This document shows positions 1 through 64,000 of a DNA stretch of 64,000 bases, in pieces. The position numbers and the translations under genes are program-made. The notes below the pieces were generated by a model. The model searched no databases. It was not told the DNA's origin and saw nothing but the letters and a program-made list of their open reading frames with translations. Where the stretch lies: positions 3,547,992 to 3,611,991 of the forward strand of contig NZ_CP101322.1 of the NCBI RefSeq assembly GCF_024300625.1. The letters run 5' to 3'. Source of the stretch: Halovivax gelatinilyticus (GTDB lineage Archaea; Halobacteriota; Halobacteria; Halobacteriales; Natrialbaceae). Each line of letters begins with the position of its first letter. Position 1 is the first letter of the stretch.

Positions 1-601
1 CGGTGACGAGGTGTTCGGTAACCGTCGACTGCGAGATGTCGAGTTCGGCCGCCAGTTCCGTCGCGTTGATCCGCTTCGGTCGCTCGAAATACCCGCGTTC
101 GTAGGCCAGTTGAAGGACCTCACGCTGCCGGCCGGTGAGCGCCCCGCGGTTGACGAACACCTGATCGTCCTCCGACGCCTCGAGCGGCGGTTGGAGTAGC
201 CGCTGGACGTCGACCGACGGGAACCGATCTCGCAATTCTGCCATCACGTTCTGTAACTGTTCGAACGATTCGGCGTGAAAGACGAGCGTCAGGCCGCCGT
301 CGACCGCGACGTACCTGTGGACGGGACAACCGTACGAACCCAGACAGGTACAGGGACACTGGAAGTTCTCGTGGACCGTCCGATAGAGCGTTTTCTGCCC
401 GTAGGATAGGATCGGTTCGACCGGAGCGTCGGACTCCACGTCGGCATCGGCCATGAATTCCGAGACGCTCATCGTCGAATCGACTCCGGACACGCTCGTC
501 GAAACCCGATCGATCGGCGACCCCGACGCCGCTGAAAACTGCGCGATCGGACACGCCGTCGGCGCGTCGAAGCTCACCGTTGCTCGAATTCCCGATGCCA
601 T
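1..601 (-). CDS. HTH_10 (bat-type) transcriptional regulator, 3' end cut by window
   Basis: The frame opens at the ATG at 601-599 and reads without a stop to the window edge, giving about 200 residues of a longer protein. The last part visible (GALTGRQREVLQLAYERGYF, followed by ELAAELDISQSTVTEHL) is the haloarchaeal bacterio-opsin-activator helix-turn-helix. The N-terminal half carries a cysteine group, CPCTCLGSYGCPVHRY, plus an early CPIA, as in haloarchaeal HTH_10 proteins that begin MASGIRA. The cysteines could bind metal or sense redox state (inference). The class is certain; the target genes are unknown. The divergent neighbour is a zinc-ribbon protein. Confidence 0.88.
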   Translation of the reverse strand, partial: MASGIRATVSFDAPTACPIAQFSAASGSPIDRVSTSVSGVDSTMSVSEFMADADVESDAPVEPILSYGQKTLYRTVHENFQCPCTCLGSYGCPVHRYVAVDGGLTLVFHAESFEQLQNVMAELRDRFPSVDVQRLLQPPLEASEDDQVFVNRGALTGRQREVLQLAYERGYFERPKRINATELAAELDISQSTVTEHLVT

Positions 602-765
602 TCGTCGATGCTAACGGATTCGATACGGCCCGTCTTTAGTGCAGTGGTGTCGGTATCGACCCCAGCGACCCACGTGGAGGGGTTCATCGGCCGAACTCGT
701 TCGGCTGTTCCTATCCCGTAAGAACGTTCGGTCGGTGTTTACCCGGTAGACGCGTACGTGTAACC

Positions 766-915
766 ATGACTACCCACGACACCTACGCGTTCACCTGTCC
801 GGCGTGTGGTGCGTCGTTCACCGCGGCCCCGGACACGAAATCGGCGCTGCAAGAGCGAGGCTGTGCCCACTGCGGGACGATCGCTCCCGCATCGGCGTTC
901 GAACCCGTCGGCTGA
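766..915 (+). CDS. small zinc-ribbon protein, 49 aa
   Basis: This short gene begins at ATG 766 and ends at TGA 913-915. It has two CxxC knuckles, FTCPACG near residue 11 and GCAHCG near residue 34, which should bind one zinc ion. Similar 45-60 residue single-zinc-finger proteins are common and mostly uncharacterised in haloarchaea. It is acidic and has no signal peptide or membrane segment, so it is cytoplasmic. It sits between two regulators and may bind nucleic acid or a protein partner, but the sequence does not say which. Confidence 0.75.
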   Translation: MTTHDTYAFTCPACGASFTAAPDTKSALQERGCAHCGTIAPASAFEPVG

Positions 916-942
916 ACCACCGAGACCGCAACTTCAGCCGTG

Positions 943-972
943 GTATATAAACCACCCCAGATACTGGTGGTT
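943..972 (+). promoter_or_regulatory. TATA box overlapped by inverted repeat
   Basis: A TATA element (TATATAA, 944-950) runs into an inverted repeat, AACCACC (950-956) and GGTGGTT (966-972), separated by 9 nt. A repressor bound here would block the promoter of the winged-helix gene starting at 1007. The position suggests autoregulation, which is inference. Confidence 0.55.
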
Positions 973-1006
973 CACATTCCTTCCCCCGTAGCACTACCCT
1001 TTGAGT

Positions 1007-1402
1007 ATGAGCCAATCGACGCTTGCGGCGACTCGACCGAACCCGTTTGGACGCGCGACCGGCCCGACCGTTCTCGACACCGAAGCGGAACTCACCGGCG
1101 TTCTCGGCGCGCTCGAAGACGCCGATTGCCGCGCGATCCTCGAAGCGACGACCGACGAGGCACACTCGGCGAGCGAACTCGCCGAGGCGTGTGAGCTTGC
1201 CCTCTCGACGACGTATCGAAAGCTCGACCAGTTGTCGGAAGCGGGACTCCTGGAGGAGGGACTGCGGATTCGTCGGTCCGGAAAGCACACGAGCGAGTAC
1301 TCCGCCCGAATCGACGAGTTCACCGTGACGGTCACCGCGAGCGACGGCGTGCAAGTAACGCTCACGGAGGCGGAATCCGACGATCCGCTCACTTCGTTCT
1401 GA
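1007..1402 (+). CDS. ArsR-like winged-helix transcriptional regulator, 131 aa
   Basis: The protein has one winged helix-turn-helix: an N-terminal helix (LGALEDADCRAILEAT), the HTH itself (SASELAEACELALSTTYRKL) and a following wing (LEEGLRIRRSGKHTSEYSAR). The C-terminal part, with a repeated V-x-V-T pattern, resembles the small sensor or dimer region of haloarchaeal ArsR-like repressors. A TTG lies 6 nt upstream of the chosen ATG, which is the usual form of start. The inverted repeat over its own TATA box suggests self-repression. The inducer is unknown; one cysteine (DADC) precedes the HTH. A similar regulator lies at 14963-15334. Confidence 0.82.
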   Translation: MSQSTLAATRPNPFGRATGPTVLDTEAELTGVLGALEDADCRAILEATTDEAHSASELAEACELALSTTYRKLDQLSEAGLLEEGLRIRRSGKHTSEYSARIDEFTVTVTASDGVQVTLTEAESDDPLTSF

Positions 1403-1489
1403 TATCTGTATCGATCACGACCTAGGCGAGGCCAGAAATTCTCCCAGAGACGGCCCACGTTCAAGAGCCCGGCCGTGGTACGTCCTCGG

Positions 1490-2338
1490 ATGTACCGTGA
1501 TCTTCTGATCACAACGGACGGTAGCGACGTCGCGACGACGGCCGCGGGCTACGGCCTCGCGATCGCAAACCGTGTCGACGCGACCGCCCACGTCGTCTCG
1601 GTCGTCGAAGCGGGACACGACGCGTCGCTCGAATCCGTCCCATCGTCTGCGCGTCGCGAGGCCGACAGGGCCGTCGAATCGATCGTCGCCGACGCCGAGG
1701 AAATCGGGGTTACGACACGATCGACCGTCCTCGCCGGACGGCCTGGACATCGACTGCTCACCTACGCCGACGAACGAGAGATCGATCTGATCGCCTGTGG
1801 AACCACCGGCCGAACCGGCATGCGCCGGTTGCTCGTCGGGAGCGTCGCGACCGAGATCATCCGCGGTGCACGACAGCCCGTGCTCTCCGTCGGACCGGCG
1901 GTCGCGACCGTCGGATCGTCGTTCGATTCGATCCTCGTCGCGACCGACGGCAGACCCGGCGTCGACGACGCCGTCGACCACGCGATTTCGTTTGCCGAGA
2001 CGTACGATGCCACGCTCCACGCGCTCTACGTCGTCGACGAAACGCGCCCGCACCTGCAGGTGATCCGCGACGAATTCCAGCGTATCGGTGAGGAGTCGAC
2101 GACAACGATCGACGAACGCGCATCGGCCGTCGGCGTGGAGACCGTTCGTGCGATCGAGGCTGGCGTCCCCGCAGAGACGATCGTCGAATACGCCAACCGA
2201 ATCGATAGCGATCTGATCGTCGTGGGAACGGAGAGTCGCGCCGGTCTCGAACGCTTCGTCATTGGGAGCGTCTCACAGCATGTCGTTCACGACGCCGGTA
2301 GACCCGTATTGACGGTGCGTTCGGTCGATAGCGGGTGA
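1490..2338 (+). CDS. tandem-domain universal stress protein, 282 aa
   Basis: Two UspA domains of about 140 residues follow each other. The first begins MYRDLLITTDGSD and has a complete nucleotide motif, GTTGRTGMRRLLVGS. The second begins at about residue 146 (FDSILVATDGR) and has GTESRAGLERFVIGS, in which the second glycine of G-x2-G-x9-G is serine, so ATP binding there may be weaker. An in-frame GTG lies 15 nt upstream; the ATG at 1490 matches the usual Usp N-terminus. It is a cytoplasmic stress or adenine-nucleotide-responsive protein. The partner is unknown. Confidence 0.9.
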   Translation: MYRDLLITTDGSDVATTAAGYGLAIANRVDATAHVVSVVEAGHDASLESVPSSARREADRAVESIVADAEEIGVTTRSTVLAGRPGHRLLTYADEREIDLIACGTTGRTGMRRLLVGSVATEIIRGARQPVLSVGPAVATVGSSFDSILVATDGRPGVDDAVDHAISFAETYDATLHALYVVDETRPHLQVIRDEFQRIGEESTTTIDERASAVGVETVRAIEAGVPAETIVEYANRIDSDLIVVGTESRAGLERFVIGSVSQHVVHDAGRPVLTVRSVDSG

Positions 2339-2605
2339 TTCGAACGACCGACGTCGGGGTTGGCAGGACGACTCGGGTGACTCTGACCGCGGGACAAAAC
2401 CGGGAGTTCGAGGCTGTGTTGTACCTGTCCGGTCACACCGTATTAGATACCAAGAGTACCGGATCCGCCGTCTGCCCCAGGTCCACCAGCTACCAGTGTC
2501 GTATTTCCACCGCCGGCGAATTTGTACAAGGGGTTTCTCCCAAAATACGGGAGCAAGCAATCCGCTAAACGCGACCGAAGCCGTCCGTTCAGATGAGGTG
2601 GAACG

Positions 2606-2857
2606 ATGGTCGAACGCTACGACACGATCTTACTCGCGATCGCCGTCATCTTCGCCGGGGGATGGTTGGTCGGTACCGTAACGGCCGTCCCGATGCAGAT
2701 CGCGAGGGTCGCGAGCGTTCTCATCGCTACCCCGTTCGTCTACGACGCCATGTTCAGACATCCGCCGCTTCCGGATCACCCGGCACCGCGCGCAGCCGCC
2801 GCGATCGTCTGGCACGTCGTGCTCGTCTGGGTCATCCTGGATAGCCTCCTTCTCTGA
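2606..2857 (+). CDS. small membrane protein, 83 aa, unknown function
   Basis: The start ATG is preceded by GAGGTGG, a good Shine-Dalgarno sequence. The protein is mostly hydrophobic, with segments near residues 5-25 (ILLAIAVIFAGGWLVGTV), 31-48 and 62-82, so two or three membrane spans. A short Pro/His-rich loop (RHPPLPDHPAP) lies between spans. I do not recognise a family. It stands alone between Usp genes, and the 267 nt before it (2339-2605) contain no gene I can support. Confidence 0.6.
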   Translation: MVERYDTILLAIAVIFAGGWLVGTVTAVPMQIARVASVLIATPFVYDAMFRHPPLPDHPAPRAAAAIVWHVVLVWVILDSLLL

Positions 2858-2885
2858 GACGGACTACCCCCGCGACGCGAATCGG

Positions 2886-3326
2886 TCACGTCGAGTCGGT
2901 CGGACGAACGACCGTCACGGGTGTCGATGCCCGGCGCACGACGGTCTCTGCGACCGATCCGAGCAGGTGACGCGCCGTACCGGTTCGACCGTGACTGCCG
3001 ATGACGATGTGCGAACACTCCGCGTCGTCGGCGTAGGTGATGATTGCCCGGCTCGGTTTTCCGACGATAAGATCGGTCTCGACGTCGACGTCGTCGGGGA
3101 TTCGGTCGACCGCGGATGCGATCACCGCTTCGCCCTTTTCCCGTTCCGTCGAGTACTCGTCCGACGCGGTGTAGCCCGGAAATGCGCGGACGCGACTGTA
3201 GTCTGCCAGCGGGTTCATCACGTAGATGATCGCGATCGACGAGCCAGAGAAGTGCTCGATCGCGAAATCGATCGCGAGTTTCGATGGGTCCGATCCGTCG
3301 ACCGGAACCAGGACGGTATCACTCAC
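2886..3326 (-). CDS. universal stress protein, 146 aa
   Basis: A single UspA domain starts at GTG 3326-3324 with SDTVLVPVDGSDPSKLA. An upstream in-frame ATG at 3365 exists, but the GTG has an AGGTGA sequence in front and gives the normal Usp N-terminus. The nucleotide loop GSHGRTGTARHLLGS is complete. It is a small cytoplasmic stress protein, probably ATP-binding. It lies head-to-tail with another Usp gene on the same strand, 98 nt apart. Confidence 0.9.
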   Translation of the reverse strand: MSDTVLVPVDGSDPSKLAIDFAIEHFSGSSIAIIYVMNPLADYSRVRAFPGYTASDEYSTEREKGEAVIASAVDRIPDDVDVETDLIVGKPSRAIITYADDAECSHIVIGSHGRTGTARHLLGSVAETVVRRASTPVTVVRPTDST

Positions 3327-3424
3327 GGCAGATTCACCTGGATCTGGCCTGAAACGCGTTTCCACCCTGCAGCGTTCTCGAATCGAGGTGAGTCAGTTGA
3401 CATCGTTCGATCACCAGGAAGAAA

Positions 3425-3847
3425 TCACTCGTCCCTGCTTCCGGTAACCACGACGGGCCGGTCCGTTTCGAGGATGACCGACTGCGTGACGCTGCCGAAT
3501 ATCGCCTTCCCGACCGGCGATCGCTTTCGGCCGCCGAGAACGATCGAATCCACGTCGTGCTCGTCGGCGACCGCCAGAATATCGTCGACGGTATCTCGAC
3601 TATCCTCGACGACGGAATACGGGACGCCGTTCGCTTCGAGCGTCTCCGTTGCGGTCCGGACAGAGCTGATTCGCGAAGCGGAGTTAAACCGCTGTAGCTC
3701 GTCCGGAAGCTCCTCGCCTTCACCCTGGAACACGAACAACACGATCGCCTCGACCGCTTCGCTCGCCTCGGGTAACTCGGTGACGTACGTCGCCTGAGCC
3801 CGGGCGCGGTCGTCGTCGGTATCGACCGGGAGTAACACGCGATACAT
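3425..3847 (-). CDS. universal stress protein, divergent nucleotide loop, 140 aa
   Basis: The UspA fold is recognisable from the start (MYRVLLPVDTDDDRARAQ) and the end (VILETDRPVVV). In the ATP loop the sequence is LGGRKRSPVGKAIFGS: the second glycine of G-x2-G is replaced by a basic residue, so this copy may not bind ATP in the usual way. The ATG at 3847 fits the family start better than the upstream in-frame ATG at 3895. It probably pairs with the neighbouring Usp at 2886-3326, but nothing shows they share a transcript. Confidence 0.85.
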   Translation of the reverse strand: MYRVLLPVDTDDDRARAQATYVTELPEASEAVEAIVLFVFQGEGEELPDELQRFNSASRISSVRTATETLEANGVPYSVVEDSRDTVDDILAVADEHDVDSIVLGGRKRSPVGKAIFGSVTQSVILETDRPVVVTGSRDE

Positions 3848-3970
3848 ACCCGATACTTCGTCCGAAACCGTATAAATCCGACCACCGATTCCCACGAGTG
3901 CGGCTCCGATACCGATCGTCGAACAGTCACGGCGGCGGAGACGACTGCGGACGAGCCGTCCGTTCCGTGC

Positions 3971-4729
3971 TCACTCACCGATCGCGAACGCCCTTCGAAT
4001 TCGGGTTGCGCTGTCACGCAACAGCGAGATGTCGTCGGTGAACACCTCGACCGCGATCGTCCCGTCGAACGGCTCGAGTCGCTCCACGACTGGCCCGTAC
4101 TCGATCTCGCCGGCGCCGATCGGAAGGTGCGTGTCGCCTCGACTTCGAACGTCGTGGACGTGGAGGTGCGAGACGATATCTGCGTATCCCGAGAGGAATC
4201 GTTCGATCCCGTTCATCTTGTCTTCCATGTAGGCGTGTCCGACGTCGAAACAGACCGCGGTGTCCGTCTCGCTGGCGAGATCGCCGAGGACCGATAGCGG
4301 AAGTCCCCGGGCCTGGTGGCCGACATTTTCGACGACGAGTTCGACGCCGGCGTCCGTCGCCGCTCGACCGATCGACTCGAGTTGTGTCGCGAATACGGGT
4401 CGAAGGTCCGTATCCTGGGTTTTCCTGACGGTTCCGTGGAGAACCGCCTTCGTCGCACCCATCTCGCCCGCAAGCGCCAGCAACCTGGACTGGTAGTCGA
4501 TGATCGCGTCGTCCAGTTCGGCGACGCCCGTCGCCACGACCTGTTCGTAGGGAAGGTGAACGCAGAGATCGGTGCCGGTCTCGGTTCGGATCGCCTCGAT
4601 CCGCTCGATCGAGTCGCGGTCGATCGCCGTGTCGTCGCCGATCGAGAGCTCCGCGAAGTCGAATCCCGCGACGGTCGCCTCGAATCGGTCCAGAGAATCA
4701 CCGACCGTGAGTCCTACCTGTGTGTCCAT
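3971..4729 (-). CDS. sugar phosphate isomerase/epimerase-like TIM-barrel protein, 252 aa
   Basis: This is an AP-endonuclease-2 or xylose-isomerase-like TIM barrel. Likely metal-binding and catalytic positions visible are VLHGT (about residue 119), VVENVG (about 157), CFDVGHAY (about 186), HLHVHD (about 217) and the final VEVF glutamate. Such proteins isomerise or epimerise small sugars or hydroxyacids with a divalent metal; the substrate cannot be read here. The ATG at 4729 (MDTQVGL) is chosen over one 63 nt upstream because the barrel starts immediately after it. It stands alone, divergent from the ABC transporter at 4831. Confidence 0.75.
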   Translation of the reverse strand: MDTQVGLTVGDSLDRFEATVAGFDFAELSIGDDTAIDRDSIERIEAIRTETGTDLCVHLPYEQVVATGVAELDDAIIDYQSRLLALAGEMGATKAVLHGTVRKTQDTDLRPVFATQLESIGRAATDAGVELVVENVGHQARGLPLSVLGDLASETDTAVCFDVGHAYMEDKMNGIERFLSGYADIVSHLHVHDVRSRGDTHLPIGAGEIEYGPVVERLEPFDGTIAVEVFTDDISLLRDSATRIRRAFAIGE

Positions 4730-4830
4730 GGACCCATCTTCGGGGAACGGAGAGAAAAACCGTGGGAACGTCCCAAGAATTGGGTGACTCATCCCACCAC
4801 TTTACGTGACGAGCGAGTAGACGTACAGAC

Positions 4831-5859
4831 ATGAACGCGGTCGAACTGAACGGACTCACGAAAGATTACGGCGAGGTGCTCGCTAACGACGACGTCACGT
4901 TCGAGATCGAAGCGGGCGAGATATTCGGCTACCTCGGACCGAACGGCGCCGGCAAGACCACGACGATACGGATGCTCCTCGGGTTCATCTCCCCGACGGC
5001 CGGTTCCGCGACTGTCCTCGGTGCGGACGTGACCGACGAACGCGCGCTGATCGACGCCAAACACCGGATCGGGTACCTCCCGGACGACCCACAGTTCGAC
5101 GAGACGGCGACCGGTCGCGAGATTCTGGAGATTCACGCCGATCTCAAGGGCGATCGACGGAGCGAGGAACTCATCGACCTGTTCGGTCCGCCCCTCGACA
5201 GGACGATCCGCGAGTATTCACACGGGAACGTCAGAAAGCTCGGACTGGTGACGACGTTCATGCACGAACCGGATCTCGTGATCCTCGACGAACCGACCGG
5301 TGGGCTAGATCCGCTGATGAAACAGCGGTTTGCGGAGTTCGTCAGAACGGAACGCGAACGCGGCTTGACGGTCTTTTTCTCATCGCACGTCCTCGGTGAA
5401 GTCCGACGGCTCTGCGATCGGGTGGGGATCATCCGCGATGGACGGCTCGTCACGGTCGAACCGATCGAGTCGCTGCTCGAACGAAGCGGAAAGGTCGTTC
5501 GACTTGCCGCGGCCGATCCGATCCCGATCGACGCGATCGACGAGCGACTCGACGGTATATACGATTTGGAACACGGGGATGGCGTGGCGGGCGCTGCCGG
5601 TGCGGAAACGGGCGACGGCCCAACGGATTTCGACGCGGGCGAGACCGACCGGTCGACACGAGAGTCGGCGGCAGAGTCCTTTCGCGAGTACACGTTCACG
5701 TTCACGGGCGACGTGAACGAGTTGTTCGAGACGCTCGGATCGTATTCGCTGGTAGATTGCACCATCGAAGAGGCGCCGCTCGAGGACGTGTTCTTACGGT
5801 TCTACGGTGAAGAGAACGACCAAGCCCGACCCACAGCCTCCCCCTCGGGTGAACGCTGA
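4831..5859 (+). CDS. ABC transporter ATP-binding protein, 342 aa
   Basis: This is the ATPase of an ABC-2 type exporter. Walker A is GPNGAGKTT (about residue 38), Walker B is LVILDEPTGGLDP (about 150), and the switch histidine lies in FFSSHVLGE. The signature is EYSHGNVRKLG rather than LSGGQ, a variation seen in this subfamily. A C-terminal domain of about 120 residues holds an acidic, Gly/Ala-rich insertion (about 248-285). Its stop overlaps the start of the permease gene (ATGA), so the two are translated together. The substrate is unknown. Confidence 0.88.
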   Translation: MNAVELNGLTKDYGEVLANDDVTFEIEAGEIFGYLGPNGAGKTTTIRMLLGFISPTAGSATVLGADVTDERALIDAKHRIGYLPDDPQFDETATGREILEIHADLKGDRRSEELIDLFGPPLDRTIREYSHGNVRKLGLVTTFMHEPDLVILDEPTGGLDPLMKQRFAEFVRTERERGLTVFFSSHVLGEVRRLCDRVGIIRDGRLVTVEPIESLLERSGKVVRLAAADPIPIDAIDERLDGIYDLEHGDGVAGAAGAETGDGPTDFDAGETDRSTRESAAESFREYTFTFTGDVNELFETLGSYSLVDCTIEEAPLEDVFLRFYGEENDQARPTASPSGER

Positions 5860-6641
5860 TGACCGAACTGGCACGGTACTACGCGCGAAATCGGATTCGT
5901 GGAAGCATCTACCTCGCCGCCGCGATGTCGGTGCTCGCGGCGCTGGTCATCTGGGTCTATCCATCGTTTTCGGAGGCCTTCGACGACGAACTGCTCGAAG
6001 CCTACCCGGACGCGATGTTGCAAGCGTTCGACATTCGCACGATGGAATCGCTCGAAGGGTTTCTCGCCTTCGAACTCTACATATTCGGCTGGGTGATCCT
6101 GCTGGGCCTCTACCTGGCGTACGCCGCGGCCGGAACGATCGCCGACGACGTCGACCGCGGTCGAACGGACATCCTGCTCTCGATGCCCCTCTCGCGGGCC
6201 CGGTTCGTGCTCGAGTCGTTCGTCTCGCTTGCCGTTCCGATACTCGTCGTCAACGTCGTCACGCCCGTCGTCGTCTACGTCGCCGCCGAGTTGATCGACG
6301 AACCGATGGCGGCGATGGACCTGATCGCGGTCCACGCGCTCTCGATTCCCTACCTCTTTGCGTGCGCCGCGATCGGCTTGCTCGCATCTGTCGCCGTCGA
6401 CCGAGCTGCCATCGCCCAGCGACTCTCGCTCGGTATCGTCTTCGGGCTCTTCATGGTCGAATCGCTGCTCGACGGGACGGACTACGAGGCCGTCGGCGCG
6501 CTCACGCCGATGCGGTACTACGATCCGAACGAGATCCTCTTAGAGGGTACGTACGATCTCGTCGGGGCGACGATGCTGGTCCTCGCGACGATCGGGCTCC
6601 TCGTCGTCTCGCAACTGTGGTTTCGCCGCCGAGACATCTGA
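5859..6641 (+). CDS. ABC-2 type transporter permease, 260 aa
   Basis: About six membrane spans are visible, for example SIYLAAAMSVLAALVIWVY near residue 15, WVILLGLYLAYAAAGTIADD near 72, PILVVNVVTPVVVYVAAEL near 127, and a final VGATMLVLATIGLLVVSQLW. The motif DVDRGRTDILLSMPLSR after span 2 is typical of ABC-2 permeases. The start overlaps the stop of the ATPase by four bases. It forms one exporter with the upstream protein; a homodimer of each would be usual. The cargo is not evident. Confidence 0.85.
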   Translation: MTELARYYARNRIRGSIYLAAAMSVLAALVIWVYPSFSEAFDDELLEAYPDAMLQAFDIRTMESLEGFLAFELYIFGWVILLGLYLAYAAAGTIADDVDRGRTDILLSMPLSRARFVLESFVSLAVPILVVNVVTPVVVYVAAELIDEPMAAMDLIAVHALSIPYLFACAAIGLLASVAVDRAAIAQRLSLGIVFGLFMVESLLDGTDYEAVGALTPMRYYDPNEILLEGTYDLVGATMLVLATIGLLVVSQLWFRRRDI

Positions 6642-6710
6642 TCGCACGTACGTCCGACACACGGTAAGCGGGACACAACGTTGACGGCACGGGGGCTCGT
6701 TTTTGAAACT

Positions 6711-7163
6711 ATGTTCGAAACGATCGTGGCACCCACCGACGGGAGCCCCCACGCCGAGAAAGCGCTCGCGGACGCGATCGAACTCGCCGCCGATCAGGGC
6801 GCTACAGTACACGTGATCTCGGTCGCAGACAGCGGTCCGTTCGGAAACATTCGGTTGCCGGGTGAGACCGCCCGGCCGGCCGATGCGATTCGCGATCGGG
6901 CACAGGAGTTCGTCGACGAGGCCATCTCCAGCGCCGAGAGCGCCGGCGTCGACGTGACCGGAGCCGTGCTGGACGGGCCGCCGCCGTCTACGATTCTGGA
7001 CTACGCTCGCGACGTGAATGCCGACCTGATCGTCATGGGCAGTCGCGGTCGCGGCGGGCTCCACCGCGCGGCCGTCGGGTCTATCGCCGATCACGTAATT
7101 CGGTTCGGCGAGTTCCGTGTGCTCGTGGTCGACGCCGACGATGAACCGATCGAAGACGTATAG
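6711..7163 (+). CDS. universal stress protein, 150 aa
   Basis: This is a UspA domain beginning MFETIVAPTDGSPHAEKAL, with a complete nucleotide loop GSRGRGGLHRAAVGS. An upstream in-frame start at 6681 would add ten residues foreign to the family, so the ATG at 6711 is preferred. The C-terminus is acidic (DADDEPIEDV). It lies 70 nt after the ABC permease and could be read through from it. It is likely a cytoplasmic, ATP-binding stress protein. Confidence 0.9.
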   Translation: MFETIVAPTDGSPHAEKALADAIELAADQGATVHVISVADSGPFGNIRLPGETARPADAIRDRAQEFVDEAISSAESAGVDVTGAVLDGPPPSTILDYARDVNADLIVMGSRGRGGLHRAAVGSIADHVIRFGEFRVLVVDADDEPIEDV

Positions 7164-7179
7164 CTTCGCGTTCTCTCGA

Positions 7180-7593
7180 TTACCGATCGGCGACCATCCG
7201 GTTGACCGCCCGGGTTCGCTGACCGAGCGACCAGCCGATCAGCGCCAACCCGATGTAGAGGCCGATACCGAGAGCGACGTAGACGGTGGGGACGGCCCGC
7301 GGGGTGAACCCGTAGTTTCCCAGCGCGCCGGCGAGTAACAACGAGAGCAAAACAAGCGTGACGCCGATATCGGCGCCGCGCATGCTCGGCAGGTCGGCCG
7401 GCTCCGAGACGAGCCGCGCGATGGCGTAAAACGACGCTGTGAACGCGATCCAGCCGGCGACGAGGTACGGCAAGACCGCGATGTACTCATCCGGCCCGAA
7501 CTGCGGGACGTAAATTCCGTGGATAACGACCGTCGTTACGACACCGAGCGCCAGCAACACGACGAGTTCGACGCTCGGACGATCCGTCTCCAT
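7180..7593 (-). CDS. four-span membrane protein, 137 aa, unknown function
   Basis: From METDRPSVELVVLL the protein has four clear hydrophobic spans: near residues 8-27, 37-59, 72-92 and 102-122. The ends are short and charged (C-terminal GQRTRAVNRMVADR). No domain is recognised. The ATG at 7593 is chosen because the longer frame to 7704 adds an Arg-rich segment that overlaps the promoter of the divergent Usp gene. It is an integral cytoplasmic-membrane protein within a Usp cluster. Confidence 0.7.
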   Translation of the reverse strand: METDRPSVELVVLLALGVVTTVVIHGIYVPQFGPDEYIAVLPYLVAGWIAFTASFYAIARLVSEPADLPSMRGADIGVTLVLLSLLLAGALGNYGFTPRAVPTVYVALGIGLYIGLALIGWSLGQRTRAVNRMVADR

Positions 7594-7692
7594 ACGGGGC
7601 CATCGGAGAGACGGACCGTAAAACGAACGGAACTTCTTCGCATCCGGGAACAGACCGATACGTCCAACCGCCGGGCGTCCCTCGGTTCGTAC

Positions 7693-8124
7693 ATGGGAAC
7701 ACACGTTCTCGTCGCGCTAGACGACTCTCGACCCGCGTGGGACGCGCTCGAACACGCCATCGAGTACCCGAACGTAGACCGGCTGACGATCGCACACTGC
7801 CTCGATCCGAGCGAGGTGCTCTACTGGTCCGGCCAGGGTGGCTACGCGGACGTCGACGGATACGAACGGGCGCACGCTGACGGTGAATCGCTCGTGAGTG
7901 ACGCACGCGGGCACGTCGAAGCGGCCAGTCCCGATCTTACAGTCGAAACGATGGTCGAACTCGGTCGACCCGCGCGCACGATCGTCGACATCGTCGGAGA
8001 AGTCGACGCGGATCACGTCGTCATCGGCAGTCACGGACGGTCCGGCGTCTCTCGCGTTCTGCTGGGTAGCGTCGCCGAAGCCGTCGTCCGCCGGGCACCG
8101 TGCCCGGTGACGGTCGTTCGATAA
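7693..8124 (+). CDS. universal stress protein, 143 aa
   Basis: It starts MGTHVLVALDDSRPAWDAL and carries the complete UspA loop GSHGRSGVSRVLLGS, ending RRAPCPVTVVR. It is a near sister of the convergent Usp at 8167-8583: both end with the same RRAPCPVT-x-VR pattern and share YxDVDGY/YGDGAAY-type middle loops. The pair probably arose by local duplication and inversion (inference). It is a cytoplasmic, probably ATP-binding stress protein. Confidence 0.9.
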   Translation: MGTHVLVALDDSRPAWDALEHAIEYPNVDRLTIAHCLDPSEVLYWSGQGGYADVDGYERAHADGESLVSDARGHVEAASPDLTVETMVELGRPARTIVDIVGEVDADHVVIGSHGRSGVSRVLLGSVAEAVVRRAPCPVTVVR

Positions 8125-8166
8125 AGACACGCTAACACTCGAGAGAATACGTTCCGTCTCGACGAT

Positions 8167-8583
8167 TCACCTGACGATCGTCACCGGACACGGGGCACGT
8201 CGAAGTACCCGTTCTGCCACGCTTCCGAGCAAGACGCGTGTCGGACCCGAACGCCCGTGACTGCCGATGACGATGTGGTCGAACTCACCGTCACCGGCGA
8301 ACTCGACGATCTTTCTCGCCGGTATCCCCACGACCGTTTCCGTCTCGAACGGTCGATCGCGCTCGCCGGCACTCTCCCGGGCGGCGTCGAACAGGTTCTC
8401 GGCTGCGTCACGGCGAGGTTCGATCAACGAATCGTACGCGTAGGCGGCCCCGTCACCGTACAGGTAGGTATTCGGTTCGATGACGTGAAGCAGAGTGACA
8501 GACGCATCGGGATATTCGCGGATGACGTGTTCGACCGCCTCCATGGCGGGATCCGATTCGTCGATCGGGACCAGTACGTTCAT
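8167..8583 (-). CDS. universal stress protein, 138 aa
   Basis: It begins MNVLVPIDESDPAMEAVEH and has the complete loop GSHGRSGPTRVLLGS, ending RRAPCPVTIVR. It is convergent with the sister gene at 7693-8124; only 42 nt separate the two stops. The longer frame to 8727 runs into the thioredoxin reductase gene and lacks Usp features, so the ATG at 8583 is the start. It is likely a cytoplasmic homodimeric stress protein. Confidence 0.9.
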   Translation of the reverse strand: MNVLVPIDESDPAMEAVEHVIREYPDASVTLLHVIEPNTYLYGDGAAYAYDSLIEPRRDAAENLFDAARESAGERDRPFETETVVGIPARKIVEFAGDGEFDHIVIGSHGRSGPTRVLLGSVAERVLRRAPCPVTIVR

Positions 8584-8659
8584 ACGCTGCCTTCGACAGG
8601 GACGGTCAAAAGCGTACGTCGTCGCGGCAAACCCGTGGGAATCGACGACCCGAAGGTGA

Positions 8660-9700
8660 TCAGACCGCTTCGAGCGGGGCGTCGAAGTCGGCCGTCGCCT
8701 CGAGTTCGTCGAGCCACGTCTCCGCATCGAGGGCGGCCATGCTTCCGGTACCCGCGGCGGTGACCGCCTGCCGGTAGTCGGGATCCATCACGTCGCCGGC
8801 ACCGAAGACGCCCTCGACCGCCGTCTTCGTCGTCATGCCCGTCTCGGTCAGGAGATGACCCTCGTCGTCGAGCGGAACCGGCGTGTCGACGAGGAAATCG
8901 GTGTTCGGGACGTGGCCGACGCCGTAGAAGATCCCGCCGATCTCGACGGTTTCGAGGTCGACGCCATCGCCGTCCTGGTATCGGTCCTTCGGGTACCCGT
9001 CGGGGTGGCTCACGAGCGTCGCGCCCGTGACGCCATCGTCACGCGAGCCGTGAATCTCCAACAGCTCTGCGTTCCACCGGAACGAGATCTTTTCGTGGTC
9101 TCGTGCGCGTCGGGCCATAATGTCCGACGCCCGAAGCTCGTCGCGGCGGTGGACGACGGTGACGCTCTCTGCGAACCTCGCGAGAAAGAGCGCCTCCTCC
9201 ATCGCGCTGTCGCCGCCGCCGATGACGAGCACGTCGTCGCCGCGGTGAAACGCCCCGTCGCAGGTCGCACACGTCGAGAGCCCGTAGCCCATCAGTTCGT
9301 CCTCGTTCTCCGCGCCCACCCAGCGGGCGCTCGCACCCGTCGCGACGATCAGTGCCCGGGTTTCGATCGCGTCTCCGGTCGATAGTTCGAGAGCGAACGG
9401 ACGGTCCTCGAGGTGGGCCGACTCGACGGTCGCGCGCTCGAAGGTGGCGCCGAACCGCTCGGCTTGCTCTTTGCCGCGCTGAAGGAGTTCCATTCCGCCG
9501 ACGCCCTCGGGGAATCCGAGGTAGTTTTCCACCTCCGTCGTGAGCGTCAGCTGGCCGCCCGGTTCCGGACCCTCGAGGACGAGCGGGTCGAGATCGGCTC
9601 TCGCCGCGTAGACGGCCGCCGAGAGCCCGGAAACACCGGAGCCGACGATCACGACGTCGCGAGCGGACTCCGTGATCGACTCGGTAGTCGTACCGTTCAT
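8660..9700 (-). CDS. trxB: thioredoxin reductase, 346 aa
   Basis: This is an FAD- and NAD(P)H-dependent low-molecular-weight thioredoxin reductase. FAD site VIVGSGVSGLSAA (about residue 18), redox pair STCATCDGA (Cys144 and Cys147), nucleotide site VIGGGDSAMEEA and the C-terminal FAD motif VFGAGDVMDPDYRQ are all in place. Its start overlaps the stop of the thioredoxin gene (9697-10062) by four bases, so reductase and substrate are co-expressed. A short N-terminal extension (MNGTTTESITESAR) precedes the fold. The pair supplies reducing power for cytoplasmic disulfides. Confidence 0.95.
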   Translation of the reverse strand: MNGTTTESITESARDVVIVGSGVSGLSAAVYAARADLDPLVLEGPEPGGQLTLTTEVENYLGFPEGVGGMELLQRGKEQAERFGATFERATVESAHLEDRPFALELSTGDAIETRALIVATGASARWVGAENEDELMGYGLSTCATCDGAFHRGDDVLVIGGGDSAMEEALFLARFAESVTVVHRRDELRASDIMARRARDHEKISFRWNAELLEIHGSRDDGVTGATLVSHPDGYPKDRYQDGDGVDLETVEIGGIFYGVGHVPNTDFLVDTPVPLDDEGHLLTETGMTTKTAVEGVFGAGDVMDPDYRQAVTAAGTGSMAALDAETWLDELEATADFDAPLEAV

Positions 9701-10062
9701 TCGGACGTGTACCCCCCGATGAGCGTACGGAGGTGGTCTTCGGGCAGCGCTCCGGTCTGCTGTTCGACCTGTTCGCCGTCGGCGAAGAGGGCGAGCGTCG
9801 GAACGCCGCGCACGCCGTAGGTTGCGGCGAGTTGCTGGTGAGCGTCGACGTCGACCTTCGCGATGACGGCCGCCGTTTCACCGGCCAGTTTCTCGAGCGT
9901 CGGCGCGATCATCTGACACGGACCGCACCAGTCGGCGTAGAAGTCGACCAGCACCACGTCGTGCTCGTCGACGATCGCGTCCAGGTGCGCCGCGCTCTCG
10001 ACGGCCACCGGTTCGTCAGTCGTCTGTACGGGTGTTCCGCTGTAGGAGTCTGTTGCCATCAT
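9697..10062 (-). CDS. trxA: thioredoxin, 121 aa
   Basis: This is a cytoplasmic thioredoxin with active site DWCGPCQM and the cis-proline loop RGVPTLALF. About 20 residues (from MATDSYSGTPVQTTDE) precede the fold. Two adjacent ATGs exist (10062 and 10059). A TTTAAA box at 10085-10090 is about 25 nt upstream, so the mRNA is probably leaderless. It forms an operon with trxB through an ATGA overlap. The promoter carries a copy of a word shared with sulfur-metabolism genes in this window. Confidence 0.94.
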   Translation of the reverse strand: MMATDSYSGTPVQTTDEPVAVESAAHLDAIVDEHDVVLVDFYADWCGPCQMIAPTLEKLAGETAAVIAKVDVDAHQQLAATYGVRGVPTLALFADGEQVEQQTGALPEDHLRTLIGGYTSE

Positions 10063-10084
10063 TGCATCCTTGGGGCCGGACCGG

Positions 10085-10128
10085 TTTAAAGGTTGTGTGT
10101 GAATTGTGCAATACACCACCCACAATGT
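10085..10128 (-). promoter_or_regulatory. trxA promoter with shared regulatory word
   Basis: The TATA element TTTAAA lies at 10085-10090. Beyond it at 10105-10114 is TGTGCAATAC (GTATTGCACA in the gene's direction), the core of the 14-mer found before two sulfur genes. Next to it, at 10119-10126, is CCCACAAT, a half of the palindrome at 10635-10650. No transcription start has been measured; the placement fits an activator or repressor site just upstream of TATA. Confidence 0.5.
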
Positions 10129-10162
10129 ACAACGCACCATCGGCCGATCGTATCCCGTAGAA

Positions 10163-10450
10163 TCAGGTTCCACAGACGTCCACGGCGCCGTTAGGTGCCG
10201 ACCGACGGTATTTATTCGTGAGCGAACCGCTCGACACACCACACAACTTCTCGGTACCGCGAATCAGGATTGCACGAACGAAGACGAGCCACTGACCACG
10301 CAATCCGAGCCAGTATCTCTCGATCGGATTCAAATCGACGGGTCCGACGGGCTGGCGTGGTATCGAACGGATAGCGTCTTTCACCAACGCGGCGTCCCGA
10401 TTGTCCTCCGAACCGGTTGCGAGACTGGCTACCGGATCCAGAGGATAGTC
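10163..10450 (-). pseudogene. possible decayed IS630-type transposase fragment
   Basis: The stretch 10130-10620 has no gene with haloarchaeal codon bias. One reverse-strand frame contains VDLNPIERYWLGLRG (10295-10339), which resembles the PDLNPIE-x-x-W-x-x-L motif holding the last acidic residue of IS630/Tc1-type DDE transposases. Nothing else of the enzyme is clear, and no terminal repeats are seen. The downstream part looks frameshifted. It could be chance; a translated search against IS630 proteins would decide. Confidence 0.28.
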
Positions 10451-10620
10451 ACTAGCGTCTGGCCAATACACCCCCGACGGGACTTGAGCGACGTGTCTGG
10501 CGTCGAGATACGTCGCTACGCACGAGACGATCCGACGGAGGTCGACAGTTAACGTTCGGATCACCACCCCGGATGTACTCGACTGCGTATTCGCGTGCCA
10601 GCCGGCGTACGCACCCATAG

Positions 10621-10650
10621 ATATAAACAGAGGACCCACAATATTGTGGG
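10621..10650 (+). promoter_or_regulatory. TATA box plus perfect 16-bp palindromic operator
   Basis: ATATAAA at 10621-10627 is followed by the perfect palindrome CCCACAATATTGTGGG at 10635-10650, which ends two bases before the ATG at 10653. With a leaderless start the palindrome covers roughly -15 to the transcription start, the classic place for a repressor. Half-sites recur elsewhere in the window (18191, 24385, 33149). Confidence 0.7.
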
Positions 10651-10652
10651 AC

Positions 10653-11792
10653 ATGAGCAATACGAAATCGACATCCCCGACGATGCACCCCGACGAGTTG
10701 GCCGACCGGCGCGAGGACGACGACCTGTTCGTTCTCGACGTCCGTCGCGAGGACGAGTACGAGGAGTGGCGCGTCGAGGAAAGTCACAACCTCCCGATAT
10801 ACGATCAACTGCTCGACGGAGACACGAGCGGGCTCCAAGCCGCCCTCGACGAGATTCCGTCCGATCGAGAGATTGCCGTGATCTGCGTCGCCGGGATAAC
10901 GTCGGCCGACGCCGCCGCGTATTTGGGCGACCGGGGCTACGACGCACGATCGGTCGCAGACGGCATGAACGGCTGGGGCCGCGTCCACGTCAGCTACGAG
11001 GTGAACGCCGTCCGCGACGGCGAAACCGGCGGTGCAGACGGCGTCGTCCAGATCGTCAGACCCGGAACCGGCTGTCTCTCGTACCTCGTCGAGCGCGACG
11101 GCGAGGCCGTGGTCGTCGATCCGAGCCTGTACGTCGACGAGTATCGAACCCTCGCAGCCGAGCGCGGCGTCGAAATCGTCGGCGCGATCGATACGCACGC
11201 CCACGCAGATCACGTCAGCGGTGGCCGTCGTATGGCCGACGAGTGGGACGTCCCGTACTACCTCCACCCGGCCGACGGCGGCGATCTCGACGGGTTCGAA
11301 CCGATCGAAAACGGCGACCGGATCGCCGTCGGCGACCGATCGCTCGAGGTGGTCCACACGCCGGGACACACCCCCGGTAGCGTCTCGCTTCTATGGGACG
11401 GAGCGCTGCTCTCGGGGGATACGCTGTTCATTCGGAGCGTCGGTCGTCCGGACCTGGAGGGGTCGACCGAGAAAGACGTTCGCGAGGGTGCCAGCGAACT
11501 CTACGAGAGCCTCGGAGAACTCACGGCGCTTCCCGACGAGACGATCGTCCTTCCCGGACACATGAGCGACGAGGAGATGCGTCCGCTCGCGACGACCCTC
11601 GGTACGTTGCAGACCGAGAACGAACTCCTCGGAATGGACGATCGCGACCGATTCGTCGAAGCTATTCTCGACGGACTCTCAGACGAGCCGGCGAACTACA
11701 ACCGAATCAAGGCGATTAACTGGGGCCAGGAGCCGTTGAGCGAGGAGGCCGCTTCGCTCGAACTCGGCCCGAACAACTGCGCGGCGAACTGA
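10653..11792 (+). CDS. rhodanese-MBL-fold fusion, persulfide dioxygenase-like, 379 aa
   Basis: An N-terminal rhodanese domain (residues 1-115) with catalytic-loop cysteine VICVAGITSAD leads into a metallo-beta-lactamase domain with THAHADH (about residue 183), VVHTPGHTPGS and SGDTLFI. Combined rhodanese and ETHE1-like domains are known in persulfide and sulfane-sulfur detoxification, where the MBL part oxidises persulfide to sulfite with iron and the rhodanese moves sulfur between thiols. The C-terminus ends LELGPNNCAAN, a motif shared with the second such gene at 31742-32935. The ATG at 10653 follows the operator directly. The exact substrate is inferred. Confidence 0.85.
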   Translation: MSNTKSTSPTMHPDELADRREDDDLFVLDVRREDEYEEWRVEESHNLPIYDQLLDGDTSGLQAALDEIPSDREIAVICVAGITSADAAAYLGDRGYDARSVADGMNGWGRVHVSYEVNAVRDGETGGADGVVQIVRPGTGCLSYLVERDGEAVVVDPSLYVDEYRTLAAERGVEIVGAIDTHAHADHVSGGRRMADEWDVPYYLHPADGGDLDGFEPIENGDRIAVGDRSLEVVHTPGHTPGSVSLLWDGALLSGDTLFIRSVGRPDLEGSTEKDVREGASELYESLGELTALPDETIVLPGHMSDEEMRPLATTLGTLQTENELLGMDDRDRFVEAILDGLSDEPANYNRIKAINWGQEPLSEEAASLELGPNNCAAN

Positions 11793-11863
11793 GGGGTTCG
11801 GCCCACCCCGTCGTCCGTACTGGGCGACGTCGCCGTTCCTGCGGTAACGATCCGTCAGTCGGT

Positions 11864-12076
11864 TCAGTCTGTGCTCGATCTGGATTCGTCACGCGTCCCT
11901 GGATAGGACGCCTCAGCGGTTCTGATGAGTGTATACCCGATCACTAGAAGGACCACGCCGGACGCCAGGAGGACGACCCCGGCCTGGACGAGTGGTTTGA
12001 CCGTCCAATCGAGCCCGAACCAGGTGTCGGGGTGTGTGGATCGGTCCCGTTCGCCGTCGGCCGAGTTGGACGTCAT
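11864..12076 (-). CDS. single-span membrane protein, 70 aa
   Basis: This is a short protein with a polar N-terminus (residues 1-26), one long hydrophobic span (VKPLVQAGVVLLASGVVLLV followed by IGYTLI) and a charged tail. It is downstream of the copper-storage protein gene on the same strand, 6 nt after that gene's stop, so the two are co-transcribed. The function is unknown; a membrane partner for the copper-storage protein is possible but unsupported. Confidence 0.65.
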   Translation of the reverse strand: MTSNSADGERDRSTHPDTWFGLDWTVKPLVQAGVVLLASGVVLLVIGYTLIRTAEASYPGTRDESRSSTD

Positions 12077-12082
12077 CGTGAA

Positions 12083-12430
12083 CTAGTGTGCGGCCATCGT
12101 CCGACAGGATTCGGCACACTTCGGGAGGATCTCGGCACACGCCTGGCAGTGGTCGTGGTCGTGCTGGGCACACTCCTCCGCACAGGCCTCACAGGCATCC
12201 GCGCAGAGACTCGCGAGTTCGGCGTGATACGTCGAATCGCGGGCCATCAATCTCGCGTGCAGCGACGCCAGGTCGGCGACGTCCCGACAGAGCCTGATGC
12301 ACTCGGCCATCGATTCGCCCTCGTCGGCACAGGCGTCTGCGCACCACTCACAGACCTGTGCCGCTTCGAGACAGTTGTCGATGCACTCGTCCATCTCGTC
12401 GTCGGCGTGGGGAAGGTCCTGTAGCGCCAT
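12083..12430 (-). CDS. Cys-rich four-helix-bundle copper-storage protein (DUF326/Csp-like), 115 aa
   Basis: The sequence has about 15 cysteines arranged along predicted helices (for example CIDNCLEAAQVCEWCADAC, CADACEACAEEC and CQACAEILPKCAESC), plus HDHDHC. This pattern is that of the four-helix-bundle copper-storage family, in which the cysteines line the inside of the bundle and hold many Cu(I) ions. No export signal is seen from ATG 12430, so it would be a cytosolic Csp3-like form. Copper buffering fits a chromosome region with three CuA enzymes. Confidence 0.85.
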   Translation of the reverse strand: MALQDLPHADDEMDECIDNCLEAAQVCEWCADACADEGESMAECIRLCRDVADLASLHARLMARDSTYHAELASLCADACEACAEECAQHDHDHCQACAEILPKCAESCRTMAAH

Positions 12431-12593
12431 TGTAGGGCGACGGACGACGCGATGACCCATCAACGGGGGACGTGCCGGTGCAAGCCCGGTCATCCAAACT
12501 GTCGTGAATTAGGCGTCGATCGGGGACGTCGATCGCCCGAGGTCGAATTGGGATCGCCCGACAACGATCGATTTCGGGCGTGCTAGACGACGA

Positions 12594-13352
12594 TCACTGT
12601 GGCTCGAAGTGCTCGATCGCCTGATCGAAGCGCTCAATTGGCTGTGCGCCGACGAGCGTGCCGGCTTCATGGGTCTCTCGGTCGAATACGGTGAACGTCG
12701 GCGTTCCGTCGATCCCGACGGATCCGGCGAACGCCGCGTCCTCATCTATTGCGTCTTCGTAGATAGAGCGCTGCTCGGCTAGACACGTATCGAGTGCGTC
12801 CGCGTCCACGCCGTCGACCGACTGCGTCAGTTCGAGCAGGTTGTCCGCTCCGGCCCAGCCCGAATTTCGCTCACCCTGTTCGTCGATGACGGCTTCGTGC
12901 CAGTGCCAGTACGCGGCCGGATCGGACTCGTGGGTCTGGTTCCAGACACAGCGAGAAGCCACGGCCGCCGTCATAGAATCAGGACCGAAGTACGGCAGTG
13001 GAACGAACACGAGGCGAACCTGCCCGGGTGCGACGTGATCCTCGATAACCGATGGGAGCGTTTCCCGCTCGAATTGTTTGCAAAACGGGCACTGAAAATC
13101 CGTCCAGTAGTAGATATCGAGCGGGGCGTCGGGATATCCGAGGAGGGGCTTTCCAGTCAGGTCGATACCGAGGGGAGACGTATCATTGCTCGCGTGAAAC
13201 GTCGCAGCCGTATCGCCGGACGATTCGGTACCAGGACTCCAGGACCGTTCGTCGCCCCGCCTCGACCGGGAGATCGCGTAGGCGCCACCACCGCCGATAG
13301 CGAGGACGGAACCGGCGACGAGAGCACGGCGTGTTGGGTTGTTGAGAGACAT
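12594..13352 (-). CDS. membrane-anchored DsbA-like thiol oxidoreductase, 252 aa
   Basis: The N-terminus has a hydrophobic signal or anchor (RRALVAGSVLAIGGGGAYAI) after a twin-arginine-like NPTRRA, so the enzyme is outside the membrane. The thioredoxin fold with helical insert carries DFQCPFCKQF (about residue 81), and the cis-proline region is DGTPTFTVF. This is the DsbA/BdbD-like arrangement that forms or isomerises disulfides in exported proteins. The ATG at 13352 is chosen over one 66 nt upstream. It is divergent from a pair of Cys-motif membrane proteins. Confidence 0.85.
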   Translation of the reverse strand: MSLNNPTRRALVAGSVLAIGGGGAYAISRSRRGDERSWSPGTESSGDTAATFHASNDTSPLGIDLTGKPLLGYPDAPLDIYYWTDFQCPFCKQFERETLPSVIEDHVAPGQVRLVFVPLPYFGPDSMTAAVASRCVWNQTHESDPAAYWHWHEAVIDEQGERNSGWAGADNLLELTQSVDGVDADALDTCLAEQRSIYEDAIDEDAAFAGSVGIDGTPTFTVFDRETHEAGTLVGAQPIERFDQAIEHFEPQ

Positions 13353-13432
13353 ACGAGGTTCGAAACCCGGTTGGAAGTGTGGGGAGTAAACGAACTCGTC
13401 GATTCGCTGGCCCAGCAAATCGGGACTGAAGA

Positions 13433-13463
13433 TTTATGGACGTACTCACTTGGACAACGTGAG
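13433..13463 (+). promoter_or_regulatory. TATA-like element and inverted repeat before membrane-protein pair
   Basis: TTTATG (13433-13438) is followed by CTCAC (13445-13449) and GTGAG (13459-13463), an inverted repeat with a 9-nt spacer. It lies about 90 nt before the ATG at 13553. A 26-codon frame from ATG 13475 overlaps that start by ATGA and might be a leader peptide; I do not annotate it as a gene. Confidence 0.35.
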
Positions 13464-13552
13464 AGAAGTGTAGCGATGACGGGTTCGAATACGGCGGCCG
13501 AACGAGGAGTGGGCGAATCGAGTGCTGACCCAGTAGTGACTACCACGAACCG

Positions 13553-14104
13553 ATGATCGCGACCGATTCACTCACGACGTTCGGACGGAACCTCGCCGAC
13601 GCCGTCACGTATCCGTTCGAGTCATGGCGAGGGACGGTCGGACTGCTCATCGTAACGGTCGCCACCTACACCCTGCTGGTGCTGAGTACGATGCCGGAGT
13701 TCTCGATTCAATTGCTCGGTGACGGCCTCCACTGGTTAGACTACGCGCTCGTTTCGCTGTCCGAAACCATCTATCGGACCGACGGGCCGTCGGGGCTCGC
13801 TATCATCGTCCTCTACGCGGTGCTCACCGGCGTGGCCGTCGTGAACGCCGTCGCACAGCTGCGGATCGTCGGACCGACCAGTCTGACCGACCTTTCCGCC
13901 GTCCTGCCCGGGTTGCTCGCGTCAGGTTGCGCCAGTTGTGGGGCGGGACTCCTCGGTTTCCTCGGGTTCGCCGGCGGACTCGCGTTGCTACCGTACGATG
14001 GGACACTCCTACAAATCGCGGGACTCGCGCTGCTCGTGTTCTTTCTCGGGCGGGCGGGGCACCCGGAACGATGTTCGTTCACGACGGAGGTGACGACCGA
14101 ATGA
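13553..14104 (+). CDS. membrane protein with CASC motif, 183 aa
   Basis: About five hydrophobic spans follow an amphipathic N-terminus: near residues 28-50, 60-80, 82-100, 120-145 and 150-170. A conserved-looking cysteine pair, SGCASCGAGLLGFLGFAGG, lies at the start of a late span. I do not recognise the family; a CxxC at a membrane face suggests metal or thiol chemistry (inference). The stop overlaps the start of the next gene by ATGA, so the two proteins are made together. Confidence 0.75.
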   Translation: MIATDSLTTFGRNLADAVTYPFESWRGTVGLLIVTVATYTLLVLSTMPEFSIQLLGDGLHWLDYALVSLSETIYRTDGPSGLAIIVLYAVLTGVAVVNAVAQLRIVGPTSLTDLSAVLPGLLASGCASCGAGLLGFLGFAGGLALLPYDGTLLQIAGLALLVFFLGRAGHPERCSFTTEVTTE

Positions 14105-14574
14105 CTGCCCACGGGTTCGGAGCGATCCGAACGAATCGCCAGGCCATCGCCTGGGGCGTGCTCGTCGGGACGGGTGTTTTCGCCCTGTTCGGTATCGTCA
14201 CTGGCCTCATCCCGAATCCGATCTACGTCAGGATGGTACCCCGAACGCCTATCGACTACGGGTTACTCACCGCCACCGCGGCACTCGCGGGAATATACAC
14301 CACCCTGCGACTGGCCACTGACCTCCCCGAGACCGAACTCGAGGACGGAGATGGCGTGACCGAAGATCGCTGGGCCGTCGGCGGCCTGATCGGTGGCTTC
14401 CTGGCCGTCGGGTGTCCAATCTGTAACGCGTTCCTGCTCGCGCTCTTCAGTTCGTCGGCCCTGATGACGTACTTCGATCCGCTCCGACCCGTCCTCGGTG
14501 TCGTTGCCGTGGCAACGTTCGGCGGTTTGATCTACGTGCGACACCAGCGCACGTGCCCGACCTGTAACGCGTGA
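14101..14574 (+). CDS. membrane protein with CPIC and CPTC motifs, 157 aa
   Basis: Four hydrophobic spans are visible (near residues 15-35, 50-68, 92-115 and 125-142). AVGCPICNAFLLALF sits at the beginning of span 3, and CPTCNA is at the very C-terminus. Two CxxC pairs in a small membrane protein suggest transfer of a metal ion or electrons across or at the membrane. It is translationally coupled to the CASC protein, with which it may form a complex. No family is recognised. Confidence 0.75.
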   Translation: MTAHGFGAIRTNRQAIAWGVLVGTGVFALFGIVTGLIPNPIYVRMVPRTPIDYGLLTATAALAGIYTTLRLATDLPETELEDGDGVTEDRWAVGGLIGGFLAVGCPICNAFLLALFSSSALMTYFDPLRPVLGVVAVATFGGLIYVRHQRTCPTCNA

Positions 14575-14636
14575 GATTTCGGGAATCGACGTGGACCGAT
14601 ACCTCGGACCGGAGTGATCCCAAGCACAGAGGCTCG

Positions 14637-14849
14637 TCAGGACCCACAGCCATCACAGCCCGTCCGACGACGGATCACCAGTCCAACGAGAAAGAGCGTC
14701 AGTCCAATGATGAGAGCCTCCACGATACCGGCTCGGATGCCGACTGCGGCCCCACCGGAGACGGCTGCCGTTCCGGGTCCGAGACAACAGATCCCGGCAA
14801 GGCCCCCGAGACCCAGTACCGATCGACGGGAGGCCGTATCGTCGTCCAT
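14637..14849 (-). CDS. small Cys-containing membrane protein, 70 aa
   Basis: From ATG 14849 the protein reads a polar head, a Gly-rich hydrophobic stretch holding a vicinal pair (GLAGICCLGPGTAAVSGG) and a second span, ending RRRTGCDGCGS. A CC pair in a first span and a CxxC tail recall small mercury or metal transport proteins such as MerT, but the length and overall sequence are too different to call it that. It is divergent from an ArsR-like regulator gene. Confidence 0.6.
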   Translation of the reverse strand: MDDDTASRRSVLGLGGLAGICCLGPGTAAVSGGAAVGIRAGIVEALIIGLTLFLVGLVIRRRTGCDGCGS

Positions 14850-14962
14850 ACTCGGCTCGACGGATCTGAACCTGAAAGGGATTGTGGAAAAACACACGGC
14901 GATAACACGGCCCTTGTGGCGAAATCGCCGCCTATTTGGGACGTGGTGCCCTCGACGACGGC

Positions 14963-15334
14963 GTGCAGGAGACGGGAACGACTGATCCGCCGGCGCTCTT
15001 TCAGACGCTCGCAGACGAGTACGCACGCGCGATCCTCGTCGCGGCTGACCAGGAATGGATGACAGCGAAGGCCCTCAGCCAGGCTTGTGATGCCTCGCTC
15101 TCGACAGTGTATCGGCGCCTCGCGACCCTCGACGAGCGCGGTCTCGTCGAGGAGCGAACGACGGTCGACTCCGACAGAACCCATCGTCGCGAGTATAAGA
15201 CCTCGCTCGAGCGCCTCTCCGTCGAAGTATCGGACGGAGCGATGACGGTCACGCTCGAGACCCGCGACGAACTGGCGGACTCGTTCACGGCCCTGTGGAG
15301 CGACATACGCGGTGAAACGTCAGGGACCGACTGA
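14963..15334 (+). CDS. ArsR-like winged-helix regulator, 123 aa
   Basis: The winged helix (TLADEYARAILVAADQEWMT, then AKALSQACDASLSTVYRRL) and a wing (LVEERTTVDSDRTHRREYKT) are followed by a beta-rich C-terminus. The GTG at 14963 has a weak TATA-like CTATTTGG about 28 nt before it; a TTG at 14936 is also in frame. An inverted repeat, GGCGAAATCGCC (14918-14929), lies in the divergent promoter and may be its operator. It is related to the regulator at 1007-1402. The next gene starts 2 nt after its stop. Confidence 0.8.
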   Translation: MQETGTTDPPALFQTLADEYARAILVAADQEWMTAKALSQACDASLSTVYRRLATLDERGLVEERTTVDSDRTHRREYKTSLERLSVEVSDGAMTVTLETRDELADSFTALWSDIRGETSGTD

Positions 15335-15336
15335 TC

Positions 15337-15633
15337 ATGATCGAAACGCCGCTACTCGTCGCGAAGTTGATCACCCTCGTACTGAGTCTCCTCGTCGCTT
15401 ATCTCGCCTACCACGGCTATCGCCGAAGCGGTCAACGACCGATGCTCTACGTCGCGGCGGGATTCGTCTTCATCGGGGCCGGAGCGATCTGTGAGGGCCT
15501 CATCTACGTCGCCTTCGGCACGTCCATCGTCTCAGCCGGGCTCATCCAGGCCGCCATCGTCTCTAGCGGACTACTCCTCGTCCTCCTCTCGCTCCGGACG
15601 GGGACGAGCCAGTCGAGTGTCCGGGCCAAGTGA
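15337..15633 (+). CDS. three-span membrane protein (DUF7521-like), 98 aa
   Basis: Three hydrophobic segments (LLVAKLITLVLSLLVAYLAY, MLYVAAGFVFIGAGAICEGL and LIQAAIVSSGLLLVLLSL) fill most of the protein. Small proteins of this shape, coded directly behind an ArsR-like regulator, are frequent in haloarchaea and carry a DUF7521-type label (recalled from family knowledge, not checked). It forms a two-gene operon with the regulator upstream and may act as its membrane-bound partner. The function is unknown. Confidence 0.7.
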   Translation: MIETPLLVAKLITLVLSLLVAYLAYHGYRRSGQRPMLYVAAGFVFIGAGAICEGLIYVAFGTSIVSAGLIQAAIVSSGLLLVLLSLRTGTSQSSVRAK

Positions 15634-15729
15634 CGATTTCATCTATCCAACACTCGGGTTTCTCCCACCGCAATATCGGCGTGATCGCTGAGCTCGGCCC
15701 GTCGGTGTCCGTTCCCGGGACCGGAACGC

Positions 15730-17322
15730 TCACTGTGGTTCGTCTCCGCGCTCGTGATCGTGCTGAGACGAGCCGTTGTCGTGACTGTGACCGTTCCCGT
15801 CTGGGCCATGGTCGTGTTCGTGTCCGTTTTCGCGGCCGTGACTGTGTCCGCCGCCGTTCTCGTGACTGTGGTCGTGATGGTGCTCGCCGGCGAGGACGAA
15901 TTGGCCAGCGAACGCGCGGTCGACTACTTCCGAGAGGGCCGGGTGGATGTGGATGGATTCGCGTATATCCCAGACAGTCCCCGACCCGGCCGTCATCGCG
16001 ACGACGACCTCTTCGATCAAATTCGACGCCTGGGGGCCGATGATGTGACAACCGAGGATGGAACCTTCGGGTTCGATGAGTACCTTCACGAATCCCGACA
16101 CCTTCATCGCCTTACCGCGAGCGGTATCCTCGTAGTCGTAGGTTCGCGTCGCGTACTCCACATCGGCATCGCGCAATTCTCCTTCGGTCGCACCGACGCC
16201 TGCGACCTCGGGCGAGGCGAAGACCGCGAACGGCATCGCGCTGTAATCGATCGGTTCCAGTTGGTCCCCGAGCAGGTTTCCCGCCACGGTGCGTGCTTCG
16301 TGGTTCGCGTTGTGCTTTAGCTGGTACTCGCCGACGATGTCACCGAGCGCCAAGATTCCGTCGGCGGTCGTTCGCAGATACTCGTCCGTTTCGACAAATC
16401 CGCTCTCGTCCGTGTCGACGCCCGGGACCTCGAGTGCGAGCGTGTCCGAGTTGGGACGTCGGCCAGCCGCGACGAGTAGGGTGTCGCCGGAAACGGTTAC
16501 CCGTTGATGCGCATCCGGATCGTCGAGCGCCGGTGGATACGGACGAGCCTCGACGGTCACCCCATCGGTTCCATCCGTATTGACCGTAGACCGCGAGACC
16601 GACAGGGCCTCGTACCCGGTGTGGACGTCGAACCGTTCCGCGTACCGCTCGGTGAACGCCGTGCCTACTTCCTCGTCTGCCTGCGGCAGGAGGTGCCGCC
16701 GTCTCCCGACGATCGAGACGTCGCTCCCGAACGTTCCGAAGAAGTGAGCGAGTTCGGCGGCGATGTATCCACCGCCAACGATCACGAGGCTATCGGGCGG
16801 CGTCTCGAGTTGCAAGGCCTCGGTACTCGTCATATAATCGACGTCCTCGATCCCATCTATCGGCGGAATCGCAGGGCGCGTGCCGGCGGCGATCAGGATC
16901 GTCTCGGCGCGAATTCGCTTGCCCGCGTCGAGTCCGTCTACGATCTCGATCGTTCGATCGTCGACGAACCGCCCTTCGCCCTCGAACAGTTCATGTCGAC
17001 TGGACGAGCGCAGTCCGTGGTGGATCGATTCGGCGCTTCCCGAGACGTCTTCGTTCACCTCGCGGACGATGTCCGCGAAGTCGACGCCGGTCACGTCGAC
17101 GTGGATACCGAACTCGTCGGCCCGTTCGACGGTCTCTCGCACCTCGGCGTGATACAACAACTGCTTCGAAGGAATACAGCCCCGATTGAGGCAGGTACCA
17201 CCGAGCGGGCCCTTCTCGATCACGGCGACCGATCGTCCCTGATCGACCATCGCGTTCGCTACGTCGAGACCGGACCCGGAACCGATCGTCACGAAGTCGA
17301 ACTCCTCGATACCAGTCTCCAT
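15730..17322 (-). CDS. FAD-dependent pyridine nucleotide-disulfide reductase with His-rich tail, 530 aa
   Basis: The fold is that of dihydrolipoamide dehydrogenase and mercuric reductase: FAD site TIGSGSGLDVANA, redox pair GGTCLNRGCIPSK (Cys44 and Cys49), NAD site VIVGGGYIAAELA and C-terminal base IHIHPALSEVV (about residue 455). The C-terminal vicinal cysteines and N-terminal HMA domain of MerA are absent, so mercuric reduction is not supported. Residues about 478-530 form a tail with 14 histidines in HD, HS and HE repeats, probably metal-binding. The substrate may be a small disulfide or a metal complex (inference). The gene is monocistronic. Confidence 0.88.
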   Translation of the reverse strand: METGIEEFDFVTIGSGSGLDVANAMVDQGRSVAVIEKGPLGGTCLNRGCIPSKQLLYHAEVRETVERADEFGIHVDVTGVDFADIVREVNEDVSGSAESIHHGLRSSSRHELFEGEGRFVDDRTIEIVDGLDAGKRIRAETILIAAGTRPAIPPIDGIEDVDYMTSTEALQLETPPDSLVIVGGGYIAAELAHFFGTFGSDVSIVGRRRHLLPQADEEVGTAFTERYAERFDVHTGYEALSVSRSTVNTDGTDGVTVEARPYPPALDDPDAHQRVTVSGDTLLVAAGRRPNSDTLALEVPGVDTDESGFVETDEYLRTTADGILALGDIVGEYQLKHNANHEARTVAGNLLGDQLEPIDYSAMPFAVFASPEVAGVGATEGELRDADVEYATRTYDYEDTARGKAMKVSGFVKVLIEPEGSILGCHIIGPQASNLIEEVVVAMTAGSGTVWDIRESIHIHPALSEVVDRAFAGQFVLAGEHHHDHSHENGGGHSHGRENGHEHDHGPDGNGHSHDNGSSQHDHERGDEPQ

Positions 17323-17426
17323 AGCCGATAGACAATCGCCAGGACGATGAAACTATCAACCCCGGCGACGCGGAGACTACTCGCCAATACCGGCGCTTGG
17401 GCGCAATCGATACGCCACGACCGCAA

Positions 17427-17702
17427 TCAGAGTTCGTCGTCTGGATCGTGGTTCTCCGACACTCGTCTCGCCTCGATCGCGTATCGCTCTCGCTCGCTCG
17501 CGTCGTCGACGCTTCCCAGATTCGTCGGTTCGACGGTTACGGCCGCGGTCGTGGGTCGAACGTCCTCACCGTGGGTCAACGCCCGTTCTTTCCGGTAATA
17601 CCGTCGTCCGTCGAGCGTCGCATAAATCAGGATGATCAGGTTCTGCTCGTCGTCGGAGTACGTTCGCTCGACCAACCAGACACGGCGAGCATCGTCAGTC
17701 AT
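17427..17702 (-). CDS. haloarchaeal protein of unknown function, 91 aa
   Basis: This is a small acidic soluble protein beginning MTDDARRVWLVERTYSDDEQ. A predicted beta-rich first half (LIILIYATLDGRRYYRKER) is followed by a helical, charged second half. It has no cysteines and no membrane segment. Codon usage fits the genome. It follows the TrmB-like regulator gene on the same strand with 37 nt between, so the two are probably in one operon. I do not recognise a family. Confidence 0.65.
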   Translation of the reverse strand: MTDDARRVWLVERTYSDDEQNLIILIYATLDGRRYYRKERALTHGEDVRPTTAAVTVEPTNLGSVDDASERERYAIEARRVSENHDPDDEL

Positions 17703-17739
17703 TGGGACAGAGAAGTGAAAATCCGTTCGATCGACAGTT

Positions 17740-18144
17740 TCAGTTCTCGGCCGTCGCCGCCACGTCGGCGGTCGTCTCGTACTTGTCTTCGAACTCCTGG
17801 ATGAGTTGCCCCATTTTAGCGTACCAGTCGTTCAACTTCCGCTGCATGTCGCTTGCGATCTGTTGGGGGTCGGTCGGGTGGTAGACGTGGTAGTAGCCGC
17901 CTTGTTCGTAGTTTACCTGTTCTTTCTGGATGAAGCCGCTCTGGAGTAGCCGCTGGATCGACCGGTAGGCGGTCGAGCGTTCGCGGTCGACGTCTTCTGC
18001 GACCTCGTCGATCGTGAGCGGTTCGTCGCTCTCGACGAGCGCCCTGAAACACTCCTTATCGAGTTGCTTCAACCCGTGAATACACTCCAGAAGCCCCTCA
18101 CACTTCATGTCCTGCTGGAGTTGTTCTGCCATCGACTGTGCCAT
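17740..18144 (-). CDS. TrmB/MarR-like winged-helix regulator with N-terminal cysteines, 134 aa
   Basis: The HTH is visible as LTIDEVAEDVDRERSTAYRS with recognition helix and wing (IQKEQVNYEQGGYYHVYHPT), followed by a C-terminal helix for dimerisation. Before it lies MKCEGLLECIHGLKQLDKEC, in which three cysteines could sense redox or persulfide state (inference). The ATG at 18144 is chosen over upstream in-frame starts. Its promoter contains ATATTGTAC (18191-18199), a relative of the palindrome at 10635, so it is a candidate to control those sites. The TATA-like element is TTTTATC, about 30 nt before the start. Confidence 0.8.
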   Translation of the reverse strand: MAQSMAEQLQQDMKCEGLLECIHGLKQLDKECFRALVESDEPLTIDEVAEDVDRERSTAYRSIQRLLQSGFIQKEQVNYEQGGYYHVYHPTDPQQIASDMQRKLNDWYAKMGQLIQEFEDKYETTADVAATAEN

Positions 18145-18308
18145 GTTCCTACTCGAGGCTACGTACCGGAGTGATAAAAGGGTTGTGCGGATATTGTACA
18201 AACTCGAAGAACCGCCGGCGTACGCGGAGTACGCCACGAACGGGCTCGTGGGATCCCACATCGTTCGGCCTGAACCCGGTCAGTACCAGGGCTCAACCGT
18301 CGTTGCCT

Positions 18309-20645
18309 TCAGCCGAACAGGTGATCCATCAGCAGTCGTTCGAGCAGACCGGGTCGGCGACCGTCACGGGTCTGGACCATCGCAGCTGTCGTGTCGACGC
18401 TGTCGACGAGCCGGTTGCCCGGTCGACCCAACAGGCGAGCGCTCAACCCGGTTCGGTCGACGCCGGTTACCAGCAGGTCCGCTTCGCCGACGAACCGCGT
18501 CAGCCCCTTGTTCACGTCGTCTGTCTCCACGACCGTCGAGCGCGCCGGCACAGTCAGAAGCGAGATGAGTTCATCGTGATACCGCTCGATCGTGTGACGT
18601 TGGCTCTCAGGAGCATCTGCCGGGATCGCTTGCAGGAGGTTGATTTCCGCACCGGTTTCCTCTGCGACAGCGTCGGCGAACAGCAGTTTCAGCGGGTCGT
18701 AGGCGCCCCGGTTCGCGACGACCGCGATCTCGTCGGCCCCGTCGAACCCGTCGTCCTCGACCAGTACGATGTCAGCGGGGGCGTTGCGAAGCAGCCAGTC
18801 GGTCTCGCCGCCGAACAGTCGTCGGTGAAAGTCCGCCTGGCGGCGCTCGGCGATCACCAGATCGTAGCCACCGTAGGTCGCCACGTCGACGATCGCTTGC
18901 TTGTGATCCTCGCTATCGATCTCGCGGTACTCGACGTGCGTGTCGGTCGTCGCCGACGGGTTCGACGTGCCGTTACCGACTGCGACGCCGCCTGAGGATC
19001 TGGTCGGTGGTTCGACGCTCTGGCCGTCCGGGAACCAGTCCGGCGCCTCGCCCGGCTCCGCCGGCAACCAGTCGGGAACGTCCCCCGTGAGGACGTCAGC
19101 GTGGTCACCAGCGAATACCCGGTGCGGAACATCCACGAATTCGACGACCGAGACCGTGGTAGATCGAAGTCGTCCCATGTCCGTCGCCATCCGGACCATA
19201 TCCCGTCGCGCGTCGGGAGAGGTGTCCTCGGTAATCGCGACGAGTACGTCGTAGGCCTCCTCGGCGTCGAACAGTGCCTTCGTCCGTTCGGCGGCACGCT
19301 CGCTGACGTTTTCACGGACGCCCGCTCGTGCGGCACCCTCGCGGTCGACTCGCGGGCGTGCGTATCCGACGTACCAGCCGATCGCAACGATCGTGATCGC
19401 GACGGCCCCCGCAAATGGAACCGTTCCCATCTGGGTGAGGACGATCACGCCACCGGCCATTCCGGCGAGTTGGGTCCAGGGATACAGCGGAGAGACGAAT
19501 TCGGGATCGTAGTCAGCGACGGCACCCTCACGGAACCCGACCACCGCGAGGTTCACGAGGATGAACACGAGAATCTGAAAGGCGCTGCCGAACTTCGCGA
19601 CCTGTTCGATCGGTAGCGTCACGATCATGATCATCATGACGCCGCCGGTCAGTGCCACCGCGAGTGCTGGCGTCTTGAATCGGTCGTGGAGTTGTTCGAA
19701 CTGCGGCGGCACGAGCCCGTCTCGCGCCATCGCGAACGGGAATCTCGAGGCGGACAGGAGCCCGGCGTTCGCGGTCGACGCCAGGGCCAGCAACGCGGCG
19801 ATCACTACCACGATCGCGCCGACAGTACCGAGGGCTGCGTCGGCTGCGTACGCGATCGAGGCGGCCTCTTCGCCTGCTGCAGGGACGAACCCACCGGAGG
19901 GGGAGAGGTCCGGGGCGACGCCGATCGCGACGTACACGACGAGTACGTACAGAGCGGTGGTCGCAAGCAGCGATCCGATCATCGCCCTCGGGATCGTCCG
20001 TCCCGGATCTTTCACCTCCTCGGCGACGGCGGCGATCTTGATGACGCCCGCGTAGGAGACGAACACGAGACCGGTCGCGGCGAGGATCCCCTCGGAGGCG
20101 AGGTCGAAGGAACCGGCCGTCTGAGACGGTGTGACGTCGGGGAGCCCCGCGACGACGAAGTACGCCATCGCGAGCACCATGATACCCACGATCCCGAACT
20201 GCAGTTTCCCGGTACTTTTCGTGCTGAGTACGTTGAGAGCCGTAAATAGTAGCGCAAGCCCGAGCGCAATCGGCAAGATGTACTCGGCCAGGCCGGGAGC
20301 GACGTAAACGAGGTAGGGGACGCCACCGATCAACGCGAGCGCACCCTTGAACGAGAGCATGAACCAGTTGCCGATGCCGGCGATGGTACCGAGCAGTGGT
20401 CCCATCCCTCGCTCGACGTAGACGTACGACCCACCGTCCTCTGGCATCGCGGTCGCCATCTCAGAGGCCGACAGTGCAGCTGGTAGAACTAGCAATCCAG
20501 CGATCAGGTAGGCGGCGACGACTGCGGACCCGGCGGTCGCGTAGGCGATGCCTGGAAGGATAAAGATTCCTGACCCGACCATCGCGCCGATAGCGATGGC
20601 CGTCGTAGCCGGGAGTCCGAGGTCTCGTTGGAGGTCAGCTGCCAT
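18309..20645 (-). CDS. APC-family amino acid permease fused to universal-stress domains, 778 aa
   Basis: Residues 1-435 form a 12-span APC transporter, with the substrate-site motif GAMVGSGIFILPG in span 1 and FVSYAGVIKIAAVAEEVKDP in the middle. Residues about 465-778 are cytoplasmic and hold two UspA-like regions (YDVLVAITEDTSPDARRD and IAVVANRGAYDPLKLLFADA). The second nucleotide loop, GVDRTGLSARLLGRPGN, is degenerate. APC-Usp fusions are common in haloarchaea; the Usp part is thought to gate transport. The substrate is unknown. A shared regulatory word lies 280 nt upstream (20922-20934). Confidence 0.9.
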   Translation of the reverse strand: MAADLQRDLGLPATTAIAIGAMVGSGIFILPGIAYATAGSAVVAAYLIAGLLVLPAALSASEMATAMPEDGGSYVYVERGMGPLLGTIAGIGNWFMLSFKGALALIGGVPYLVYVAPGLAEYILPIALGLALLFTALNVLSTKSTGKLQFGIVGIMVLAMAYFVVAGLPDVTPSQTAGSFDLASEGILAATGLVFVSYAGVIKIAAVAEEVKDPGRTIPRAMIGSLLATTALYVLVVYVAIGVAPDLSPSGGFVPAAGEEAASIAYAADAALGTVGAIVVVIAALLALASTANAGLLSASRFPFAMARDGLVPPQFEQLHDRFKTPALAVALTGGVMMIMIVTLPIEQVAKFGSAFQILVFILVNLAVVGFREGAVADYDPEFVSPLYPWTQLAGMAGGVIVLTQMGTVPFAGAVAITIVAIGWYVGYARPRVDREGAARAGVRENVSERAAERTKALFDAEEAYDVLVAITEDTSPDARRDMVRMATDMGRLRSTTVSVVEFVDVPHRVFAGDHADVLTGDVPDWLPAEPGEAPDWFPDGQSVEPPTRSSGGVAVGNGTSNPSATTDTHVEYREIDSEDHKQAIVDVATYGGYDLVIAERRQADFHRRLFGGETDWLLRNAPADIVLVEDDGFDGADEIAVVANRGAYDPLKLLFADAVAEETGAEINLLQAIPADAPESQRHTIERYHDELISLLTVPARSTVVETDDVNKGLTRFVGEADLLVTGVDRTGLSARLLGRPGNRLVDSVDTTAAMVQTRDGRRPGLLERLLMDHLFG

Positions 20646-21102
20646 CGTCAGTCACCACTCATGGAAAGTTCGCCGAGACTGTCGCTCCCCGGATGCGACC
20701 GGACGGGGAATAGGGAACGTTGGTCGAAACTGCGCTGAAACAGATTCGGCCAGTGATTGGTATCTGCTGAGCCGTTCGGTTCATGCAACCGTTCGGATCG
20801 AATCGTTTGCGAGTCGGTTCGACAATCCGCCGTGGCGTACATTGTCGTTCGTCGATGGGTTCGAGGTGCGGTCCATTCGCGAGAGAATGAGTGAGTTTTG
20901 ATTTGCATGGATCATACAATTCTATGCAATACTACGTACCAATGGCTCGGATATAACGGTTTTGGATTTTTTGGGCAAGACTGCTCAGTCCATCGTTCGT
21001 CGCGTCGACTGCGGGACGACACGCGCCCGGGAAGAGCCCCGAATCGTGACCGACCGCCGGCAACGGTAGTCTGCGGTGACGGCCACCGACCCCTCGGTCG
21101 AA
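20646..21102. promoter_or_regulatory. 457-nt gene-free region with shared regulatory word at 20922-20934
   Basis: No frame here has haloarchaeal codon bias. On the plus strand, 20922-20934 reads CTATGCAATACTA, which differs by one base from the matching part of the 14-mer at 32994 and 35702. Its orientation suits transcription toward the APC-Usp gene at 20645, implying a 5' leader of about 240 nt if it is the active promoter. The part from 20890 to 20975 is AT-rich relative to its surroundings. Confidence 0.4.
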
Positions 21103-22956
21103 TCAGTCGTGCGGGTGAAACCGTTTTATCGCCCGCTCGACTGCGTCGACCTGCCCGATGAACGTCACCCGGTCGCCCTCGCTCAATCGGTGGTCGCCGG
21201 TGGGGACTTCTCGCGTGCCGTCTTCGTGGGTGAGGAGGCCGACGATACATCCGTCCGGAATTTCGGCGTTGACGGTCGCGATCGACTCGCCGACGAGATC
21301 GGAGGCGGTGACCTCGATCTCCTGAACGTCACCGGTGCGTCCGAGTTCGTTCATCCACGCCGACAGCGACGGCCGTTCGAGGACGTTCTCTAACGACCAG
21401 GCGGTCGCCATCGAGAGGTCGATCGCCCGCACGCCGAGCGATTCGAACGCGTCTACGTTTTCGGGTTCGTTGACCCTGGAGGCGACCGTCGACACGTCGA
21501 ACGACGTCTGTGCGAGTTGAGAGACGAGCAGGTTGACGTCGTCATCCGGCGTGGTCGCGACCACGGCCTTCGCGTCGGCGGCGCCGACGCGTGCTAAGAC
21601 GTCCGCCGACGTGCCATCGCCTTCGATGGCCCTAATTCCTCGGTTGCGTGCCGTTTCGACCGCGTCGGGATCGAGATCCACGACGAGGACGTTCTCTCCA
21701 TCCTGTTCGAGTCGTTCGGCGAGTGACAGCCCGACCCGTCCCGCGCCTACGAGTATAGTTCTCATTGGTGATACGTCTAAGTGATCTGCAATCTGTCTCG
21801 CCAGCCCGGCCTGAAGGACGACGGTGATGAAGATGATCAGAAACACCGTTCCGGCGAGTAACTGGGCTTCCTGGGGTCGACCGAGCGCTTCCAGCTCGAC
21901 GGCGAACAGCGTCGCGACGCTCGCTGGAATGATCCCACGCGGGCCGACGGCGCTGAGAAACAGCCGTTCGTTCGTCGTGAACCGCTCGTGGGTCGTCGCG
22001 ATGTAGACGACGAAGGGACGCAACACGACGGTGACCGAGATCACGACGGCGAGGCCGGCCAGGCCGAGCAGTTGAATGTCCTCGAAGTCGATCAGCGCGG
22101 CGAGCGCCACGAAGACGAACGAAAGGACGACGACCGAGAGGTCGTCCAAGAAGTCGATGACCTCCTCGTGGTGGGGGAGATCGACGTTTCCGAGTGCGAA
22201 ACCGGCCATCGCGGCCGCGGCGATGCCCGTTTCGCTCGCCGCCGCCTCCGCACCGGCGTAGGCGGCAACGACCCCAGCGAGGACGATCAATCGCGCGTGA
22301 AGCGGACCGGTCCCGGGCGCGAGATTGCTCCGCGTCAGGACGAACCAGACGATCGCCGCCACGAGAGCACCGATTCCGAGGCCGACGGCGAGTCGAACGG
22401 CGAATTCGAACGCGAGCATCGGCCACCATCCGTTGGCCGCGACGAGCACCTCGAAGACGACCACGACCAGGATAGCTGCGGTGACGTCGTTGATAACTCC
22501 CTCACCCTCAAGGACGGCCGCGACGTGGTCCCGGACGGTTACGACCTGGAGGATCGGTCCGATCACCGTGGGACCGGTGGCGATGAGCAACGCACCGACG
22601 AGTAATCCGACCTCGGGTGTCGTATCGAGGAAGACGACGACGGCGAGTGCCGTTCCGAGCCAGGTCAGCGCCGCTCCAATCGTGACGAACCTGACCATCG
22701 CTCTGGGACTCTCTTTGAGTTTATCGACGTGTAAGTGGTAGCCGCCTTCGAAGAGGATTATCGCGACGCTGACGCCGACCATCACGGGTAGCCCGTCACC
22801 GAACGTTTCTTTCGAGACGAGGCCGAGGATTTCGGGACCGATCGCGATACCGGCGACGATCAGGAACAGCACGCTAGGTATTCGAAGCCGATCGGCGAGA
22901 ACGCGAGAGAGTACGCCGAGGCCGAGTACAACGGCGACGATGACGACGAGTTCCAT
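21103..22956 (-). CDS. CPA-type cation:proton antiporter with RCK (TrkA-N/TrkA-C) domains, 617 aa
   Basis: Residues 1-395 contain about 12 spans of a Na+(K+)/H+ exchanger, with LIVAGIAIGPEILGL near the start and the motif SAVGPRGIIPASVATLF at about residue 340. From about 402 a Rossmann RCK-N domain begins (TILVGAGRVGLSLAERL), and a TrkA-C domain follows at about 530-617. The regulatory domains bind nucleotide or ions and gate the exchanger. It would maintain cytoplasmic K+/Na+ and pH. The gene stands alone, with the TauE operon upstream on the same strand. Confidence 0.9.
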   Translation of the reverse strand: MELVVIVAVVLGLGVLSRVLADRLRIPSVLFLIVAGIAIGPEILGLVSKETFGDGLPVMVGVSVAIILFEGGYHLHVDKLKESPRAMVRFVTIGAALTWLGTALAVVVFLDTTPEVGLLVGALLIATGPTVIGPILQVVTVRDHVAAVLEGEGVINDVTAAILVVVVFEVLVAANGWWPMLAFEFAVRLAVGLGIGALVAAIVWFVLTRSNLAPGTGPLHARLIVLAGVVAAYAGAEAAASETGIAAAAMAGFALGNVDLPHHEEVIDFLDDLSVVVLSFVFVALAALIDFEDIQLLGLAGLAVVISVTVVLRPFVVYIATTHERFTTNERLFLSAVGPRGIIPASVATLFAVELEALGRPQEAQLLAGTVFLIIFITVVLQAGLARQIADHLDVSPMRTILVGAGRVGLSLAERLEQDGENVLVVDLDPDAVETARNRGIRAIEGDGTSADVLARVGAADAKAVVATTPDDDVNLLVSQLAQTSFDVSTVASRVNEPENVDAFESLGVRAIDLSMATAWSLENVLERPSLSAWMNELGRTGDVQEIEVTASDLVGESIATVNAEIPDGCIVGLLTHEDGTREVPTGDHRLSEGDRVTFIGQVDAVERAIKRFHPHD

Positions 22957-23097
22957 CGATTCAGCCCGACCCCGTCGGTTGCGGTTCGGTGGAGCGTATC
23001 GTCACTTCGTATCCAATCACGTGTCGGCCACGTTCTCGCGTCGAATATCTCACTGCTGCTGGTGACGAACGCCCGCGAATGAGAGTGGACGGCGCCA

Positions 23098-24132
23098 TCA
23101 GTCTGTCTGTTCAGAGACACCTTCCGGCGTCATATCAGTTCGGTTCGTTCGCACGGTCGTGAACACCTGATAGAGGATGATCGAGGCGACGGCGAACGAC
23201 GATCCGACCAGCAACACCACGCTCAGGACGTCTAATATCCCGAATCCGAGCCAGTTGGCCACCTCGCTCACGCCGATGCCAGCGCTTGCCAGAAGCATCA
23301 TGATCCCGAAGTAGACGATCACGTCGTCTTCTTCGACCACCGTCGTCGCCCCCGATCCGATTCGAGCACCGAGTGCGCTCCCGACCAGCAACAGCGAGAC
23401 GACCACGAGGTCGACGCTCCCCGACATGCCGTAGGTGAACGCCCCATACGCACCGGAGAAGAGGCCGGCAAAGAGGCTCGTTCCGACGGCAACCGTCAAC
23501 GGCGTCCCGATGAGGTAGTAGATCATCGGCATCCGCATGAATCCGCCGCCGACACCGATCAGTCCAGATATCATGCCGACGACGCCGCCGGCTCCCGAAA
23601 CCGTCCATAGAGAGGTTCGGCCACCAGAGACCAGCGAAATCATCGGTGGAATGGTGTACGACTGGATCGTCTGGCCGACAGCGGGAATGTCGTCGACGTC
23701 CTCGTCGACGTTCCCGTCTTCATCCTCGTCCTCACCCGCGAGGGCGCGACGGAGAAACAGGACACCGATCCCGGCGAGCAGCACCACGTACGCGATCCCG
23801 GTTACGAGGTCGGCAACGCCGATCTCTTCGAGGCCGAATACGAGGATGCTCCCAATTTCGATTCCGACCGACAAGACGACGAACAGGATGGCACCGAGTT
23901 TGTAGTCCACCTGTCCGATGTCGTAGTGTTTCATCACGGCGATGACCGACGTCCCGAAGTAGAAGGCCAACCCGCTTCCGATGGCAACGGAGGCCGGATA
24001 GCCCAGAATCAGGAGGGTAGGGGTGACGAGGAACGAGCCACCCATCCCGAAAAAGCCGAACAGGACGCCGACCATAAAGCCGAAGCTCACGAACAGGAGT
24101 ACCAGCGGTAGTGCGAGACCTAGTATCTCCAT
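23098..24132 (-). CDS. TauE/SafE family sulfite or sulfur-anion exporter, 344 aa
   Basis: Nine or so spans form two repeats: the first holds GVLFGFFGMGGSFLVTPTLL (about residue 24) and the second GMISGLIGVGGGFMRMPMIY (about 187), the paired G-rich motifs of TauE/SafE. An acidic cytoplasmic loop (EDEDEDGNVDEDVDD) joins the halves. Family members export sulfite, sulfoacetate or related anions. The gene starts 3 nt after the stop of a 49-residue microprotein. With two rhodanese-MBL enzymes in the window, sulfite export is a reasonable role (inference). Confidence 0.85.
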   Translation of the reverse strand: MEILGLALPLVLLFVSFGFMVGVLFGFFGMGGSFLVTPTLLILGYPASVAIGSGLAFYFGTSVIAVMKHYDIGQVDYKLGAILFVVLSVGIEIGSILVFGLEEIGVADLVTGIAYVVLLAGIGVLFLRRALAGEDEDEDGNVDEDVDDIPAVGQTIQSYTIPPMISLVSGGRTSLWTVSGAGGVVGMISGLIGVGGGFMRMPMIYYLIGTPLTVAVGTSLFAGLFSGAYGAFTYGMSGSVDLVVVSLLLVGSALGARIGSGATTVVEEDDVIVYFGIMMLLASAGIGVSEVANWLGFGILDVLSVVLLVGSSFAVASIILYQVFTTVRTNRTDMTPEGVSEQTD

Positions 24133-24135
24133 CGA

Positions 24136-24285
24136 TTACCGTTCCTCTATCGTTTTCAGTAGTGGTTGTGCGATGACGCGTTCTACCACCGCGTATCCGA
24201 GGTAAAGGGCGACTGCCAGGACAAGGATCAGCCCGACGACGAGGCCACCCTGTAGGAGCCACGGTAGCGCGAGTGTCTCGATCAT
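24136..24285 (-). CDS. single-span microprotein upstream of TauE/SafE exporter, 49 aa
   Basis: The ATG at 24285-24283 opens a 49-codon gene ending TAA at 24138-24136. It has one hydrophobic span (LLQGGLVVGLILVLAVALYL) and a charged tail ending TIEER. It is placed 3 nt before the exporter gene and so is co-translated. Small membrane proteins next to TauE/SafE genes occur in other haloarchaea (a DUF7512-type label from memory). It may be an accessory subunit. Confidence 0.7.
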   Translation of the reverse strand: MIETLALPWLLQGGLVVGLILVLAVALYLGYAVVERVIAQPLLKTIEER

Positions 24286-24610
24286 TTGTACCGATTCACC
24301 CGGTCGATCAGTTGTGTACAGCTCATGGTTTTCTACTCATCTTCCCATACCCGGAGAGATGGTATAACGCTTTTGGGATTGGCGCACAATATTACTGCTG
24401 AGTATGTAACGAGTATCCGACGAAAATATCTCCATACGTTATTCGGATATGGCGGGTGCGGTTCGCTCCGATGGAGCGGCGAGTGGTCCGCCGACTCGAT
24501 CGGAAACGTGACCAGCAACTTCTGTCCGTTAGTCCTAAGGCGACGAACCAGGGTGTCCCCGGTATTGGTCGGGCCAAACAATATTATACCGCTGGAGCGT
24601 ACTCCCACCT
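24286..24610. promoter_or_regulatory. divergent 325-nt promoter region
   Basis: No gene is seen. Toward the tandem Usp gene, CAATATTATACC (24580-24591) supplies a TATA element 20-28 nt before ATG 24611, suggesting a leaderless mRNA. Toward the microprotein-TauE operon, GGTATAAC (24361-24368) may be TATA, and CACAATATTAC (24385-24395), a half-match to the palindrome at 10635, lies about 17 nt beyond it. Both halves are inference from spacing. Confidence 0.45.
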
Positions 24611-25459
24611 ATGAAGGCAGTCTGTGCAACCGATCTCTCAGCAGCGAGCGAGGCAACGATTCAGAACGAGACGTGTCTCGAATGTCTCGGACGCATCGGC
24701 GTCGAGAAGATGCACCTCGTGACCGTCGTTCCCGCGAACGTCCACGCGGGCATGCCCGGGATGGACTTCGAGGGCCGGCGAAAACGTGCGCTCAAACGAT
24801 ATCGTCGCGTCATCGAGGACGCCGGGTTCGACGTCGAGACCCACGTCGTCCGCGGAACGCCCCATCGGCGCATCAACGGCATCGCCGAGACCGTCGGCGC
24901 GGACCTCACGCTCGTCGGCTCTCGGGGAAAGAGTCCGCTCGAAAATCGGGTTATCGGTTCGACCGCGCGTAATCTCGCGCGAACGAGCGAGCGTCCGCTG
25001 CTCGTAAACCGGATCGAACGCGGGGTCGACGACCCCGAAGTGATGTACGAACACCTGTTCCGACGAATACTGTACGCGACCGACTTCTCCGCGAACGCGG
25101 AGGACGCGTTCGAGGCGTTCTCGTTCCTCCGTAACGCCACCCAGAAGGCGACGCTCGTCCACGTTCGAACCCCGAAAGATCCCGAACTGCCGGACGAGAT
25201 CGATCCCGAAGCGAAACTCGCCGAACTCGCCGGCCAGCTCGAAGAGTGGGGGATCGAAACGGAGACCGACGTCAGGGACGGTGATCCGGCCGACGAAATT
25301 CTCGCCGCGGAGGCCGAGTACGATCCAACGACCATTCTCGTCGGTTCGCGCGGCCACAGTCGGCTCCGCCGACTTCTACTCGGCAGCGTTTCAGAGGAGA
25401 TCGTCGCGAGAGCCGACGGGAACGTTCTCCTGGTGCCGCCAGGCGCCCACTCACGGTGA
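24611..25459 (+). CDS. tandem-domain universal stress protein, 282 aa
   Basis: Two UspA domains are present. The first begins MKAVCATDLSAASEATI and has the loop GSRGKSPLENRVIGS. The second begins at about residue 150 (FRRILYATDFSANAEDAF) and has GSRGHSRLRRLLLGS. The first domain contains a CLECLGRIG motif near residue 23, an unusual cysteine pair for a Usp. DFS openings and tandem form resemble Usp proteins linked to respiration or transport elsewhere. A thioredoxin gene follows 85 nt downstream with its own promoter. Confidence 0.9.
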   Translation: MKAVCATDLSAASEATIQNETCLECLGRIGVEKMHLVTVVPANVHAGMPGMDFEGRRKRALKRYRRVIEDAGFDVETHVVRGTPHRRINGIAETVGADLTLVGSRGKSPLENRVIGSTARNLARTSERPLLVNRIERGVDDPEVMYEHLFRRILYATDFSANAEDAFEAFSFLRNATQKATLVHVRTPKDPELPDEIDPEAKLAELAGQLEEWGIETETDVRDGDPADEILAAEAEYDPTTILVGSRGHSRLRRLLLGSVSEEIVARADGNVLLVPPGAHSR

Positions 25460-25487
25460 CGATGGACGCCACGACGTAGGAGTGAAA

Positions 25488-25521
25488 CTGTATTGTACTT
25501 TGAGTGCACAACTGTTATGTA
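25488..25521 (+). promoter_or_regulatory. promoter of second thioredoxin gene
   Basis: TGTTATGTAGG (25511-25521) is a TATA-like element about 25-30 nt before ATG 25545. Upstream of it, GTATTGTAC (25491-25499) resembles the GTATTGCAC core found before trxA and two sulfur genes, with one changed base. Confidence 0.35.
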
Positions 25522-25544
25522 GGCCTCGGCCGTACGAACTCGGT

Positions 25545-25982
25545 ATGAGCGACGCTATCGACGACGAACGAGAACGGATCAGAGAACAGAAACTGGCAGA
25601 TCTGAAGGCACAACTCGAGGGCGGATCGCGTCCACCTGCTTCGGATACGTCGAACGAGGAGTCCCCGTCGAATCCGATCGAAATCGACGGGCCAGACCAC
25701 CTCCAGTCGGTCGTCTCCGAGCATCCAGTCGTCCTCGTCGACTGTTACGCAGACTGGTGTGGCCCCTGCCAGATGCTCGAACCGACGATCGACGCGATCG
25801 CGTCGGAGACGAACGCGACCGTCGCGAAGGTCGACATCGACGCGAACCAGCGCCTGGCTCAGCAACTCGGCGTCCGCGGCGTCCCGACGTTGGTCCTCTA
25901 CGCGAACGGTGGGCCGAAAGAACGCCTGAGCGGCGTGCAAGATCGAGCGACGCTCGAAACGCTGATCGAACGCTACAGCTAA
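25545..25982 (+). CDS. thioredoxin with charged N-terminal extension, 145 aa
   Basis: The thioredoxin domain (residues about 45-145) has DWCGPCQMLEP and cis-proline loop RGVPTLVLY. The first 40 residues form a highly charged helix (DDERERIREQKLADLKAQLE) ahead of a Ser/Pro/Glu linker. That segment could mediate oligomerisation or binding to a partner; haloarchaeal thioredoxins with such an extension are known. It is cytoplasmic. Unlike trxA at 9697-10062 it has no reductase gene beside it. Confidence 0.9.
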   Translation: MSDAIDDERERIREQKLADLKAQLEGGSRPPASDTSNEESPSNPIEIDGPDHLQSVVSEHPVVLVDCYADWCGPCQMLEPTIDAIASETNATVAKVDIDANQRLAQQLGVRGVPTLVLYANGGPKERLSGVQDRATLETLIERYS

Positions 25983-26115
25983 CGAGGGCGGCTCACCGAT
26001 CCAACGTACCGCGTAGATCGATCTGGACGTCGATACTGGCGGTGGTTTCAGAAATGGACTGTGGGACCTGGCGGTGAATTCAGCGACGTACTTCGTAACG
26101 CTCCTACCCTACCGT

Positions 26116-27798
26116 TCAGTTCACGGTCTGACGTATCCGACGATCCGCATCAGACGAGGGGGTCTGCTCCTCGAAGGTGATTTCGAACCGAGCCCCGCCG
26201 GTCGCACTGTCCGTCACGGAAATCTCCCAGCCGTGGGCGCGCACAATTTCGCCGACTATTGCGAGGCCGAATCCTGTTCCATCCGTTTCCGTCGTAAAGC
26301 CGGACTCGAAGACCTGGTCTCGGCTTTCACGCGGGATTCCGGGTCCGTCGTCGGCGACGAAAACGCCCGCCGCCTCCTCCAGCGGGCCAACTCGAACGAT
26401 GACGTCTTCACCGCCGTGTTCGATGGCGTTTCGAAAGAGATTTTCGAGCAATTGTTGGAACCGATCCGGATCGGCAGTGAACGTACACTCGCCGTCAGTT
26501 TCCAGTGACGCCTCAGGCGTATCGGTCATCTTCCACGCCTGATGGCTCAGCGATCGAAGCGAGACGCCCTCCGTATCCGTGATCGATTGGCCCTGTCGAG
26601 CGAGCGTCAACAGGTCGTCGATCAACGTTTCCATCCGGTCTAGCGAATCAACAATCGCGTCGACGTGTTCAGGTTCGGCGTCCTCTCCGGCCATCTCCAC
26701 GTACCCCTGGGCGACGGAGAGGGGATTCCTGAGATCGTGTGATACCATGCTCGCAAATCGCTCCAGACGCTCGTTCTGGCGCTCCAGTTGCCGACGATAG
26801 TGCTCCCTGTCAGTCACATCAGTGATAGAGATGAACTGACCGAGATCGACCTGGCCGGCTTCGAATCGGGTCGACGTTACCTGATACGTCCGGCTGGTAC
26901 CCGTAGCGGGTTCATCACGTTCGAACACCGAAGGATCTTCGGTCATCGCCTCGGCGACGTCCGGGAGCACCGTCGCGAGCGGTCGACCCAGCGACTCGAC
27001 GGAAAGTCCACCAGCGAACAGGTCTCTGGCTCCTCGGTTGTAATCGCGAATACACCCAGCTTGGTCGAGAGCCAGGACGGGTTCGTCTCGTTGACCCGAA
27101 AGCCGGATCAATCGAAACTCCTCGAGATATATCGTGAGGACGCCGACGGCGAATATGGCGACGCCGATCGGGGAGTACGTCGTCTCGAGGAGATTCGTGC
27201 TACCGGTCGCCCCGATATCCAGCAAAACGGGGAGTCCGGTGACGCCGACGAGTGCGAACAGCGGCGTCGTATTAGCCGAAACCTGGATAAAGCGTTCGAC
27301 GAGCATGAAGATCCCGATAAACGCGAGGGCGTAGGCGAGACCCATCGTCACCCAGTGCAGTGGCTCGTGATGGATCATCAAGTGAGGGAACGGTTCGATC
27401 GCTGGTTCCGGCACGTAGTACAACCCGTGAAACGAATTCGTCACTTTGATCGCCGAAATAAGCAAGAACGTCACCACTGCTCCGACCCGAATTCGGGCGT
27501 TTCGGTGGAGTGAACGACCCGTATACGCAGAGCAGAAATAGAGCCACGGGCCGACGGCGGCGATACCCACGATCAACCCGACGACGTAAAACAGGTGCTG
27601 GAGTGACTGCCCGGACGCGGCCAGATAGCCGACGTGTGAAACGGACCACGCACCGGTTAATCTGAGTAACCACTGTAACCCCACCCGCGTCTCGTCGTGG
27701 TCGATACTCGAGGTCCGAGAGAACACGGCAATGCAAACGATCGCACTCGCTCCGAACGCAGCCACGTAACCCAGGTGGAGCAAGGTCGGATCACTCAC
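26116..27798 (-). CDS. sensor histidine kinase with seven-span N-terminal region and PAS domain, 560 aa
   Basis: Residues 1-225 form about seven spans (histidine-kinase N-terminal 7TM type). A PAS-like domain follows (about 238-330, DEPVLALDQAGCIRDYNRGA), then a HisKA helix with phospho-acceptor SHDLRNPL (His354) and a HATPase domain with ENLFRNAIEHG, DDGPGIP and GTGFGLAI. It would autophosphorylate on sensing a membrane or cytoplasmic signal; no response regulator gene is adjacent, so the partner is elsewhere. A strong hairpin lies 32 nt before the start. Confidence 0.92.
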   Translation of the reverse strand: MSDPTLLHLGYVAAFGASAIVCIAVFSRTSSIDHDETRVGLQWLLRLTGAWSVSHVGYLAASGQSLQHLFYVVGLIVGIAAVGPWLYFCSAYTGRSLHRNARIRVGAVVTFLLISAIKVTNSFHGLYYVPEPAIEPFPHLMIHHEPLHWVTMGLAYALAFIGIFMLVERFIQVSANTTPLFALVGVTGLPVLLDIGATGSTNLLETTYSPIGVAIFAVGVLTIYLEEFRLIRLSGQRDEPVLALDQAGCIRDYNRGARDLFAGGLSVESLGRPLATVLPDVAEAMTEDPSVFERDEPATGTSRTYQVTSTRFEAGQVDLGQFISITDVTDREHYRRQLERQNERLERFASMVSHDLRNPLSVAQGYVEMAGEDAEPEHVDAIVDSLDRMETLIDDLLTLARQGQSITDTEGVSLRSLSHQAWKMTDTPEASLETDGECTFTADPDRFQQLLENLFRNAIEHGGEDVIVRVGPLEEAAGVFVADDGPGIPRESRDQVFESGFTTETDGTGFGLAIVGEIVRAHGWEISVTDSATGGARFEITFEEQTPSSDADRRIRQTVN

Positions 27799-27829
27799 AG
27801 GTAACGACCCTCACGGATACCTAACAGAA

Positions 27830-27857
27830 CACCCATTCTGGTACTTCAGGATGGGTG
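27830..27857. repeat. 28-nt hairpin in the 484-nt gene-free gap
   Basis: CACCCATTCTG (27830-27840) pairs with CAGGATGGGTG (27847-27857) around a 6-nt loop, an 11-bp stem with one G-T pair. It lies in the gap 27799-28282, which otherwise holds no gene I can support, only a short CAGCGCTG palindrome further on. It could be an operator for the kinase gene, an mRNA hairpin or the end of a lost element. Confidence 0.5.
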
Positions 27858-28291
27858 CGATGGTCGTAAATCCACCGGCCACCCTGCAATTTCAGCGCTG
27901 CAGCTATCGTCGACCCGTCTTCCCGGACGCTACATCAGCTCTATAATCAGATTCTCGACACAGGGACGTTCCTGTCGAGAAGATGTTGATCACGTACGAC
28001 CAATCTTCCGTTGGCCACGAAATCACTCGGTTGTCCACTCTTTTGGGGCCGGCCGTCCACGTTCGTCCGACGAGTATCACTGGCCGTCAGAGGCGAGCAT
28101 CGTTCGATAGAAATCATGGAGGTGACACCGTGAGAGTTGAAGCCGCTGATGACACTCCCGGGAGGCTACTAACAGCTTTACTACGGTGGAAAAGTTAGCA
28201 CCAACGATAGTCGAACACCATCACCACGTTGGCGGATTGTAGGTGTCGAGGCGTGTCAGGTCGTGTATAGACGGAGTCAGCGGTGAATCAA

Positions 28292-30697
28292 ATGCGTCCG
28301 AATAATGAGAACGGTGGACGAATTGTTGGCCTCCTGCTCGTCATCTTTCTGGTGGCAGTAGGAACGCTGCTACTCCCGATCGCCGTCACCGCCATATTAG
28401 TGAGTATGCTGCCGATAGTACACCCCGGTGGCATCGTCGTCTTCGTCGTCACCTCGATTCTCGCTTTTTCAGCCATACTCGTCATCCTCTACATCGGAAT
28501 CTGGGACCAACTGTCCGGCACGGGAGTCGAGGGGCCGTTACTCGCTGGAATGCTGGCACTGTATCTCGCCTGGGGAATTATCCTCGGCGGACTGGCGGCC
28601 ACGGAGCTGTGGTATCTGGCGATTCTCGACATAGCCACCGCCACGCTAGACTCACCTCTCTGGATGGCAGTACTGGTTCTGTTCGCCCTCTGGGTCGGGA
28701 TATTCGGACGCGCCGTGATACAATTCGTCGGTGAGGAGGCCGCAACCGATGCGACGATCATTTCGCTCGTTGATTCCCCCCGGGAACGCGTCGCGGTTGC
28801 GATCGGTGCTGCGTTGCTTTCGGGCTTCGCGCTCGGGTTGTTCGTCTTCGCCGCCGCGGATTCTCTCGGACCACAGGTAGAAACTGTGGTATCGATCCCG
28901 GCATGGCTGCAGATTCTGGTCATACTGGTACTGGCCATCGTCGTCTTCTGGCTGGGAACGACGCTAGCGCGTGCAACCGCTCGATTGCTCGAATCACCCG
29001 AACGAGACGGCGACGATGGTTCGAGGACTGACGATTCGTGGGTTACGTTCAGCGTCTTTCGCTGGGGCGACGGCACCGTTCGGCTCACCTCCGACGCACT
29101 CCCCTCTGGGCCGAGATCCGAAACGGCAGATCCGCCAGACGAATCACCACCGACGCGCCTGACCGGACCACCCGGCTCTGGCGCTGGTTGGCCCTCGCTC
29201 GTCGTCGGTGGAGGCATCGGAATCGCGTTCATCGCGGGGAGTATCCGACTCTTCGAGGCGGTCGGACCGACAACCGTCGGTCAGTGGATGGTGCTATTGC
29301 TGGCAATCGGCGCCCTCGCAGCCGTTCTCTCCTGGCTTTACGGCGTTCTCGACCGACAGCGGCTACGAGTAGTGTCACGCAGACGACTGCGCGACCACGT
29401 CGCCATCGGATTCGTCGTAGCCGCGTTCGCCGTCGGCAGCGTCTGGCTTCTCCAGCCAGTTGTCGCCGGATGGGTTGGTCCGGTCGACGATACCGTCCTC
29501 ATCACTGGCGCCCTCGTTCTTTCCGGGATCGGACTCGTCGCGATTCTTCTCCACCCTCGGAGTCGATTTTCGACGTCACGAACGGAAGCCGACAAACAGT
29601 CGTATCGGAATACGAGCGGAGCGTATCGACAGTGGCTCGCCCACCAGCAGAGGTGGTTCGACGAAGCCAGCGGGTCGACCGATCCGGTGGTAAACGAAGC
29701 CGCGAGGAAGGGAATAGCTTCGATCGAGACGGCCGTTGAGTACCTAAACGAGGCGGAACATCGGATCGACGCCGGTGACCCGGCGGGATTTTACGTTCAA
29801 TTCTACCACGCGAGGCGATACAAAGCGAACATCTTCTATTACAAGGACAGAGTGAGAGAGCGGTCGTCTCGTAAAGCGATCAACGGTGACGGGACGAACG
29901 CTACCAGGAGCGATGGAAGGAACCAGACTGAGTCCGAGGGCGACCCCGCGCAACGCCGCGGCGAACCGGCCGTCGAGAAACGCTACCAACCCGAAAGCGA
30001 CCTCGAATCGTTTGCGAGGGAACTCGAAATCGACGTCCAACAACTTCCGAGCCACGTCCGTAAAGAAGCAGAATCATTCAGTGAAATCGCTCGCGGGCGG
30101 TACGAGTCATCGGCCTCCATCGAGAACGTCCGACGGGTTCAGGGTATTATTCAGAGTTACGAACTGTCGGAACTCGAACAGCAACGAAACACGGAGAAGC
30201 AACTCCGCTTCTGGATCGTGTCGATCGGCGTCATCGGATTTGTCCCCGGCGTAGCAGCAATCCTCGGCTTCGATATCCTCCCGGAGGTGTTCGATGAACC
30301 CGGCTTCGCTCCGTCGACACTGCTCGCCGTCATCATTGCCGGGTCGCTCGGTGCGGCGGTCAGCAGCCTTCAGAACTGGCGCAACATAGCCGAACCCATC
30401 GACCAGACCGAGGTCTCGGCCGTTCCACAGCTCACCCCGGCGACGATACTCCTGCCCGAACTCGCGTTCAGCCGGATATTGATCGGTGCGATCGGTGCGC
30501 TGACCTTTTACTTCGCGTTACTAAGCGACCTCGTCGTTCCGATCGATGCCGGTACCATCGAGATTCCGTTGCTTCTTCTGGTCTCGTTCGCCGCAGGATT
30601 CCTTGAACGACTCTTCCCAAGTACGCTCGAAAAGTTGCTCGACTCGACGTCCACGAAAGATAGCGAGAAGAGCGCAACCGGTGAGAAAAACAACTGA
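28292..30697 (+). CDS. large polytopic membrane protein of unknown function, about 801 aa
   Basis: Six hydrophobic spans fill residues 10-230. A polar stretch follows (about 235-300), then four more spans (about 300-425), a soluble, charged and helical region of about 220 residues (430-655) and four more spans near the end. The soluble part has EAARKGIASIETAVEYLNEA, YHARRYKANIFYYKDR and a helix with ERLE/ELEQQRNTEKQ, suggesting a coiled coil. The last part contains LGAAVSSLQNWRN and SFAAGFLERLFPS. TATAG at 28266 is about 25 nt before ATG 28292, so the mRNA is probably leaderless; GTG 28283 is the alternative start. No family is recognised. Confidence 0.8.
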   Translation: MRPNNENGGRIVGLLLVIFLVAVGTLLLPIAVTAILVSMLPIVHPGGIVVFVVTSILAFSAILVILYIGIWDQLSGTGVEGPLLAGMLALYLAWGIILGGLAATELWYLAILDIATATLDSPLWMAVLVLFALWVGIFGRAVIQFVGEEAATDATIISLVDSPRERVAVAIGAALLSGFALGLFVFAAADSLGPQVETVVSIPAWLQILVILVLAIVVFWLGTTLARATARLLESPERDGDDGSRTDDSWVTFSVFRWGDGTVRLTSDALPSGPRSETADPPDESPPTRLTGPPGSGAGWPSLVVGGGIGIAFIAGSIRLFEAVGPTTVGQWMVLLLAIGALAAVLSWLYGVLDRQRLRVVSRRRLRDHVAIGFVVAAFAVGSVWLLQPVVAGWVGPVDDTVLITGALVLSGIGLVAILLHPRSRFSTSRTEADKQSYRNTSGAYRQWLAHQQRWFDEASGSTDPVVNEAARKGIASIETAVEYLNEAEHRIDAGDPAGFYVQFYHARRYKANIFYYKDRVRERSSRKAINGDGTNATRSDGRNQTESEGDPAQRRGEPAVEKRYQPESDLESFARELEIDVQQLPSHVRKEAESFSEIARGRYESSASIENVRRVQGIIQSYELSELEQQRNTEKQLRFWIVSIGVIGFVPGVAAILGFDILPEVFDEPGFAPSTLLAVIIAGSLGAAVSSLQNWRNIAEPIDQTEVSAVPQLTPATILLPELAFSRILIGAIGALTFYFALLSDLVVPIDAGTIEIPLLLLVSFAAGFLERLFPSTLEKLLDSTSTKDSEKSATGEKNN

Positions 30698-30704
30698 GAG
30701 TTCG

Positions 30705-31166
30705 TTAGTCAGCACCAGCGGGCATCGTCTCCGAAGCGTCCTGCTGACTTCGCCAGACGCCCTGGATGTACGCGCCGACGAACATGCCAGCGAGCGCCCA
30801 GAGGATCGTCACGTTTCCGACGCCGAGACTGGCGTAGGCGGCCCCGGGACAGATTCCCGACAGCCCCCAGCCGACGCCGAAGATCGCGCCACCTATGAGT
30901 ACGTTTCGGTCGAACGATTTCAGACGGCGACCGTAGGCGTCTCCCGTGAGCGGCGCGTCGTCGAGAAGACGGGGTATCAGCCCGAAGGCGAGGCCGGTGA
31001 CGACCGCTGCGCCACCCATTACGAACAACAGCCCGAAGTCCTCGAACTGGAGGAAGTTCAGGACGACCTCCGGGCGAGCCATGTGACTGAACCCGAGGCC
31101 GAACCCGAAGATCAGGCCGCCGACGAAGATCAGCGGCATGAACAGGGGATGACGGTGTTCCATCAT
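30705..31166 (-). CDS. YeeE/YedE-type sulfur transport protein (DUF6691-like half), 153 aa
   Basis: Four spans carry GLIFGFGLGFSHMARPEVVL near the N-terminus and GWGLSGICPGAAYASLG near residue 108. The SGxCPG signature with its cysteine is typical of YeeE/YedE (TsuA-related) proteins, in which membrane cysteines relay thiosulfate sulfur. In this split form it pairs with the larger half encoded 2 nt upstream at 31169. A double ATG start (31166/31163) is present. It is the last gene of the operon rhodanese-MBL, YeeE-A, YeeE-B. Confidence 0.87.
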   Translation of the reverse strand: MMEHRHPLFMPLIFVGGLIFGFGLGFSHMARPEVVLNFLQFEDFGLLFVMGGAAVVTGLAFGLIPRLLDDAPLTGDAYGRRLKSFDRNVLIGGAIFGVGWGLSGICPGAAYASLGVGNVTILWALAGMFVGAYIQGVWRSQQDASETMPAGAD

Positions 31167-31168
31167 GG

Positions 31169-31726
31169 TTACGGACTCACCTCAAGGGCCATCACGATCT
31201 GTGCCGTTCCGATCGCCACGGCGAGAAACGTGATCACGCCGACGATCGAGGTTTTCGACGCCGATCCGACGCCACAGACGCCGTGACCGGAGGTACAACC
31301 CTTGCCGATACGGGTGCCGATCCCGACGAGGATGCCGCCGAGGAATAACCGCCAGGGCTGAACGTCGGTCAGCCAGAGCGTCAGTCCGCCGATATCGTAC
31401 GTGCTACCGGTGGATCCGGACTGATAGAGACCGCTCGTGAGTACTCCCGACTGGAACGTCAGGGCGTACACTGCCGCGCCGGCGACGATGCCCAACGTGA
31501 ACACGATCCGCCAGTCTCTGGAGGAGACGTATCGCTGGAATCGCGACTGTTCTGAGACGTAGCTGAGCGTCGACTCGAGGAACGTGCTCGCGCCGGCGGC
31601 GATCCCCGTTCCGACGTAGATGACGACGGCACCGAGTCCGACGAGTAACCCGCCGACGGCGTACCGGCTGACGCCGTTGGGAAAGAGTGTCTCGTACAGT
31701 CCCGGGTCGATGAATTCAGTTACCAT
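31169..31726 (-). CDS. YeeE/YedE-type sulfur transport protein, 185 aa
   Basis: Spans are visible at about 21-45, 72-95, 124-140 and 160-180. The hallmark is GIGTRIGKGCTSGHGVCGV (about residue 136), which has two cysteines as in thiosulfate-importing TsuA/YeeE proteins. It works with the DUF6691-like half encoded just downstream. Being behind a rhodanese-MBL gene, it probably brings in thiosulfate or a related sulfane-sulfur compound for that enzyme (inference). The gap to the rhodanese-MBL gene is 15 nt. Confidence 0.87.
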   Translation of the reverse strand: MVTEFIDPGLYETLFPNGVSRYAVGGLLVGLGAVVIYVGTGIAAGASTFLESTLSYVSEQSRFQRYVSSRDWRIVFTLGIVAGAAVYALTFQSGVLTSGLYQSGSTGSTYDIGGLTLWLTDVQPWRLFLGGILVGIGTRIGKGCTSGHGVCGVGSASKTSIVGVITFLAVAIGTAQIVMALEVSP

Positions 31727-31741
31727 CCGGATCTACTGGAG

Positions 31742-32935
31742 TCAGTCACCGGCCAGCGATTCCTGGCTTGCGGCGCAGTTGTTCGGGCCGAGTTCGAGTT
31801 CGAAGGCCTCCTCGTCGTCGGCCTCGCGCTGGCCGAGGTTCGTCGCGATGATATCCTCGTAATTGGCCGGCCGAGGGGGCATGTTCGAGAGGATCAGGTC
31901 GACGAACTCGTCTTCGTCCATCGTGAGCGCCTCCATCGTGTCGACGAGCTGGCCGATCGGTGCCGTGTAGGTACCGTCATCGGCGGGTTCTGCGGCGTCG
32001 CTGTAGTGAGCACCGCCGATCAGCGTGTCCTCAGGGAGCGACAGCACCCGCTCCTGGAGCGACTCGTAGAGCTGTGCGGCGGCCTCCGGTGCGCCGTCGT
32101 CGCCCTCTTCGAGATCGGGTCGGGCGACGCTCTCGACGAATAAGCCGTCGCCGGTCGCGAGCAGCCCGCCGTCGACGAGGTACGATGTCATCCCGGAGGT
32201 GTGTCCGGGCGTGTAGACGGTCTCGATCGTCGCGTCGCCGACGGTGAACTCGTCGCCATCGTCTGCCACCGTCAGCTCGTCTGCGTACGTGACTCCGCGG
32301 TCGACCGACGCGTCGGGGATGACGCCCTCGACACCGCGTTCGGCGAGCGTGCGAACGCCCGAGAGGTGGTCCGCGTGAATGTGGGTGTCGATCGCGTACG
32401 TCAGGTCGACGCCGAGTTCGTCTGCGTCAGCGAGGTACCGATCGGTGAACGCCCGTAGCGGATCGACAATCGCGGCCTCGTCGCCGTCGACGAGGAGGTA
32501 GCCGAGGCAGCCGCTAGATGGGCGCTGGTACTGGTAGAGTGTCCCCGACCCCTCGTACTGAGAGACCTCGACGCGCTCGTAGATGCGCGCCCAGCCGTTC
32601 ATTCCGTCTTCGAGGTGATCGACGTCGTAGCCGAGTTCTTTGAGCGTTCCAGCGACGAATTCGCTGGCTCCGCCCTTCGCACAGAGAACCGTTATTTGGT
32701 CGTCGTCCGGAATCTGTGCAAGAATGTCTTCGTCGAGATCCTCGTCGAGGAATTCGAAGTACGGAACGTTGATCGTGGAGACGTTCTCGCCGTCGATCCG
32801 CCACTCTTCGAAGTCCGATTGCATTCGAGCGTCGAGAATCGTTACGTCCTCACCCGCGTCGATTCGGGCTTTCAGTTCGTCGGGGGCGATCGATTCGACC
32901 GCAACGTCTGGTGTTGGAAAGTCCATGTCTTCCAT
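31742..32935 (-). CDS. rhodanese-MBL-fold fusion, persulfide dioxygenase-like, 397 aa
   Basis: The rhodanese domain (about 1-125) has catalytic-loop cysteine TVLCAKGGASE. The MBL domain follows with THIHADHLSG, VYTPGHTSGM and ATGDGLFVESVARPDL. The protein ends with LELGPNNCAASQESLAGD, sharing GPNNCAA with the enzyme at 10653-11792. ATG 32935 has GAGGTG six bases before it; a second ATG lies at 32926. It heads an operon with the two YeeE/YedE halves, so imported sulfane sulfur can be oxidised directly. The reaction is inferred from ETHE1-type relatives. Confidence 0.87.
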   Translation of the reverse strand: MEDMDFPTPDVAVESIAPDELKARIDAGEDVTILDARMQSDFEEWRIDGENVSTINVPYFEFLDEDLDEDILAQIPDDDQITVLCAKGGASEFVAGTLKELGYDVDHLEDGMNGWARIYERVEVSQYEGSGTLYQYQRPSSGCLGYLLVDGDEAAIVDPLRAFTDRYLADADELGVDLTYAIDTHIHADHLSGVRTLAERGVEGVIPDASVDRGVTYADELTVADDGDEFTVGDATIETVYTPGHTSGMTSYLVDGGLLATGDGLFVESVARPDLEEGDDGAPEAAAQLYESLQERVLSLPEDTLIGGAHYSDAAEPADDGTYTAPIGQLVDTMEALTMDEDEFVDLILSNMPPRPANYEDIIATNLGQREADDEEAFELELGPNNCAASQESLAGD

Positions 32936-33187
32936 GTTGTACACCTCACCGTACCGGGCCGGACCACATAAGAGTTTTCATAGAATTTCCCCTACTGTGC
33001 AATACTACTGAGCCCTCGATGATGATAGACCGGCTCTAAACGCACGTTAGATGCAATAAGATGAATCCTCCCACATAATTTGATACCCTCAATAGTGCGG
33101 TTGTCCACTACACGCCCAATAATCGATACGCTTTTATGGCCCGGTACGATATTGTGTGATAGCTCCAATACAGAGCATCGATACAAC
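32936..33187. promoter_or_regulatory. divergent promoter with shared 14-mer at 32994-33007
   Basis: Read toward the rhodanese-MBL gene, 33007-32994 is TAGTATTGCACAGT, identical to 35702-35715. A TATA-like TTCTATGAAAA lies at 32987-32977. Toward tusA, TTTTATGG (33132-33139) may be TATA, and ATATTGTG (33149-33156) is a half of the palindrome at 10635. The region is AT-rich and has no gene. Confidence 0.6.
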
Positions 33188-33433
33188 ATGAGTTCACAAT
33201 ACGACGTAACCGAGACGCTAGACGTGAAAGGACTGTCCTGCCCGATGCCGATCGTGAAGACGAAGGGCGCGGTCGACGACCTCGAAGACGGAGACGTACT
33301 CGAAGTCATCTCGACCGACTCCGGTAGCATGAGCGATATCAAAGGCTGGGCCGAGGGAACCGACGGCGTCGCCTTGCTCGATCAGACCGAAGACGACGAC
33401 CTGTACGTCCACTACGTCGAGAAAACCGCGTAA
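33188..33433 (+). CDS. tusA: TusA-family sulfurtransferase, 81 aa
   Basis: This small soluble protein has the family signature LSCPMPIVKTKGAV (CPxP with Cys at about residue 18), the cysteine that carries persulfide sulfur between partners. Size and the two-alpha, four-beta pattern fit TusA. It is followed 1 nt later by a DsrE2-like gene, the classic TusA-DsrE sulfur relay pair. Divergent from the rhodanese-MBL-YeeE operon, it likely takes sulfur from that system to biosynthesis or oxidation (inference). Confidence 0.92.
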   Translation: MSSQYDVTETLDVKGLSCPMPIVKTKGAVDDLEDGDVLEVISTDSGSMSDIKGWAEGTDGVALLDQTEDDDLYVHYVEKTA

Positions 33434-33434
33434 G

Positions 33435-34016
33435 ATGAGTACCGAAAATACGACACCCACCGTCGACGACGGTCAGTTCGATGGCGAAGCAATCCAGGCG
33501 TTGCGCGACCGCGTCGCTGAACTGGAAGCGTCCATCGAGGCTACCGACACCGACGACGGGAAGAAGATGACGATCATCGCCACGCAGGGGACGTTCGACA
33601 TGGCCTACCCGCCGCTCATCCTCGCGAGTACGGCCGCAGCCTTCGACTGGGACGTCGTTGTCTTTCACACGTTCTGGGGACTCGACATCCTCCACGAGGA
33701 GAACTCGAAGAACCTCAAGCTCTCTGCGGTCGGTAACCCGAACATGCCGATGCCGAACGCTCTCGCAGCGCTCCCCGGAATGGACGCCATGGCGACGCGA
33801 ATGATGCGAAAGAAAATCGACGAAAACGGCACCGCCACCATCGAAGAGTTGATCGATCTCTCGCTCGAGACCGGCGTCGACCTGCAGGCCTGTCAGATGA
33901 CGATCGAGTTGATGGACTACGACGAGGACGACTTCTACGACGGCGTGACGACCGGCGTCGGCGCGGCCACCGCCCTTCAGCACATGGCCGAATCCGACGT
34001 TCAGTTGCTGGTCTGA
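33435..34016 (+). CDS. DsrE2-like (DsrE/DsrF/DrsH-like) sulfur-relay protein, 193 aa
   Basis: After an N-terminal helix (AIQALRDRVAELEASIEAT) the DsrE-like fold starts at KKMTIIATQGTFDMAYP. A hydrophobic segment (LILASTAAAFDWDVVVFHT) may touch the membrane, as in DsrE2 proteins. The conserved cysteine is in GVDLQACQMTIELM (about residue 155). The neighbour tusA is 1 nt upstream, so the two act in one persulfide relay. Confidence 0.88.
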   Translation: MSTENTTPTVDDGQFDGEAIQALRDRVAELEASIEATDTDDGKKMTIIATQGTFDMAYPPLILASTAAAFDWDVVVFHTFWGLDILHEENSKNLKLSAVGNPNMPMPNALAALPGMDAMATRMMRKKIDENGTATIEELIDLSLETGVDLQACQMTIELMDYDEDDFYDGVTTGVGAATALQHMAESDVQLLV

Positions 34017-34315
34017 CGATCGCGGCCACCCCACTACAGCGCAAAAACCGACGCGATATTCTCCGGGTTTCTTCCATCTAAGTCTGTGAGACGCATCCGG
34101 AGAACGACCGTCTTAGAACGCAATTTCACAGCTTCTACGAGTTCCGAGAGTACCCCGTACTACCGAGTGTCGCTTCGGTGTGAATCGTGAGTCACATTGT
34201 GGCCGACGATCCGAAGACGAGTTCGCGATCGAGGCAGTCGCGTCGACGTGACAATCACCCCTGCTGGCACTCACGGTGGGGATTGACGATACTCCTCGTG
34301 GCTGGAGCTAGTGGG
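34017..34315. other. gene-free gap of about 300 nt
   Basis: I see no gene, repeat or clear promoter motif here. A frame open from 34187 joins the DUF2267 gene, but its first 43 codons do not resemble the family. Confidence 0.5.
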
Positions 34316-34816
34316 ATGAATTTCGACGAGTTCACCGGCCAGATCCAGCACCGACTCGAATATCCGGACACCGGGCGGACGGTGAGGGCCATCCGAGCGA
34401 CGCTCATGACCCTCGGCCAGCGCATCCCCGAGGGGAACGCCGAAGATCTCGCGGCGAATCTTCCGCTGGAGATCAAGTGGTTCCTGACCGGTGCCGTACA
34501 CGACCACGGCCAGCGGTTCGACTGGCGCGAGTTTGTCACGCGCGTCAGCGAGATCGAGGGTGACGGGGTCGACGACGCCGAGGCCGCCTATCACGCTCGC
34601 GTCATCATCGATTTCGTCGCCGAACAGGTCCCACCATCGGACTTCCAGCAGCTACGCGATCAGCTCCCCGAGAGCGAAGGCGACGAGAACTGGCGAAAGC
34701 TCTTCGAGATCGTCGACGCGGGCGGTTGGAGCGAGGCGCACGAGTCCCAAACCGGTGGCGGCCCCCAGCCGGACGCCGCTGGCGGGGACGAATCGGAGAT
34801 AGCAGAAGAAAAATAA
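34316..34816 (+). CDS. DUF2267 family protein, 166 aa
   Basis: It begins MNFDEFTGQIQHRLEYPDTG and has two similar helical repeats, recognisable in RAIRATLMTLGQRIPEGNAE and the second-half YHARVIIDFVAEQVPPSDF, with LAANLPLEIKWFLTG between them. This is the typical pattern of DUF2267, all-helical soluble proteins often found near stress genes; the biochemical role is unknown. The tail is low-complexity (GGGPQPDAAGGDESEIAEEK). ATG 34316 is chosen because the family starts there. Confidence 0.85.
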   Translation: MNFDEFTGQIQHRLEYPDTGRTVRAIRATLMTLGQRIPEGNAEDLAANLPLEIKWFLTGAVHDHGQRFDWREFVTRVSEIEGDGVDDAEAAYHARVIIDFVAEQVPPSDFQQLRDQLPESEGDENWRKLFEIVDAGGWSEAHESQTGGGPQPDAAGGDESEIAEEK

Positions 34817-34938
34817 TCGCCTACGACCGGTCGTGTGATCCATACGTCACAGTCCCCCGGCGGCCAGTCAGTCCTGAGCAGGCATCAGCCAATCGATCGT
34901 GGCGGTGGACGTTTGTATCGGAAGGTCGTAGCGTCGGT

Positions 34939-35610
34939 ATGAGTCTGGCTTCGGATCTTCGAGACGAGCCGAACCGAATCGCGTCGATCATCGAGCACAC
35001 GAACGTGGATCCGGCGTCGACCGAAGCGGAAATTCGAACCCTCTGTTCGGAGGTCAAAGAGTACGGCTTCTATTCTGCGGTCGTCGTTCCGTACCACGCC
35101 AAACTCGCCGACGAGCTACTCGGCGACGAGGCGAAGGTCGTCGTCGTCGTTGGTTTTCCGTACGGAATTCAGAACGCAGCGGCGAAACGGGCCGAAGTCG
35201 AGGCGCTCACCGAGTACGCCGACGAGTTCGACATGGTCATGAACCGGACGGCCTTCGCCAACGACGACGCCGAGACCGTCGTCGAAGACGTCGCCGCCGT
35301 AAAGGATGCGGTCGGGGACAGCCCGTTGAAGTGTATCATCGAGTCGCCGGCGCTATCGAGGGCGGAGATCAGTCGCGCGTCGGAGCTCGCGGCCGAGGGA
35401 GGAGCGGACTTCGTCAAGACGGCGGTGGGCTACGACGGGGGAACGGATCCGGAGGAGATCCAAGCCATCCGGGAACCGCTGGACGGGAACACCGGCGTGA
35501 AGGCCTCTGGCGGTATCGCCACCTTCGACGATGCGCTGGAGATGGTAGAAGCCGGAGCGACCCGCATCGGGGCCTCGTCGGGGATCGAAATCGTCGAATC
35601 CGTCGAGTAG
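34939..35610 (+). CDS. deoC: deoxyribose-phosphate aldolase, 223 aa
   Basis: This TIM-barrel class I aldolase cleaves 2-deoxyribose-5-phosphate to glyceraldehyde-3-phosphate and acetaldehyde. Catalytic-site stretches are EHTNVDPASTEAEI near the start, KCIIESPAL (about residue 133), the Schiff-base lysine in ADFVKTAVGYD (about 163) and the phosphate-binding GVKASGGIATFDDAL and RIGASSG. Length fits the family. It serves nucleoside salvage. No other pentose or nucleoside gene is beside it. The chosen ATG gives the normal N-terminus. Confidence 0.93.
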   Translation: MSLASDLRDEPNRIASIIEHTNVDPASTEAEIRTLCSEVKEYGFYSAVVVPYHAKLADELLGDEAKVVVVVGFPYGIQNAAAKRAEVEALTEYADEFDMVMNRTAFANDDAETVVEDVAAVKDAVGDSPLKCIIESPALSRAEISRASELAAEGGADFVKTAVGYDGGTDPEEIQAIREPLDGNTGVKASGGIATFDDALEMVEAGATRIGASSGIEIVESVE

Positions 35611-35701
35611 CGATCCGTCCCCCGGCCCGTCGACGAGCTTCGGATTTCCTCCTCGCCGACGGAGTCGGTGAACCAGCAACGGGAGATCTATTCCGACCAG
35701 T

Positions 35702-35730
35702 TAGTATTGCACAGTTTGAGAAATACTTTA
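35702..35730 (+). promoter_or_regulatory. promoter with shared 14-mer TAGTATTGCACAGT
   Basis: The 14-mer occupies 35702-35715. AT-rich AAATACTTTA (35721-35730) follows as the TATA region, and the ATG at 35755 is about 25 nt beyond, so the transcript is probably leaderless. The 14-mer is identical to the one before the rhodanese-MBL gene at 32935 and has the same orientation. Confidence 0.65.
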
Positions 35731-35754
35731 CCAGTCGGTCCCGTATTGTCGTCT

Positions 35755-37143
35755 ATGACAGATCCGTTCGTCGTCGTCGGCGGTGACGCAGCCGGGATGA
35801 GTGGCGCGAGTAAGGCCAAGCGTGACGATCCGAGTCGAGACGTTATCGTCTTCGAACGGGGTGAGTGGGTCTCCTACGCGGCCTGCGGGATGCCTTACTA
35901 CGTCAAGGGTTCCGTTCCCGAACTCGACGACCTCGTCGCCGTAACGCCGGAAGAATTTCGAGAAGAGCGAGACGTCGACCTCAGAACGAACCACGAGGTC
36001 GTCGGGGTCGACACGGACGCAAAGTCGGTGACGGTCGCACGCGACGGAACGACCGTCGAACAGCGCTACGGAGACCTGTTGATCGGGACCGGCGCGAGCG
36101 CGATCGAACCGCCGTTCGACGGGCTCGACCTCGAGGGCGTATTCACCATCCACGATATGGACGAGGCAGACGCAATCGAGCGGTACGTCACCGAGCGCGA
36201 CCCGGAGACGGCCGCCGTCGTCGGCGGCGGCTACGTCGGCGTCGAGATGGCAGAAGCGCTGGACGGACGCGGGATCGACGTATCGATGTACGAGATGCTT
36301 CCCCGGACGCTCCAGCCGTTCGGCGAGGAGACCGCCAGAACCGTCGAAGACCACCTTCGCGAGCGGGGCGTCGACCTCCACCTCGAAACGGCGGTGAGCG
36401 ATTTCGCCGGCGATGAAACCGTCGAAACGATCGCCTACGAGGACGGCGACGCGACGGCGACGGCCGACGCGGATCTGGTCGTCGTCGGCGTCGGCGTCGC
36501 GCCGAACGTCGAACTCGCGGAAGACGCCGGGATCGAACTCGGCCCGACCGGCGCAATCGCGACCGACGAGTACGGCCGGACGTTCGACGCGTCCGACGGT
36601 TCCGTCATCGAGTCCGTCTACGCCGCCGGCGACTGCGCGGAGGTGACGAACGTCGTCACCGGCGAACCCGATCACGTTCCGCTCGCGCTCACGGCCAACC
36701 GCGCCGGTCGAGCGATCGGATCGACCGTCGCCGGCGATCCGATGAGGACAGGTGGAACGGCGGGCACGGCCATCGTCAAGGCGTTCGATCTCGGCGCGGC
36801 GCGGACCGGTATTCTCGACGCAGAACGGGCGAGGTCGGCCGGCTTCGAGCCCGTATCGGTCACGATCGAGGCGCAGACTCGGCCGCACTACTACCCCGGT
36901 GCGACGAAACTCACCGTGACGCTCGTCGCCGACGAATCGACGGGGCGCGTCCTCGGGGCGAGCGTCGTCGGGAAGGAGGGCACGAAACGCATCGACACCG
37001 TCGCGACGGCGCTCTCGGCCGAACTGACCGTCTCAGAACTACAGAATACGGACCTCGCGTACGCTCCGCCCTTTAGTCCCGTCTGGGATCCGATTCTGAC
37101 GGCCGCGAAGGTGCTCGGCGGGAAACTGCAAACGGAGGACTAA
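35755..37143 (+). CDS. CoA-disulfide reductase / NADH oxidase-type flavoprotein, 462 aa
   Basis: FAD site FVVVGGDAAGMSGA, the single redox cysteine in SYAACGMPYYVKG (Cys44), NAD site AAVVGGGYVGVEMAEAL and second FAD motif VYAAGDCAEV identify the one-cysteine disulfide reductase group, which includes CoA-disulfide, CoA-persulfide and polysulfide reductases and NADH oxidases. A dimerisation domain completes the C-terminus. Sharing a promoter word with the rhodanese-MBL gene favours a persulfide or CoA-disulfide substrate (inference). The aminotransferase gene begins 2 nt after its stop. Confidence 0.9.
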   Translation: MTDPFVVVGGDAAGMSGASKAKRDDPSRDVIVFERGEWVSYAACGMPYYVKGSVPELDDLVAVTPEEFREERDVDLRTNHEVVGVDTDAKSVTVARDGTTVEQRYGDLLIGTGASAIEPPFDGLDLEGVFTIHDMDEADAIERYVTERDPETAAVVGGGYVGVEMAEALDGRGIDVSMYEMLPRTLQPFGEETARTVEDHLRERGVDLHLETAVSDFAGDETVETIAYEDGDATATADADLVVVGVGVAPNVELAEDAGIELGPTGAIATDEYGRTFDASDGSVIESVYAAGDCAEVTNVVTGEPDHVPLALTANRAGRAIGSTVAGDPMRTGGTAGTAIVKAFDLGAARTGILDAERARSAGFEPVSVTIEAQTRPHYYPGATKLTVTLVADESTGRVLGASVVGKEGTKRIDTVATALSAELTVSELQNTDLAYAPPFSPVWDPILTAAKVLGGKLQTED

Positions 37144-37145
37144 CC

Positions 37146-38279
37146 GTGGCGAAACCGATCACCACGCCAGCGGATCTGCGCGACTCGATACCCGCGCTTT
37201 CGGACGTCACGTACCTGAACTTCGGTGCGAGCGGTCCGAGTCCTCGACCGGTCGTCGACGCCGCCGAATCGATTCTCGAGTATCACGAGTTCGACGCGCC
37301 GGGTGGTGAGGGAATGTACACGGCCGCGTTCGACACCTACGACGACGTCCGCGAAACCGTCGCCAGATTCGTCGGCGCGTCGCCGGACGAAATCGCGCTC
37401 ACCCAGAGTACGACCGACGCCATCAACCGGTTCGGGTGTGCACTCGAGTGGGAGCCAGGCGATATCGTGGTCCGTACCGATCTGGAGCACCCCGCGGGCA
37501 TCCTCCCGTGGCAGCGACTGGAACACGGACGAGGCGTCGAGGTCCGGGTCGTCGAAACCGAGCGAGGTCGGATCGATCTCGACGCCTATCGCGACGCCGT
37601 CGCCGGCGCGAAGCTCGTCGTGTTCAGCGCACTCTCCTGGAATTATGGGACCAGATTGCCGGTCAGAGAACTTACAGAGATCGCCCACGAGGCGGGCGCA
37701 CTCGTCCTCGTCGACGCCGTCCAATGGCCGGGTCAGGCGCCGATCGATTTCGCGGAGTGGGGCGCGGATGCGGTCGCGGCGGCCGGACACAAGTGGTTGC
37801 TCGGCACGTGGGGTGGCGGCTTCCTGTACGTCGAAGCGTCCGTGGCCGATGGGCTTGTCCCCGGTGCGCTCGGCTATCGCGGCGTCGTCGAGGCGACCGC
37901 CGATCCGTACGAACTCGCTCCAGGTGCCACTCGGTTCGAGATCGGAACGATCAATCCCGCCCCGCACGTCGCGCTCCAGGCGGCGATCGAAATCACCGCG
38001 CGTATCGGCATCGAAACCATCGAGGATCGAATACGTCGATTGGCAGAACGGCTCGCCGACGAAGTCCCAGCCGATCGTCTCTTGAGTCCACCCGCTCCGG
38101 AATCCGGCCTGGTTACGATCGCCGTCGACGACCCCGAGGCCGTCACGGAACGGATTCGAGCGGACGGAATCGTCGTCCGACCGCTTCCCGAACCGGACGC
38201 GATCCGCGCATCCGTCCACGCGGTTAACACTGAAGACGAGGTAGACGCTCTCCTGGACGCGCTCGAGGGAGTTCAGTAG
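37146..38279 (+). CDS. class V aminotransferase fold, PLP-dependent, 377 aa
   Basis: PLP-binding features are the Schiff-base lysine in AAGHKWLLGTWGGG (Lys216), the aspartate in ALVLVDAVQWPGQ and SALSWNYGTRLP. The fold is that of SufS/IscS and isopenicillin N epimerase relatives. The only cysteine is in NRFGCALEW (about 98), so the catalytic C-terminal cysteine of desulfurases is missing and a true cysteine desulfurase is unlikely. It starts at GTG 37146, coupled to the flavoprotein. The substrate may be a sulfur amino acid, but this is open. Confidence 0.85.
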   Translation: MAKPITTPADLRDSIPALSDVTYLNFGASGPSPRPVVDAAESILEYHEFDAPGGEGMYTAAFDTYDDVRETVARFVGASPDEIALTQSTTDAINRFGCALEWEPGDIVVRTDLEHPAGILPWQRLEHGRGVEVRVVETERGRIDLDAYRDAVAGAKLVVFSALSWNYGTRLPVRELTEIAHEAGALVLVDAVQWPGQAPIDFAEWGADAVAAAGHKWLLGTWGGGFLYVEASVADGLVPGALGYRGVVEATADPYELAPGATRFEIGTINPAPHVALQAAIEITARIGIETIEDRIRRLAERLADEVPADRLLSPPAPESGLVTIAVDDPEAVTERIRADGIVVRPLPEPDAIRASVHAVNTEDEVDALLDALEGVQ

Positions 38280-38460
38280 TGACGCACCACCTCACGACGT
38301 TCCTCGACCGCGTGATCGCGGATGCGGCCGGGAGCTTCGTCCGGTCGAGTAACGTGGTCACGACCGTTCCGAGAGATACACGCACGACCGTCATCGACGG
38401 TGGCATCGACGATTCCTCGTCGCTTTCGACGGTCACACCAGATCAACTTTGTCGCTTACG

Positions 38461-40410
38461 GTGCTAGGGTTGCGTGTGAACCAACGGCTTTGGGTCTGGA
38501 TTCTCGTGCTGGCGTTGGCCGTCTCTCTGGTCGGGATTGGCCTTCTCTTCACGGTCGAAACCGGATCCACCGAACCGGAACCGGTCGAGTTCGACGACAC
38601 CGTCACCGTCGGCCTGACCCTCGAGTCTCAGTTCGCACTGCTCGACAGACCGGAGGTGTCGCTCCCGCGCGTTCAGACGTTCTACTCTCAGTACGAGTAC
38701 GTCGTTGGCTACTACGGCGTGGACACCTACCTCGCGAACCAGGGACAGCCCGGCCATCAACAGCGGTTCGGGTACACACGCGCGAGCTACGTCACCGATT
38801 ACGCGGACACCTCGGTCGAGTTGTCCACTGAGGGGTACCCGATCGTCGAACGCGACCCCGACTGGATTCCCGCCGAGTCGGCGTGGTACGTCGTCGGAAG
38901 CGAAGCCCGATCTCCCGCCGGCGAAACGATTCCATCGTTCGGTGACCGGGAGAGCGCAGCGGCGTTCGCAGAGCGGTACGGCGGGACCGTCGAATCCTGG
39001 GAGGCGCTGACCGATCGGTCCTTCGAGCGCGACGACGCCGACGATGTCCGCGAGCGCGTCGACGGACAGGTAGCGGACGCCGAGGCGGTCGTCGCCGGCG
39101 CCAGCGCGCACGGAGACAGGCCAGCGTCGGTGGTCGTGGGCGAGGACGTTCCCACCGTTCAGGAGGGAATCGACGCGGCCCCGGCGAACACGACCGTCGT
39201 CGTTACCGACGGGACCTACGAGGAGACCGTTGAGATCGATCGGCCGATCACCCTGGCCGGCGAGGGTGAGGCGACGATTCGCGGGAACGAGAACGGATCG
39301 GTCGTGACGGTCACCCACCCGGACGTCGGCGTACGCAACCTCACCGTCGCCGGAAGCGGACTCAACGCGACCCAAGCCGACACGCTCCCGGGTCCGGAGG
39401 GAGATCACCCTGACGATGGGTTCCAGGTTAACTACGGCGGTGCAGACGCCGGGATCAGCGCTCACGTCGCCGACGGCGTCTCGATCGTCGACGTTTCGAT
39501 CGACCTGCGAGCGAACGGGATCGCCCTCCGAGAGAGCCCCGGCGCTGTCGTTAGAAACGTCACCGTCGAAGCGGCCGCAGACGCCGACCGGCCGTACGCT
39601 GGTCTGATGGCGCTCCGATCGCCGGGCGTCGCGGAAAACGTGACGGTAATCGGTGGCCGTGATCCGGTGTTCATGTACCGATCGGACGGATTCGTCCTCC
39701 GGGACAGCGAGGTGCATGGTGGCGTCCTGGGCGTCCACCTCATGCACACGAACGACGCACTCATCGCAGATACCGTCCTTCGAGACGTTTCCAACACCGG
39801 CATTTACGTCATGACCGGCCCGGTGGGGAACGCGATCGTCGGCAACGACGTGAGCGGAAGTGACGTGGGGATCACCATCGGAGGCTCGGAATCGTACGTC
39901 GCGGAGAACGTACTCCAGCACAACAATGTCGGTCTTCGGATCGAAGCTGACGCCTCGCTCTACGAGCGAAACCTCCTCGCCGGAAACGGCGTTGGCGCCC
40001 ACGCGGCGGCCGTCCTCCCCACAAATCGAGTGATAGAAAACGACTTCGTCGCCAACGATCGCCACGCGACGGCCGGTCACGGACCGCTTCGAATCTGGTC
40101 GCACGACGGGGTGGGTAACTACTGGCAAGGAGCTACGACCTTAGCTGATGGGGATCCGCCGGCACGGGCCTACTCGCCGACCGATCCGGTCGGCGCCAGA
40201 ATGCACACGACCGACGGGATCGAAACGCTGGCCCGCGCGCCGGCGGTCGATGCCCTGGCGGGGCTCGAAGCTTCTATTTCGGGGATGCAAACGGCGAGTA
40301 TTGCCGATCTCACACCAACGTGCGAACCGAACAATCCAGCCCTGCTCGCGAGCACTGACTGGACCGACGACGCCTACGCTTGCGACGGAACGACGGTATC
40401 AGAACCATGA
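38461..40410 (+). CDS. nosD: NosD-like periplasmic copper-site assembly protein with NosL-like N-terminus, about 649 aa
   Basis: A membrane anchor (LWVWILVLALAVSLVGIGLL) is followed by a region (about 25-185) containing FYSQYEYVVGYYGVDTYLAN and RFGYTRASYVTDYADTSVEL, as in haloarchaeal NosD proteins fused to a NosL-like part. From about 205 a right-handed beta-helix of parallel repeats begins (VPTVQEGIDAAPANTTVVVT). NosD helps insert the copper-sulfide centre of N2O reductase with NosF and NosY. GTG 38461 is my start choice; a TTG 12 nt earlier is possible. The stop overlaps nosF by ATGA. Confidence 0.87.
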   Translation: MLGLRVNQRLWVWILVLALAVSLVGIGLLFTVETGSTEPEPVEFDDTVTVGLTLESQFALLDRPEVSLPRVQTFYSQYEYVVGYYGVDTYLANQGQPGHQQRFGYTRASYVTDYADTSVELSTEGYPIVERDPDWIPAESAWYVVGSEARSPAGETIPSFGDRESAAAFAERYGGTVESWEALTDRSFERDDADDVRERVDGQVADAEAVVAGASAHGDRPASVVVGEDVPTVQEGIDAAPANTTVVVTDGTYEETVEIDRPITLAGEGEATIRGNENGSVVTVTHPDVGVRNLTVAGSGLNATQADTLPGPEGDHPDDGFQVNYGGADAGISAHVADGVSIVDVSIDLRANGIALRESPGAVVRNVTVEAAADADRPYAGLMALRSPGVAENVTVIGGRDPVFMYRSDGFVLRDSEVHGGVLGVHLMHTNDALIADTVLRDVSNTGIYVMTGPVGNAIVGNDVSGSDVGITIGGSESYVAENVLQHNNVGLRIEADASLYERNLLAGNGVGAHAAAVLPTNRVIENDFVANDRHATAGHGPLRIWSHDGVGNYWQGATTLADGDPPARAYSPTDPVGARMHTTDGIETLARAPAVDALAGLEASISGMQTASIADLTPTCEPNNPALLASTDWTDDAYACDGTTVSEP

Positions 40411-41246
40411 CAAACGAAGATACGACGCGGACGAGTGTCCACGACGCGGACTCACCAGCCAACGATGCCCCGACGTCGGTGGATCGATCCGACGAATCGA
40501 ACGACCCGGATCAGGCGGGTTCGACCGTGCTAACTGCCGAGGCCGTCGCGTTCTCCTACGGCGACGTGCAGGTGCTTCACGACGTTTCATTGACTGCCGA
40601 CGCCGGCGACGTGACGGCGTTGATCGGCCCGAACGGCACGGGAAAGACGACGCTTCTGCGCACCCTCGCCGGGCTCGAAGAGCCGACCGCTGGTGCGGTC
40701 CGGTACCGCGGACCGTCCGTCCCCCGCGAAATCGGCTACCTACCCCAGCGTCCGGCGTTTCGGCCCGGGTTCACCGTCCTCGAGACGCTCGAATTTTACG
40801 CCTCGCTGGTCGGCGAGGGTCGCGCGCAAGCGCGTGATCGGCTCGAACGAGTCGGGCTCGCCGACGCGGCCGGTCGCGATGTCGGCGCGCTCTCCGGCGG
40901 TATGACCCGACTGGTCGGGATCGCACAGGCGACCATCGGCGATCCGCCCGTCGTCGTCCTCGACGAACCCGGCTCTGGTCTCGACCCCGGCATGAGTACC
41001 CGTATTTACGAGGTGGCTCGCGAAATCGCCGCCACGGACACAGCCGTTATACTGACCTCACACGAGATGGGGCTGGTCGAGCGGACGGCCGATCTCGTGT
41101 ACGTTCTCGACGACGGAGGGGTCGCTGCGCGTGGGCACCCCACGGAGCTGCGTGACCGCCTGGGCGTCGACTCGCTCCGAGCGGTATACGAACAGACCGT
41201 CTCGGGCGACCTCTACAGCGTCCGCGTCCAGGGTGAGACGGCATGA
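40407..41246 (+). CDS. nosF: NosF-like ABC ATPase, 279 aa
   Basis: After an acidic N-terminus of about 40 residues the ATPase domain shows Walker A GPNGTGKTTLL, signature ALSGGMTRLVG, Walker B PVVVLDEPGSGLDP and switch SHEMGL. The gene is translationally coupled on both sides (ATGA overlaps with nosD and nosY), the standard DFY arrangement. It powers the NosY membrane component for copper-centre maturation or sulfur export to NosD. No nosZ is seen in the window. Confidence 0.88.
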   Translation: MTNEDTTRTSVHDADSPANDAPTSVDRSDESNDPDQAGSTVLTAEAVAFSYGDVQVLHDVSLTADAGDVTALIGPNGTGKTTLLRTLAGLEEPTAGAVRYRGPSVPREIGYLPQRPAFRPGFTVLETLEFYASLVGEGRAQARDRLERVGLADAAGRDVGALSGGMTRLVGIAQATIGDPPVVVLDEPGSGLDPGMSTRIYEVAREIAATDTAVILTSHEMGLVERTADLVYVLDDGGVAARGHPTELRDRLGVDSLRAVYEQTVSGDLYSVRVQGETA

Positions 41247-42073
41247 CCGGGAAGGCCAGCCCGCCCGGCCCTGCGGAGCGCGTCTGGCGGTTGTTCGGTC
41301 GCGAACTCAGGACGGTGGCTCGAACCCGGACCTACCTCTTCCTGACCGCTGCGCTGGCGGCCATCCTGCTCGGGATCGCGCTCACAGGGAGCGTGACAGC
41401 CGGATACGTCCCGACGGTCGTCGACCTCCTCACGCCGCTGGAACTGCTCGTACCGATCATCGCCGTGGCGTTCGGCTATCGTGCGATCGTCGCCGACGAT
41501 GCCCGCGGAGAACTCGACGTGCTCGCGACGTATCCGGTTTCCGCCAGAGAACACGTTCTGGGCGTCTATATCGGTCGCGCCGTCGGTCTCCTGATCGCGA
41601 TCGTGACCCCGCTCGTCATCGTCGGGGGCGCGGTGGCGTTCCGTCGTGAGGAGCCGGTGGCGATCTACGCGACCACCGCCGGGGCCGATTCGCCGATCCT
41701 GTTCGCCCGGTTCGTCCTCCTGACGATCGCGTTCGCACTCGTCGTTCTGGCGGTGGCGCTCGCGATTTCCGCGCTCGCCGGCGGGATTCGAAGCGGCCTG
41801 GTCCTCGCGATCGTCGCGTTGATCGTCCTGCTCGTCGGACTCGATCTGGCGCTCGTCTTCGGTCTCTCTGCCGGTTACCTTCCCGAGTCGGCGCTGCTCG
41901 AGGCGATCGCGATCAGTCCCCTGAGCGCCTACCGCGGGCTGGTTTTCGAGACGGTGATCACGACGGCCGCCGGATCGGGGCCGGAGACCGCCTCCGTACC
42001 GGCCAGTATCCTCGGTCTCGCCGCCTGGCTGGTTGGGTCACTGGTCGTCGCGGCGTGGGCGCTGCGACGGTGA
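41243..42073 (+). CDS. nosY: NosY-like ABC-2 permease, 276 aa
   Basis: Six spans are present (for example TYLFLTAALAAILLGIAL near residue 30, LLVPIIAVAFGYRAIVADD near 68, RFVLLTIAFALVVLAVAL near 155 and the last GLAAWLVGSLVVAAWAL). The segment DDARGELDVLATYPVSAREH after span 2 is typical of NosY. Its start overlaps nosF by four bases. With NosF and NosD it forms the transporter used for N2O-reductase copper-sulfide cluster biogenesis. Confidence 0.87.
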   Translation: MTGKASPPGPAERVWRLFGRELRTVARTRTYLFLTAALAAILLGIALTGSVTAGYVPTVVDLLTPLELLVPIIAVAFGYRAIVADDARGELDVLATYPVSAREHVLGVYIGRAVGLLIAIVTPLVIVGGAVAFRREEPVAIYATTAGADSPILFARFVLLTIAFALVVLAVALAISALAGGIRSGLVLAIVALIVLLVGLDLALVFGLSAGYLPESALLEAIAISPLSAYRGLVFETVITTAAGSGPETASVPASILGLAAWLVGSLVVAAWALRR

Positions 42074-42117
42074 ATCGTTCGGTGGGCTCGGCGCGAATTC
42101 GGCTAGAGAAGAAGGCC

Positions 42118-42723
42118 CTACCCCATCAACGACTGGAGCAGTTCCGGCGTGATTTCGTCGTGTTCGTAGCGATCGCCGCCGTGTTCGTCCTGAAACGACT
42201 CGGCGTCGTCCGGATCCGAGAAGCCGATCAGGGATCGACCCATCGCCCCGTGGACGTCGCTGTCGACGACCAGGGTCAGTTCCGCCGGATCCGCGAACGT
42301 CTCTGCGTCCAGGTGGCGACTGATCTCGGGTGCGTCGCCGCCGGTGACGACCTCCCAGTCGACGCTCGAGTAGTCCGTCAGGTAGACGACGGTGGGCTCG
42401 GCCTGAGATTCGTGATCGAACGTGAATCCGTAGGTACATCGCGAACTGCAGAACTGCGCCGGGCGGTCTTCGTCGGTTTCGAGGATCGGCTCGGGCTCGT
42501 CGTAGAACGACTGACCGGCCGGTCCGCGATAGTTTCCGATCTCCATCGTACAGTTGTCACAGGCCATTTCCGGTTCGATCGTGATCGGGTCAGAAACGGG
42601 GTCGTCCGAATCGTCCAGACAGCCGGCGACTGCGGCTAGACCCGCAACCGTCACGCCGGTGAGAACTGTCCGTCGAGTGATCGGTCTGGTTGGGTCCGGC
42701 CGCGTTGAATGTGTGTCGTCCAT
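42118..42723 (-). CDS. nosL: NosL copper lipoprotein, 201 aa
   Basis: The N-terminus carries a twin-arginine motif (ITRRTVLTG) and lipobox AVAGCLDD, so it is an exported lipoprotein. The NosL Cu(I) site is MACDNCTMEIGNY (CxxCxM, about residue 54), and a second cysteine pair lies in AQFCSSRCTYGF. NosL is a copper chaperone for N2O reductase. It is convergent with nosDFY, 45 nt after nosY, so it has its own promoter. The NosL-like part of NosD may be a second copy of the function. Confidence 0.92.
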   Translation of the reverse strand: MDDTHSTRPDPTRPITRRTVLTGVTVAGLAAVAGCLDDSDDPVSDPITIEPEMACDNCTMEIGNYRGPAGQSFYDEPEPILETDEDRPAQFCSSRCTYGFTFDHESQAEPTVVYLTDYSSVDWEVVTGGDAPEISRHLDAETFADPAELTLVVDSDVHGAMGRSLIGFSDPDDAESFQDEHGGDRYEHDEITPELLQSLMG

Positions 42724-42783
42724 ACTACCAGTAGGTGACCGACCGAAAAGACGGCTCTGGTGTGATTGACGAACTGACCCGGC

Positions 42784-43239
42784 TCACGCCGAATCGTCGA
42801 CGCGCGTCTTTACGATCGTCACCGGTTGCTCGGCCATGGTTGCAACGCGATTTGCAACGCTCCCCAGAAGGCGTCGATACTCACCCGACCGCGTTTTGGA
42901 ACCGACCACGACGAGGTCGATATCGGTCTCGTCGGCGAACGCGAGGATCTCCTCGTGGGGAACCCCGTGACGGGTCGCGGTTTTCGTCTCGACCCCGGCA
43001 GCCGTCGCTCGCTCGGCGATCGCGTCGACGGCGTCCGTTCCGGCACGTTCGAGCGCCGTTTCGAGCCCTTCGAATTCGTGGACGTACTCGTCCCCGGGGT
43101 ACGAACTGTAGGCGTCTGCGTCGATTACGTACAGTACGTAAACGGTAGCGTCGTACCGCGTCGCGGCGTCGATCGCGTGCTCGATCGCGTCGTCGACACC
43201 GAGACTCAAATCCGTCGTGAGTAGTATTCGGTCGTACAT
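42784..43239 (-). CDS. universal stress protein, variant nucleotide loop, 151 aa
   Basis: It begins MYDRILLTTDLSLGVDDAIE and ends PVTIVKTRVDDSA, a single UspA domain. The ATP loop reads GSKTRSGEYRRLLGS: the second glycine is threonine, so ATP binding is uncertain. A perfect palindrome, GTGTACTGTACAC, ends 2 nt before the start codon (43241-43253) and is a likely operator. It lies between nosL and a DsrE gene on the same strand. Confidence 0.9.
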   Translation of the reverse strand: MYDRILLTTDLSLGVDDAIEHAIDAATRYDATVYVLYVIDADAYSSYPGDEYVHEFEGLETALERAGTDAVDAIAERATAAGVETKTATRHGVPHEEILAFADETDIDLVVVGSKTRSGEYRRLLGSVANRVATMAEQPVTIVKTRVDDSA

Positions 43240-43240
43240 C

Positions 43241-43253
43241 GTGTACTGTACAC
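43241..43253. promoter_or_regulatory. 13-bp palindromic operator GTGTACTGTACAC
   Basis: The arms GTGTAC and GTACAC match perfectly around one T. The site abuts the start codon of the Usp gene at 43239 and would cover the transcription start of a leaderless mRNA. A repressor site is the simplest reading. Confidence 0.5.
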
Positions 43254-43294
43254 CGTCGTTTCAAAAAGTACCACGGGGTAGTCCGCGTCCGGGC

Positions 43295-43660
43295 CTAGCC
43301 GATCGTCAACACCCGATCGGCGCTCGTCGTCAGTTCCAGCAGGTCGCTCATCGTCGACATCGGGCAGTACTCTCCTTCCTCCTGGCGCATCTCGAGACAC
43401 GTTCCGCAGGCTTCGAGGTGGCCGTCGACCTCGAGGAACGCTTCGATGCGGTCTCTGACGTCGAACGGGGCGTCGTCGATCGTTTCGACCTCCACGCCTT
43501 CGCCGAGTAAGAAGACCGAAACGTCGTGGCCGGCCTCGCGCGCCGTAATTCCGAGTCTGAACGCGTTCCACGCTCGTTCGGGATCGTTCGTCTCGAGGAC
43601 GATCGTCATCGATTCGAGTGACTCGTCGTCGGGGTCGGTAGCAGATGGCGCATCTGACAT
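43295..43660 (-). CDS. DsrE-family sulfur-relay protein, 121 aa
   Basis: The DsrE/F fold starts at SMTIVLETNDPERAWNAFRL. Conserved cysteines are in HLEACGTCLEMRQEEGEYC (about residue 90), the usual place of the persulfide-carrying cysteine in DsrE-like proteins. ATG 43660 is chosen over an upstream start at 43687, which lies in the promoter. It is a second DsrE protein in the window, distinct from the DsrE2-like one at 33435, and probably cytoplasmic. The partner is not adjacent. Confidence 0.87.
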   Translation of the reverse strand: MSDAPSATDPDDESLESMTIVLETNDPERAWNAFRLGITAREAGHDVSVFLLGEGVEVETIDDAPFDVRDRIEAFLEVDGHLEACGTCLEMRQEEGEYCPMSTMSDLLELTTSADRVLTIG

Positions 43661-43886
43661 AGTATTGTTTAGATACCCCAATACCATAAGAATTCGGGTC
43701 GCGGCCGCAGACCGGCGACGATTAAAAAAAAACGCGATCGCCGAGCCTCAGCACGAGACGCTCCGCTATGTAAAGTCGCCGTATATCGAGGGTGTTCGGC
43801 TCGGAACTCCCAGGATTTGAGAACTAGGGCGAACCCGTACGGGAGAACGGCTACCGCCCTTACGTCCCGACTCGCTCACGTACGCC

Positions 43887-44036
43887 ATGAGTACGATTCA
43901 TCCCGACGACGAGCCGCCGTTCATGCAGCGGCTGTACGACAACGTGTGGTTACTAGCACTGCTAGCCCTGCTGTTCTTCGCCGTCTCGTACGTCGGCTGG
44001 GGGCTACTAGACATCTATACGGTACCCGCACGGTGA
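43887..44036 (+). CDS. small single-span subunit of heme-copper oxidase-type complex, 49 aa
   Basis: From ATG 43887 the protein reads MSTIHPDDEPPFMQRLYDN, then one span (VWLLALLALLFFAVSYVGWG) and a short tail ending at TGA 44034-44036. It starts the operon with the CuA subunit (4 nt downstream) and the heme-copper subunit I. Small one-helix subunits are normal in such complexes. It has no equivalent by sequence in the two ba3 clusters. Confidence 0.8.
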   Translation: MSTIHPDDEPPFMQRLYDNVWLLALLALLFFAVSYVGWGLLDIYTVPAR

Positions 44037-44040
44037 TTCG

Positions 44041-44586
44041 ATGACGTCACCGATCAAGCCGCCGGAAGGCAACTGGTGGAATCAACCGATCAACCGACGC
44101 GAGACGATCTGGCTCGGGCTCGGGACGGCCTGGGCCGTCGTCCTCTTCGGGTGGATGAGCGCGTTCACCCGGATCGGCGATCAGAACCCGATCGGACAGA
44201 GCTACAAAGTCGAGGACGACGAGTACTTCGACACCGTCCAGGCCTACAAGGAAGAAGCCGACGAGAACGAGGACGGCCACCTGATCCCGCCGGGCGACAG
44301 CGTCTACATCAACGCGATGACCTACCAGTGGGACGGCCTCCCGGTGGTCCTCGAAGCGGGCCGAGAGTACGACTTCCACCTGGGCTCGACCGACGTCCAG
44401 CACGGATTCTCGATCCGACCGGAGGATACGCTGAGCAAACAGATCAACCTGCAAGTGATCCCGGGCTACGAGTGGATCGTCCCCATGGAGTTCGACGAAC
44501 CCGGCACCTACCGGGTGCTGTGTAACGAGTTCTGTGGCGACGGCCACGAGTCGATGGCCGGGACGCTCTACGTGGAGGAAGCCTGA
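44041..44586 (+). CDS. CuA subunit (subunit II) of CuA-type NO reductase or oxidase, 181 aa
   Basis: One N-terminal span (ETIWLGLGTAWAVVLFGWMS) anchors a cupredoxin domain outside the membrane. The dinuclear CuA site is complete: a histidine in STDVQHGFSI and the loop LCNEFCGDGHESMAG (Cys, Cys, His, Met). It takes electrons from a cupredoxin or similar donor and passes them to subunit I, encoded 2 nt downstream. Single-span topology differs from the two-span subunit II of A-type oxidases and is like ba3 and CuA-type NO reductases. Confidence 0.88.
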   Translation: MTSPIKPPEGNWWNQPINRRETIWLGLGTAWAVVLFGWMSAFTRIGDQNPIGQSYKVEDDEYFDTVQAYKEEADENEDGHLIPPGDSVYINAMTYQWDGLPVVLEAGREYDFHLGSTDVQHGFSIRPEDTLSKQINLQVIPGYEWIVPMEFDEPGTYRVLCNEFCGDGHESMAGTLYVEEA

Positions 44587-44588
44587 CC

Positions 44589-46376
44589 ATGGCCCACAGG
44601 TTCGACGTCCTCGGACTGTTCGACAACGAGTACGACGAGGACGGCTTTCGAATGTGCGGAATCACCGGGCTGAACGTCCACCGGTCGGTCGAAAACCACG
44701 TCAAGCTCTTCGGCCTGACGGCGCTCGTCTACCTGATCATCGGCGGGATCTTCGCGATCACGGTCGCGACGACCCGATGGGAGGCGATCGGTCTCCTCGA
44801 TGCCACCGATTACTACATCCACCTCAGCATGCACGCCTGGAGCATGCTGCTCTTCTGGATCGTCTTCATGGAGGTCGGCATCCTCTACGTCGGCGGTCCG
44901 ATGGTCCTCGGCAGGCGGCTGCCGTTGACGAAATTCGCGAAGCTCGGCTACCTCACGATGGTCGCCGGGACGATCACCGTCTACTACTCGATATGGACCA
45001 CGAGCGCGCCCGACCAGGCGCCGCTTCTGACCGCCTACATTCCGCTTCCATCTGCGCCGTTGTTCTACGGGGGCGCGTTGCTCTTCGTTCTCGGGGTCGT
45101 CGTCGCCTCCCTGCCGTTCTTCGTCGCGCTCTGGAACGAAAAGCGAGAGAACAAAGGTGAGAGCCTTCCGCTCGTCACCTTCGGTGCGTTCATCACGAGC
45201 ATCATCGCCGTCGAAGCGCTGCTCGGCGGCGTCGTCGCCTTCGCCGGCGGGTTACTCTGGCGCCTGGAAATCCTGCAGTTCGACCCCGCCGCCTACCGGA
45301 TGTGGTTCTGGATCGTCGGTCACGGTACCCAGCAGATCAATCTCGTGGCGATGATCGTCGTCTGGTACTTCCTCACCCACGTCGTCGGTGGGGCGGAAGT
45401 CGTCAGCGAGAAGGTCTCGCGAACGGCGTTCGTCCTCTATCTCTTCTTCATCAACATGGGCGCGGCCCACCACCTGCTGGTCGACCCCGGCATCTCGACC
45501 GGCTGGCGGATCTGGAACACCTCCTACGCGTTCTACGGGGCGACGCTCGCGAGCCTCATTCACGCCTTCGCCATCCCGGCCGGCATCGAAGCCGGTCGGC
45601 GAAAACGCGGCAAGGGCGGCGGCCTCTTCGGCTGGCTCACCTCCGCGCCGTGGCGAAACCCGGCGTTTTCCGCGCCGATCCTGGCGATCATCCTGTTCGG
45701 ATTCCTCGGCGGCATTACGGGCGTGTTGATGGGCCAGCTCCAGCTCAACATGGCGTGGCACAACACGTTCGCGACCGTCGGGCACTTCCACAGCACCGTC
45801 GTCCTCGGCACGACGATCACGTTCATGGGCCTGATCTACTTCTTGATCCGGACCATGTTCATGCGCCAGTTCATCTCGACGAAGCTGGCCTCGGCCCAGC
45901 CGTTCCTCTACGGCGGCGCCATGGGCATCACGGCGCTGATGATGATGTACGTCGGCATCCTCTACGGCGTTCCGCGCCGGACGCCGGAAGTCGTCGAGAA
46001 CATCCCGCGGGCGGGCTACGAGTTCAGCCTCGACGCCGCCACTCCGCTGTTCGCGGTCTTTGGCATCTTCGCGGTCATCGCGATCATCGGCGGGGCGCTG
46101 TTCATCGCGCTCGCCGTCCTCTCCGTCCTGTTCGGAGAGCGCATCGAACCGGGCGGGGACTGGGACCTCGTCGCAGACGGCGGTACGAAGTCGGCGGGAA
46201 CGAAGATCGCCCAGTCTCGCGAGAGTCTGGAGATGGCCGACGATCCGGACGATCCGGTCCACGCCTACGAGATGCGCGGGACGTTCGTGCTCTGTCTGAT
46301 CTTCCTGACCGCGTTCGTCATCACGTACATCCTGAACTGGTATCTGATCACCCAGCTCTGGTCCATCGGGGCCTGA
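44589..46376 (+). CDS. heme-copper subunit I without the active-site tyrosine, probable CuA-type (eNOR-like) nitric oxide reductase, 595 aa
   Basis: The protein has 13 or so spans and all heme and metal histidines: low-spin heme ligands in IHLSMHAW (His82) and GHFHSTVVLG (His401), high-spin heme ligand His399, and metal ligands His294/His295 (AAHHLLVDPG) and His245. However, the helix VI motif is WIVGHGTQQINLVAM, where O2 reductases have HP-x-x-Y with a His-Tyr cross-link; here glutamines 248-249 occupy that zone. Loss of this Tyr is typical of NO reductases, and a CuA partner plus glutamine suggests the eNOR type (inference). Neighbouring nos genes support a denitrification role. Confidence 0.8.
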   Translation: MAHRFDVLGLFDNEYDEDGFRMCGITGLNVHRSVENHVKLFGLTALVYLIIGGIFAITVATTRWEAIGLLDATDYYIHLSMHAWSMLLFWIVFMEVGILYVGGPMVLGRRLPLTKFAKLGYLTMVAGTITVYYSIWTTSAPDQAPLLTAYIPLPSAPLFYGGALLFVLGVVVASLPFFVALWNEKRENKGESLPLVTFGAFITSIIAVEALLGGVVAFAGGLLWRLEILQFDPAAYRMWFWIVGHGTQQINLVAMIVVWYFLTHVVGGAEVVSEKVSRTAFVLYLFFINMGAAHHLLVDPGISTGWRIWNTSYAFYGATLASLIHAFAIPAGIEAGRRKRGKGGGLFGWLTSAPWRNPAFSAPILAIILFGFLGGITGVLMGQLQLNMAWHNTFATVGHFHSTVVLGTTITFMGLIYFLIRTMFMRQFISTKLASAQPFLYGGAMGITALMMMYVGILYGVPRRTPEVVENIPRAGYEFSLDAATPLFAVFGIFAVIAIIGGALFIALAVLSVLFGERIEPGGDWDLVADGGTKSAGTKIAQSRESLEMADDPDDPVHAYEMRGTFVLCLIFLTAFVITYILNWYLITQLWSIGA

Positions 46377-46621
46377 GCGGGCGATCGAATTCTCCTCGAT
46401 TACGACCGCACCGGCGAGAGACCGACGCACGTTCGACGACCGTTCTACCGTCGAACCAGTTCGGGAAACGACCCACCGTAGTGGACCCCGTACGACCGAG
46501 TGAAACCGGAAGACGGCCGTCGGGTACGTGGGACGCCACGAACGACTCGAATGATCACGAGCACAGAACCCGAGATTCGAGCGTGAACGATCATCCATCC
46601 CGACGGGAACCAAACAAATCT

Positions 46622-47314
46622 ATGGCAAATTCAACGACCGCGAACCGATCGGCGCCACGACGTATCGTCAGGCGGGCGTGGAACGACCTGCTCAGCATCT
46701 ACTACGCGAACACGCCGATCTGGCGCTGGTTCAAGAGCGGCGGCCTCCTCGTGTTCGGCTTCTTCTGCTGGTCAGCAGCCTCCTTGCTCCTCTCGTACCG
46801 ACCGGACTGGACGTTCCTTCACTACGTGATGGCGTACGGGTTCGCCCTGATCGTCTGGGGGCCGCTCACGCACTTCGTGATCGTTCCCCTGGCAATTCGC
46901 CTTCGACGGACGGCCGAACATCCGGCCGCCCGGTTCTTCGCTCGAAACGTCTCGAAGATCAACCTCTCCGTGTTCGTCGTCATCGTCATCGTCCTGGCGG
47001 TGGTGCAATTTTCGCCCATGATGCTCGACTTCGGCGGCGCGTTCGAGAGCGATTCCGGCTCGGAGGTTACGGCGGACCTCGAGTGCGAGCAAACGGACGA
47101 CCTGATCACCTGTCAGTTGACGAGTACCGAGGGCGTCGATCGAATCGAGGTTACCTCGGGCGACCGCGAAGTGGCCATCGTCGATGATCCAGGAGGGCCC
47201 TTCGAGATCCGGGTCGATGCTCTCGAAGAAGTCGTCGGACAGAAACAGTACTCGGTGGCGCTGTACGACGAAGATGGCAACCGAGTCGGTGTCTTCCGAC
47301 GAAGCGCACGATAA
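46622..47314 (+). CDS. putative third subunit or assembly protein of the eNOR-like complex, 230 aa
   Basis: Three spans (near residues 38-58, 65-90 and 112-135) are followed by an extracytoplasmic domain of about 95 residues with a cysteine pair in ADLECEQTDDLITCQL, likely a disulfide, and a beta-sandwich look (VDRIEVTSGDREVAIV). The gene lies 245 nt after subunit I on the same strand, with no gene between. Its role is inferred only from position. No family is recognised. Confidence 0.68.
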   Translation: MANSTTANRSAPRRIVRRAWNDLLSIYYANTPIWRWFKSGGLLVFGFFCWSAASLLLSYRPDWTFLHYVMAYGFALIVWGPLTHFVIVPLAIRLRRTAEHPAARFFARNVSKINLSVFVVIVIVLAVVQFSPMMLDFGGAFESDSGSEVTADLECEQTDDLITCQLTSTEGVDRIEVTSGDREVAIVDDPGGPFEIRVDALEEVVGQKQYSVALYDEDGNRVGVFRRSAR

Positions 47315-47555
47315 TCCCCGGCAACCTGAAGGCGGTCAGTATTCGTCCTTCGTTCTGCGTCGCTGGTCTGCCTCGTTGGTGGAAGGACGTACGGCCTGCA
47401 AGCCGATCCGTTCTGAGCGTCAGTACTCCGGGAAGAGACGGGGTGCACACGATCCGTTGGTTCTGAAGCGACCACCGATAGCCACACGGACGCCCGCGAA
47501 CACAACCGGTGGTCGGTGTGAAACGGTCGTCGCGGCCACGGGCAGTCTACCAGCG

Positions 47556-47999
47556 CTACTCGGGAGTTCGTCGGCCGACGGCGGTCTCGATCTCGAGTTC
47601 GTACAGTGCGAGGGCAATTTCCTCGATATCCTCGTCGAAGACGCGCAATTCCAGAAACGATTCGTTGACCGCCGTCTCGTCGAACGACGCTCGCTCGTCA
47701 CCGTCGAGTCGCCGCAACGAGCCGGTCAGGAGCACGCTCCAGGAGTCGCCGGTCTCGTCGACGTCGTAGAGCGTCAGACAGGCGGTCTCCGTTCGGTCGA
47801 GGTAGCGCATCTTCGCGCTGTCGCCGTCGTCGGCCAGTCGGACGTACAGCGAGCCGTCCGCGTAGTGGTAGGCGACCGGGATCGCGTACGCGTCCCCATC
47901 GTCGGCGAGGGCGAGCACGGCAGTTTCCTCGCGCTCGAGGTAGCGTTGCAGCGCGTCGTCGTCCATGCCGACCGTGTATCTGAACTCGATTCGGTCCAT
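47556..47999 (-). CDS. pyridoxamine 5'-phosphate oxidase-like flavin-binding split-barrel protein, 147 aa
   Basis: The pattern LEREETAVLALADDGDAYAI, then PVAYHYADGSLYVRLADDG and YLDRTETACLTLYDVD, is that of the FMN-binding split barrel, haloarchaeal PPOX subgroup. Such proteins bind FMN, F420 or heme; the ligand is not evident. ATG 47999 is chosen because the preceding frame is Arg/Pro-rich and untypical. It lies between the eNOR-like and ba3 clusters on the reverse strand. Gaps of about 240 nt before it (47315-47555) and 120 nt after it hold no genes. Confidence 0.82.
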   Translation of the reverse strand: MDRIEFRYTVGMDDDALQRYLEREETAVLALADDGDAYAIPVAYHYADGSLYVRLADDGDSAKMRYLDRTETACLTLYDVDETGDSWSVLLTGSLRRLDGDERASFDETAVNESFLELRVFDEDIEEIALALYELEIETAVGRRTPE

Positions 48000-48124
48000 C
48001 GGTGATCGGACGACACCTGGCGATATCAACTCCGGTGGTCGGGCGAGTCGTGACCCGATCTGACCCGACGGTTTCCGCACCTACGGGTCGCCTCGCCGTT
48101 CGAACCGGTTATACCGGTGGATGT

Positions 48125-48328
48125 CTAGCCGTCCGACGCGTCCGCACACGCCTCTTTCGGCGGCTGGAGCGCCCAGACGAGCAGGGCGCAGACCAGGACG
48201 ACGCCGATAACGGCGGTCTGAACGAGCGAAAGCTCGATCCCTACCCAGACGGCCATCGTCCGAAGTTCGACGACGAAGGGAACCGTCAGGGCGACCAGGA
48301 CCAGTAGCAGGGCAGGGTGAACGCGCAT
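48125..48328 (-). CDS. cbaC: small ba3-oxidase subunit (CbaC-like), 67 aa
   Basis: Two spans (LLLVLVALTVPFVVELRTMA and VQTAVIGVVLVCALLVWAL) follow MRVHPA, and the tail is short. It starts 1 nt after the stop of subunit I and has the same layout as the protein at 57510-57704 in the second ba3 cluster (both have V-ELRT after the first span and WAL before the tail). This marks both as the same small oxidase subunit. The symbol follows Natronomonas-style naming. Confidence 0.75.
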   Translation of the reverse strand: MRVHPALLLVLVALTVPFVVELRTMAVWVGIELSLVQTAVIGVVLVCALLVWALQPPKEACADASDG

Positions 48329-48329
48329 G

Positions 48330-50141
48330 TCAGGGACTCACCACCGACTGGAGGGCGGTCACGACCGGGTCGATCCACGGGAGAATCGCGTCTATTCCTT
48401 CGATTCCGGGTCCGAAGAGGCCGCCGCGCTCGATGATGCTCCACAGCGGCATGGCGTAGGCGAAGAGTACGAGGATCACCGCCACGACCGTCCACAGTTT
48501 GAGGTTGTCGAGGACCGCCGGAGCGTGCTCGGGGCCCGAGAGCGAGTCCGCGTACCCGTTGTCCGGAACGGAACCGCGTCCGCCAATCGACGTCATGGCG
48601 ACAACCGTCAGGAACAACAGCAACGAGATCGTCAGCAGCGTCCCGCCCAGGACGACCTGCGCGTCGAGTTCTGCGACCGTTCCGACGGAGGCTTCGAACG
48701 CGAAGTCGTACTGCGGCTCGGCCGTGCGGCGCGGGATGCCCATCAGACCGCCGCGGTGCATCGCGTTCGACATGAACACCATCCCGACGAACCAGAGGAC
48801 CGTCTGGACGAGGGCCACCGAACGGCCCCAGAGCGGTTTGCCGGTCACCTGCGGCAGGAACCAGTAGGTGACGGCCATGAACGTGAGCGCGACGGCCGTT
48901 CCAACGGTGAGGTGGAAGTGTCCGACCACCCAGAACGTATTGTGGACGAGATAGTTGATGTTCATCCCGGCGTTGACCATGCCGGAAAAGCCAGCCGCGG
49001 CGAACAGCAATCCGGCCAGCGCCATCCCGGTGAACACCGGGTCACGCCAGGGTAGCGCACCCAGCCAGCGGAGTTTGCCCTCCCCGCCGCGCTGGCGGGC
49101 GCCGTGTTCCATGCTGGCGACGACGGTGAACGCGGTGAGCAAGCTCGGCAGCAGCAGGAACATCGTGTTCGTCATCGCGATGAACTTAAAGCCCTCCGCG
49201 ATCCCCGGATCGAGATACTGGTGGTGGATGCCAGTCGGCACGGAGAGGATCAGAAAGAGAACGAACACGACGCGGGCGAGCGGATCGCTGAACAGTTTTC
49301 CGCCCGAGATCTTCGGCAGCATGACGTACCACATCATGTACGCCGGCATCAACCAGAAGTAGACGACGGGGTGGCCGAAGAACCAGAACAGCGTCCGGGT
49401 CAAGAGCGGATTGACGCTCTCGGTGATCCCGAGCGACCACGGTAACAGGAATGCCAGAATGGCGACGGCGACCCCCAGGCTGGCGATGAGCCACATGATG
49501 GTGGTCGTGATGACCATGAACGCCGGTAACGGAATCCGATCGTCGGGATGCTCACGCCGCCACGCGCGATAGGATCGCAGCCAGTCGGCGCCAGCCATCC
49601 AGGTACCCACGACGAAGACCGTAAGGCCCAGGTAGAACAGCGGATGCGCTTGCATCGGCGCGTAGAACGTAAAGAGCACGCTCGCGCTCATGTCCGTCGC
49701 GTCGGTGAAGCCGGCGAAGATCGGGATCGCCGCCATCGCCGCCCCGGCGAGCATCGTCAGGTACCAGGCCCAGGTAAACCGTATGTCCTCGACCTCGCGC
49801 TCGAGGCTCGTCGTCATCGCCCACGTGAACACGCCGACGAGGAAGAAGATGGTGAACGTAATCGCCAGCAACACCCCGTGGGCGGTCAGCACGGTGTAGT
49901 AGTCGGCCGAATCGACGAATCGGAGCACGTCGGCGCGGTGGAGCACCTGAACGAAGCCAAAGAGGCCCCCGATGGCGAGTGAGACGAACGCGCTCCAGAA
50001 CGCCGCCCGAATCACCGCGGCCTCGCGCGGAAACTGGTGTACGTAGGCACCCTCACTCAGCTCGCCGGACTGAGTACCAGCCAGGACGCCGGGCTGGCCG
50101 TCTCCCACGACGTCGGACGAATCCTCGACGCCCGCGCTCAT
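48330..50141 (-). CDS. cbaA: ba3-type terminal oxidase subunit I, 603 aa
   Basis: This is a B-family heme-copper oxygen reductase. Helix VI has FGHPVVYFWLMPAY (His257 and Tyr261, the cross-linked pair), CuB histidines follow in GIHHQYLDPG, and the heme region has GHFHLTVGTAVALTF. The N-terminus of about 40 residues (MSAGVEDSSDVVGDG) is longer than in its paralogue at 55759. It reduces O2 to water and pumps protons. The start overlaps the stop of subunit II by ATGA; the operon order is D-B-A-C. Confidence 0.93.
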   Translation of the reverse strand: MSAGVEDSSDVVGDGQPGVLAGTQSGELSEGAYVHQFPREAAVIRAAFWSAFVSLAIGGLFGFVQVLHRADVLRFVDSADYYTVLTAHGVLLAITFTIFFLVGVFTWAMTTSLEREVEDIRFTWAWYLTMLAGAAMAAIPIFAGFTDATDMSASVLFTFYAPMQAHPLFYLGLTVFVVGTWMAGADWLRSYRAWRREHPDDRIPLPAFMVITTTIMWLIASLGVAVAILAFLLPWSLGITESVNPLLTRTLFWFFGHPVVYFWLMPAYMMWYVMLPKISGGKLFSDPLARVVFVLFLILSVPTGIHHQYLDPGIAEGFKFIAMTNTMFLLLPSLLTAFTVVASMEHGARQRGGEGKLRWLGALPWRDPVFTGMALAGLLFAAAGFSGMVNAGMNINYLVHNTFWVVGHFHLTVGTAVALTFMAVTYWFLPQVTGKPLWGRSVALVQTVLWFVGMVFMSNAMHRGGLMGIPRRTAEPQYDFAFEASVGTVAELDAQVVLGGTLLTISLLLFLTVVAMTSIGGRGSVPDNGYADSLSGPEHAPAVLDNLKLWTVVAVILVLFAYAMPLWSIIERGGLFGPGIEGIDAILPWIDPVVTALQSVVSP

Positions 50142-50644
50142 TCGGAATCACCGTCCAGTTCGAACTCGTCTTCGGGAACGACGGTCAGTGTCCCCTCCAT
50201 GTTGTGGTGATCGATCCCGCAGTACTCGTTACAGAGAATGCCGTACTCGCCGGGTTCGTCGAATTCGACGGTGAGTTCCGAAATCTCACCGGGAATGACC
50301 ATCGTGTTCACGTTGGTGCCGGCGACGCTGAAGCTGTGGATCACGTCCCGGCTCGTGACGTAGAACGTCACCTCGCTGTTGGCCGGCACCTCGATCTCGT
50401 TTGGCTGGTAGATGAACGTCATCGCGACGACGTGGGCCTCGTACTCGTTCTCTCCGACCTGCTCGACGCCGGGATCACCGAAGCCGGGGTGGTCGTTGAT
50501 TTCGTCGGGCGCGATCGTCTCTTCTGAATCGCTGATCATGGCGATGCCGAGCCCGACACTGCCGTAGGTGATCGTCACGATGAAGACGACGATCAGGACC
50601 ATCGCCGCGACCAACCATAGTTTCTCGTAGTTGTGTATGTTCAT
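50138..50644 (-). CDS. cbaB: ba3-type oxidase subunit II (CuA), 168 aa
   Basis: One N-terminal span (LWLVAAMVLIVVFIVTITYG) and a cupredoxin domain with full CuA ligands: DVIHSFSV and ILCNEYCGIDHHNMEG. It matches the first 165 residues of the paralogue at 54890-55762 closely, including YEAHVVAMTFIYQP. ATG 50644 lies inside the end of the upstream cbaD gene (overlap of four bases). It receives electrons from a cupredoxin such as the halocyanin-like protein. Confidence 0.92.
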   Translation of the reverse strand: MNIHNYEKLWLVAAMVLIVVFIVTITYGSVGLGIAMISDSEETIAPDEINDHPGFGDPGVEQVGENEYEAHVVAMTFIYQPNEIEVPANSEVTFYVTSRDVIHSFSVAGTNVNTMVIPGEISELTVEFDEPGEYGILCNEYCGIDHHNMEGTLTVVPEDEFELDGDSE

Positions 50645-50856
50645 GCGAGGATCACCGGCCCGACCGAACCGATCACCGTCGGATCGTTGCCGAGGAACTC
50701 CACGAAGTAAACGAAAAACCACATGAAAAGCAGTATCAGAAAGTAGATCGCAATCAGGGTGAGCGTCCCGATCGGATCGAACTCGTCGTGGCTGATCTCC
50801 CGAGATATCGCGGGCTCGTAAGTCGGTTCCTCTCCTGAGCGTTGCTCGGCTTCCAT
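50641..50856 (-). CDS. cbaD: small ba3-oxidase subunit (CbaD-like), 71 aa
   Basis: A charged N-terminus ends with REISHDEFDPIGTL, followed by one span (LIAIYFLILLFMWFFVYFVE) and a short outside tail. The HDEFDPIGTL stretch is nearly the same as HEEFDPIGTL in the protein at 54729-54893, which identifies the pair as the small oxidase subunit ahead of subunit II. It is the first gene of its operon. ATG 50856 is chosen; another lies 6 nt upstream. Confidence 0.78.
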   Translation of the reverse strand: MEAEQRSGEEPTYEPAISREISHDEFDPIGTLTLIAIYFLILLFMWFFVYFVEFLGNDPTVIGSVGPVILA

Positions 50857-50957
50857 GTCCAAAATTCAGCAGGTGTCCCCGATGTAGGGGGCTGGTCGTT
50901 CCCACACTCCGAGAATCACGAACACCGCTTTTGATCGGATCGTACCCACATCTGGCT

Positions 50958-51158
50958 ATGAACTTCGACGGGATCGAACCGCGAGTCGCCGTACTGGTCG
51001 GCATCCTCGCGATAGTTCCGACGGTTTGGTACGCGATGGGGCGCCCGAGTAACGGCGGATTCGTCGCCGCGGTGAACGTGCTGATCGTGCTCGCGGCCCT
51101 GTGGATCGCCATGCAGCCGATCGAACCCGAGAGCGCGAACGGTCAGTCGGCGTCGTGA
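50958..51158 (+). CDS. cbaE: small ba3-oxidase-associated membrane protein (CbaE-like), 66 aa
   Basis: Two spans (AVLVGILAIVPTVWYAMG and GFVAAVNVLIVLAALWIAM) surround a short loop, RPSNG. The protein at 57796-58008 in the second ba3 cluster has the same plan (GRPGLGGFVSAVNVVIIFAS). Here the gene is divergent from the oxidase operon, 101 nt from cbaD, whereas in the other cluster it follows cbaC. The 207 nt after it hold no gene. Confidence 0.7.
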   Translation: MNFDGIEPRVAVLVGILAIVPTVWYAMGRPSNGGFVAAVNVLIVLAALWIAMQPIEPESANGQSAS

Positions 51159-51365
51159 TCGACCATCGGGCCCGGTGGTGCGATGGGCCGGGAACCGTGT
51201 GAACGATGGTCGGTCCGAGTCGCTCTTCGGGCCGGATGAGATGTCGTCGGCGAAATCCCTGAAGCGTTCTTCACCGTCGGCCTCGTACGGTGGACACGCG
51301 GTATCGATCCGGCCGGCAATCAGACGGTTGCGAGGCGAACAAACCGAGCGTTCGGACACCGATCG

Positions 51366-53789
51366 ATGACACCAACCCCCGATACCGAAGCTGCCGGCGC
51401 GACGACGAGCGGTGACGCCGGCTGTCACCTCTGCGGACTGCCTACCGGCCGGTCCCCGGTCACCGACACCGACGTTGACGGTTCATTTTGCTGTCGCGGC
51501 TGCCTCCAGGTGCAGCGAGCGCTCGGCGACCTCGATGTCGTTGACGACGAGCAGATCGCAGCGCGACTCGACGGCGATCGTGACGGTCTCGGTCCGGAGC
51601 CGGCACGCGGTCACGAGCGGGCGTACTTCGGCGTGGACGGGATGCACTGTGCGACGTGTGAGGCGTTCCTCGAGACGCGGGCAGCGAACGCCGCGGGCGT
51701 TCGGACGGCCGCTGCGAGCTACGCTACCGACACGGTCTGTGTCGAGTACGATCCCGAAGCCGTCGACGAAGCGGAACTTCCCGAACTTCTCTCTGGATAC
51801 GGCTACGAAGCGAGAGACCGCGAGGAAGGCCGGGGCGAGTCGAGTCGGGACCGGGCCCTGATAACGTTCCTCGTCGGTGGCGGCCTCTTCGGTATGATGG
51901 TGATGCTCTGGTACGCGCTTTTCTTGTATCCAACCTACTTCGGCTACGAACCCCTGGTCGACCTGGGCGGCTACGACGGATTGTACCTCTTCGCCAACAT
52001 CTGGCTCATGACCTCCTTCGTCGTCTTCTACACCGGCTATCCCATCCTCAGGGGTGCGTACGTCAGCCTTCGGGCGCGCCGGCCGAACATGGACCTGCTG
52101 GTCTCGGTCGCCGCGCTCGCGGCGTACGCCTACAGCACGTTGGCGATCGTCGTCGGTCGGACGGACCTCTACTTCGACGTCTCGGTCGCGATTATCCTCG
52201 TCGTAACCGCAGGGACCTGGTACGAGGGGCGGGTAAAACGACGTGCTGCGGGCCTGCTACGCGACCTCACCGAACAACGGGTCGAAACGGCCCGGTTGGC
52301 AGACGGAGAGTCTGTTCCCGTCGCAGACGTCGAGCCGGACGACGAACTCCTCGTTCGTCCGGGCGAGCGAGTCCCGCTCGACGGGACCGTCCGCTCGGGG
52401 CGGGCTGCGGTAGACGAGTCGCTGCTCACCGGCGAGTCCCTGCCGGTCGAGAAGGAGCCGGGCGACCCCGTCCGCGGCGGCACGCTCGTCACCGACGCGT
52501 CGCTGGTCGTCACAGTCGGCGACGACGCCGAGAGCGCGCTCGATCGGATCGTCGAACTGCTCTGGCGGATCCAGAGCGCGCGGCCCGGCGTCCAGCGGCT
52601 GGCCGACCGCCTCGCCACCATCTTCGTGCCGCTGGTGCTCGTTCTGTCGGCGATCGCAGCCGCCGCGACGCTGGCGCTCGGCGGCGGGACGACCGCCGCT
52701 ATGCTGGTCGGACTGACGGTGCTCATCGTCTCCTGTCCGTGCGCGCTCGGACTGGCGACGCCGCTGGCCGTCGCCTCGGGCGTCCGCTCGGCCGCCGAAC
52801 GCAACGTCGTTCTCGCGAGCGAGAGCGTCTTCGAGGACGCTCCCGCGGTCGATATCGTCGTCCTCGACAAAACGGGAACGCTGACGACCGGCACGATGTC
52901 GGTTCGGTCGGTCGAGTCCGACGGGATCGACCGCGAACGGCTGCTGGGACGCGCCGCGGCGGTCGAGCGCCTCTCCGAGCACCCGATCGCGCGGGCGATT
53001 TGCGAGGCGGACGACAGCGAAGCGCCGGGCGTCGCGGACGGGGGGACCGCCTCGCATCCCCTCGAAGTCGAGGACTTCACGCGAGAGACCAGAGGCGTCT
53101 CCGCGCTGGTGGACGGCGAGCGAGTCGCCGTCGGTCACCCCGAGTTGTTCGTCGAGCGCGACTGGACCGTCCCGGCGGGACTCGACGACGCGGCGGCCCG
53201 GACGCGTAATCGCGGCGACGTTCCCGTCCTCGTCGGCTGGGACGGCCGCGCCAAGGGCGCGATCACCGTCGGAGATCAGCCGCGCGAGACGTGGCGCGAT
53301 TCGGTCGAGACGCTCGCTCGTGGCCGCGAACTGGTCGTCCTCACCGGCGACGAAGGACCTGCAGCCGAGCGGTTCCGGGCGATCCCGGCCGTCGACGAGG
53401 TGTACGCCGGCGTGCCGGCGGAGGGAAAGGCCGAGACGGTCCGCCGGCTCCGAGCACGCGGGACGGTCGCCGTCGTCGGCGACGGGAGCAACGACGCGCC
53501 GGCGCTGGCCGCCGCCGACGTCGGAATCGCGATGGGCGGCGGCACCGAGCTAGCCACCGACGCCGCGGACGCCGTCATCGTCGACGACGACCTCGCATCG
53601 GTGGCCGACGTCTTCTCTCTCACCGACGGGACGAACCGCCGAATCAAACAGAACCTCGGCTGGGCGTTCGTCTACAACGGGGTCGCCATCCCGCTGGCGA
53701 TCACCGGGCTGCTCAACCCGCTGCTTGCGGCGGTGGCGATGGCGACCAGCAGTGCGCTGGTGGTCGTAAACTCCTCGCGGCGGATCTAA
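51366..53789 (+). CDS. copper-translocating P1B-type ATPase, FixI/CopA2-like, 807 aa
   Basis: The N-terminus has a cysteine group (GCHLCGLPTG, then FCCRGC, residues 20-46) as in FixI/CcoI-type ATPases, then an HMA domain with VDGMHCATCEAFL (about residue 92). Eight spans hold the copper channel motif SCPCALG (Cys456/Cys458), with LTGESLPVEK, DKTGTLTTG (Asp501), SEHPIA and GDGSNDAPAL for the ATPase cycle. It exports Cu(I), here probably to load CuA and CuB or CuZ sites. It stands between two ba3 clusters. Confidence 0.92.
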   Translation: MTPTPDTEAAGATTSGDAGCHLCGLPTGRSPVTDTDVDGSFCCRGCLQVQRALGDLDVVDDEQIAARLDGDRDGLGPEPARGHERAYFGVDGMHCATCEAFLETRAANAAGVRTAAASYATDTVCVEYDPEAVDEAELPELLSGYGYEARDREEGRGESSRDRALITFLVGGGLFGMMVMLWYALFLYPTYFGYEPLVDLGGYDGLYLFANIWLMTSFVVFYTGYPILRGAYVSLRARRPNMDLLVSVAALAAYAYSTLAIVVGRTDLYFDVSVAIILVVTAGTWYEGRVKRRAAGLLRDLTEQRVETARLADGESVPVADVEPDDELLVRPGERVPLDGTVRSGRAAVDESLLTGESLPVEKEPGDPVRGGTLVTDASLVVTVGDDAESALDRIVELLWRIQSARPGVQRLADRLATIFVPLVLVLSAIAAAATLALGGGTTAAMLVGLTVLIVSCPCALGLATPLAVASGVRSAAERNVVLASESVFEDAPAVDIVVLDKTGTLTTGTMSVRSVESDGIDRERLLGRAAAVERLSEHPIARAICEADDSEAPGVADGGTASHPLEVEDFTRETRGVSALVDGERVAVGHPELFVERDWTVPAGLDDAAARTRNRGDVPVLVGWDGRAKGAITVGDQPRETWRDSVETLARGRELVVLTGDEGPAAERFRAIPAVDEVYAGVPAEGKAETVRRLRARGTVAVVGDGSNDAPALAAADVGIAMGGGTELATDAADAVIVDDDLASVADVFSLTDGTNRRIKQNLGWAFVYNGVAIPLAITGLLNPLLAAVAMATSSALVVVNSSRRI

Positions 53790-54033
53790 CGGGCTCGATC
53801 AGCGCTCAGACGACAGTACGCGGATCGTACGCTATCGCCAGCGATTGGTGGTCTCTCTTCGGACCGGCTCGTGGCTGGCCACTCGCACCATGTGGAGATT
53901 CACGGACGAGTCACCGACGACATCGCACGCCGACATTCGTGGTTTCCCTAGACTCGCCAACAGCCCACAGCGAGGCGGAACGTCCGGCCGTCTCGTCAGG
54001 TCAATTGATCGTCATGGCCGCCCGCAATAGCCC

Positions 54034-54040
54034 TATAAGG
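54034..54040 (+). promoter_or_regulatory. TATA box of the cupredoxin gene
   Basis: TATAAGG lies 25-31 nt before ATG 54065, the spacing of a leaderless archaeal promoter. The rest of the 275-nt gap after the P-type ATPase (53790-54064) shows no gene. Confidence 0.5.
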
Positions 54041-54064
54041 CCCTCAGCGGAATGAGATTGGAAC

Positions 54065-54547
54065 ATGCAAGGTCAGTTGACACGTCGAACTGCGCTGGCG
54101 TCGGCGGGCGTCGGGGGATTCTCGCTCCTCGCGGGTTGTCCGGACAACGACGATGACGATACCGACGATACTGACGATGACGTAGCGGTGGATGGACTCG
54201 ACCGCGAGGACTGGGAAGACGTCGAAGAATTCTATTTCGAGGGCCGAATCGAAGCCTGGACGGGTATCGAACCGGGTATCATCGAGGGCGAGGATAATCC
54301 GACGATCGGATTGATCGAGGGCCAGGAGTACGACTTCAGGTGGGTGAACGAAGACGGCGTGACCCACAACATGGAGATCCGCGACGAAGACGACGGCATC
54401 ATCGACGACTACCAGAGCGAAGACGTAAGCGACCAGGGGGAAGAAGCAGACATCGAGGGCGTCGTCGCGACCGAGGAGATGGTCACGTACATCTGCGCGT
54501 ACCACGAGTCGACGCAAGTCGGGGACATCCAGGTCTTCACCGATTGA
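54065..54547 (+). CDS. halocyanin-like cupredoxin lipoprotein, 160 aa
   Basis: A twin-arginine signal (LTRRTALASAGVGG) and lipobox LLAGCPDN mark an exported, lipid-anchored protein. A very acidic spacer (NDDDDTDDTDDD) leads to a cupredoxin domain. Copper ligands seem to be His in GVTHNMEIRD and Cys/His in YICAYHESTQVGDIQ. The methionine expected after the His in halocyanins is absent; Gln or Val takes its place, which would shift the redox potential if copper binds. Its place before a ba3 operon suggests it donates electrons to CuA. Confidence 0.85.
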   Translation: MQGQLTRRTALASAGVGGFSLLAGCPDNDDDDTDDTDDDVAVDGLDREDWEDVEEFYFEGRIEAWTGIEPGIIEGEDNPTIGLIEGQEYDFRWVNEDGVTHNMEIRDEDDGIIDDYQSEDVSDQGEEADIEGVVATEEMVTYICAYHESTQVGDIQVFTD

Positions 54548-54728
54548 CCGTGGGGTCCGCGTCTATCGATTCACACGACGGCCGACCCCAACGGCGTCGT
54601 TGAACCCGGGAGTCACCGCTGAAATATTCGATTTACGGGACGTAAGACGCGTTTTCGTACCTATGAAACGGTTTCACCGTCGAGGGGACGCTCGGATTTT
54701 ATTAGCGTGGTCGTGGGCAGAGAGTGGC

Positions 54729-54893
54729 ATGTCTCGTCCACGAGCCTCCAAGGAGATCGGTCACGAGGAGTTCGACCCGATCGGTACGCTCGCGCTGATC
54801 GGGTTGTACTTCCTGATCCTCGTGATGCTCTGGCTGTTCACGTACTTCGTCGAGTTCGTCGGGAACGAACCCACGCCGATGCTCTTGGTATGA
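54729..54893 (+). CDS. cbaD: small ba3-oxidase subunit (CbaD-like), 54 aa
   Basis: It begins MSRPRASKEIGHEEFDPIGT and has one span (LIGLYFLILVMLWLFTYFVE). It is the paralogue of the protein at 50641-50856 with a shorter N-terminus. ATG 54729 is chosen over a start at 54600 in the leader. The stop overlaps the start of subunit II by ATGA. Confidence 0.77.
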   Translation: MSRPRASKEIGHEEFDPIGTLALIGLYFLILVMLWLFTYFVEFVGNEPTPMLLV

Positions 54894-55762
54894 ACATTCA
54901 CACGTACGAACGGCTGTGGCTGGCCGGCGCGATGGTCCTGATCGTCGGTTTCGTCGCCACCATAACCTACGGATCGGTCGGACTGGGTATCGTGATGATC
55001 GGCGACGACGAGGACGTCCTGGCGCCGGGTGAAATCGACGATGACGAACGATTCGCAGACCCCGGCGTCGAGCAGGTCGGCGAGAACGAGTACGAAGCCC
55101 ACGTCGTCGCGATGACGTTCATCTACCAGCCGGACACGATCGAGATCCCAGCGGGCAACGAAGTGACCTTCTACGTCACCAGCCGCGACGTGATTCACAG
55201 CTTCACCGTCGTCGGGACCAACGTGAACACGATGGTCGTCCCCGGAGAGGTGTCGACGATGACCGTCGAGTTCGACGAACCCGGGGAGTACGGCATCCTC
55301 TGTAACGAGTACTGCGGGAGCGGTCATCACGACATGGAGGCCGAACTCGTCGTCGTCCCCGAAGACGAGTTCGACCTGACCGAACTCGCGGTCGAGGCGC
55401 CCGACGAAGTCGGCCCGGACGACGAAATCGAGCTTTCGACCACCGTCGAAAACGGTCTGCTCGACTCGCTCGATACCACCGTCGAGGTCCAGGTCGGCGA
55501 CGAGACGATCACGGAGGACCTGACCGTCGACGGGGAGGAGACTGAGGAATTATCCGTCACCGTCGACGCCGGCGACCTCGGCGAGGGTGACCACGACTGG
55601 ACCGTGACCGTCGACGACCACGAGGAGACCGGGACGGTGACTGTCAGCGATGAGACGAACGATGACGACGCGAACGAGGCGGGCACACCCGCCGGCGGTG
55701 CGGCGGTCACCGGCGCATCCGTCGACGTCGCGGGCCCGATGGCCGGAGGTGAGGGCGCGTGA
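54890..55762 (+). CDS. cbaB: ba3-type oxidase subunit II (CuA) with C-terminal extra domain, 290 aa
   Basis: Residues 1-165 match the subunit II at 50138-50644: a single span, DVIHSFTV and ILCNEYCGSGHHDMEA for CuA. Residues about 170-270 add a beta-sandwich of the CARDB type (EIELSTTVENGLLDSLDTTV, then DHDWTVTVDDHEETGTVTV), followed by an Ala/Gly tail. The extra domain is outside the cell and may contact the donor or the surface layer (inference). The gene is coupled by overlaps to cbaD and cbaA. Confidence 0.9.
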   Translation: MNIHTYERLWLAGAMVLIVGFVATITYGSVGLGIVMIGDDEDVLAPGEIDDDERFADPGVEQVGENEYEAHVVAMTFIYQPDTIEIPAGNEVTFYVTSRDVIHSFTVVGTNVNTMVVPGEVSTMTVEFDEPGEYGILCNEYCGSGHHDMEAELVVVPEDEFDLTELAVEAPDEVGPDDEIELSTTVENGLLDSLDTTVEVQVGDETITEDLTVDGEETEELSVTVDAGDLGEGDHDWTVTVDDHEETGTVTVSDETNDDDANEAGTPAGGAAVTGASVDVAGPMAGGEGA

Positions 55763-57504
55763 GCGAGCTGTTCGTCGACGAGTATCCGAAGCAGGCCCGC
55801 GTCGTCAAGTTCGCGTTTCTCACCTCGTTCGTGGCGCTGGGAGTTGGCGCCGTCTTCGGGTTGATACAGGCGCTCCACCGAACCGACGTGCTCCGGATCG
55901 TCGACTCGCCGACCTACTACACCGTGCTGACCGGCCACGGCGTGTTTCTGGTCGTCACGTTCACCATCTTCTTTCTCGTCGGACTGTATCAGTGGGCGGT
56001 CACAGACAGCCTCGGACGCGGGCCGGTGAACCCCCGCGTCACCTGGGCGTGGTACGGGCTGATGTCGCTGGGCACGCTCATCACGGCGGTGGCGATTCTC
56101 GCGGGATTTCTGGACGATCCGCCGGAAGTGCTGGGTTCCGAACTCAGCGCGGACGTGCTCTTTACGTTCTACGCGCCGTTGCAGGCCAACCCACTGTTCT
56201 ACGTCGGTCTCGTCGTCTTCGTCGTGGGTACCTGGCTGGCCGGTGCGGACTGGTTTCGCACCTGGTTGGCCTGGAAATCCGACAATCCGGGCGAACGCAT
56301 CCCGCTGCCGACGTTCATGGTTCTGACGACGATGATCATGTGGTACGTCTCCTCGATCGGCGTCGCCGTCGCCCTTCTGGCGTTCATCATGCCGTGGTCG
56401 CTCGGTCTGACCGAAAGTCTCAATCCGACGCTGACGAGAACGCTGTTCTGGTACTTTGGCCACGCGTTCGTCTACTTCTGGCTGCTACCAGCCTACCTCC
56501 TCTGGTACATCGTGTTGCCAAAGCTCTCCGGCGGTCGACTGTTCAGCGATCCGCTCGCTCGCGTCGTGTTCATCCTGTTCGTACTACTCTCGACGCCCGT
56601 TGGAATACACCACCAGTATCTCGATCCGGGGATCGCGGAGGGCTTTAAGTTCATCGCGATGACGAACACGATGTTCCTGCTGCTGCCGAGTCTGCTCACC
56701 GCGTTCACCGTCGTCGCCAGCATGGAACACGGCGCTCGCCAGCGCGGCGGCGAGGGGACCTTCGGCTGGCTTCGCGCGCTCCCGTGGAAGGATCCGGCAT
56801 TCACCGGGATGGCGCTGGCCGGGTTGGTGTTCGCCTTCGGCGGGTTCACCGGCATCGTCAACGCCGGGATGAACATCAACTATCTCGTCCACAACACGGT
56901 CTGGATCCCAGGCCACATCCACACGCAGGTCGGGACGGCCGTCGCGCTCACGTTCATGGCCGGTGCCTACTGGCTCGTCCCGCAGCTGACCGGTAACCGG
57001 CTCTGGGGCCGTCAGCTCGCGCTCTTCCAGGTGGTCCTCTGGTTCGTCGGCATCGTGTTCATGACGAATTCGATGTACCGGGCCGGCCTGTTCGGAATGC
57101 CCCGCCGCACGGCGGAACCCCAGTACGACTTCGATTACGGCGTCGGCGTCGGCTCGATGGGAGAGCTAAACGCCCAGCTCGCGCTCGGAGGCGTCCTGTT
57201 GTTCGTCTCGGGGGCGCTATTCCTTACAATCATGCTCGCGACGGCGATAAACCGCGACGAGACGCCGCTGGTCGACGGAACGATTCCGCCCGCACTCTCC
57301 GGACCGGAAGACTCCCCCAGGATCCTCGACAACCTCAAGCTCTGGGTTGGGATCGCGCTCGTCCTGATCGTGATCGCCTACTTCGTCCCGCTGGCCAGCA
57401 TCATTTCGCGCGGGGGCCTCTTCGGTCCCGACGTCGGGCCGTTCCCGGTGTGGATCGATATCGACTCCTTATTCCGTCTCGCGGCCGAACTCTTCTGGCG
57501 TTGA
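55759..57504 (+). CDS. cbaA: ba3-type terminal oxidase subunit I, 581 aa
   Basis: It starts at GTG 55759, overlapping the stop of subunit II. Helix VI reads WYFGHAFVYFWLLPAY (His235 and Tyr239): the His-Tyr pair is kept but the proline is alanine. CuB histidines lie in GIHHQYLDPG, and heme region GHIHTQVGTAVALTF follows. It is a clear paralogue of the subunit at 48330-50141 and should reduce O2. One cluster may serve low-oxygen conditions (inference). Confidence 0.92.
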   Translation: MSELFVDEYPKQARVVKFAFLTSFVALGVGAVFGLIQALHRTDVLRIVDSPTYYTVLTGHGVFLVVTFTIFFLVGLYQWAVTDSLGRGPVNPRVTWAWYGLMSLGTLITAVAILAGFLDDPPEVLGSELSADVLFTFYAPLQANPLFYVGLVVFVVGTWLAGADWFRTWLAWKSDNPGERIPLPTFMVLTTMIMWYVSSIGVAVALLAFIMPWSLGLTESLNPTLTRTLFWYFGHAFVYFWLLPAYLLWYIVLPKLSGGRLFSDPLARVVFILFVLLSTPVGIHHQYLDPGIAEGFKFIAMTNTMFLLLPSLLTAFTVVASMEHGARQRGGEGTFGWLRALPWKDPAFTGMALAGLVFAFGGFTGIVNAGMNINYLVHNTVWIPGHIHTQVGTAVALTFMAGAYWLVPQLTGNRLWGRQLALFQVVLWFVGIVFMTNSMYRAGLFGMPRRTAEPQYDFDYGVGVGSMGELNAQLALGGVLLFVSGALFLTIMLATAINRDETPLVDGTIPPALSGPEDSPRILDNLKLWVGIALVLIVIAYFVPLASIISRGGLFGPDVGPFPVWIDIDSLFRLAAELFWR

Positions 57505-57509
57505 CTCCG

Positions 57510-57704
57510 ATGCGCATCTCTCCCCCGAGACTCCTGATCCTGATCGCGTTGTTGCTCGTGGTCCTCATCGAGCTTCGAACCGCCCTGGCGTTCTTCGACG
57601 TCGAGATCACGGTGAACCAGCTCGTCGGCCTGGGGGTCGTCACGATGGGCGCACTCCTCATCTGGGCGCTGTGGCCCGCGGATGGTGCATCCGACCCCGA
57701 ATGA
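57510..57704 (+). CDS. cbaC: small ba3-oxidase subunit (CbaC-like), 64 aa
   Basis: Two spans (LLILIALLLVVLIELRTALA and NQLVGLGVVTMGALLIWALW) with a short acidic tail. It lies 5 nt after subunit I and is the paralogue of the protein at 48125-48328. ATG 57510 is the first codon after the subunit I stop that gives the family N-terminus. Confidence 0.75.
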   Translation: MRISPPRLLILIALLLVVLIELRTALAFFDVEITVNQLVGLGVVTMGALLIWALWPADGASDPE

Positions 57705-57795
57705 GCGAGCCGACGGCCGTCGAACGACGACCACTGTGCGAACGACGACCGACCTCCCGGCCGACTCGCGTAGTTTCAATAGCTCGCGGCTCGAA

Positions 57796-58008
57796 GTGCT
57801 GAACGTGATCGAGTCCCTCACCCCCAGGCTCGCCGCGGCAGTGGGATTGGTAGCACTCGTTCCCGCGCTGGCGTACGGGCTCGGCCGACCCGGTCTGGGC
57901 GGATTCGTATCCGCCGTAAACGTCGTGATCATCTTCGCGTCCCTCTACGTGGCGTTCTCACCGCTCGAGACCGAACACGGTGCCGGCGAAGATCACGCAA
58001 CTGCATAA
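57796..58008 (+). CDS. cbaE: small ba3-oxidase-associated membrane protein (CbaE-like), about 70 aa
   Basis: Two spans (LAAAVGLVALVPALAYGLG and GFVSAVNVVIIFASLYVAFS) match the protein at 50958-51158. The start is uncertain: GTG 57796 or GTG 57805 give the same length as the paralogue, while a longer frame begins at ATG 57682, inside the end of cbaC. It completes the five-gene order D-B-A-C-E. Confidence 0.65.
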   Translation: MLNVIESLTPRLAAAVGLVALVPALAYGLGRPGLGGFVSAVNVVIIFASLYVAFSPLETEHGAGEDHATA

Positions 58009-58071
58009 TCACCGAGCGCATCTCACAACGCGGCAGGCGCCGCCGGACCGATTCGTCATCTCACAGCGGCC

Positions 58072-58743
58072 TCAGAGCGTGTACTCAACCGCGTACGCCA
58101 CGTATAGCTGTCCGACTCCGGCAAGCACGATGACGACGCCCGCTGCCCGCTCCAACCGATCTCGGTTGGCGGATACCCAACCACTGCCCGCCGAGAGCCC
58201 GGTTCCTGCGGCCACCGTCACCGCGATCATTAGCGCAGAGACGGTGGCGACGTAGGCGCCCACCACGACGAGGCCACCGGTCCCAGACAGGGACAGTCCC
58301 AGGCCACCGACGGCGAGAAGGATCGGCGCGACGCAACCGGCAGAGGCGGCCGCGTAGCCCGCGCCGAAGATGCCGAATCCGAGGACTCCCGTGCGGCGCT
58401 CGGGGAGCCGGATCGAGAGCGTCGGCGCCCTATCCAGGACGATCAACAACCCGAGGACGATGAGCGCGACCCCGACGACGGGTTCGACGACCCGGAGGGC
58501 GTCGGCCGCGAGTTGACCGACGACGAACGTGGCCCCGAGGAAGAGTCCGAGCGTCAAGAGGACGCCCGCACCGGCTGCGAGCCCACGACCTACCGAGCCG
58601 GCGAGGGTGGCTTCTCCGTCGGTTCGGCGGACGTAGAAGCCGACGTACCCCGGCAAGAGCGCGTAGGCACACGGCGAGAAGAACGTGAGGATGCCGGCGT
58701 AAACGGCGAATCCGACGCCCGCGGCGAGCGAGACGTCGCTCAT
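58072..58743 (-). CDS. ccdA: CcdA-type thiol-disulfide membrane transporter, 223 aa
   Basis: Six spans with the two characteristic membrane cysteines, FFSPCAYALLPGYVG (about residue 25) and AASAGCVAPILLAVGG (about 136). CcdA passes electrons from cytoplasmic thioredoxin to thiol proteins outside, here the TlpA-like protein encoded upstream with an ATGA overlap. In this operon it would keep SCO and CuA cysteines reduced for copper insertion. Confidence 0.9.
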   Translation of the reverse strand: MSDVSLAAGVGFAVYAGILTFFSPCAYALLPGYVGFYVRRTDGEATLAGSVGRGLAAGAGVLLTLGLFLGATFVVGQLAADALRVVEPVVGVALIVLGLLIVLDRAPTLSIRLPERRTGVLGFGIFGAGYAAASAGCVAPILLAVGGLGLSLSGTGGLVVVGAYVATVSALMIAVTVAAGTGLSAGSGWVSANRDRLERAAGVVIVLAGVGQLYVAYAVEYTL

Positions 58744-59321
58744 CGCTGCGCGTCGCGGGCGTTTTCGACCGCGTCGACGAGGTCATCTGTCGTCGAGACG
58801 CCCACGTGAGACCACCGCTCGATGCCATCGGCGTCGAAGACGACGGTCGCCGGCACCCCGGGAACGTCGTGGCGGACCTGTAACTCGGCGGTCTCGTCGG
58901 ATCCCACCGTCCACTCGCCACCACCGTGGGTTCTCCACCACGCTTCGACGTCGGCGGTCGTCACCTGCCCGCCCTCGCCCACCCGCTCTATCGTCACCGA
59001 GAGAAACTGTGCGTCGTCGCGAACTCGCTCGCGGGCCTCGGTCACGTCCGCGAGCATTTCGCTACAGGTGCGACACCAGGTTGCGAAGAACGTGACGACC
59101 GTGATGTGGCCCTCGAACGGGACGTCGACGGACTCGTCCCGACCCCAGGGAAGATCGAGTGTATCCACCGAAATCGGTTCGTAACCCGATTGTTCACCAT
59201 CGGCTGAGACACCGTTGCCGTCACGACTGCCGAACGACGGCGGCCCGCGGATGGCGACGACACCGCCGGCTGCAAGCAACCCCAGGCTCGCCGTCCCGGC
59301 CAGTGCTTCACGCCGCCTCAT
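58740..59321 (-). CDS. TlpA/ResA-like exported thioredoxin, 193 aa
   Basis: The N-terminus (MRRREALAGTASLGLLAAGG) is an export signal, possibly Tat, without a clear lipobox cysteine. The thioredoxin fold has TFFATWCRTCSEM (about residue 84) and GVPATVVFD as cis-proline loop. WCRTC is unusual in the two middle residues (usually WCxPC). It lies between the SCO and CcdA genes with overlapping starts and stops, so the three form one copper-centre assembly operon. Confidence 0.88.
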   Translation of the reverse strand: MRRREALAGTASLGLLAAGGVVAIRGPPSFGSRDGNGVSADGEQSGYEPISVDTLDLPWGRDESVDVPFEGHITVVTFFATWCRTCSEMLADVTEARERVRDDAQFLSVTIERVGEGGQVTTADVEAWWRTHGGGEWTVGSDETAELQVRHDVPGVPATVVFDADGIERWSHVGVSTTDDLVDAVENARDAQR

Positions 59322-60097
59322 TATCCTTCGAGTACCTCGAGTGTGTCCGCCTCGATGTCGGAAACGGAGACGGACGTCGCACTGGGATACGCGCGTTCGA
59401 CGACGCCCTGCTCGTTTGCGAGCAGGATCAGGTTGAAGTGAGTGAAGGTGTACTCGAGGTCGTCCACGTTGGGCGACTCGAGTCCGCCAGGCGCCGTCCC
59501 GTCGTCGTGTGCGTCGTCTTCGTCGCCGTGGTCGTGGCTCGCTCCGTCATCGTGGTCGTGGTCGTCCTCGTCCAGATCGACGCGCTCGATCGGCAACCCG
59601 AAGTCCTCCAGTACAACCTGCTCGGCTCGGTCCGGCGTCTCCGGGCGGAGGAAGAACCAGTCGTCGGCCGTCGGATCGATCCCGAAGGCCTCGGCGTGGT
59701 CGGCGAGCACGTCGGCCGTGTCACGTTCGGGATCGAACGTGAAGACCAGGAAGGCGACGTCGTCCTCGTGACCGGCTTCGTGAACGGCTGCCCGCACGTG
59801 GACGAGACGCTGCAACAAGGCCGGGCACGCTCCGTCGGGACACTTCGTGAAGATGAACGTCGCGACGATCGACCGCTCGTCTCGGAACCGCTCGTCCGTG
59901 ATTTGCTCGTCCCGAATAGGGTCCGGCACTGCGAAGGACGGTAACTCGGTGCCGTGGATCGGGTGAGAGGGATCGCCTCGGGAGTCCGACGGTTCGCCAA
60001 GTACCGTGTCCCCGCCGCGTCCGAGTACATCGAGACACCCAGCAGCGGCCACCAATCCTGTCGCACCCGCGGTAGCGAGGTATTTCCGACGATCCAT
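59321..60097 (-). CDS. SCO1/SenC copper chaperone lipoprotein, 258 aa
   Basis: A lipoprotein signal (RRKYLATAGATGLVAAAGCLD) precedes a thioredoxin-fold SCO domain. The copper cysteines are in IFTKCPDGACPALL, with four residues between them rather than the three of most SCO proteins, and the histidine ligand is probably in YTFTHFNLILL (about residue 217). An Asp/His-rich insertion (about 178-200, with HDHDD and HDHGDED) lies between them and could hold extra metal. It is the first gene of the SCO-TlpA-CcdA operon. Confidence 0.88.
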   Translation of the reverse strand: MDRRKYLATAGATGLVAAAGCLDVLGRGGDTVLGEPSDSRGDPSHPIHGTELPSFAVPDPIRDEQITDERFRDERSIVATFIFTKCPDGACPALLQRLVHVRAAVHEAGHEDDVAFLVFTFDPERDTADVLADHAEAFGIDPTADDWFFLRPETPDRAEQVVLEDFGLPIERVDLDEDDHDHDDGASHDHGDEDDAHDDGTAPGGLESPNVDDLEYTFTHFNLILLANEQGVVERAYPSATSVSVSDIEADTLEVLEG

Positions 60098-60230
60098 GGC
60101 TGTGGCTCGGGCCCCGTAGAATAAAGGGCTAACTCGTCATTCTCGGCTGCTGGGAACCGTCGCCGAGTACGGGCACGTCGATCGGCGTCAGTCACCGACG
60201 ATCGATCCGGTGACGCGATCGGTGGCCCGC

Positions 60231-60455
60231 TCACTCGACGACCCTGACGACCCGAGTCGACCCCGACCGAGGGTCGATGTGGACCCGCCACGGCTCGTCC
60301 TCACAGCGGACCGGGACGATCCACGTCGATCGCGTCTGGTGCGGTGCGGAGACCTCCGGTGACTCACAGCCTTCGGCCGAGAGCACGTCGTGTGCGCAAA
60401 CCGCCGCGTCCTCTTTGGTCTTGATCTCGCTCGGAGTGGGGTTGTATTCGGACAT
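60231..60455 (-). CDS. small haloarchaeal protein of unknown function, 74 aa
   Basis: It begins MSEYNPTPSEIKTKEDAAVC and contains three cysteines. The second half (TWIVPVRCEDEPWRVHIDPR) has a beta pattern ending in RVVRVVE, loosely like a PepSY domain, but too short to assign. It is soluble and has good codon usage. It stands alone between the SCO operon and the fix genes. The 130 nt after its stop have no gene. Confidence 0.62.
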   Translation of the reverse strand: MSEYNPTPSEIKTKEDAAVCAHDVLSAEGCESPEVSAPHQTRSTWIVPVRCEDEPWRVHIDPRSGSTRVVRVVE

Positions 60456-60566
60456 AGCTCTCTGAGTATGCGTTAGTGGGTAACACACAAGAAACGGCCA
60501 CGTCGTTCCCGACGGGTGGGAACGAGTGTCACTGGAGAGATCACCCCGTTCGACGCTCAACACGGC

Positions 60567-60878
60567 CTACCCGTGCTTGAACGTCACGCCACCGCCGGTT
60601 TTCGGGTACTCCCAGACGACGTTATCGTACGTACAGGCGAACCGACAGCTCGAACACTCGAGACAGTTCTCGTAGGCGATCGTGGGAACGCCGTCGTCGC
60701 CCTCGCGCCAGACGTTCGCCGGACACACCTTCACGCAGTCGTTCGTCTCGCAGGTCGCACAGACGTCGGCCACCTTGACGTCCAGGTGCGAGTCACCGGG
60801 GTCGTCGTACCTGACGGTGTAGAGTCGGTCTTCGAGCGATTCGTTCTCGACGGGCGGAATCTGCGGTTGGACACTCAT
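60567..60878 (-). CDS. fixX: FixX-like ferredoxin, 103 aa
   Basis: The C-terminal cluster motif CLECSSCRFAC (about residue 72) binds one [4Fe-4S]; the front motif CATCETNDCVKVCPANVW (about 40) has C-x2-C-x4-C-x3-CP spacing, as in FixX rather than normal ferredoxins. The ending GGVTFKHG is also typical. It passes electrons between FixC and quinone. The start is 1 nt after the fixC stop; it is the last gene of fixABCX. Confidence 0.92.
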   Translation of the reverse strand: MSVQPQIPPVENESLEDRLYTVRYDDPGDSHLDVKVADVCATCETNDCVKVCPANVWREGDDGVPTIAYENCLECSSCRFACTYDNVVWEYPKTGGGVTFKHG

Positions 60879-60879
60879 C

Positions 60880-62259
60880 TCAGGTCACCACCTTTCGGTA
60901 TCGGAACGCCAATTTCGCGGCACCGACCCAGCCACCGACGGCGTCGAGGACGGTGCGTTTCGCGCTCGCTTCGTGGACGCGCTTCGGATCGCGATCCATG
61001 CGGAAGTACTCCGTCCCGGCGCTGGCGAACGCCCGGGGGAGCGTCTCGAACAGCAGTTCGCGATCGGCTTCGGCCTTCGTCATCAGCCAGTCGTAGTGTT
61101 CTAAGTTCTTCATCACGAACGAATTTTCGAGGGCCGTGGGATACGACGCCAGCGCCCCGGCGTCCGTCCGACCCGCCGCCGCGGCCTCGGCGATCGTTCG
61201 ACCGGCCTGGTAGCCGCTTTCGACGGCCATGTTCGTTCCCTCTAGGTGGACTCCGTTGTTGAGCACCAGCCCGGCCGCGTCGCCGACGATGGCCGCGCCG
61301 TCGTGGACCAGCTCGGGAACGCTCTCTGCGCCGCCCTCGGGGATGGTTTTCGCCGCGTACTCGACGGTTCGAGCGTCGCGGACCAGCGGCGCAACGGCCG
61401 GGTGGGTCTTGAACGCGTTCAGCGTCGCTTCCGGCGACTGGTTCGCAGCGACGGCGTCCTCGATTCGGTAGGCGACGCCGACGCTGATCGTGTCCTCGTT
61501 GGTGTAGATGAACCCGCCACCGAACGCGTCGCCGACGGCACCCTCCCCGAAGTAGTGATACGAGGCGCCGGCGTCTTCGAGGAGTCGGAACCGATCCTCG
61601 ATCGCGTCGTCGGTATCGGGGAACTCGAGTACCTCCTTGACGGCGACGGCGACGTTTTCGCGCGTCTCCGTCGACTTGAGGTTCGCCCCCTCGCTCACGA
61701 GGGAGTTTCCGCCCTCCGCGAGAACGACGTACGGCGCTCGGATAGTTCCGTCCGGCCGATCGGTCTCGACGCCGACGATGCGCCCGCCGTCGCGGACGAG
61801 CCCGGTGACCGTCGTTTCGGTCACGAGCGTCGTTCCCTTCTCGACGGCTTGCTCGGCGAACCACTCGTCGAAGTCGCCCCGGAGCACGGTGTAGGAGTCG
61901 TTGTGTGGTTCGGTGTGCCACGCTCCGGGCCGCAGGGAAACGGCGGTCTCGTCGTCCTGGCTGAGCATGCTAAACCGTCGTTCGGAGACGTACCGCTCGA
62001 GCGGAGCGGTCTCGAAGTCGGTCAACTCCCGAATCGTCGGAGTGTACAACACCCCACCGAAGACGTTCTTCGCACCGGGCGAGGAACCGCGTTCGATCAA
62101 CAGCACCTCCAGGTCGCGATCGGCCATCGTCAGGGCCGCGGCGCTACCGGCCAGCCCCGCTCCGACCACGATCGCGTCGAAGTGGTCGTCGTAGTTCGGC
62201 TCGGATCTGGTGTCTCGCTCGGCTCTGGTGTCTCTCTCCACATCACGTTCTGGGCTCAT
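60880..62259 (-). CDS. fixC: FixC-like electron transfer flavoprotein:quinone oxidoreductase, 459 aa
   Basis: FAD site DAIVVGAGLAGSAAALTMAD (about residue 28), followed by a GG-doublet region NVFGGVLYTP, and AAIVGDAAGLVLNNGVHLEG near residue 318 are typical of the FixC/ETF-QO family. It accepts electrons from FixAB and works with FixX at the membrane. The N-terminus is unusually charged (repeats of ERDTR). The start overlaps the fixB stop by ATGA. Electron bifurcation to ferredoxin and menaquinone is known for some FixABCX complexes. Confidence 0.92.
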   Translation of the reverse strand: MSPERDVERDTRAERDTRSEPNYDDHFDAIVVGAGLAGSAAALTMADRDLEVLLIERGSSPGAKNVFGGVLYTPTIRELTDFETAPLERYVSERRFSMLSQDDETAVSLRPGAWHTEPHNDSYTVLRGDFDEWFAEQAVEKGTTLVTETTVTGLVRDGGRIVGVETDRPDGTIRAPYVVLAEGGNSLVSEGANLKSTETRENVAVAVKEVLEFPDTDDAIEDRFRLLEDAGASYHYFGEGAVGDAFGGGFIYTNEDTISVGVAYRIEDAVAANQSPEATLNAFKTHPAVAPLVRDARTVEYAAKTIPEGGAESVPELVHDGAAIVGDAAGLVLNNGVHLEGTNMAVESGYQAGRTIAEAAAAGRTDAGALASYPTALENSFVMKNLEHYDWLMTKAEADRELLFETLPRAFASAGTEYFRMDRDPKRVHEASAKRTVLDAVGGWVGAAKLAFRYRKVVT

Positions 62260-63272
62260 GGCTCTACCTCCATCGCTCGCTGATCGGTCAGTCGATCGGC
62301 CAGCGCGGGACAGACCTCGAACAGGTCACCCACGATGGCGTAATCTGCGTGCTCGAAGATCGGCGCGTTCGGATCGTCGTTGATCGCGATCACCGTCTCG
62401 CTCTTGTTCATCCCCTCGACGTGCTGGATCGCCCCGCTGATACCGACCGCCACGTAGAGATCCGGGCGAACCGTCTTGCCGGTCTGTCCGACCTGTCGAG
62501 ACCCGTCAATCCAGCCCTCGTCGACCGCCGCCCGACTCGCCGCGAGTTCGGCGTCGAGCGCGTCGGCCAGTTTCAGCGCGGGTTCGAGGTCGCCTTCGAT
62601 CCCGTGACCGACGGCGACGATCCGGTCGGCCTCCGTAATGTCTGCGGTGTCGCCGACGACGCGTTCGAGTACGTCGCTGATCGCGTCGGATTCGTCGACG
62701 ACCACGTCGACGTCGACGATCTCGCCCTCACGGTCGGGGTCGCGGCCGGCCGCCTCGAACACGCCGGGTCGAATCGTCGCCATTTGCGGGCGGTGATCTT
62801 CACAGAGGATCGTCGCGAGGAGGTCGCCACCGAACGCCGGTCGTCGTGCCTGAAGGATTCCCTCCTCGTCGACGTCGATCTCGGTCACGTCTGCGGTCAA
62901 TCCGGCGTGGGTCGGCACGGCGACCCGTCCGGCGAAGTCGCGGCCGGTGTGCGTGCCGCCGATGAGGACGATCGAGGGGTTTCGCTCCTCGACCATCGCG
63001 CGGAACTGCGCGCCGTACGGATCGGCCCGGTAGGGCTCGAACACGGGGTCGTCCGCGGCCAGCACTCGGTCAGCCCCACGCTCGATCGCTTCGGCCGCGA
63101 CGTCGTCGACGGCTTCGCCGATCGTGAGCGCGACGAGATCGTCGCCCGTCTTCTCGGTCAGCTTCGCACCCTCCGCCAGCAGCTCCCAGGAGACGGGCAT
63201 GACCTCGCCGGCGTGCTCCTCGACGAACACCCACACGTCGGCGTAGTCGTCGACGTCGATCGCGTCGGTCAT
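62256..63272 (-). CDS. fixB: electron transfer flavoprotein alpha subunit (FixB-like), 338 aa
   Basis: The N-terminal domain (VWVFVEEHAGEVMPVSWELL) leads to the FAD-binding C-terminal domain with GSRQVGQTGKTVRPDLYVAV, ISGAIQHVEGM and INDDPNAPIFEHADY, the standard ETF-alpha signatures. It holds the electron-carrying FAD. Overlaps with fixA (start) and fixC (stop) indicate tight coupling. The substrate dehydrogenase feeding it is not in the window. Confidence 0.94.
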   Translation of the reverse strand: MTDAIDVDDYADVWVFVEEHAGEVMPVSWELLAEGAKLTEKTGDDLVALTIGEAVDDVAAEAIERGADRVLAADDPVFEPYRADPYGAQFRAMVEERNPSIVLIGGTHTGRDFAGRVAVPTHAGLTADVTEIDVDEEGILQARRPAFGGDLLATILCEDHRPQMATIRPGVFEAAGRDPDREGEIVDVDVVVDESDAISDVLERVVGDTADITEADRIVAVGHGIEGDLEPALKLADALDAELAASRAAVDEGWIDGSRQVGQTGKTVRPDLYVAVGISGAIQHVEGMNKSETVIAINDDPNAPIFEHADYAIVGDLFEVCPALADRLTDQRAMEVEP

Positions 63273-64000
63273 GCGAACACCTCCTCGACGGCCGCGGCGA
63301 GATCGTCCACGTCGTCGACCACCTCGCTCTTTCGCTCGACCGGCTGGACGGTCTCCATCGATCCGACCGACGTCGGAGAGACGGCGAGGCCGACCTCGTC
63401 TTCGATTTCGAGATCCTCGGCGTCCCAGACGGTCGGTTCGAAGTCGTTCTCGCCGTAGATCTTCCGGTGGAGCGGTGCCGGTCGAGGCGGGAACTCGCCG
63501 AAGGCGGCCGCGACGACGACTGGAAGGTCCGCGGCGACGAGTTCGTGGCCGCCCTCGACGTCGCGTCTCGCGACGAGTCGATCCTCGTCGGGCCGAGCGT
63601 CGACCGCCTCGGCGTAGGTCAACTGCGCCCACCCGTTGTGGGCGGCGATCCCCGGCGGGACCTGACCGGTCGAAGAGTCCGTCGTCTCCTCGCCACAGAG
63701 GACGACGTCGGCTTCGAGCGCCTCGGCCGCCCGGGCGAGCGTCAGGCTCGTCGGCCAGGTGTCGCTGCCCGCGAACGCGCGATCGGAGATCAACACGGCG
63801 TCGTCACACCCCATCGCGACGGCCTCCTCGAGGATGCTCGTCGCGTTCGGCGGCCCCATCGACATCGCGTACAATTCGCCGCCGACCTGATCGCGAATCG
63901 TGAGCGCCGCCTCCAGGGCGTGCTGATCCGGTCCGTTCATCACCGCGGGCGCACTCGCCCGGTCGAGTCGACCTGTGTCGGGATCGATCCCGACTTCGTC
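63269..64000 (-). CDS. fixA: electron transfer flavoprotein beta subunit (FixA-like), N-terminus cut by window
   Basis: The reading frame continues past the window edge: before the methionine at about 63940 it reads DEVGIDPDTGRLDRASAPAV, the conserved ETF-beta N-terminal region, so only about 15-20 residues are missing. Later signatures include EADVVLCGEETTDSSTGQVP and DLPVVVAAAFGEFPPRP. The C-terminus is acidic with a short helix (VDDLAAAVEEVFA). It is the first visible gene of fixABCX. Confidence 0.93.
   Translation of the reverse strand, partial: DEVGIDPDTGRLDRASAPAVMNGPDQHALEAALTIRDQVGGELYAMSMGPPNATSILEEAVAMGCDDAVLISDRAFAGSDTWPTSLTLARAAEALEADVVLCGEETTDSSTGQVPPGIAAHNGWAQLTYAEAVDARPDEDRLVARRDVEGGHELVAADLPVVVAAAFGEFPPRPAPLHRKIYGENDFEPTVWDAEDLEIEDEVGLAVSPTSVGSMETVQPVERKSEVVDDVDDLAAAVEEVFA

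Follow-up and report, generated by a model that had tools for sequence, protein, structure and literature searches.

The 64,000-nucleotide stretch of the Halovivax gelatinilyticus genome analysed here (the window) carries four genes on the forward strand between positions 43887 and 47314. The first (43887..44036) encodes a 49-aa protein with a single transmembrane (TM) helix (P0001), followed by the genes for subunit II, a CuA cupredoxin with the complete CuA motif CNEFCGDGHESM (44041..44586), and, directly downstream of it, subunit I, the predicted catalytic haem-copper subunit (44589..46376). The fourth gene (46622..47314) encodes a 230-aa protein with four TM helices and a C-terminal beta-sandwich that contains two invariant Cys residues (P0002). 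A degenerate denitrification box, CGAACCCGTACG, is located on the same strand at 43830..43841, 57 nt ahead of the start codon of the first gene.

Subunit I matches COX1 (PF00115 in Pfam, E=1.1e-57) and retains all haem and CuB ligands, i.e. H82, H245, H294, H295, H399 and H401. The first-pass annotation of this DNA gave the same ORF positions and the same complete set of histidines, and it reported that the helix VI Tyr is absent and that two Gln stand in its place, which the helix VI alignment bears out. Specifically, subunit I reads GHGTQQIN where subunits I of the two ba3 oxidases in the window read GHPVVYFW and GHAFVYFW, and Q249 is H245+4, exactly the position of the cofactor Tyr in O2 reductases. 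Gln248 and Gln249 are invariant in 114 of 114 aligned eNOR subunit I sequences, a set of which part was retrieved with a pattern containing QQ and to which a whole-protein search contributed 53 haloarchaeal genomes; given this invariance, the Gln at the Tyr position is not there by chance. H82, E95, H245, N251, Y260, Y284, H294, H295, S322, H325 and H399 are likewise invariant over the 114 sequences. In two of them (L040, from a Thermus plasmid, and L140, from a Chitinophagaceae MAG) GHFK replaces GHFH in helix X, which changes the low-spin haem ligand His401 to Lys.

A Tyr supplied from another helix, which the first-pass annotation had named as a finding that would overturn its reading, was looked for in helix VII. 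The alternative Tyr position of the C family, H294-6 (I288), is occupied by Ile or Leu across the 114 aligned sequences, and the invariant Y284 sits ten residues away, so that a Tyr of the C-family type is excluded. The cross-linked Tyr in helix VI or VII that characterises A, B and C oxygen reductases is thus lacking, with Q249 at the one position and Ile or Leu at the other. Together with the replacement of Tyr by Gln without exception, the residues at H294-6 argue against the enzyme being a B-family O2 reductase without Tyr, or one that reduces chiefly O2 and has a side activity on NO, in micro-oxic respiration; we consider this improbable, although the conserved CuA site and metal ligands are in its favour.

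The same alternative draws support from the phylogeny. The tree was built with references for the A, B and C families and for cNOR and qNOR, leaving aside sNOR, gNOR, bNOR, nNOR and any named biochemically verified eNOR. In it the window subunit I falls inside a 39-row eNOR clade (SH-aLRT 100) that is sister to the B-family (ba3) oxidases and outside the O2-reductase families; cNOR and qNOR are distant. The ba3 oxidases, two of which are encoded in the window, share with this operon a CuA subunit II, the metal ligands and, in some relatives, a small single-TM ORF upstream. They differ in that they keep GHxxxY, form a separate clade, and have small ORFs that lack the P-x2-Q...Y-x2-W-G pattern.

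The eNOR family reportedly goes back to Hemp and Gennis in 2008; it is already known, and the window operon is an additional member. Close relatives of subunit I (60-86% identity) were identified by whole-protein search in 53 of 292 haloarchaeal genomes, and a genome-wide scan gave more than 500 relatives, those kept coming from haloarchaea, Rhodothermota and many bacterial phyla. The residue at the Tyr position serves as a marker, being Gln in eNOR, Asn in sNOR and CuANOR (bNOR), Asp in gNOR and Glu in cNOR/qNOR (PMC8756737, Table A4). All members aligned here have Gln, not the Asn of bNOR/sNOR, which resemble them as CuA-type NORs with B-family kinship, nor the Asp of gNOR. The features of cNOR/qNOR, i.e. 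an active-site Glu, membership of their clade and a NorC or NorC-like domain instead of CuA, are also missing, as judged from the distance in the tree and the absence of PF22085 from the genome. With published eNORs the operon shares the Gln, the CuA cupredoxin subunit II directly upstream, the kinship with the B family and the occurrence in Halobacteria; eNOR has been reported in Natronomonas and other Halobacteria, with many members misannotated as cytochrome oxidases (PMC8756737). PMC11388526 cites eNOR as biochemically characterised (Murali et al. 2024) and related to B-family oxidases.

The genome encodes four COX1 proteins in all. A nirK gene (335 bits) lies 7 kb beyond the window, at a distance of 51 kb on the upstream side of the operon. 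The genome was found to lack qNOR (PF22085), cNOR and narG as well as nosZ (clades I, II and III), and the window eNOR is the only haem-copper NOR candidate predicted there. In the haloarchaeal sample of 292, 50 of the 53 genomes with eNOR carry nirK vs 106 of the 239 without (p=1.5e-12), and where qNOR is missing the figures are 18/19 and 19/111, respectively. Shared ancestry alone is not sufficient to account for this association, since the odds ratio is 28 (p=3e-8) after stratification by genus; within one genus all nine eNOR genomes are nirK-positive and all seven others nirK-negative. Moreover, nirK is at most about 10 kb from eNOR in 9 of 30 loci. The strong association, strongest where qNOR is absent, counts against a function in O2 reduction. 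Counting against the eNOR reading are three eNOR genomes without a strong nirK match and the presence of two ba3 oxidases near the operon. Separately, 19 nirK-positive genomes in the sample have neither qNOR nor eNOR, and these may have another NO sink.

In Haloferax mediterranei the genes nar, nirK, nor and nos are reported to be preceded by the motif CGAAYATDKTYG (PMC11218638). With at most two mismatches allowed, this motif lies 50-70 nt ahead of the small ORF in 23 of 31 eNOR operons vs 11% of the other ORFs in the same loci (binomial 3e-16, which overstates the significance as the loci are related). The box CGAACCCGTACG in the window has the same position as the CGAACATGTGCG-like boxes of its relatives and retains the half-sites CGAA and TNCG; it has three mismatches to the published motif, and this degeneracy counts against the eNOR reading. 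The nirK gene of the same genome has CGAACAGCTTCG at -81. A denitrification box is a further point against an O2 reductase.

On the basis of the Gln marker, the tree placement and the gene content (nirK present, no other haem-copper NOR), we conclude that the operon very probably encodes an eNOR-type nitric oxide reductase, as the first-pass annotation had proposed, with a probability of about 0.86; the assignment is made from sequence comparison, and the catalytic activity is predicted. We also considered another nitrogen oxide reaction, e.g. the dismutation of NO into N2 and O2, or NO detoxification alone without energy conservation. A genome without nosZ or narG makes detoxification plausible, and NO dismutases belong, as divergent members, to the NOR group of haem-copper proteins. 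However, known NO dismutases are derived from qNOR, the window subunit I is a B-family relative with CuA, and a dismutase needs no electron-receiving CuA domain; we regard this explanation as very improbable.

Returning to the putative eNOR, all 113 relatives examined retain the CxxxCxxxHxxM motif of subunit II. A homologue of the 49-aa ORF occupies the same place, just upstream of the subunit II gene, at 100 of 113 eNOR loci from archaea and bacteria. In this protein family W38 is invariant, and Gln14 and Gly39 are nearly so. Judged by its conservation, the 49-aa product is a core small subunit of eNOR, presumably as a physical part of the enzyme. It had been described as an unusual small subunit; the second half of this description is retained, the first is replaced by 'conserved', and the homologues extend to bacteria.

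The 230-aa protein, previously noted as a possible third subunit of unknown family, can be placed more closely. It is encoded in 52 of the 53 haloarchaeal eNOR genomes, and an intact copy was found in no other genome of the 292-genome sample; the sole exception among the eNOR genomes is G034, where the eNOR match is truncated, probably by a contig end, and two further genomes carry only remnant-like fragments. The gene is near eNOR in 30 of 30 loci inspected and also adjoins eNOR in Salinivenus and Rhodothermus MAGs. Judging from this distribution it is confined to the eNORs of haloarchaea and Rhodothermota, and we infer that the protein is an accessory subunit or assembly factor in these groups. 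W20, H84, C155 and C164 do not vary among 58 sequences, and the structure model (mean pLDDT 85) combines four helices with a sandwich domain of seven strands. As the earlier wording implied, no family was found: there was no match in Pfam, NCBIfam or plasmids, a search of PDB sequences gave one chance match (E 0.38), and the fold search returned Ig/FnIII-like domains alone, all weak and none better than E 1.1e-3. One genome of the same genus (G208) has two eNOR cassettes (L048 and L049), each with its own 230-aa gene. The Rhodothermota cassettes L100, L105 and L106, with the 230-aa gene adjacent, nest within the haloarchaeal eNOR clade, which suggests that the whole cassette was transferred from archaea to bacteria (Rhodothermota).

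The genes next to the operon were also compared among loci. Recurrent neighbours of eNOR are HTH_10 regulators, CtaA/CtaB-type haem synthases and copper ATPases. Genes for assembly factors (cyoE/CtaA-type and SCO) are also often found nearby, which is again compatible with an O2 reductase. The nosDFYL genes are directly upstream of the operon, as the first-pass annotation stated, but its use of them as a supporting argument was discarded, since the linkage is not conserved in relatives and the genome lacks nosZ. The window region 38449-42723 encodes NosL, a NosL-NosD fusion and an ABC ATPase and permease. The genome contains no nosZ of clades I, II or III, and these proteins possibly deliver copper to CuA/CuB enzymes. 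Rhodanese-like, TusA-like (by eye from the translations) and DsrE-like proteins are encoded at 31742-34016 and 43295-43687, a possible sulfur-transfer set near respiratory genes. At the Thermus plasmid locus eNOR has an Rrf2 regulator and a DUF542 protein as neighbours. We take both to be linked to NO stress and count them in favour of the eNOR reading; they do not recur and were rejected as general bacterial neighbours. A fusion protein with cytochrome b, 4Fe-4S and FlpD-like parts (e.g. L041 7405-8985; L110-L159) is encoded within a few kb of eNOR in 44 of 52 bacterial loci and is perhaps a dedicated electron-supply module.

In the mechanism that we propose a soluble copper protein, probably a halocyanin, would donate electrons to CuA of subunit II. 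From there, following the conserved ligands, electrons would pass to the low-spin haem (H82/H401) and on to the high-spin haem (H399) and CuB (H245/H294/H295), where two NO would be converted to N2O. The active site would be tuned to NO because Gln249 stands for the cofactor Tyr that is needed in O2 splitting. Protons would probably be taken up from the cytoplasm through a modified B-family (K-type) path with S322, Y260 and H325, and turnover may in that case conserve energy. One proton channel is expected of an eNOR. These three residues are invariant in the 114 sequences and are equated with the K-type path by sequence position; presumably they correspond to the path positions in ba3, with H325 at ba3 Thr312. 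In the window genome, NO produced by NirK would be consumed by eNOR and given off as N2O.

A survey of haloarchaeal denitrification stated that qNOR is the only NOR class in these organisms (PMC8400030). Haloarchaeal qNOR (NorZ) has the same proposed role, the NO to N2O step in nirK-positive haloarchaea, but it is a single fused quinol enzyme of a distant clade. Our data place eNOR in 18% of the haloarchaeal genomes sampled (53/292), and in 18 nirK-positive genomes, including that of the window, eNOR was the only NOR found; such genomes would be scored as being without the NO step, though they probably emit N2O. A published description of eNOR comprises two subunits, and relative to it the present analysis adds the weight of the family in haloarchaea, a small subunit conserved throughout the family, a fourth cassette gene specific to haloarchaea and Rhodothermota, and a promoter box. 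Whether the haloarchaeal enzyme is a four-component complex, with the 49-aa subunit and an obligate clade-specific beta-sandwich membrane protein, regulated through the denitrification box and encoded by a cassette passed between haloarchaea and Rhodothermota, is in our view evenly balanced. If this is so, haloarchaea would have in eNOR a second NOR system, contrary to the published qNOR-only statement. For structural and genetic work the conserved small subunit and the cassette gene both offer concrete targets.
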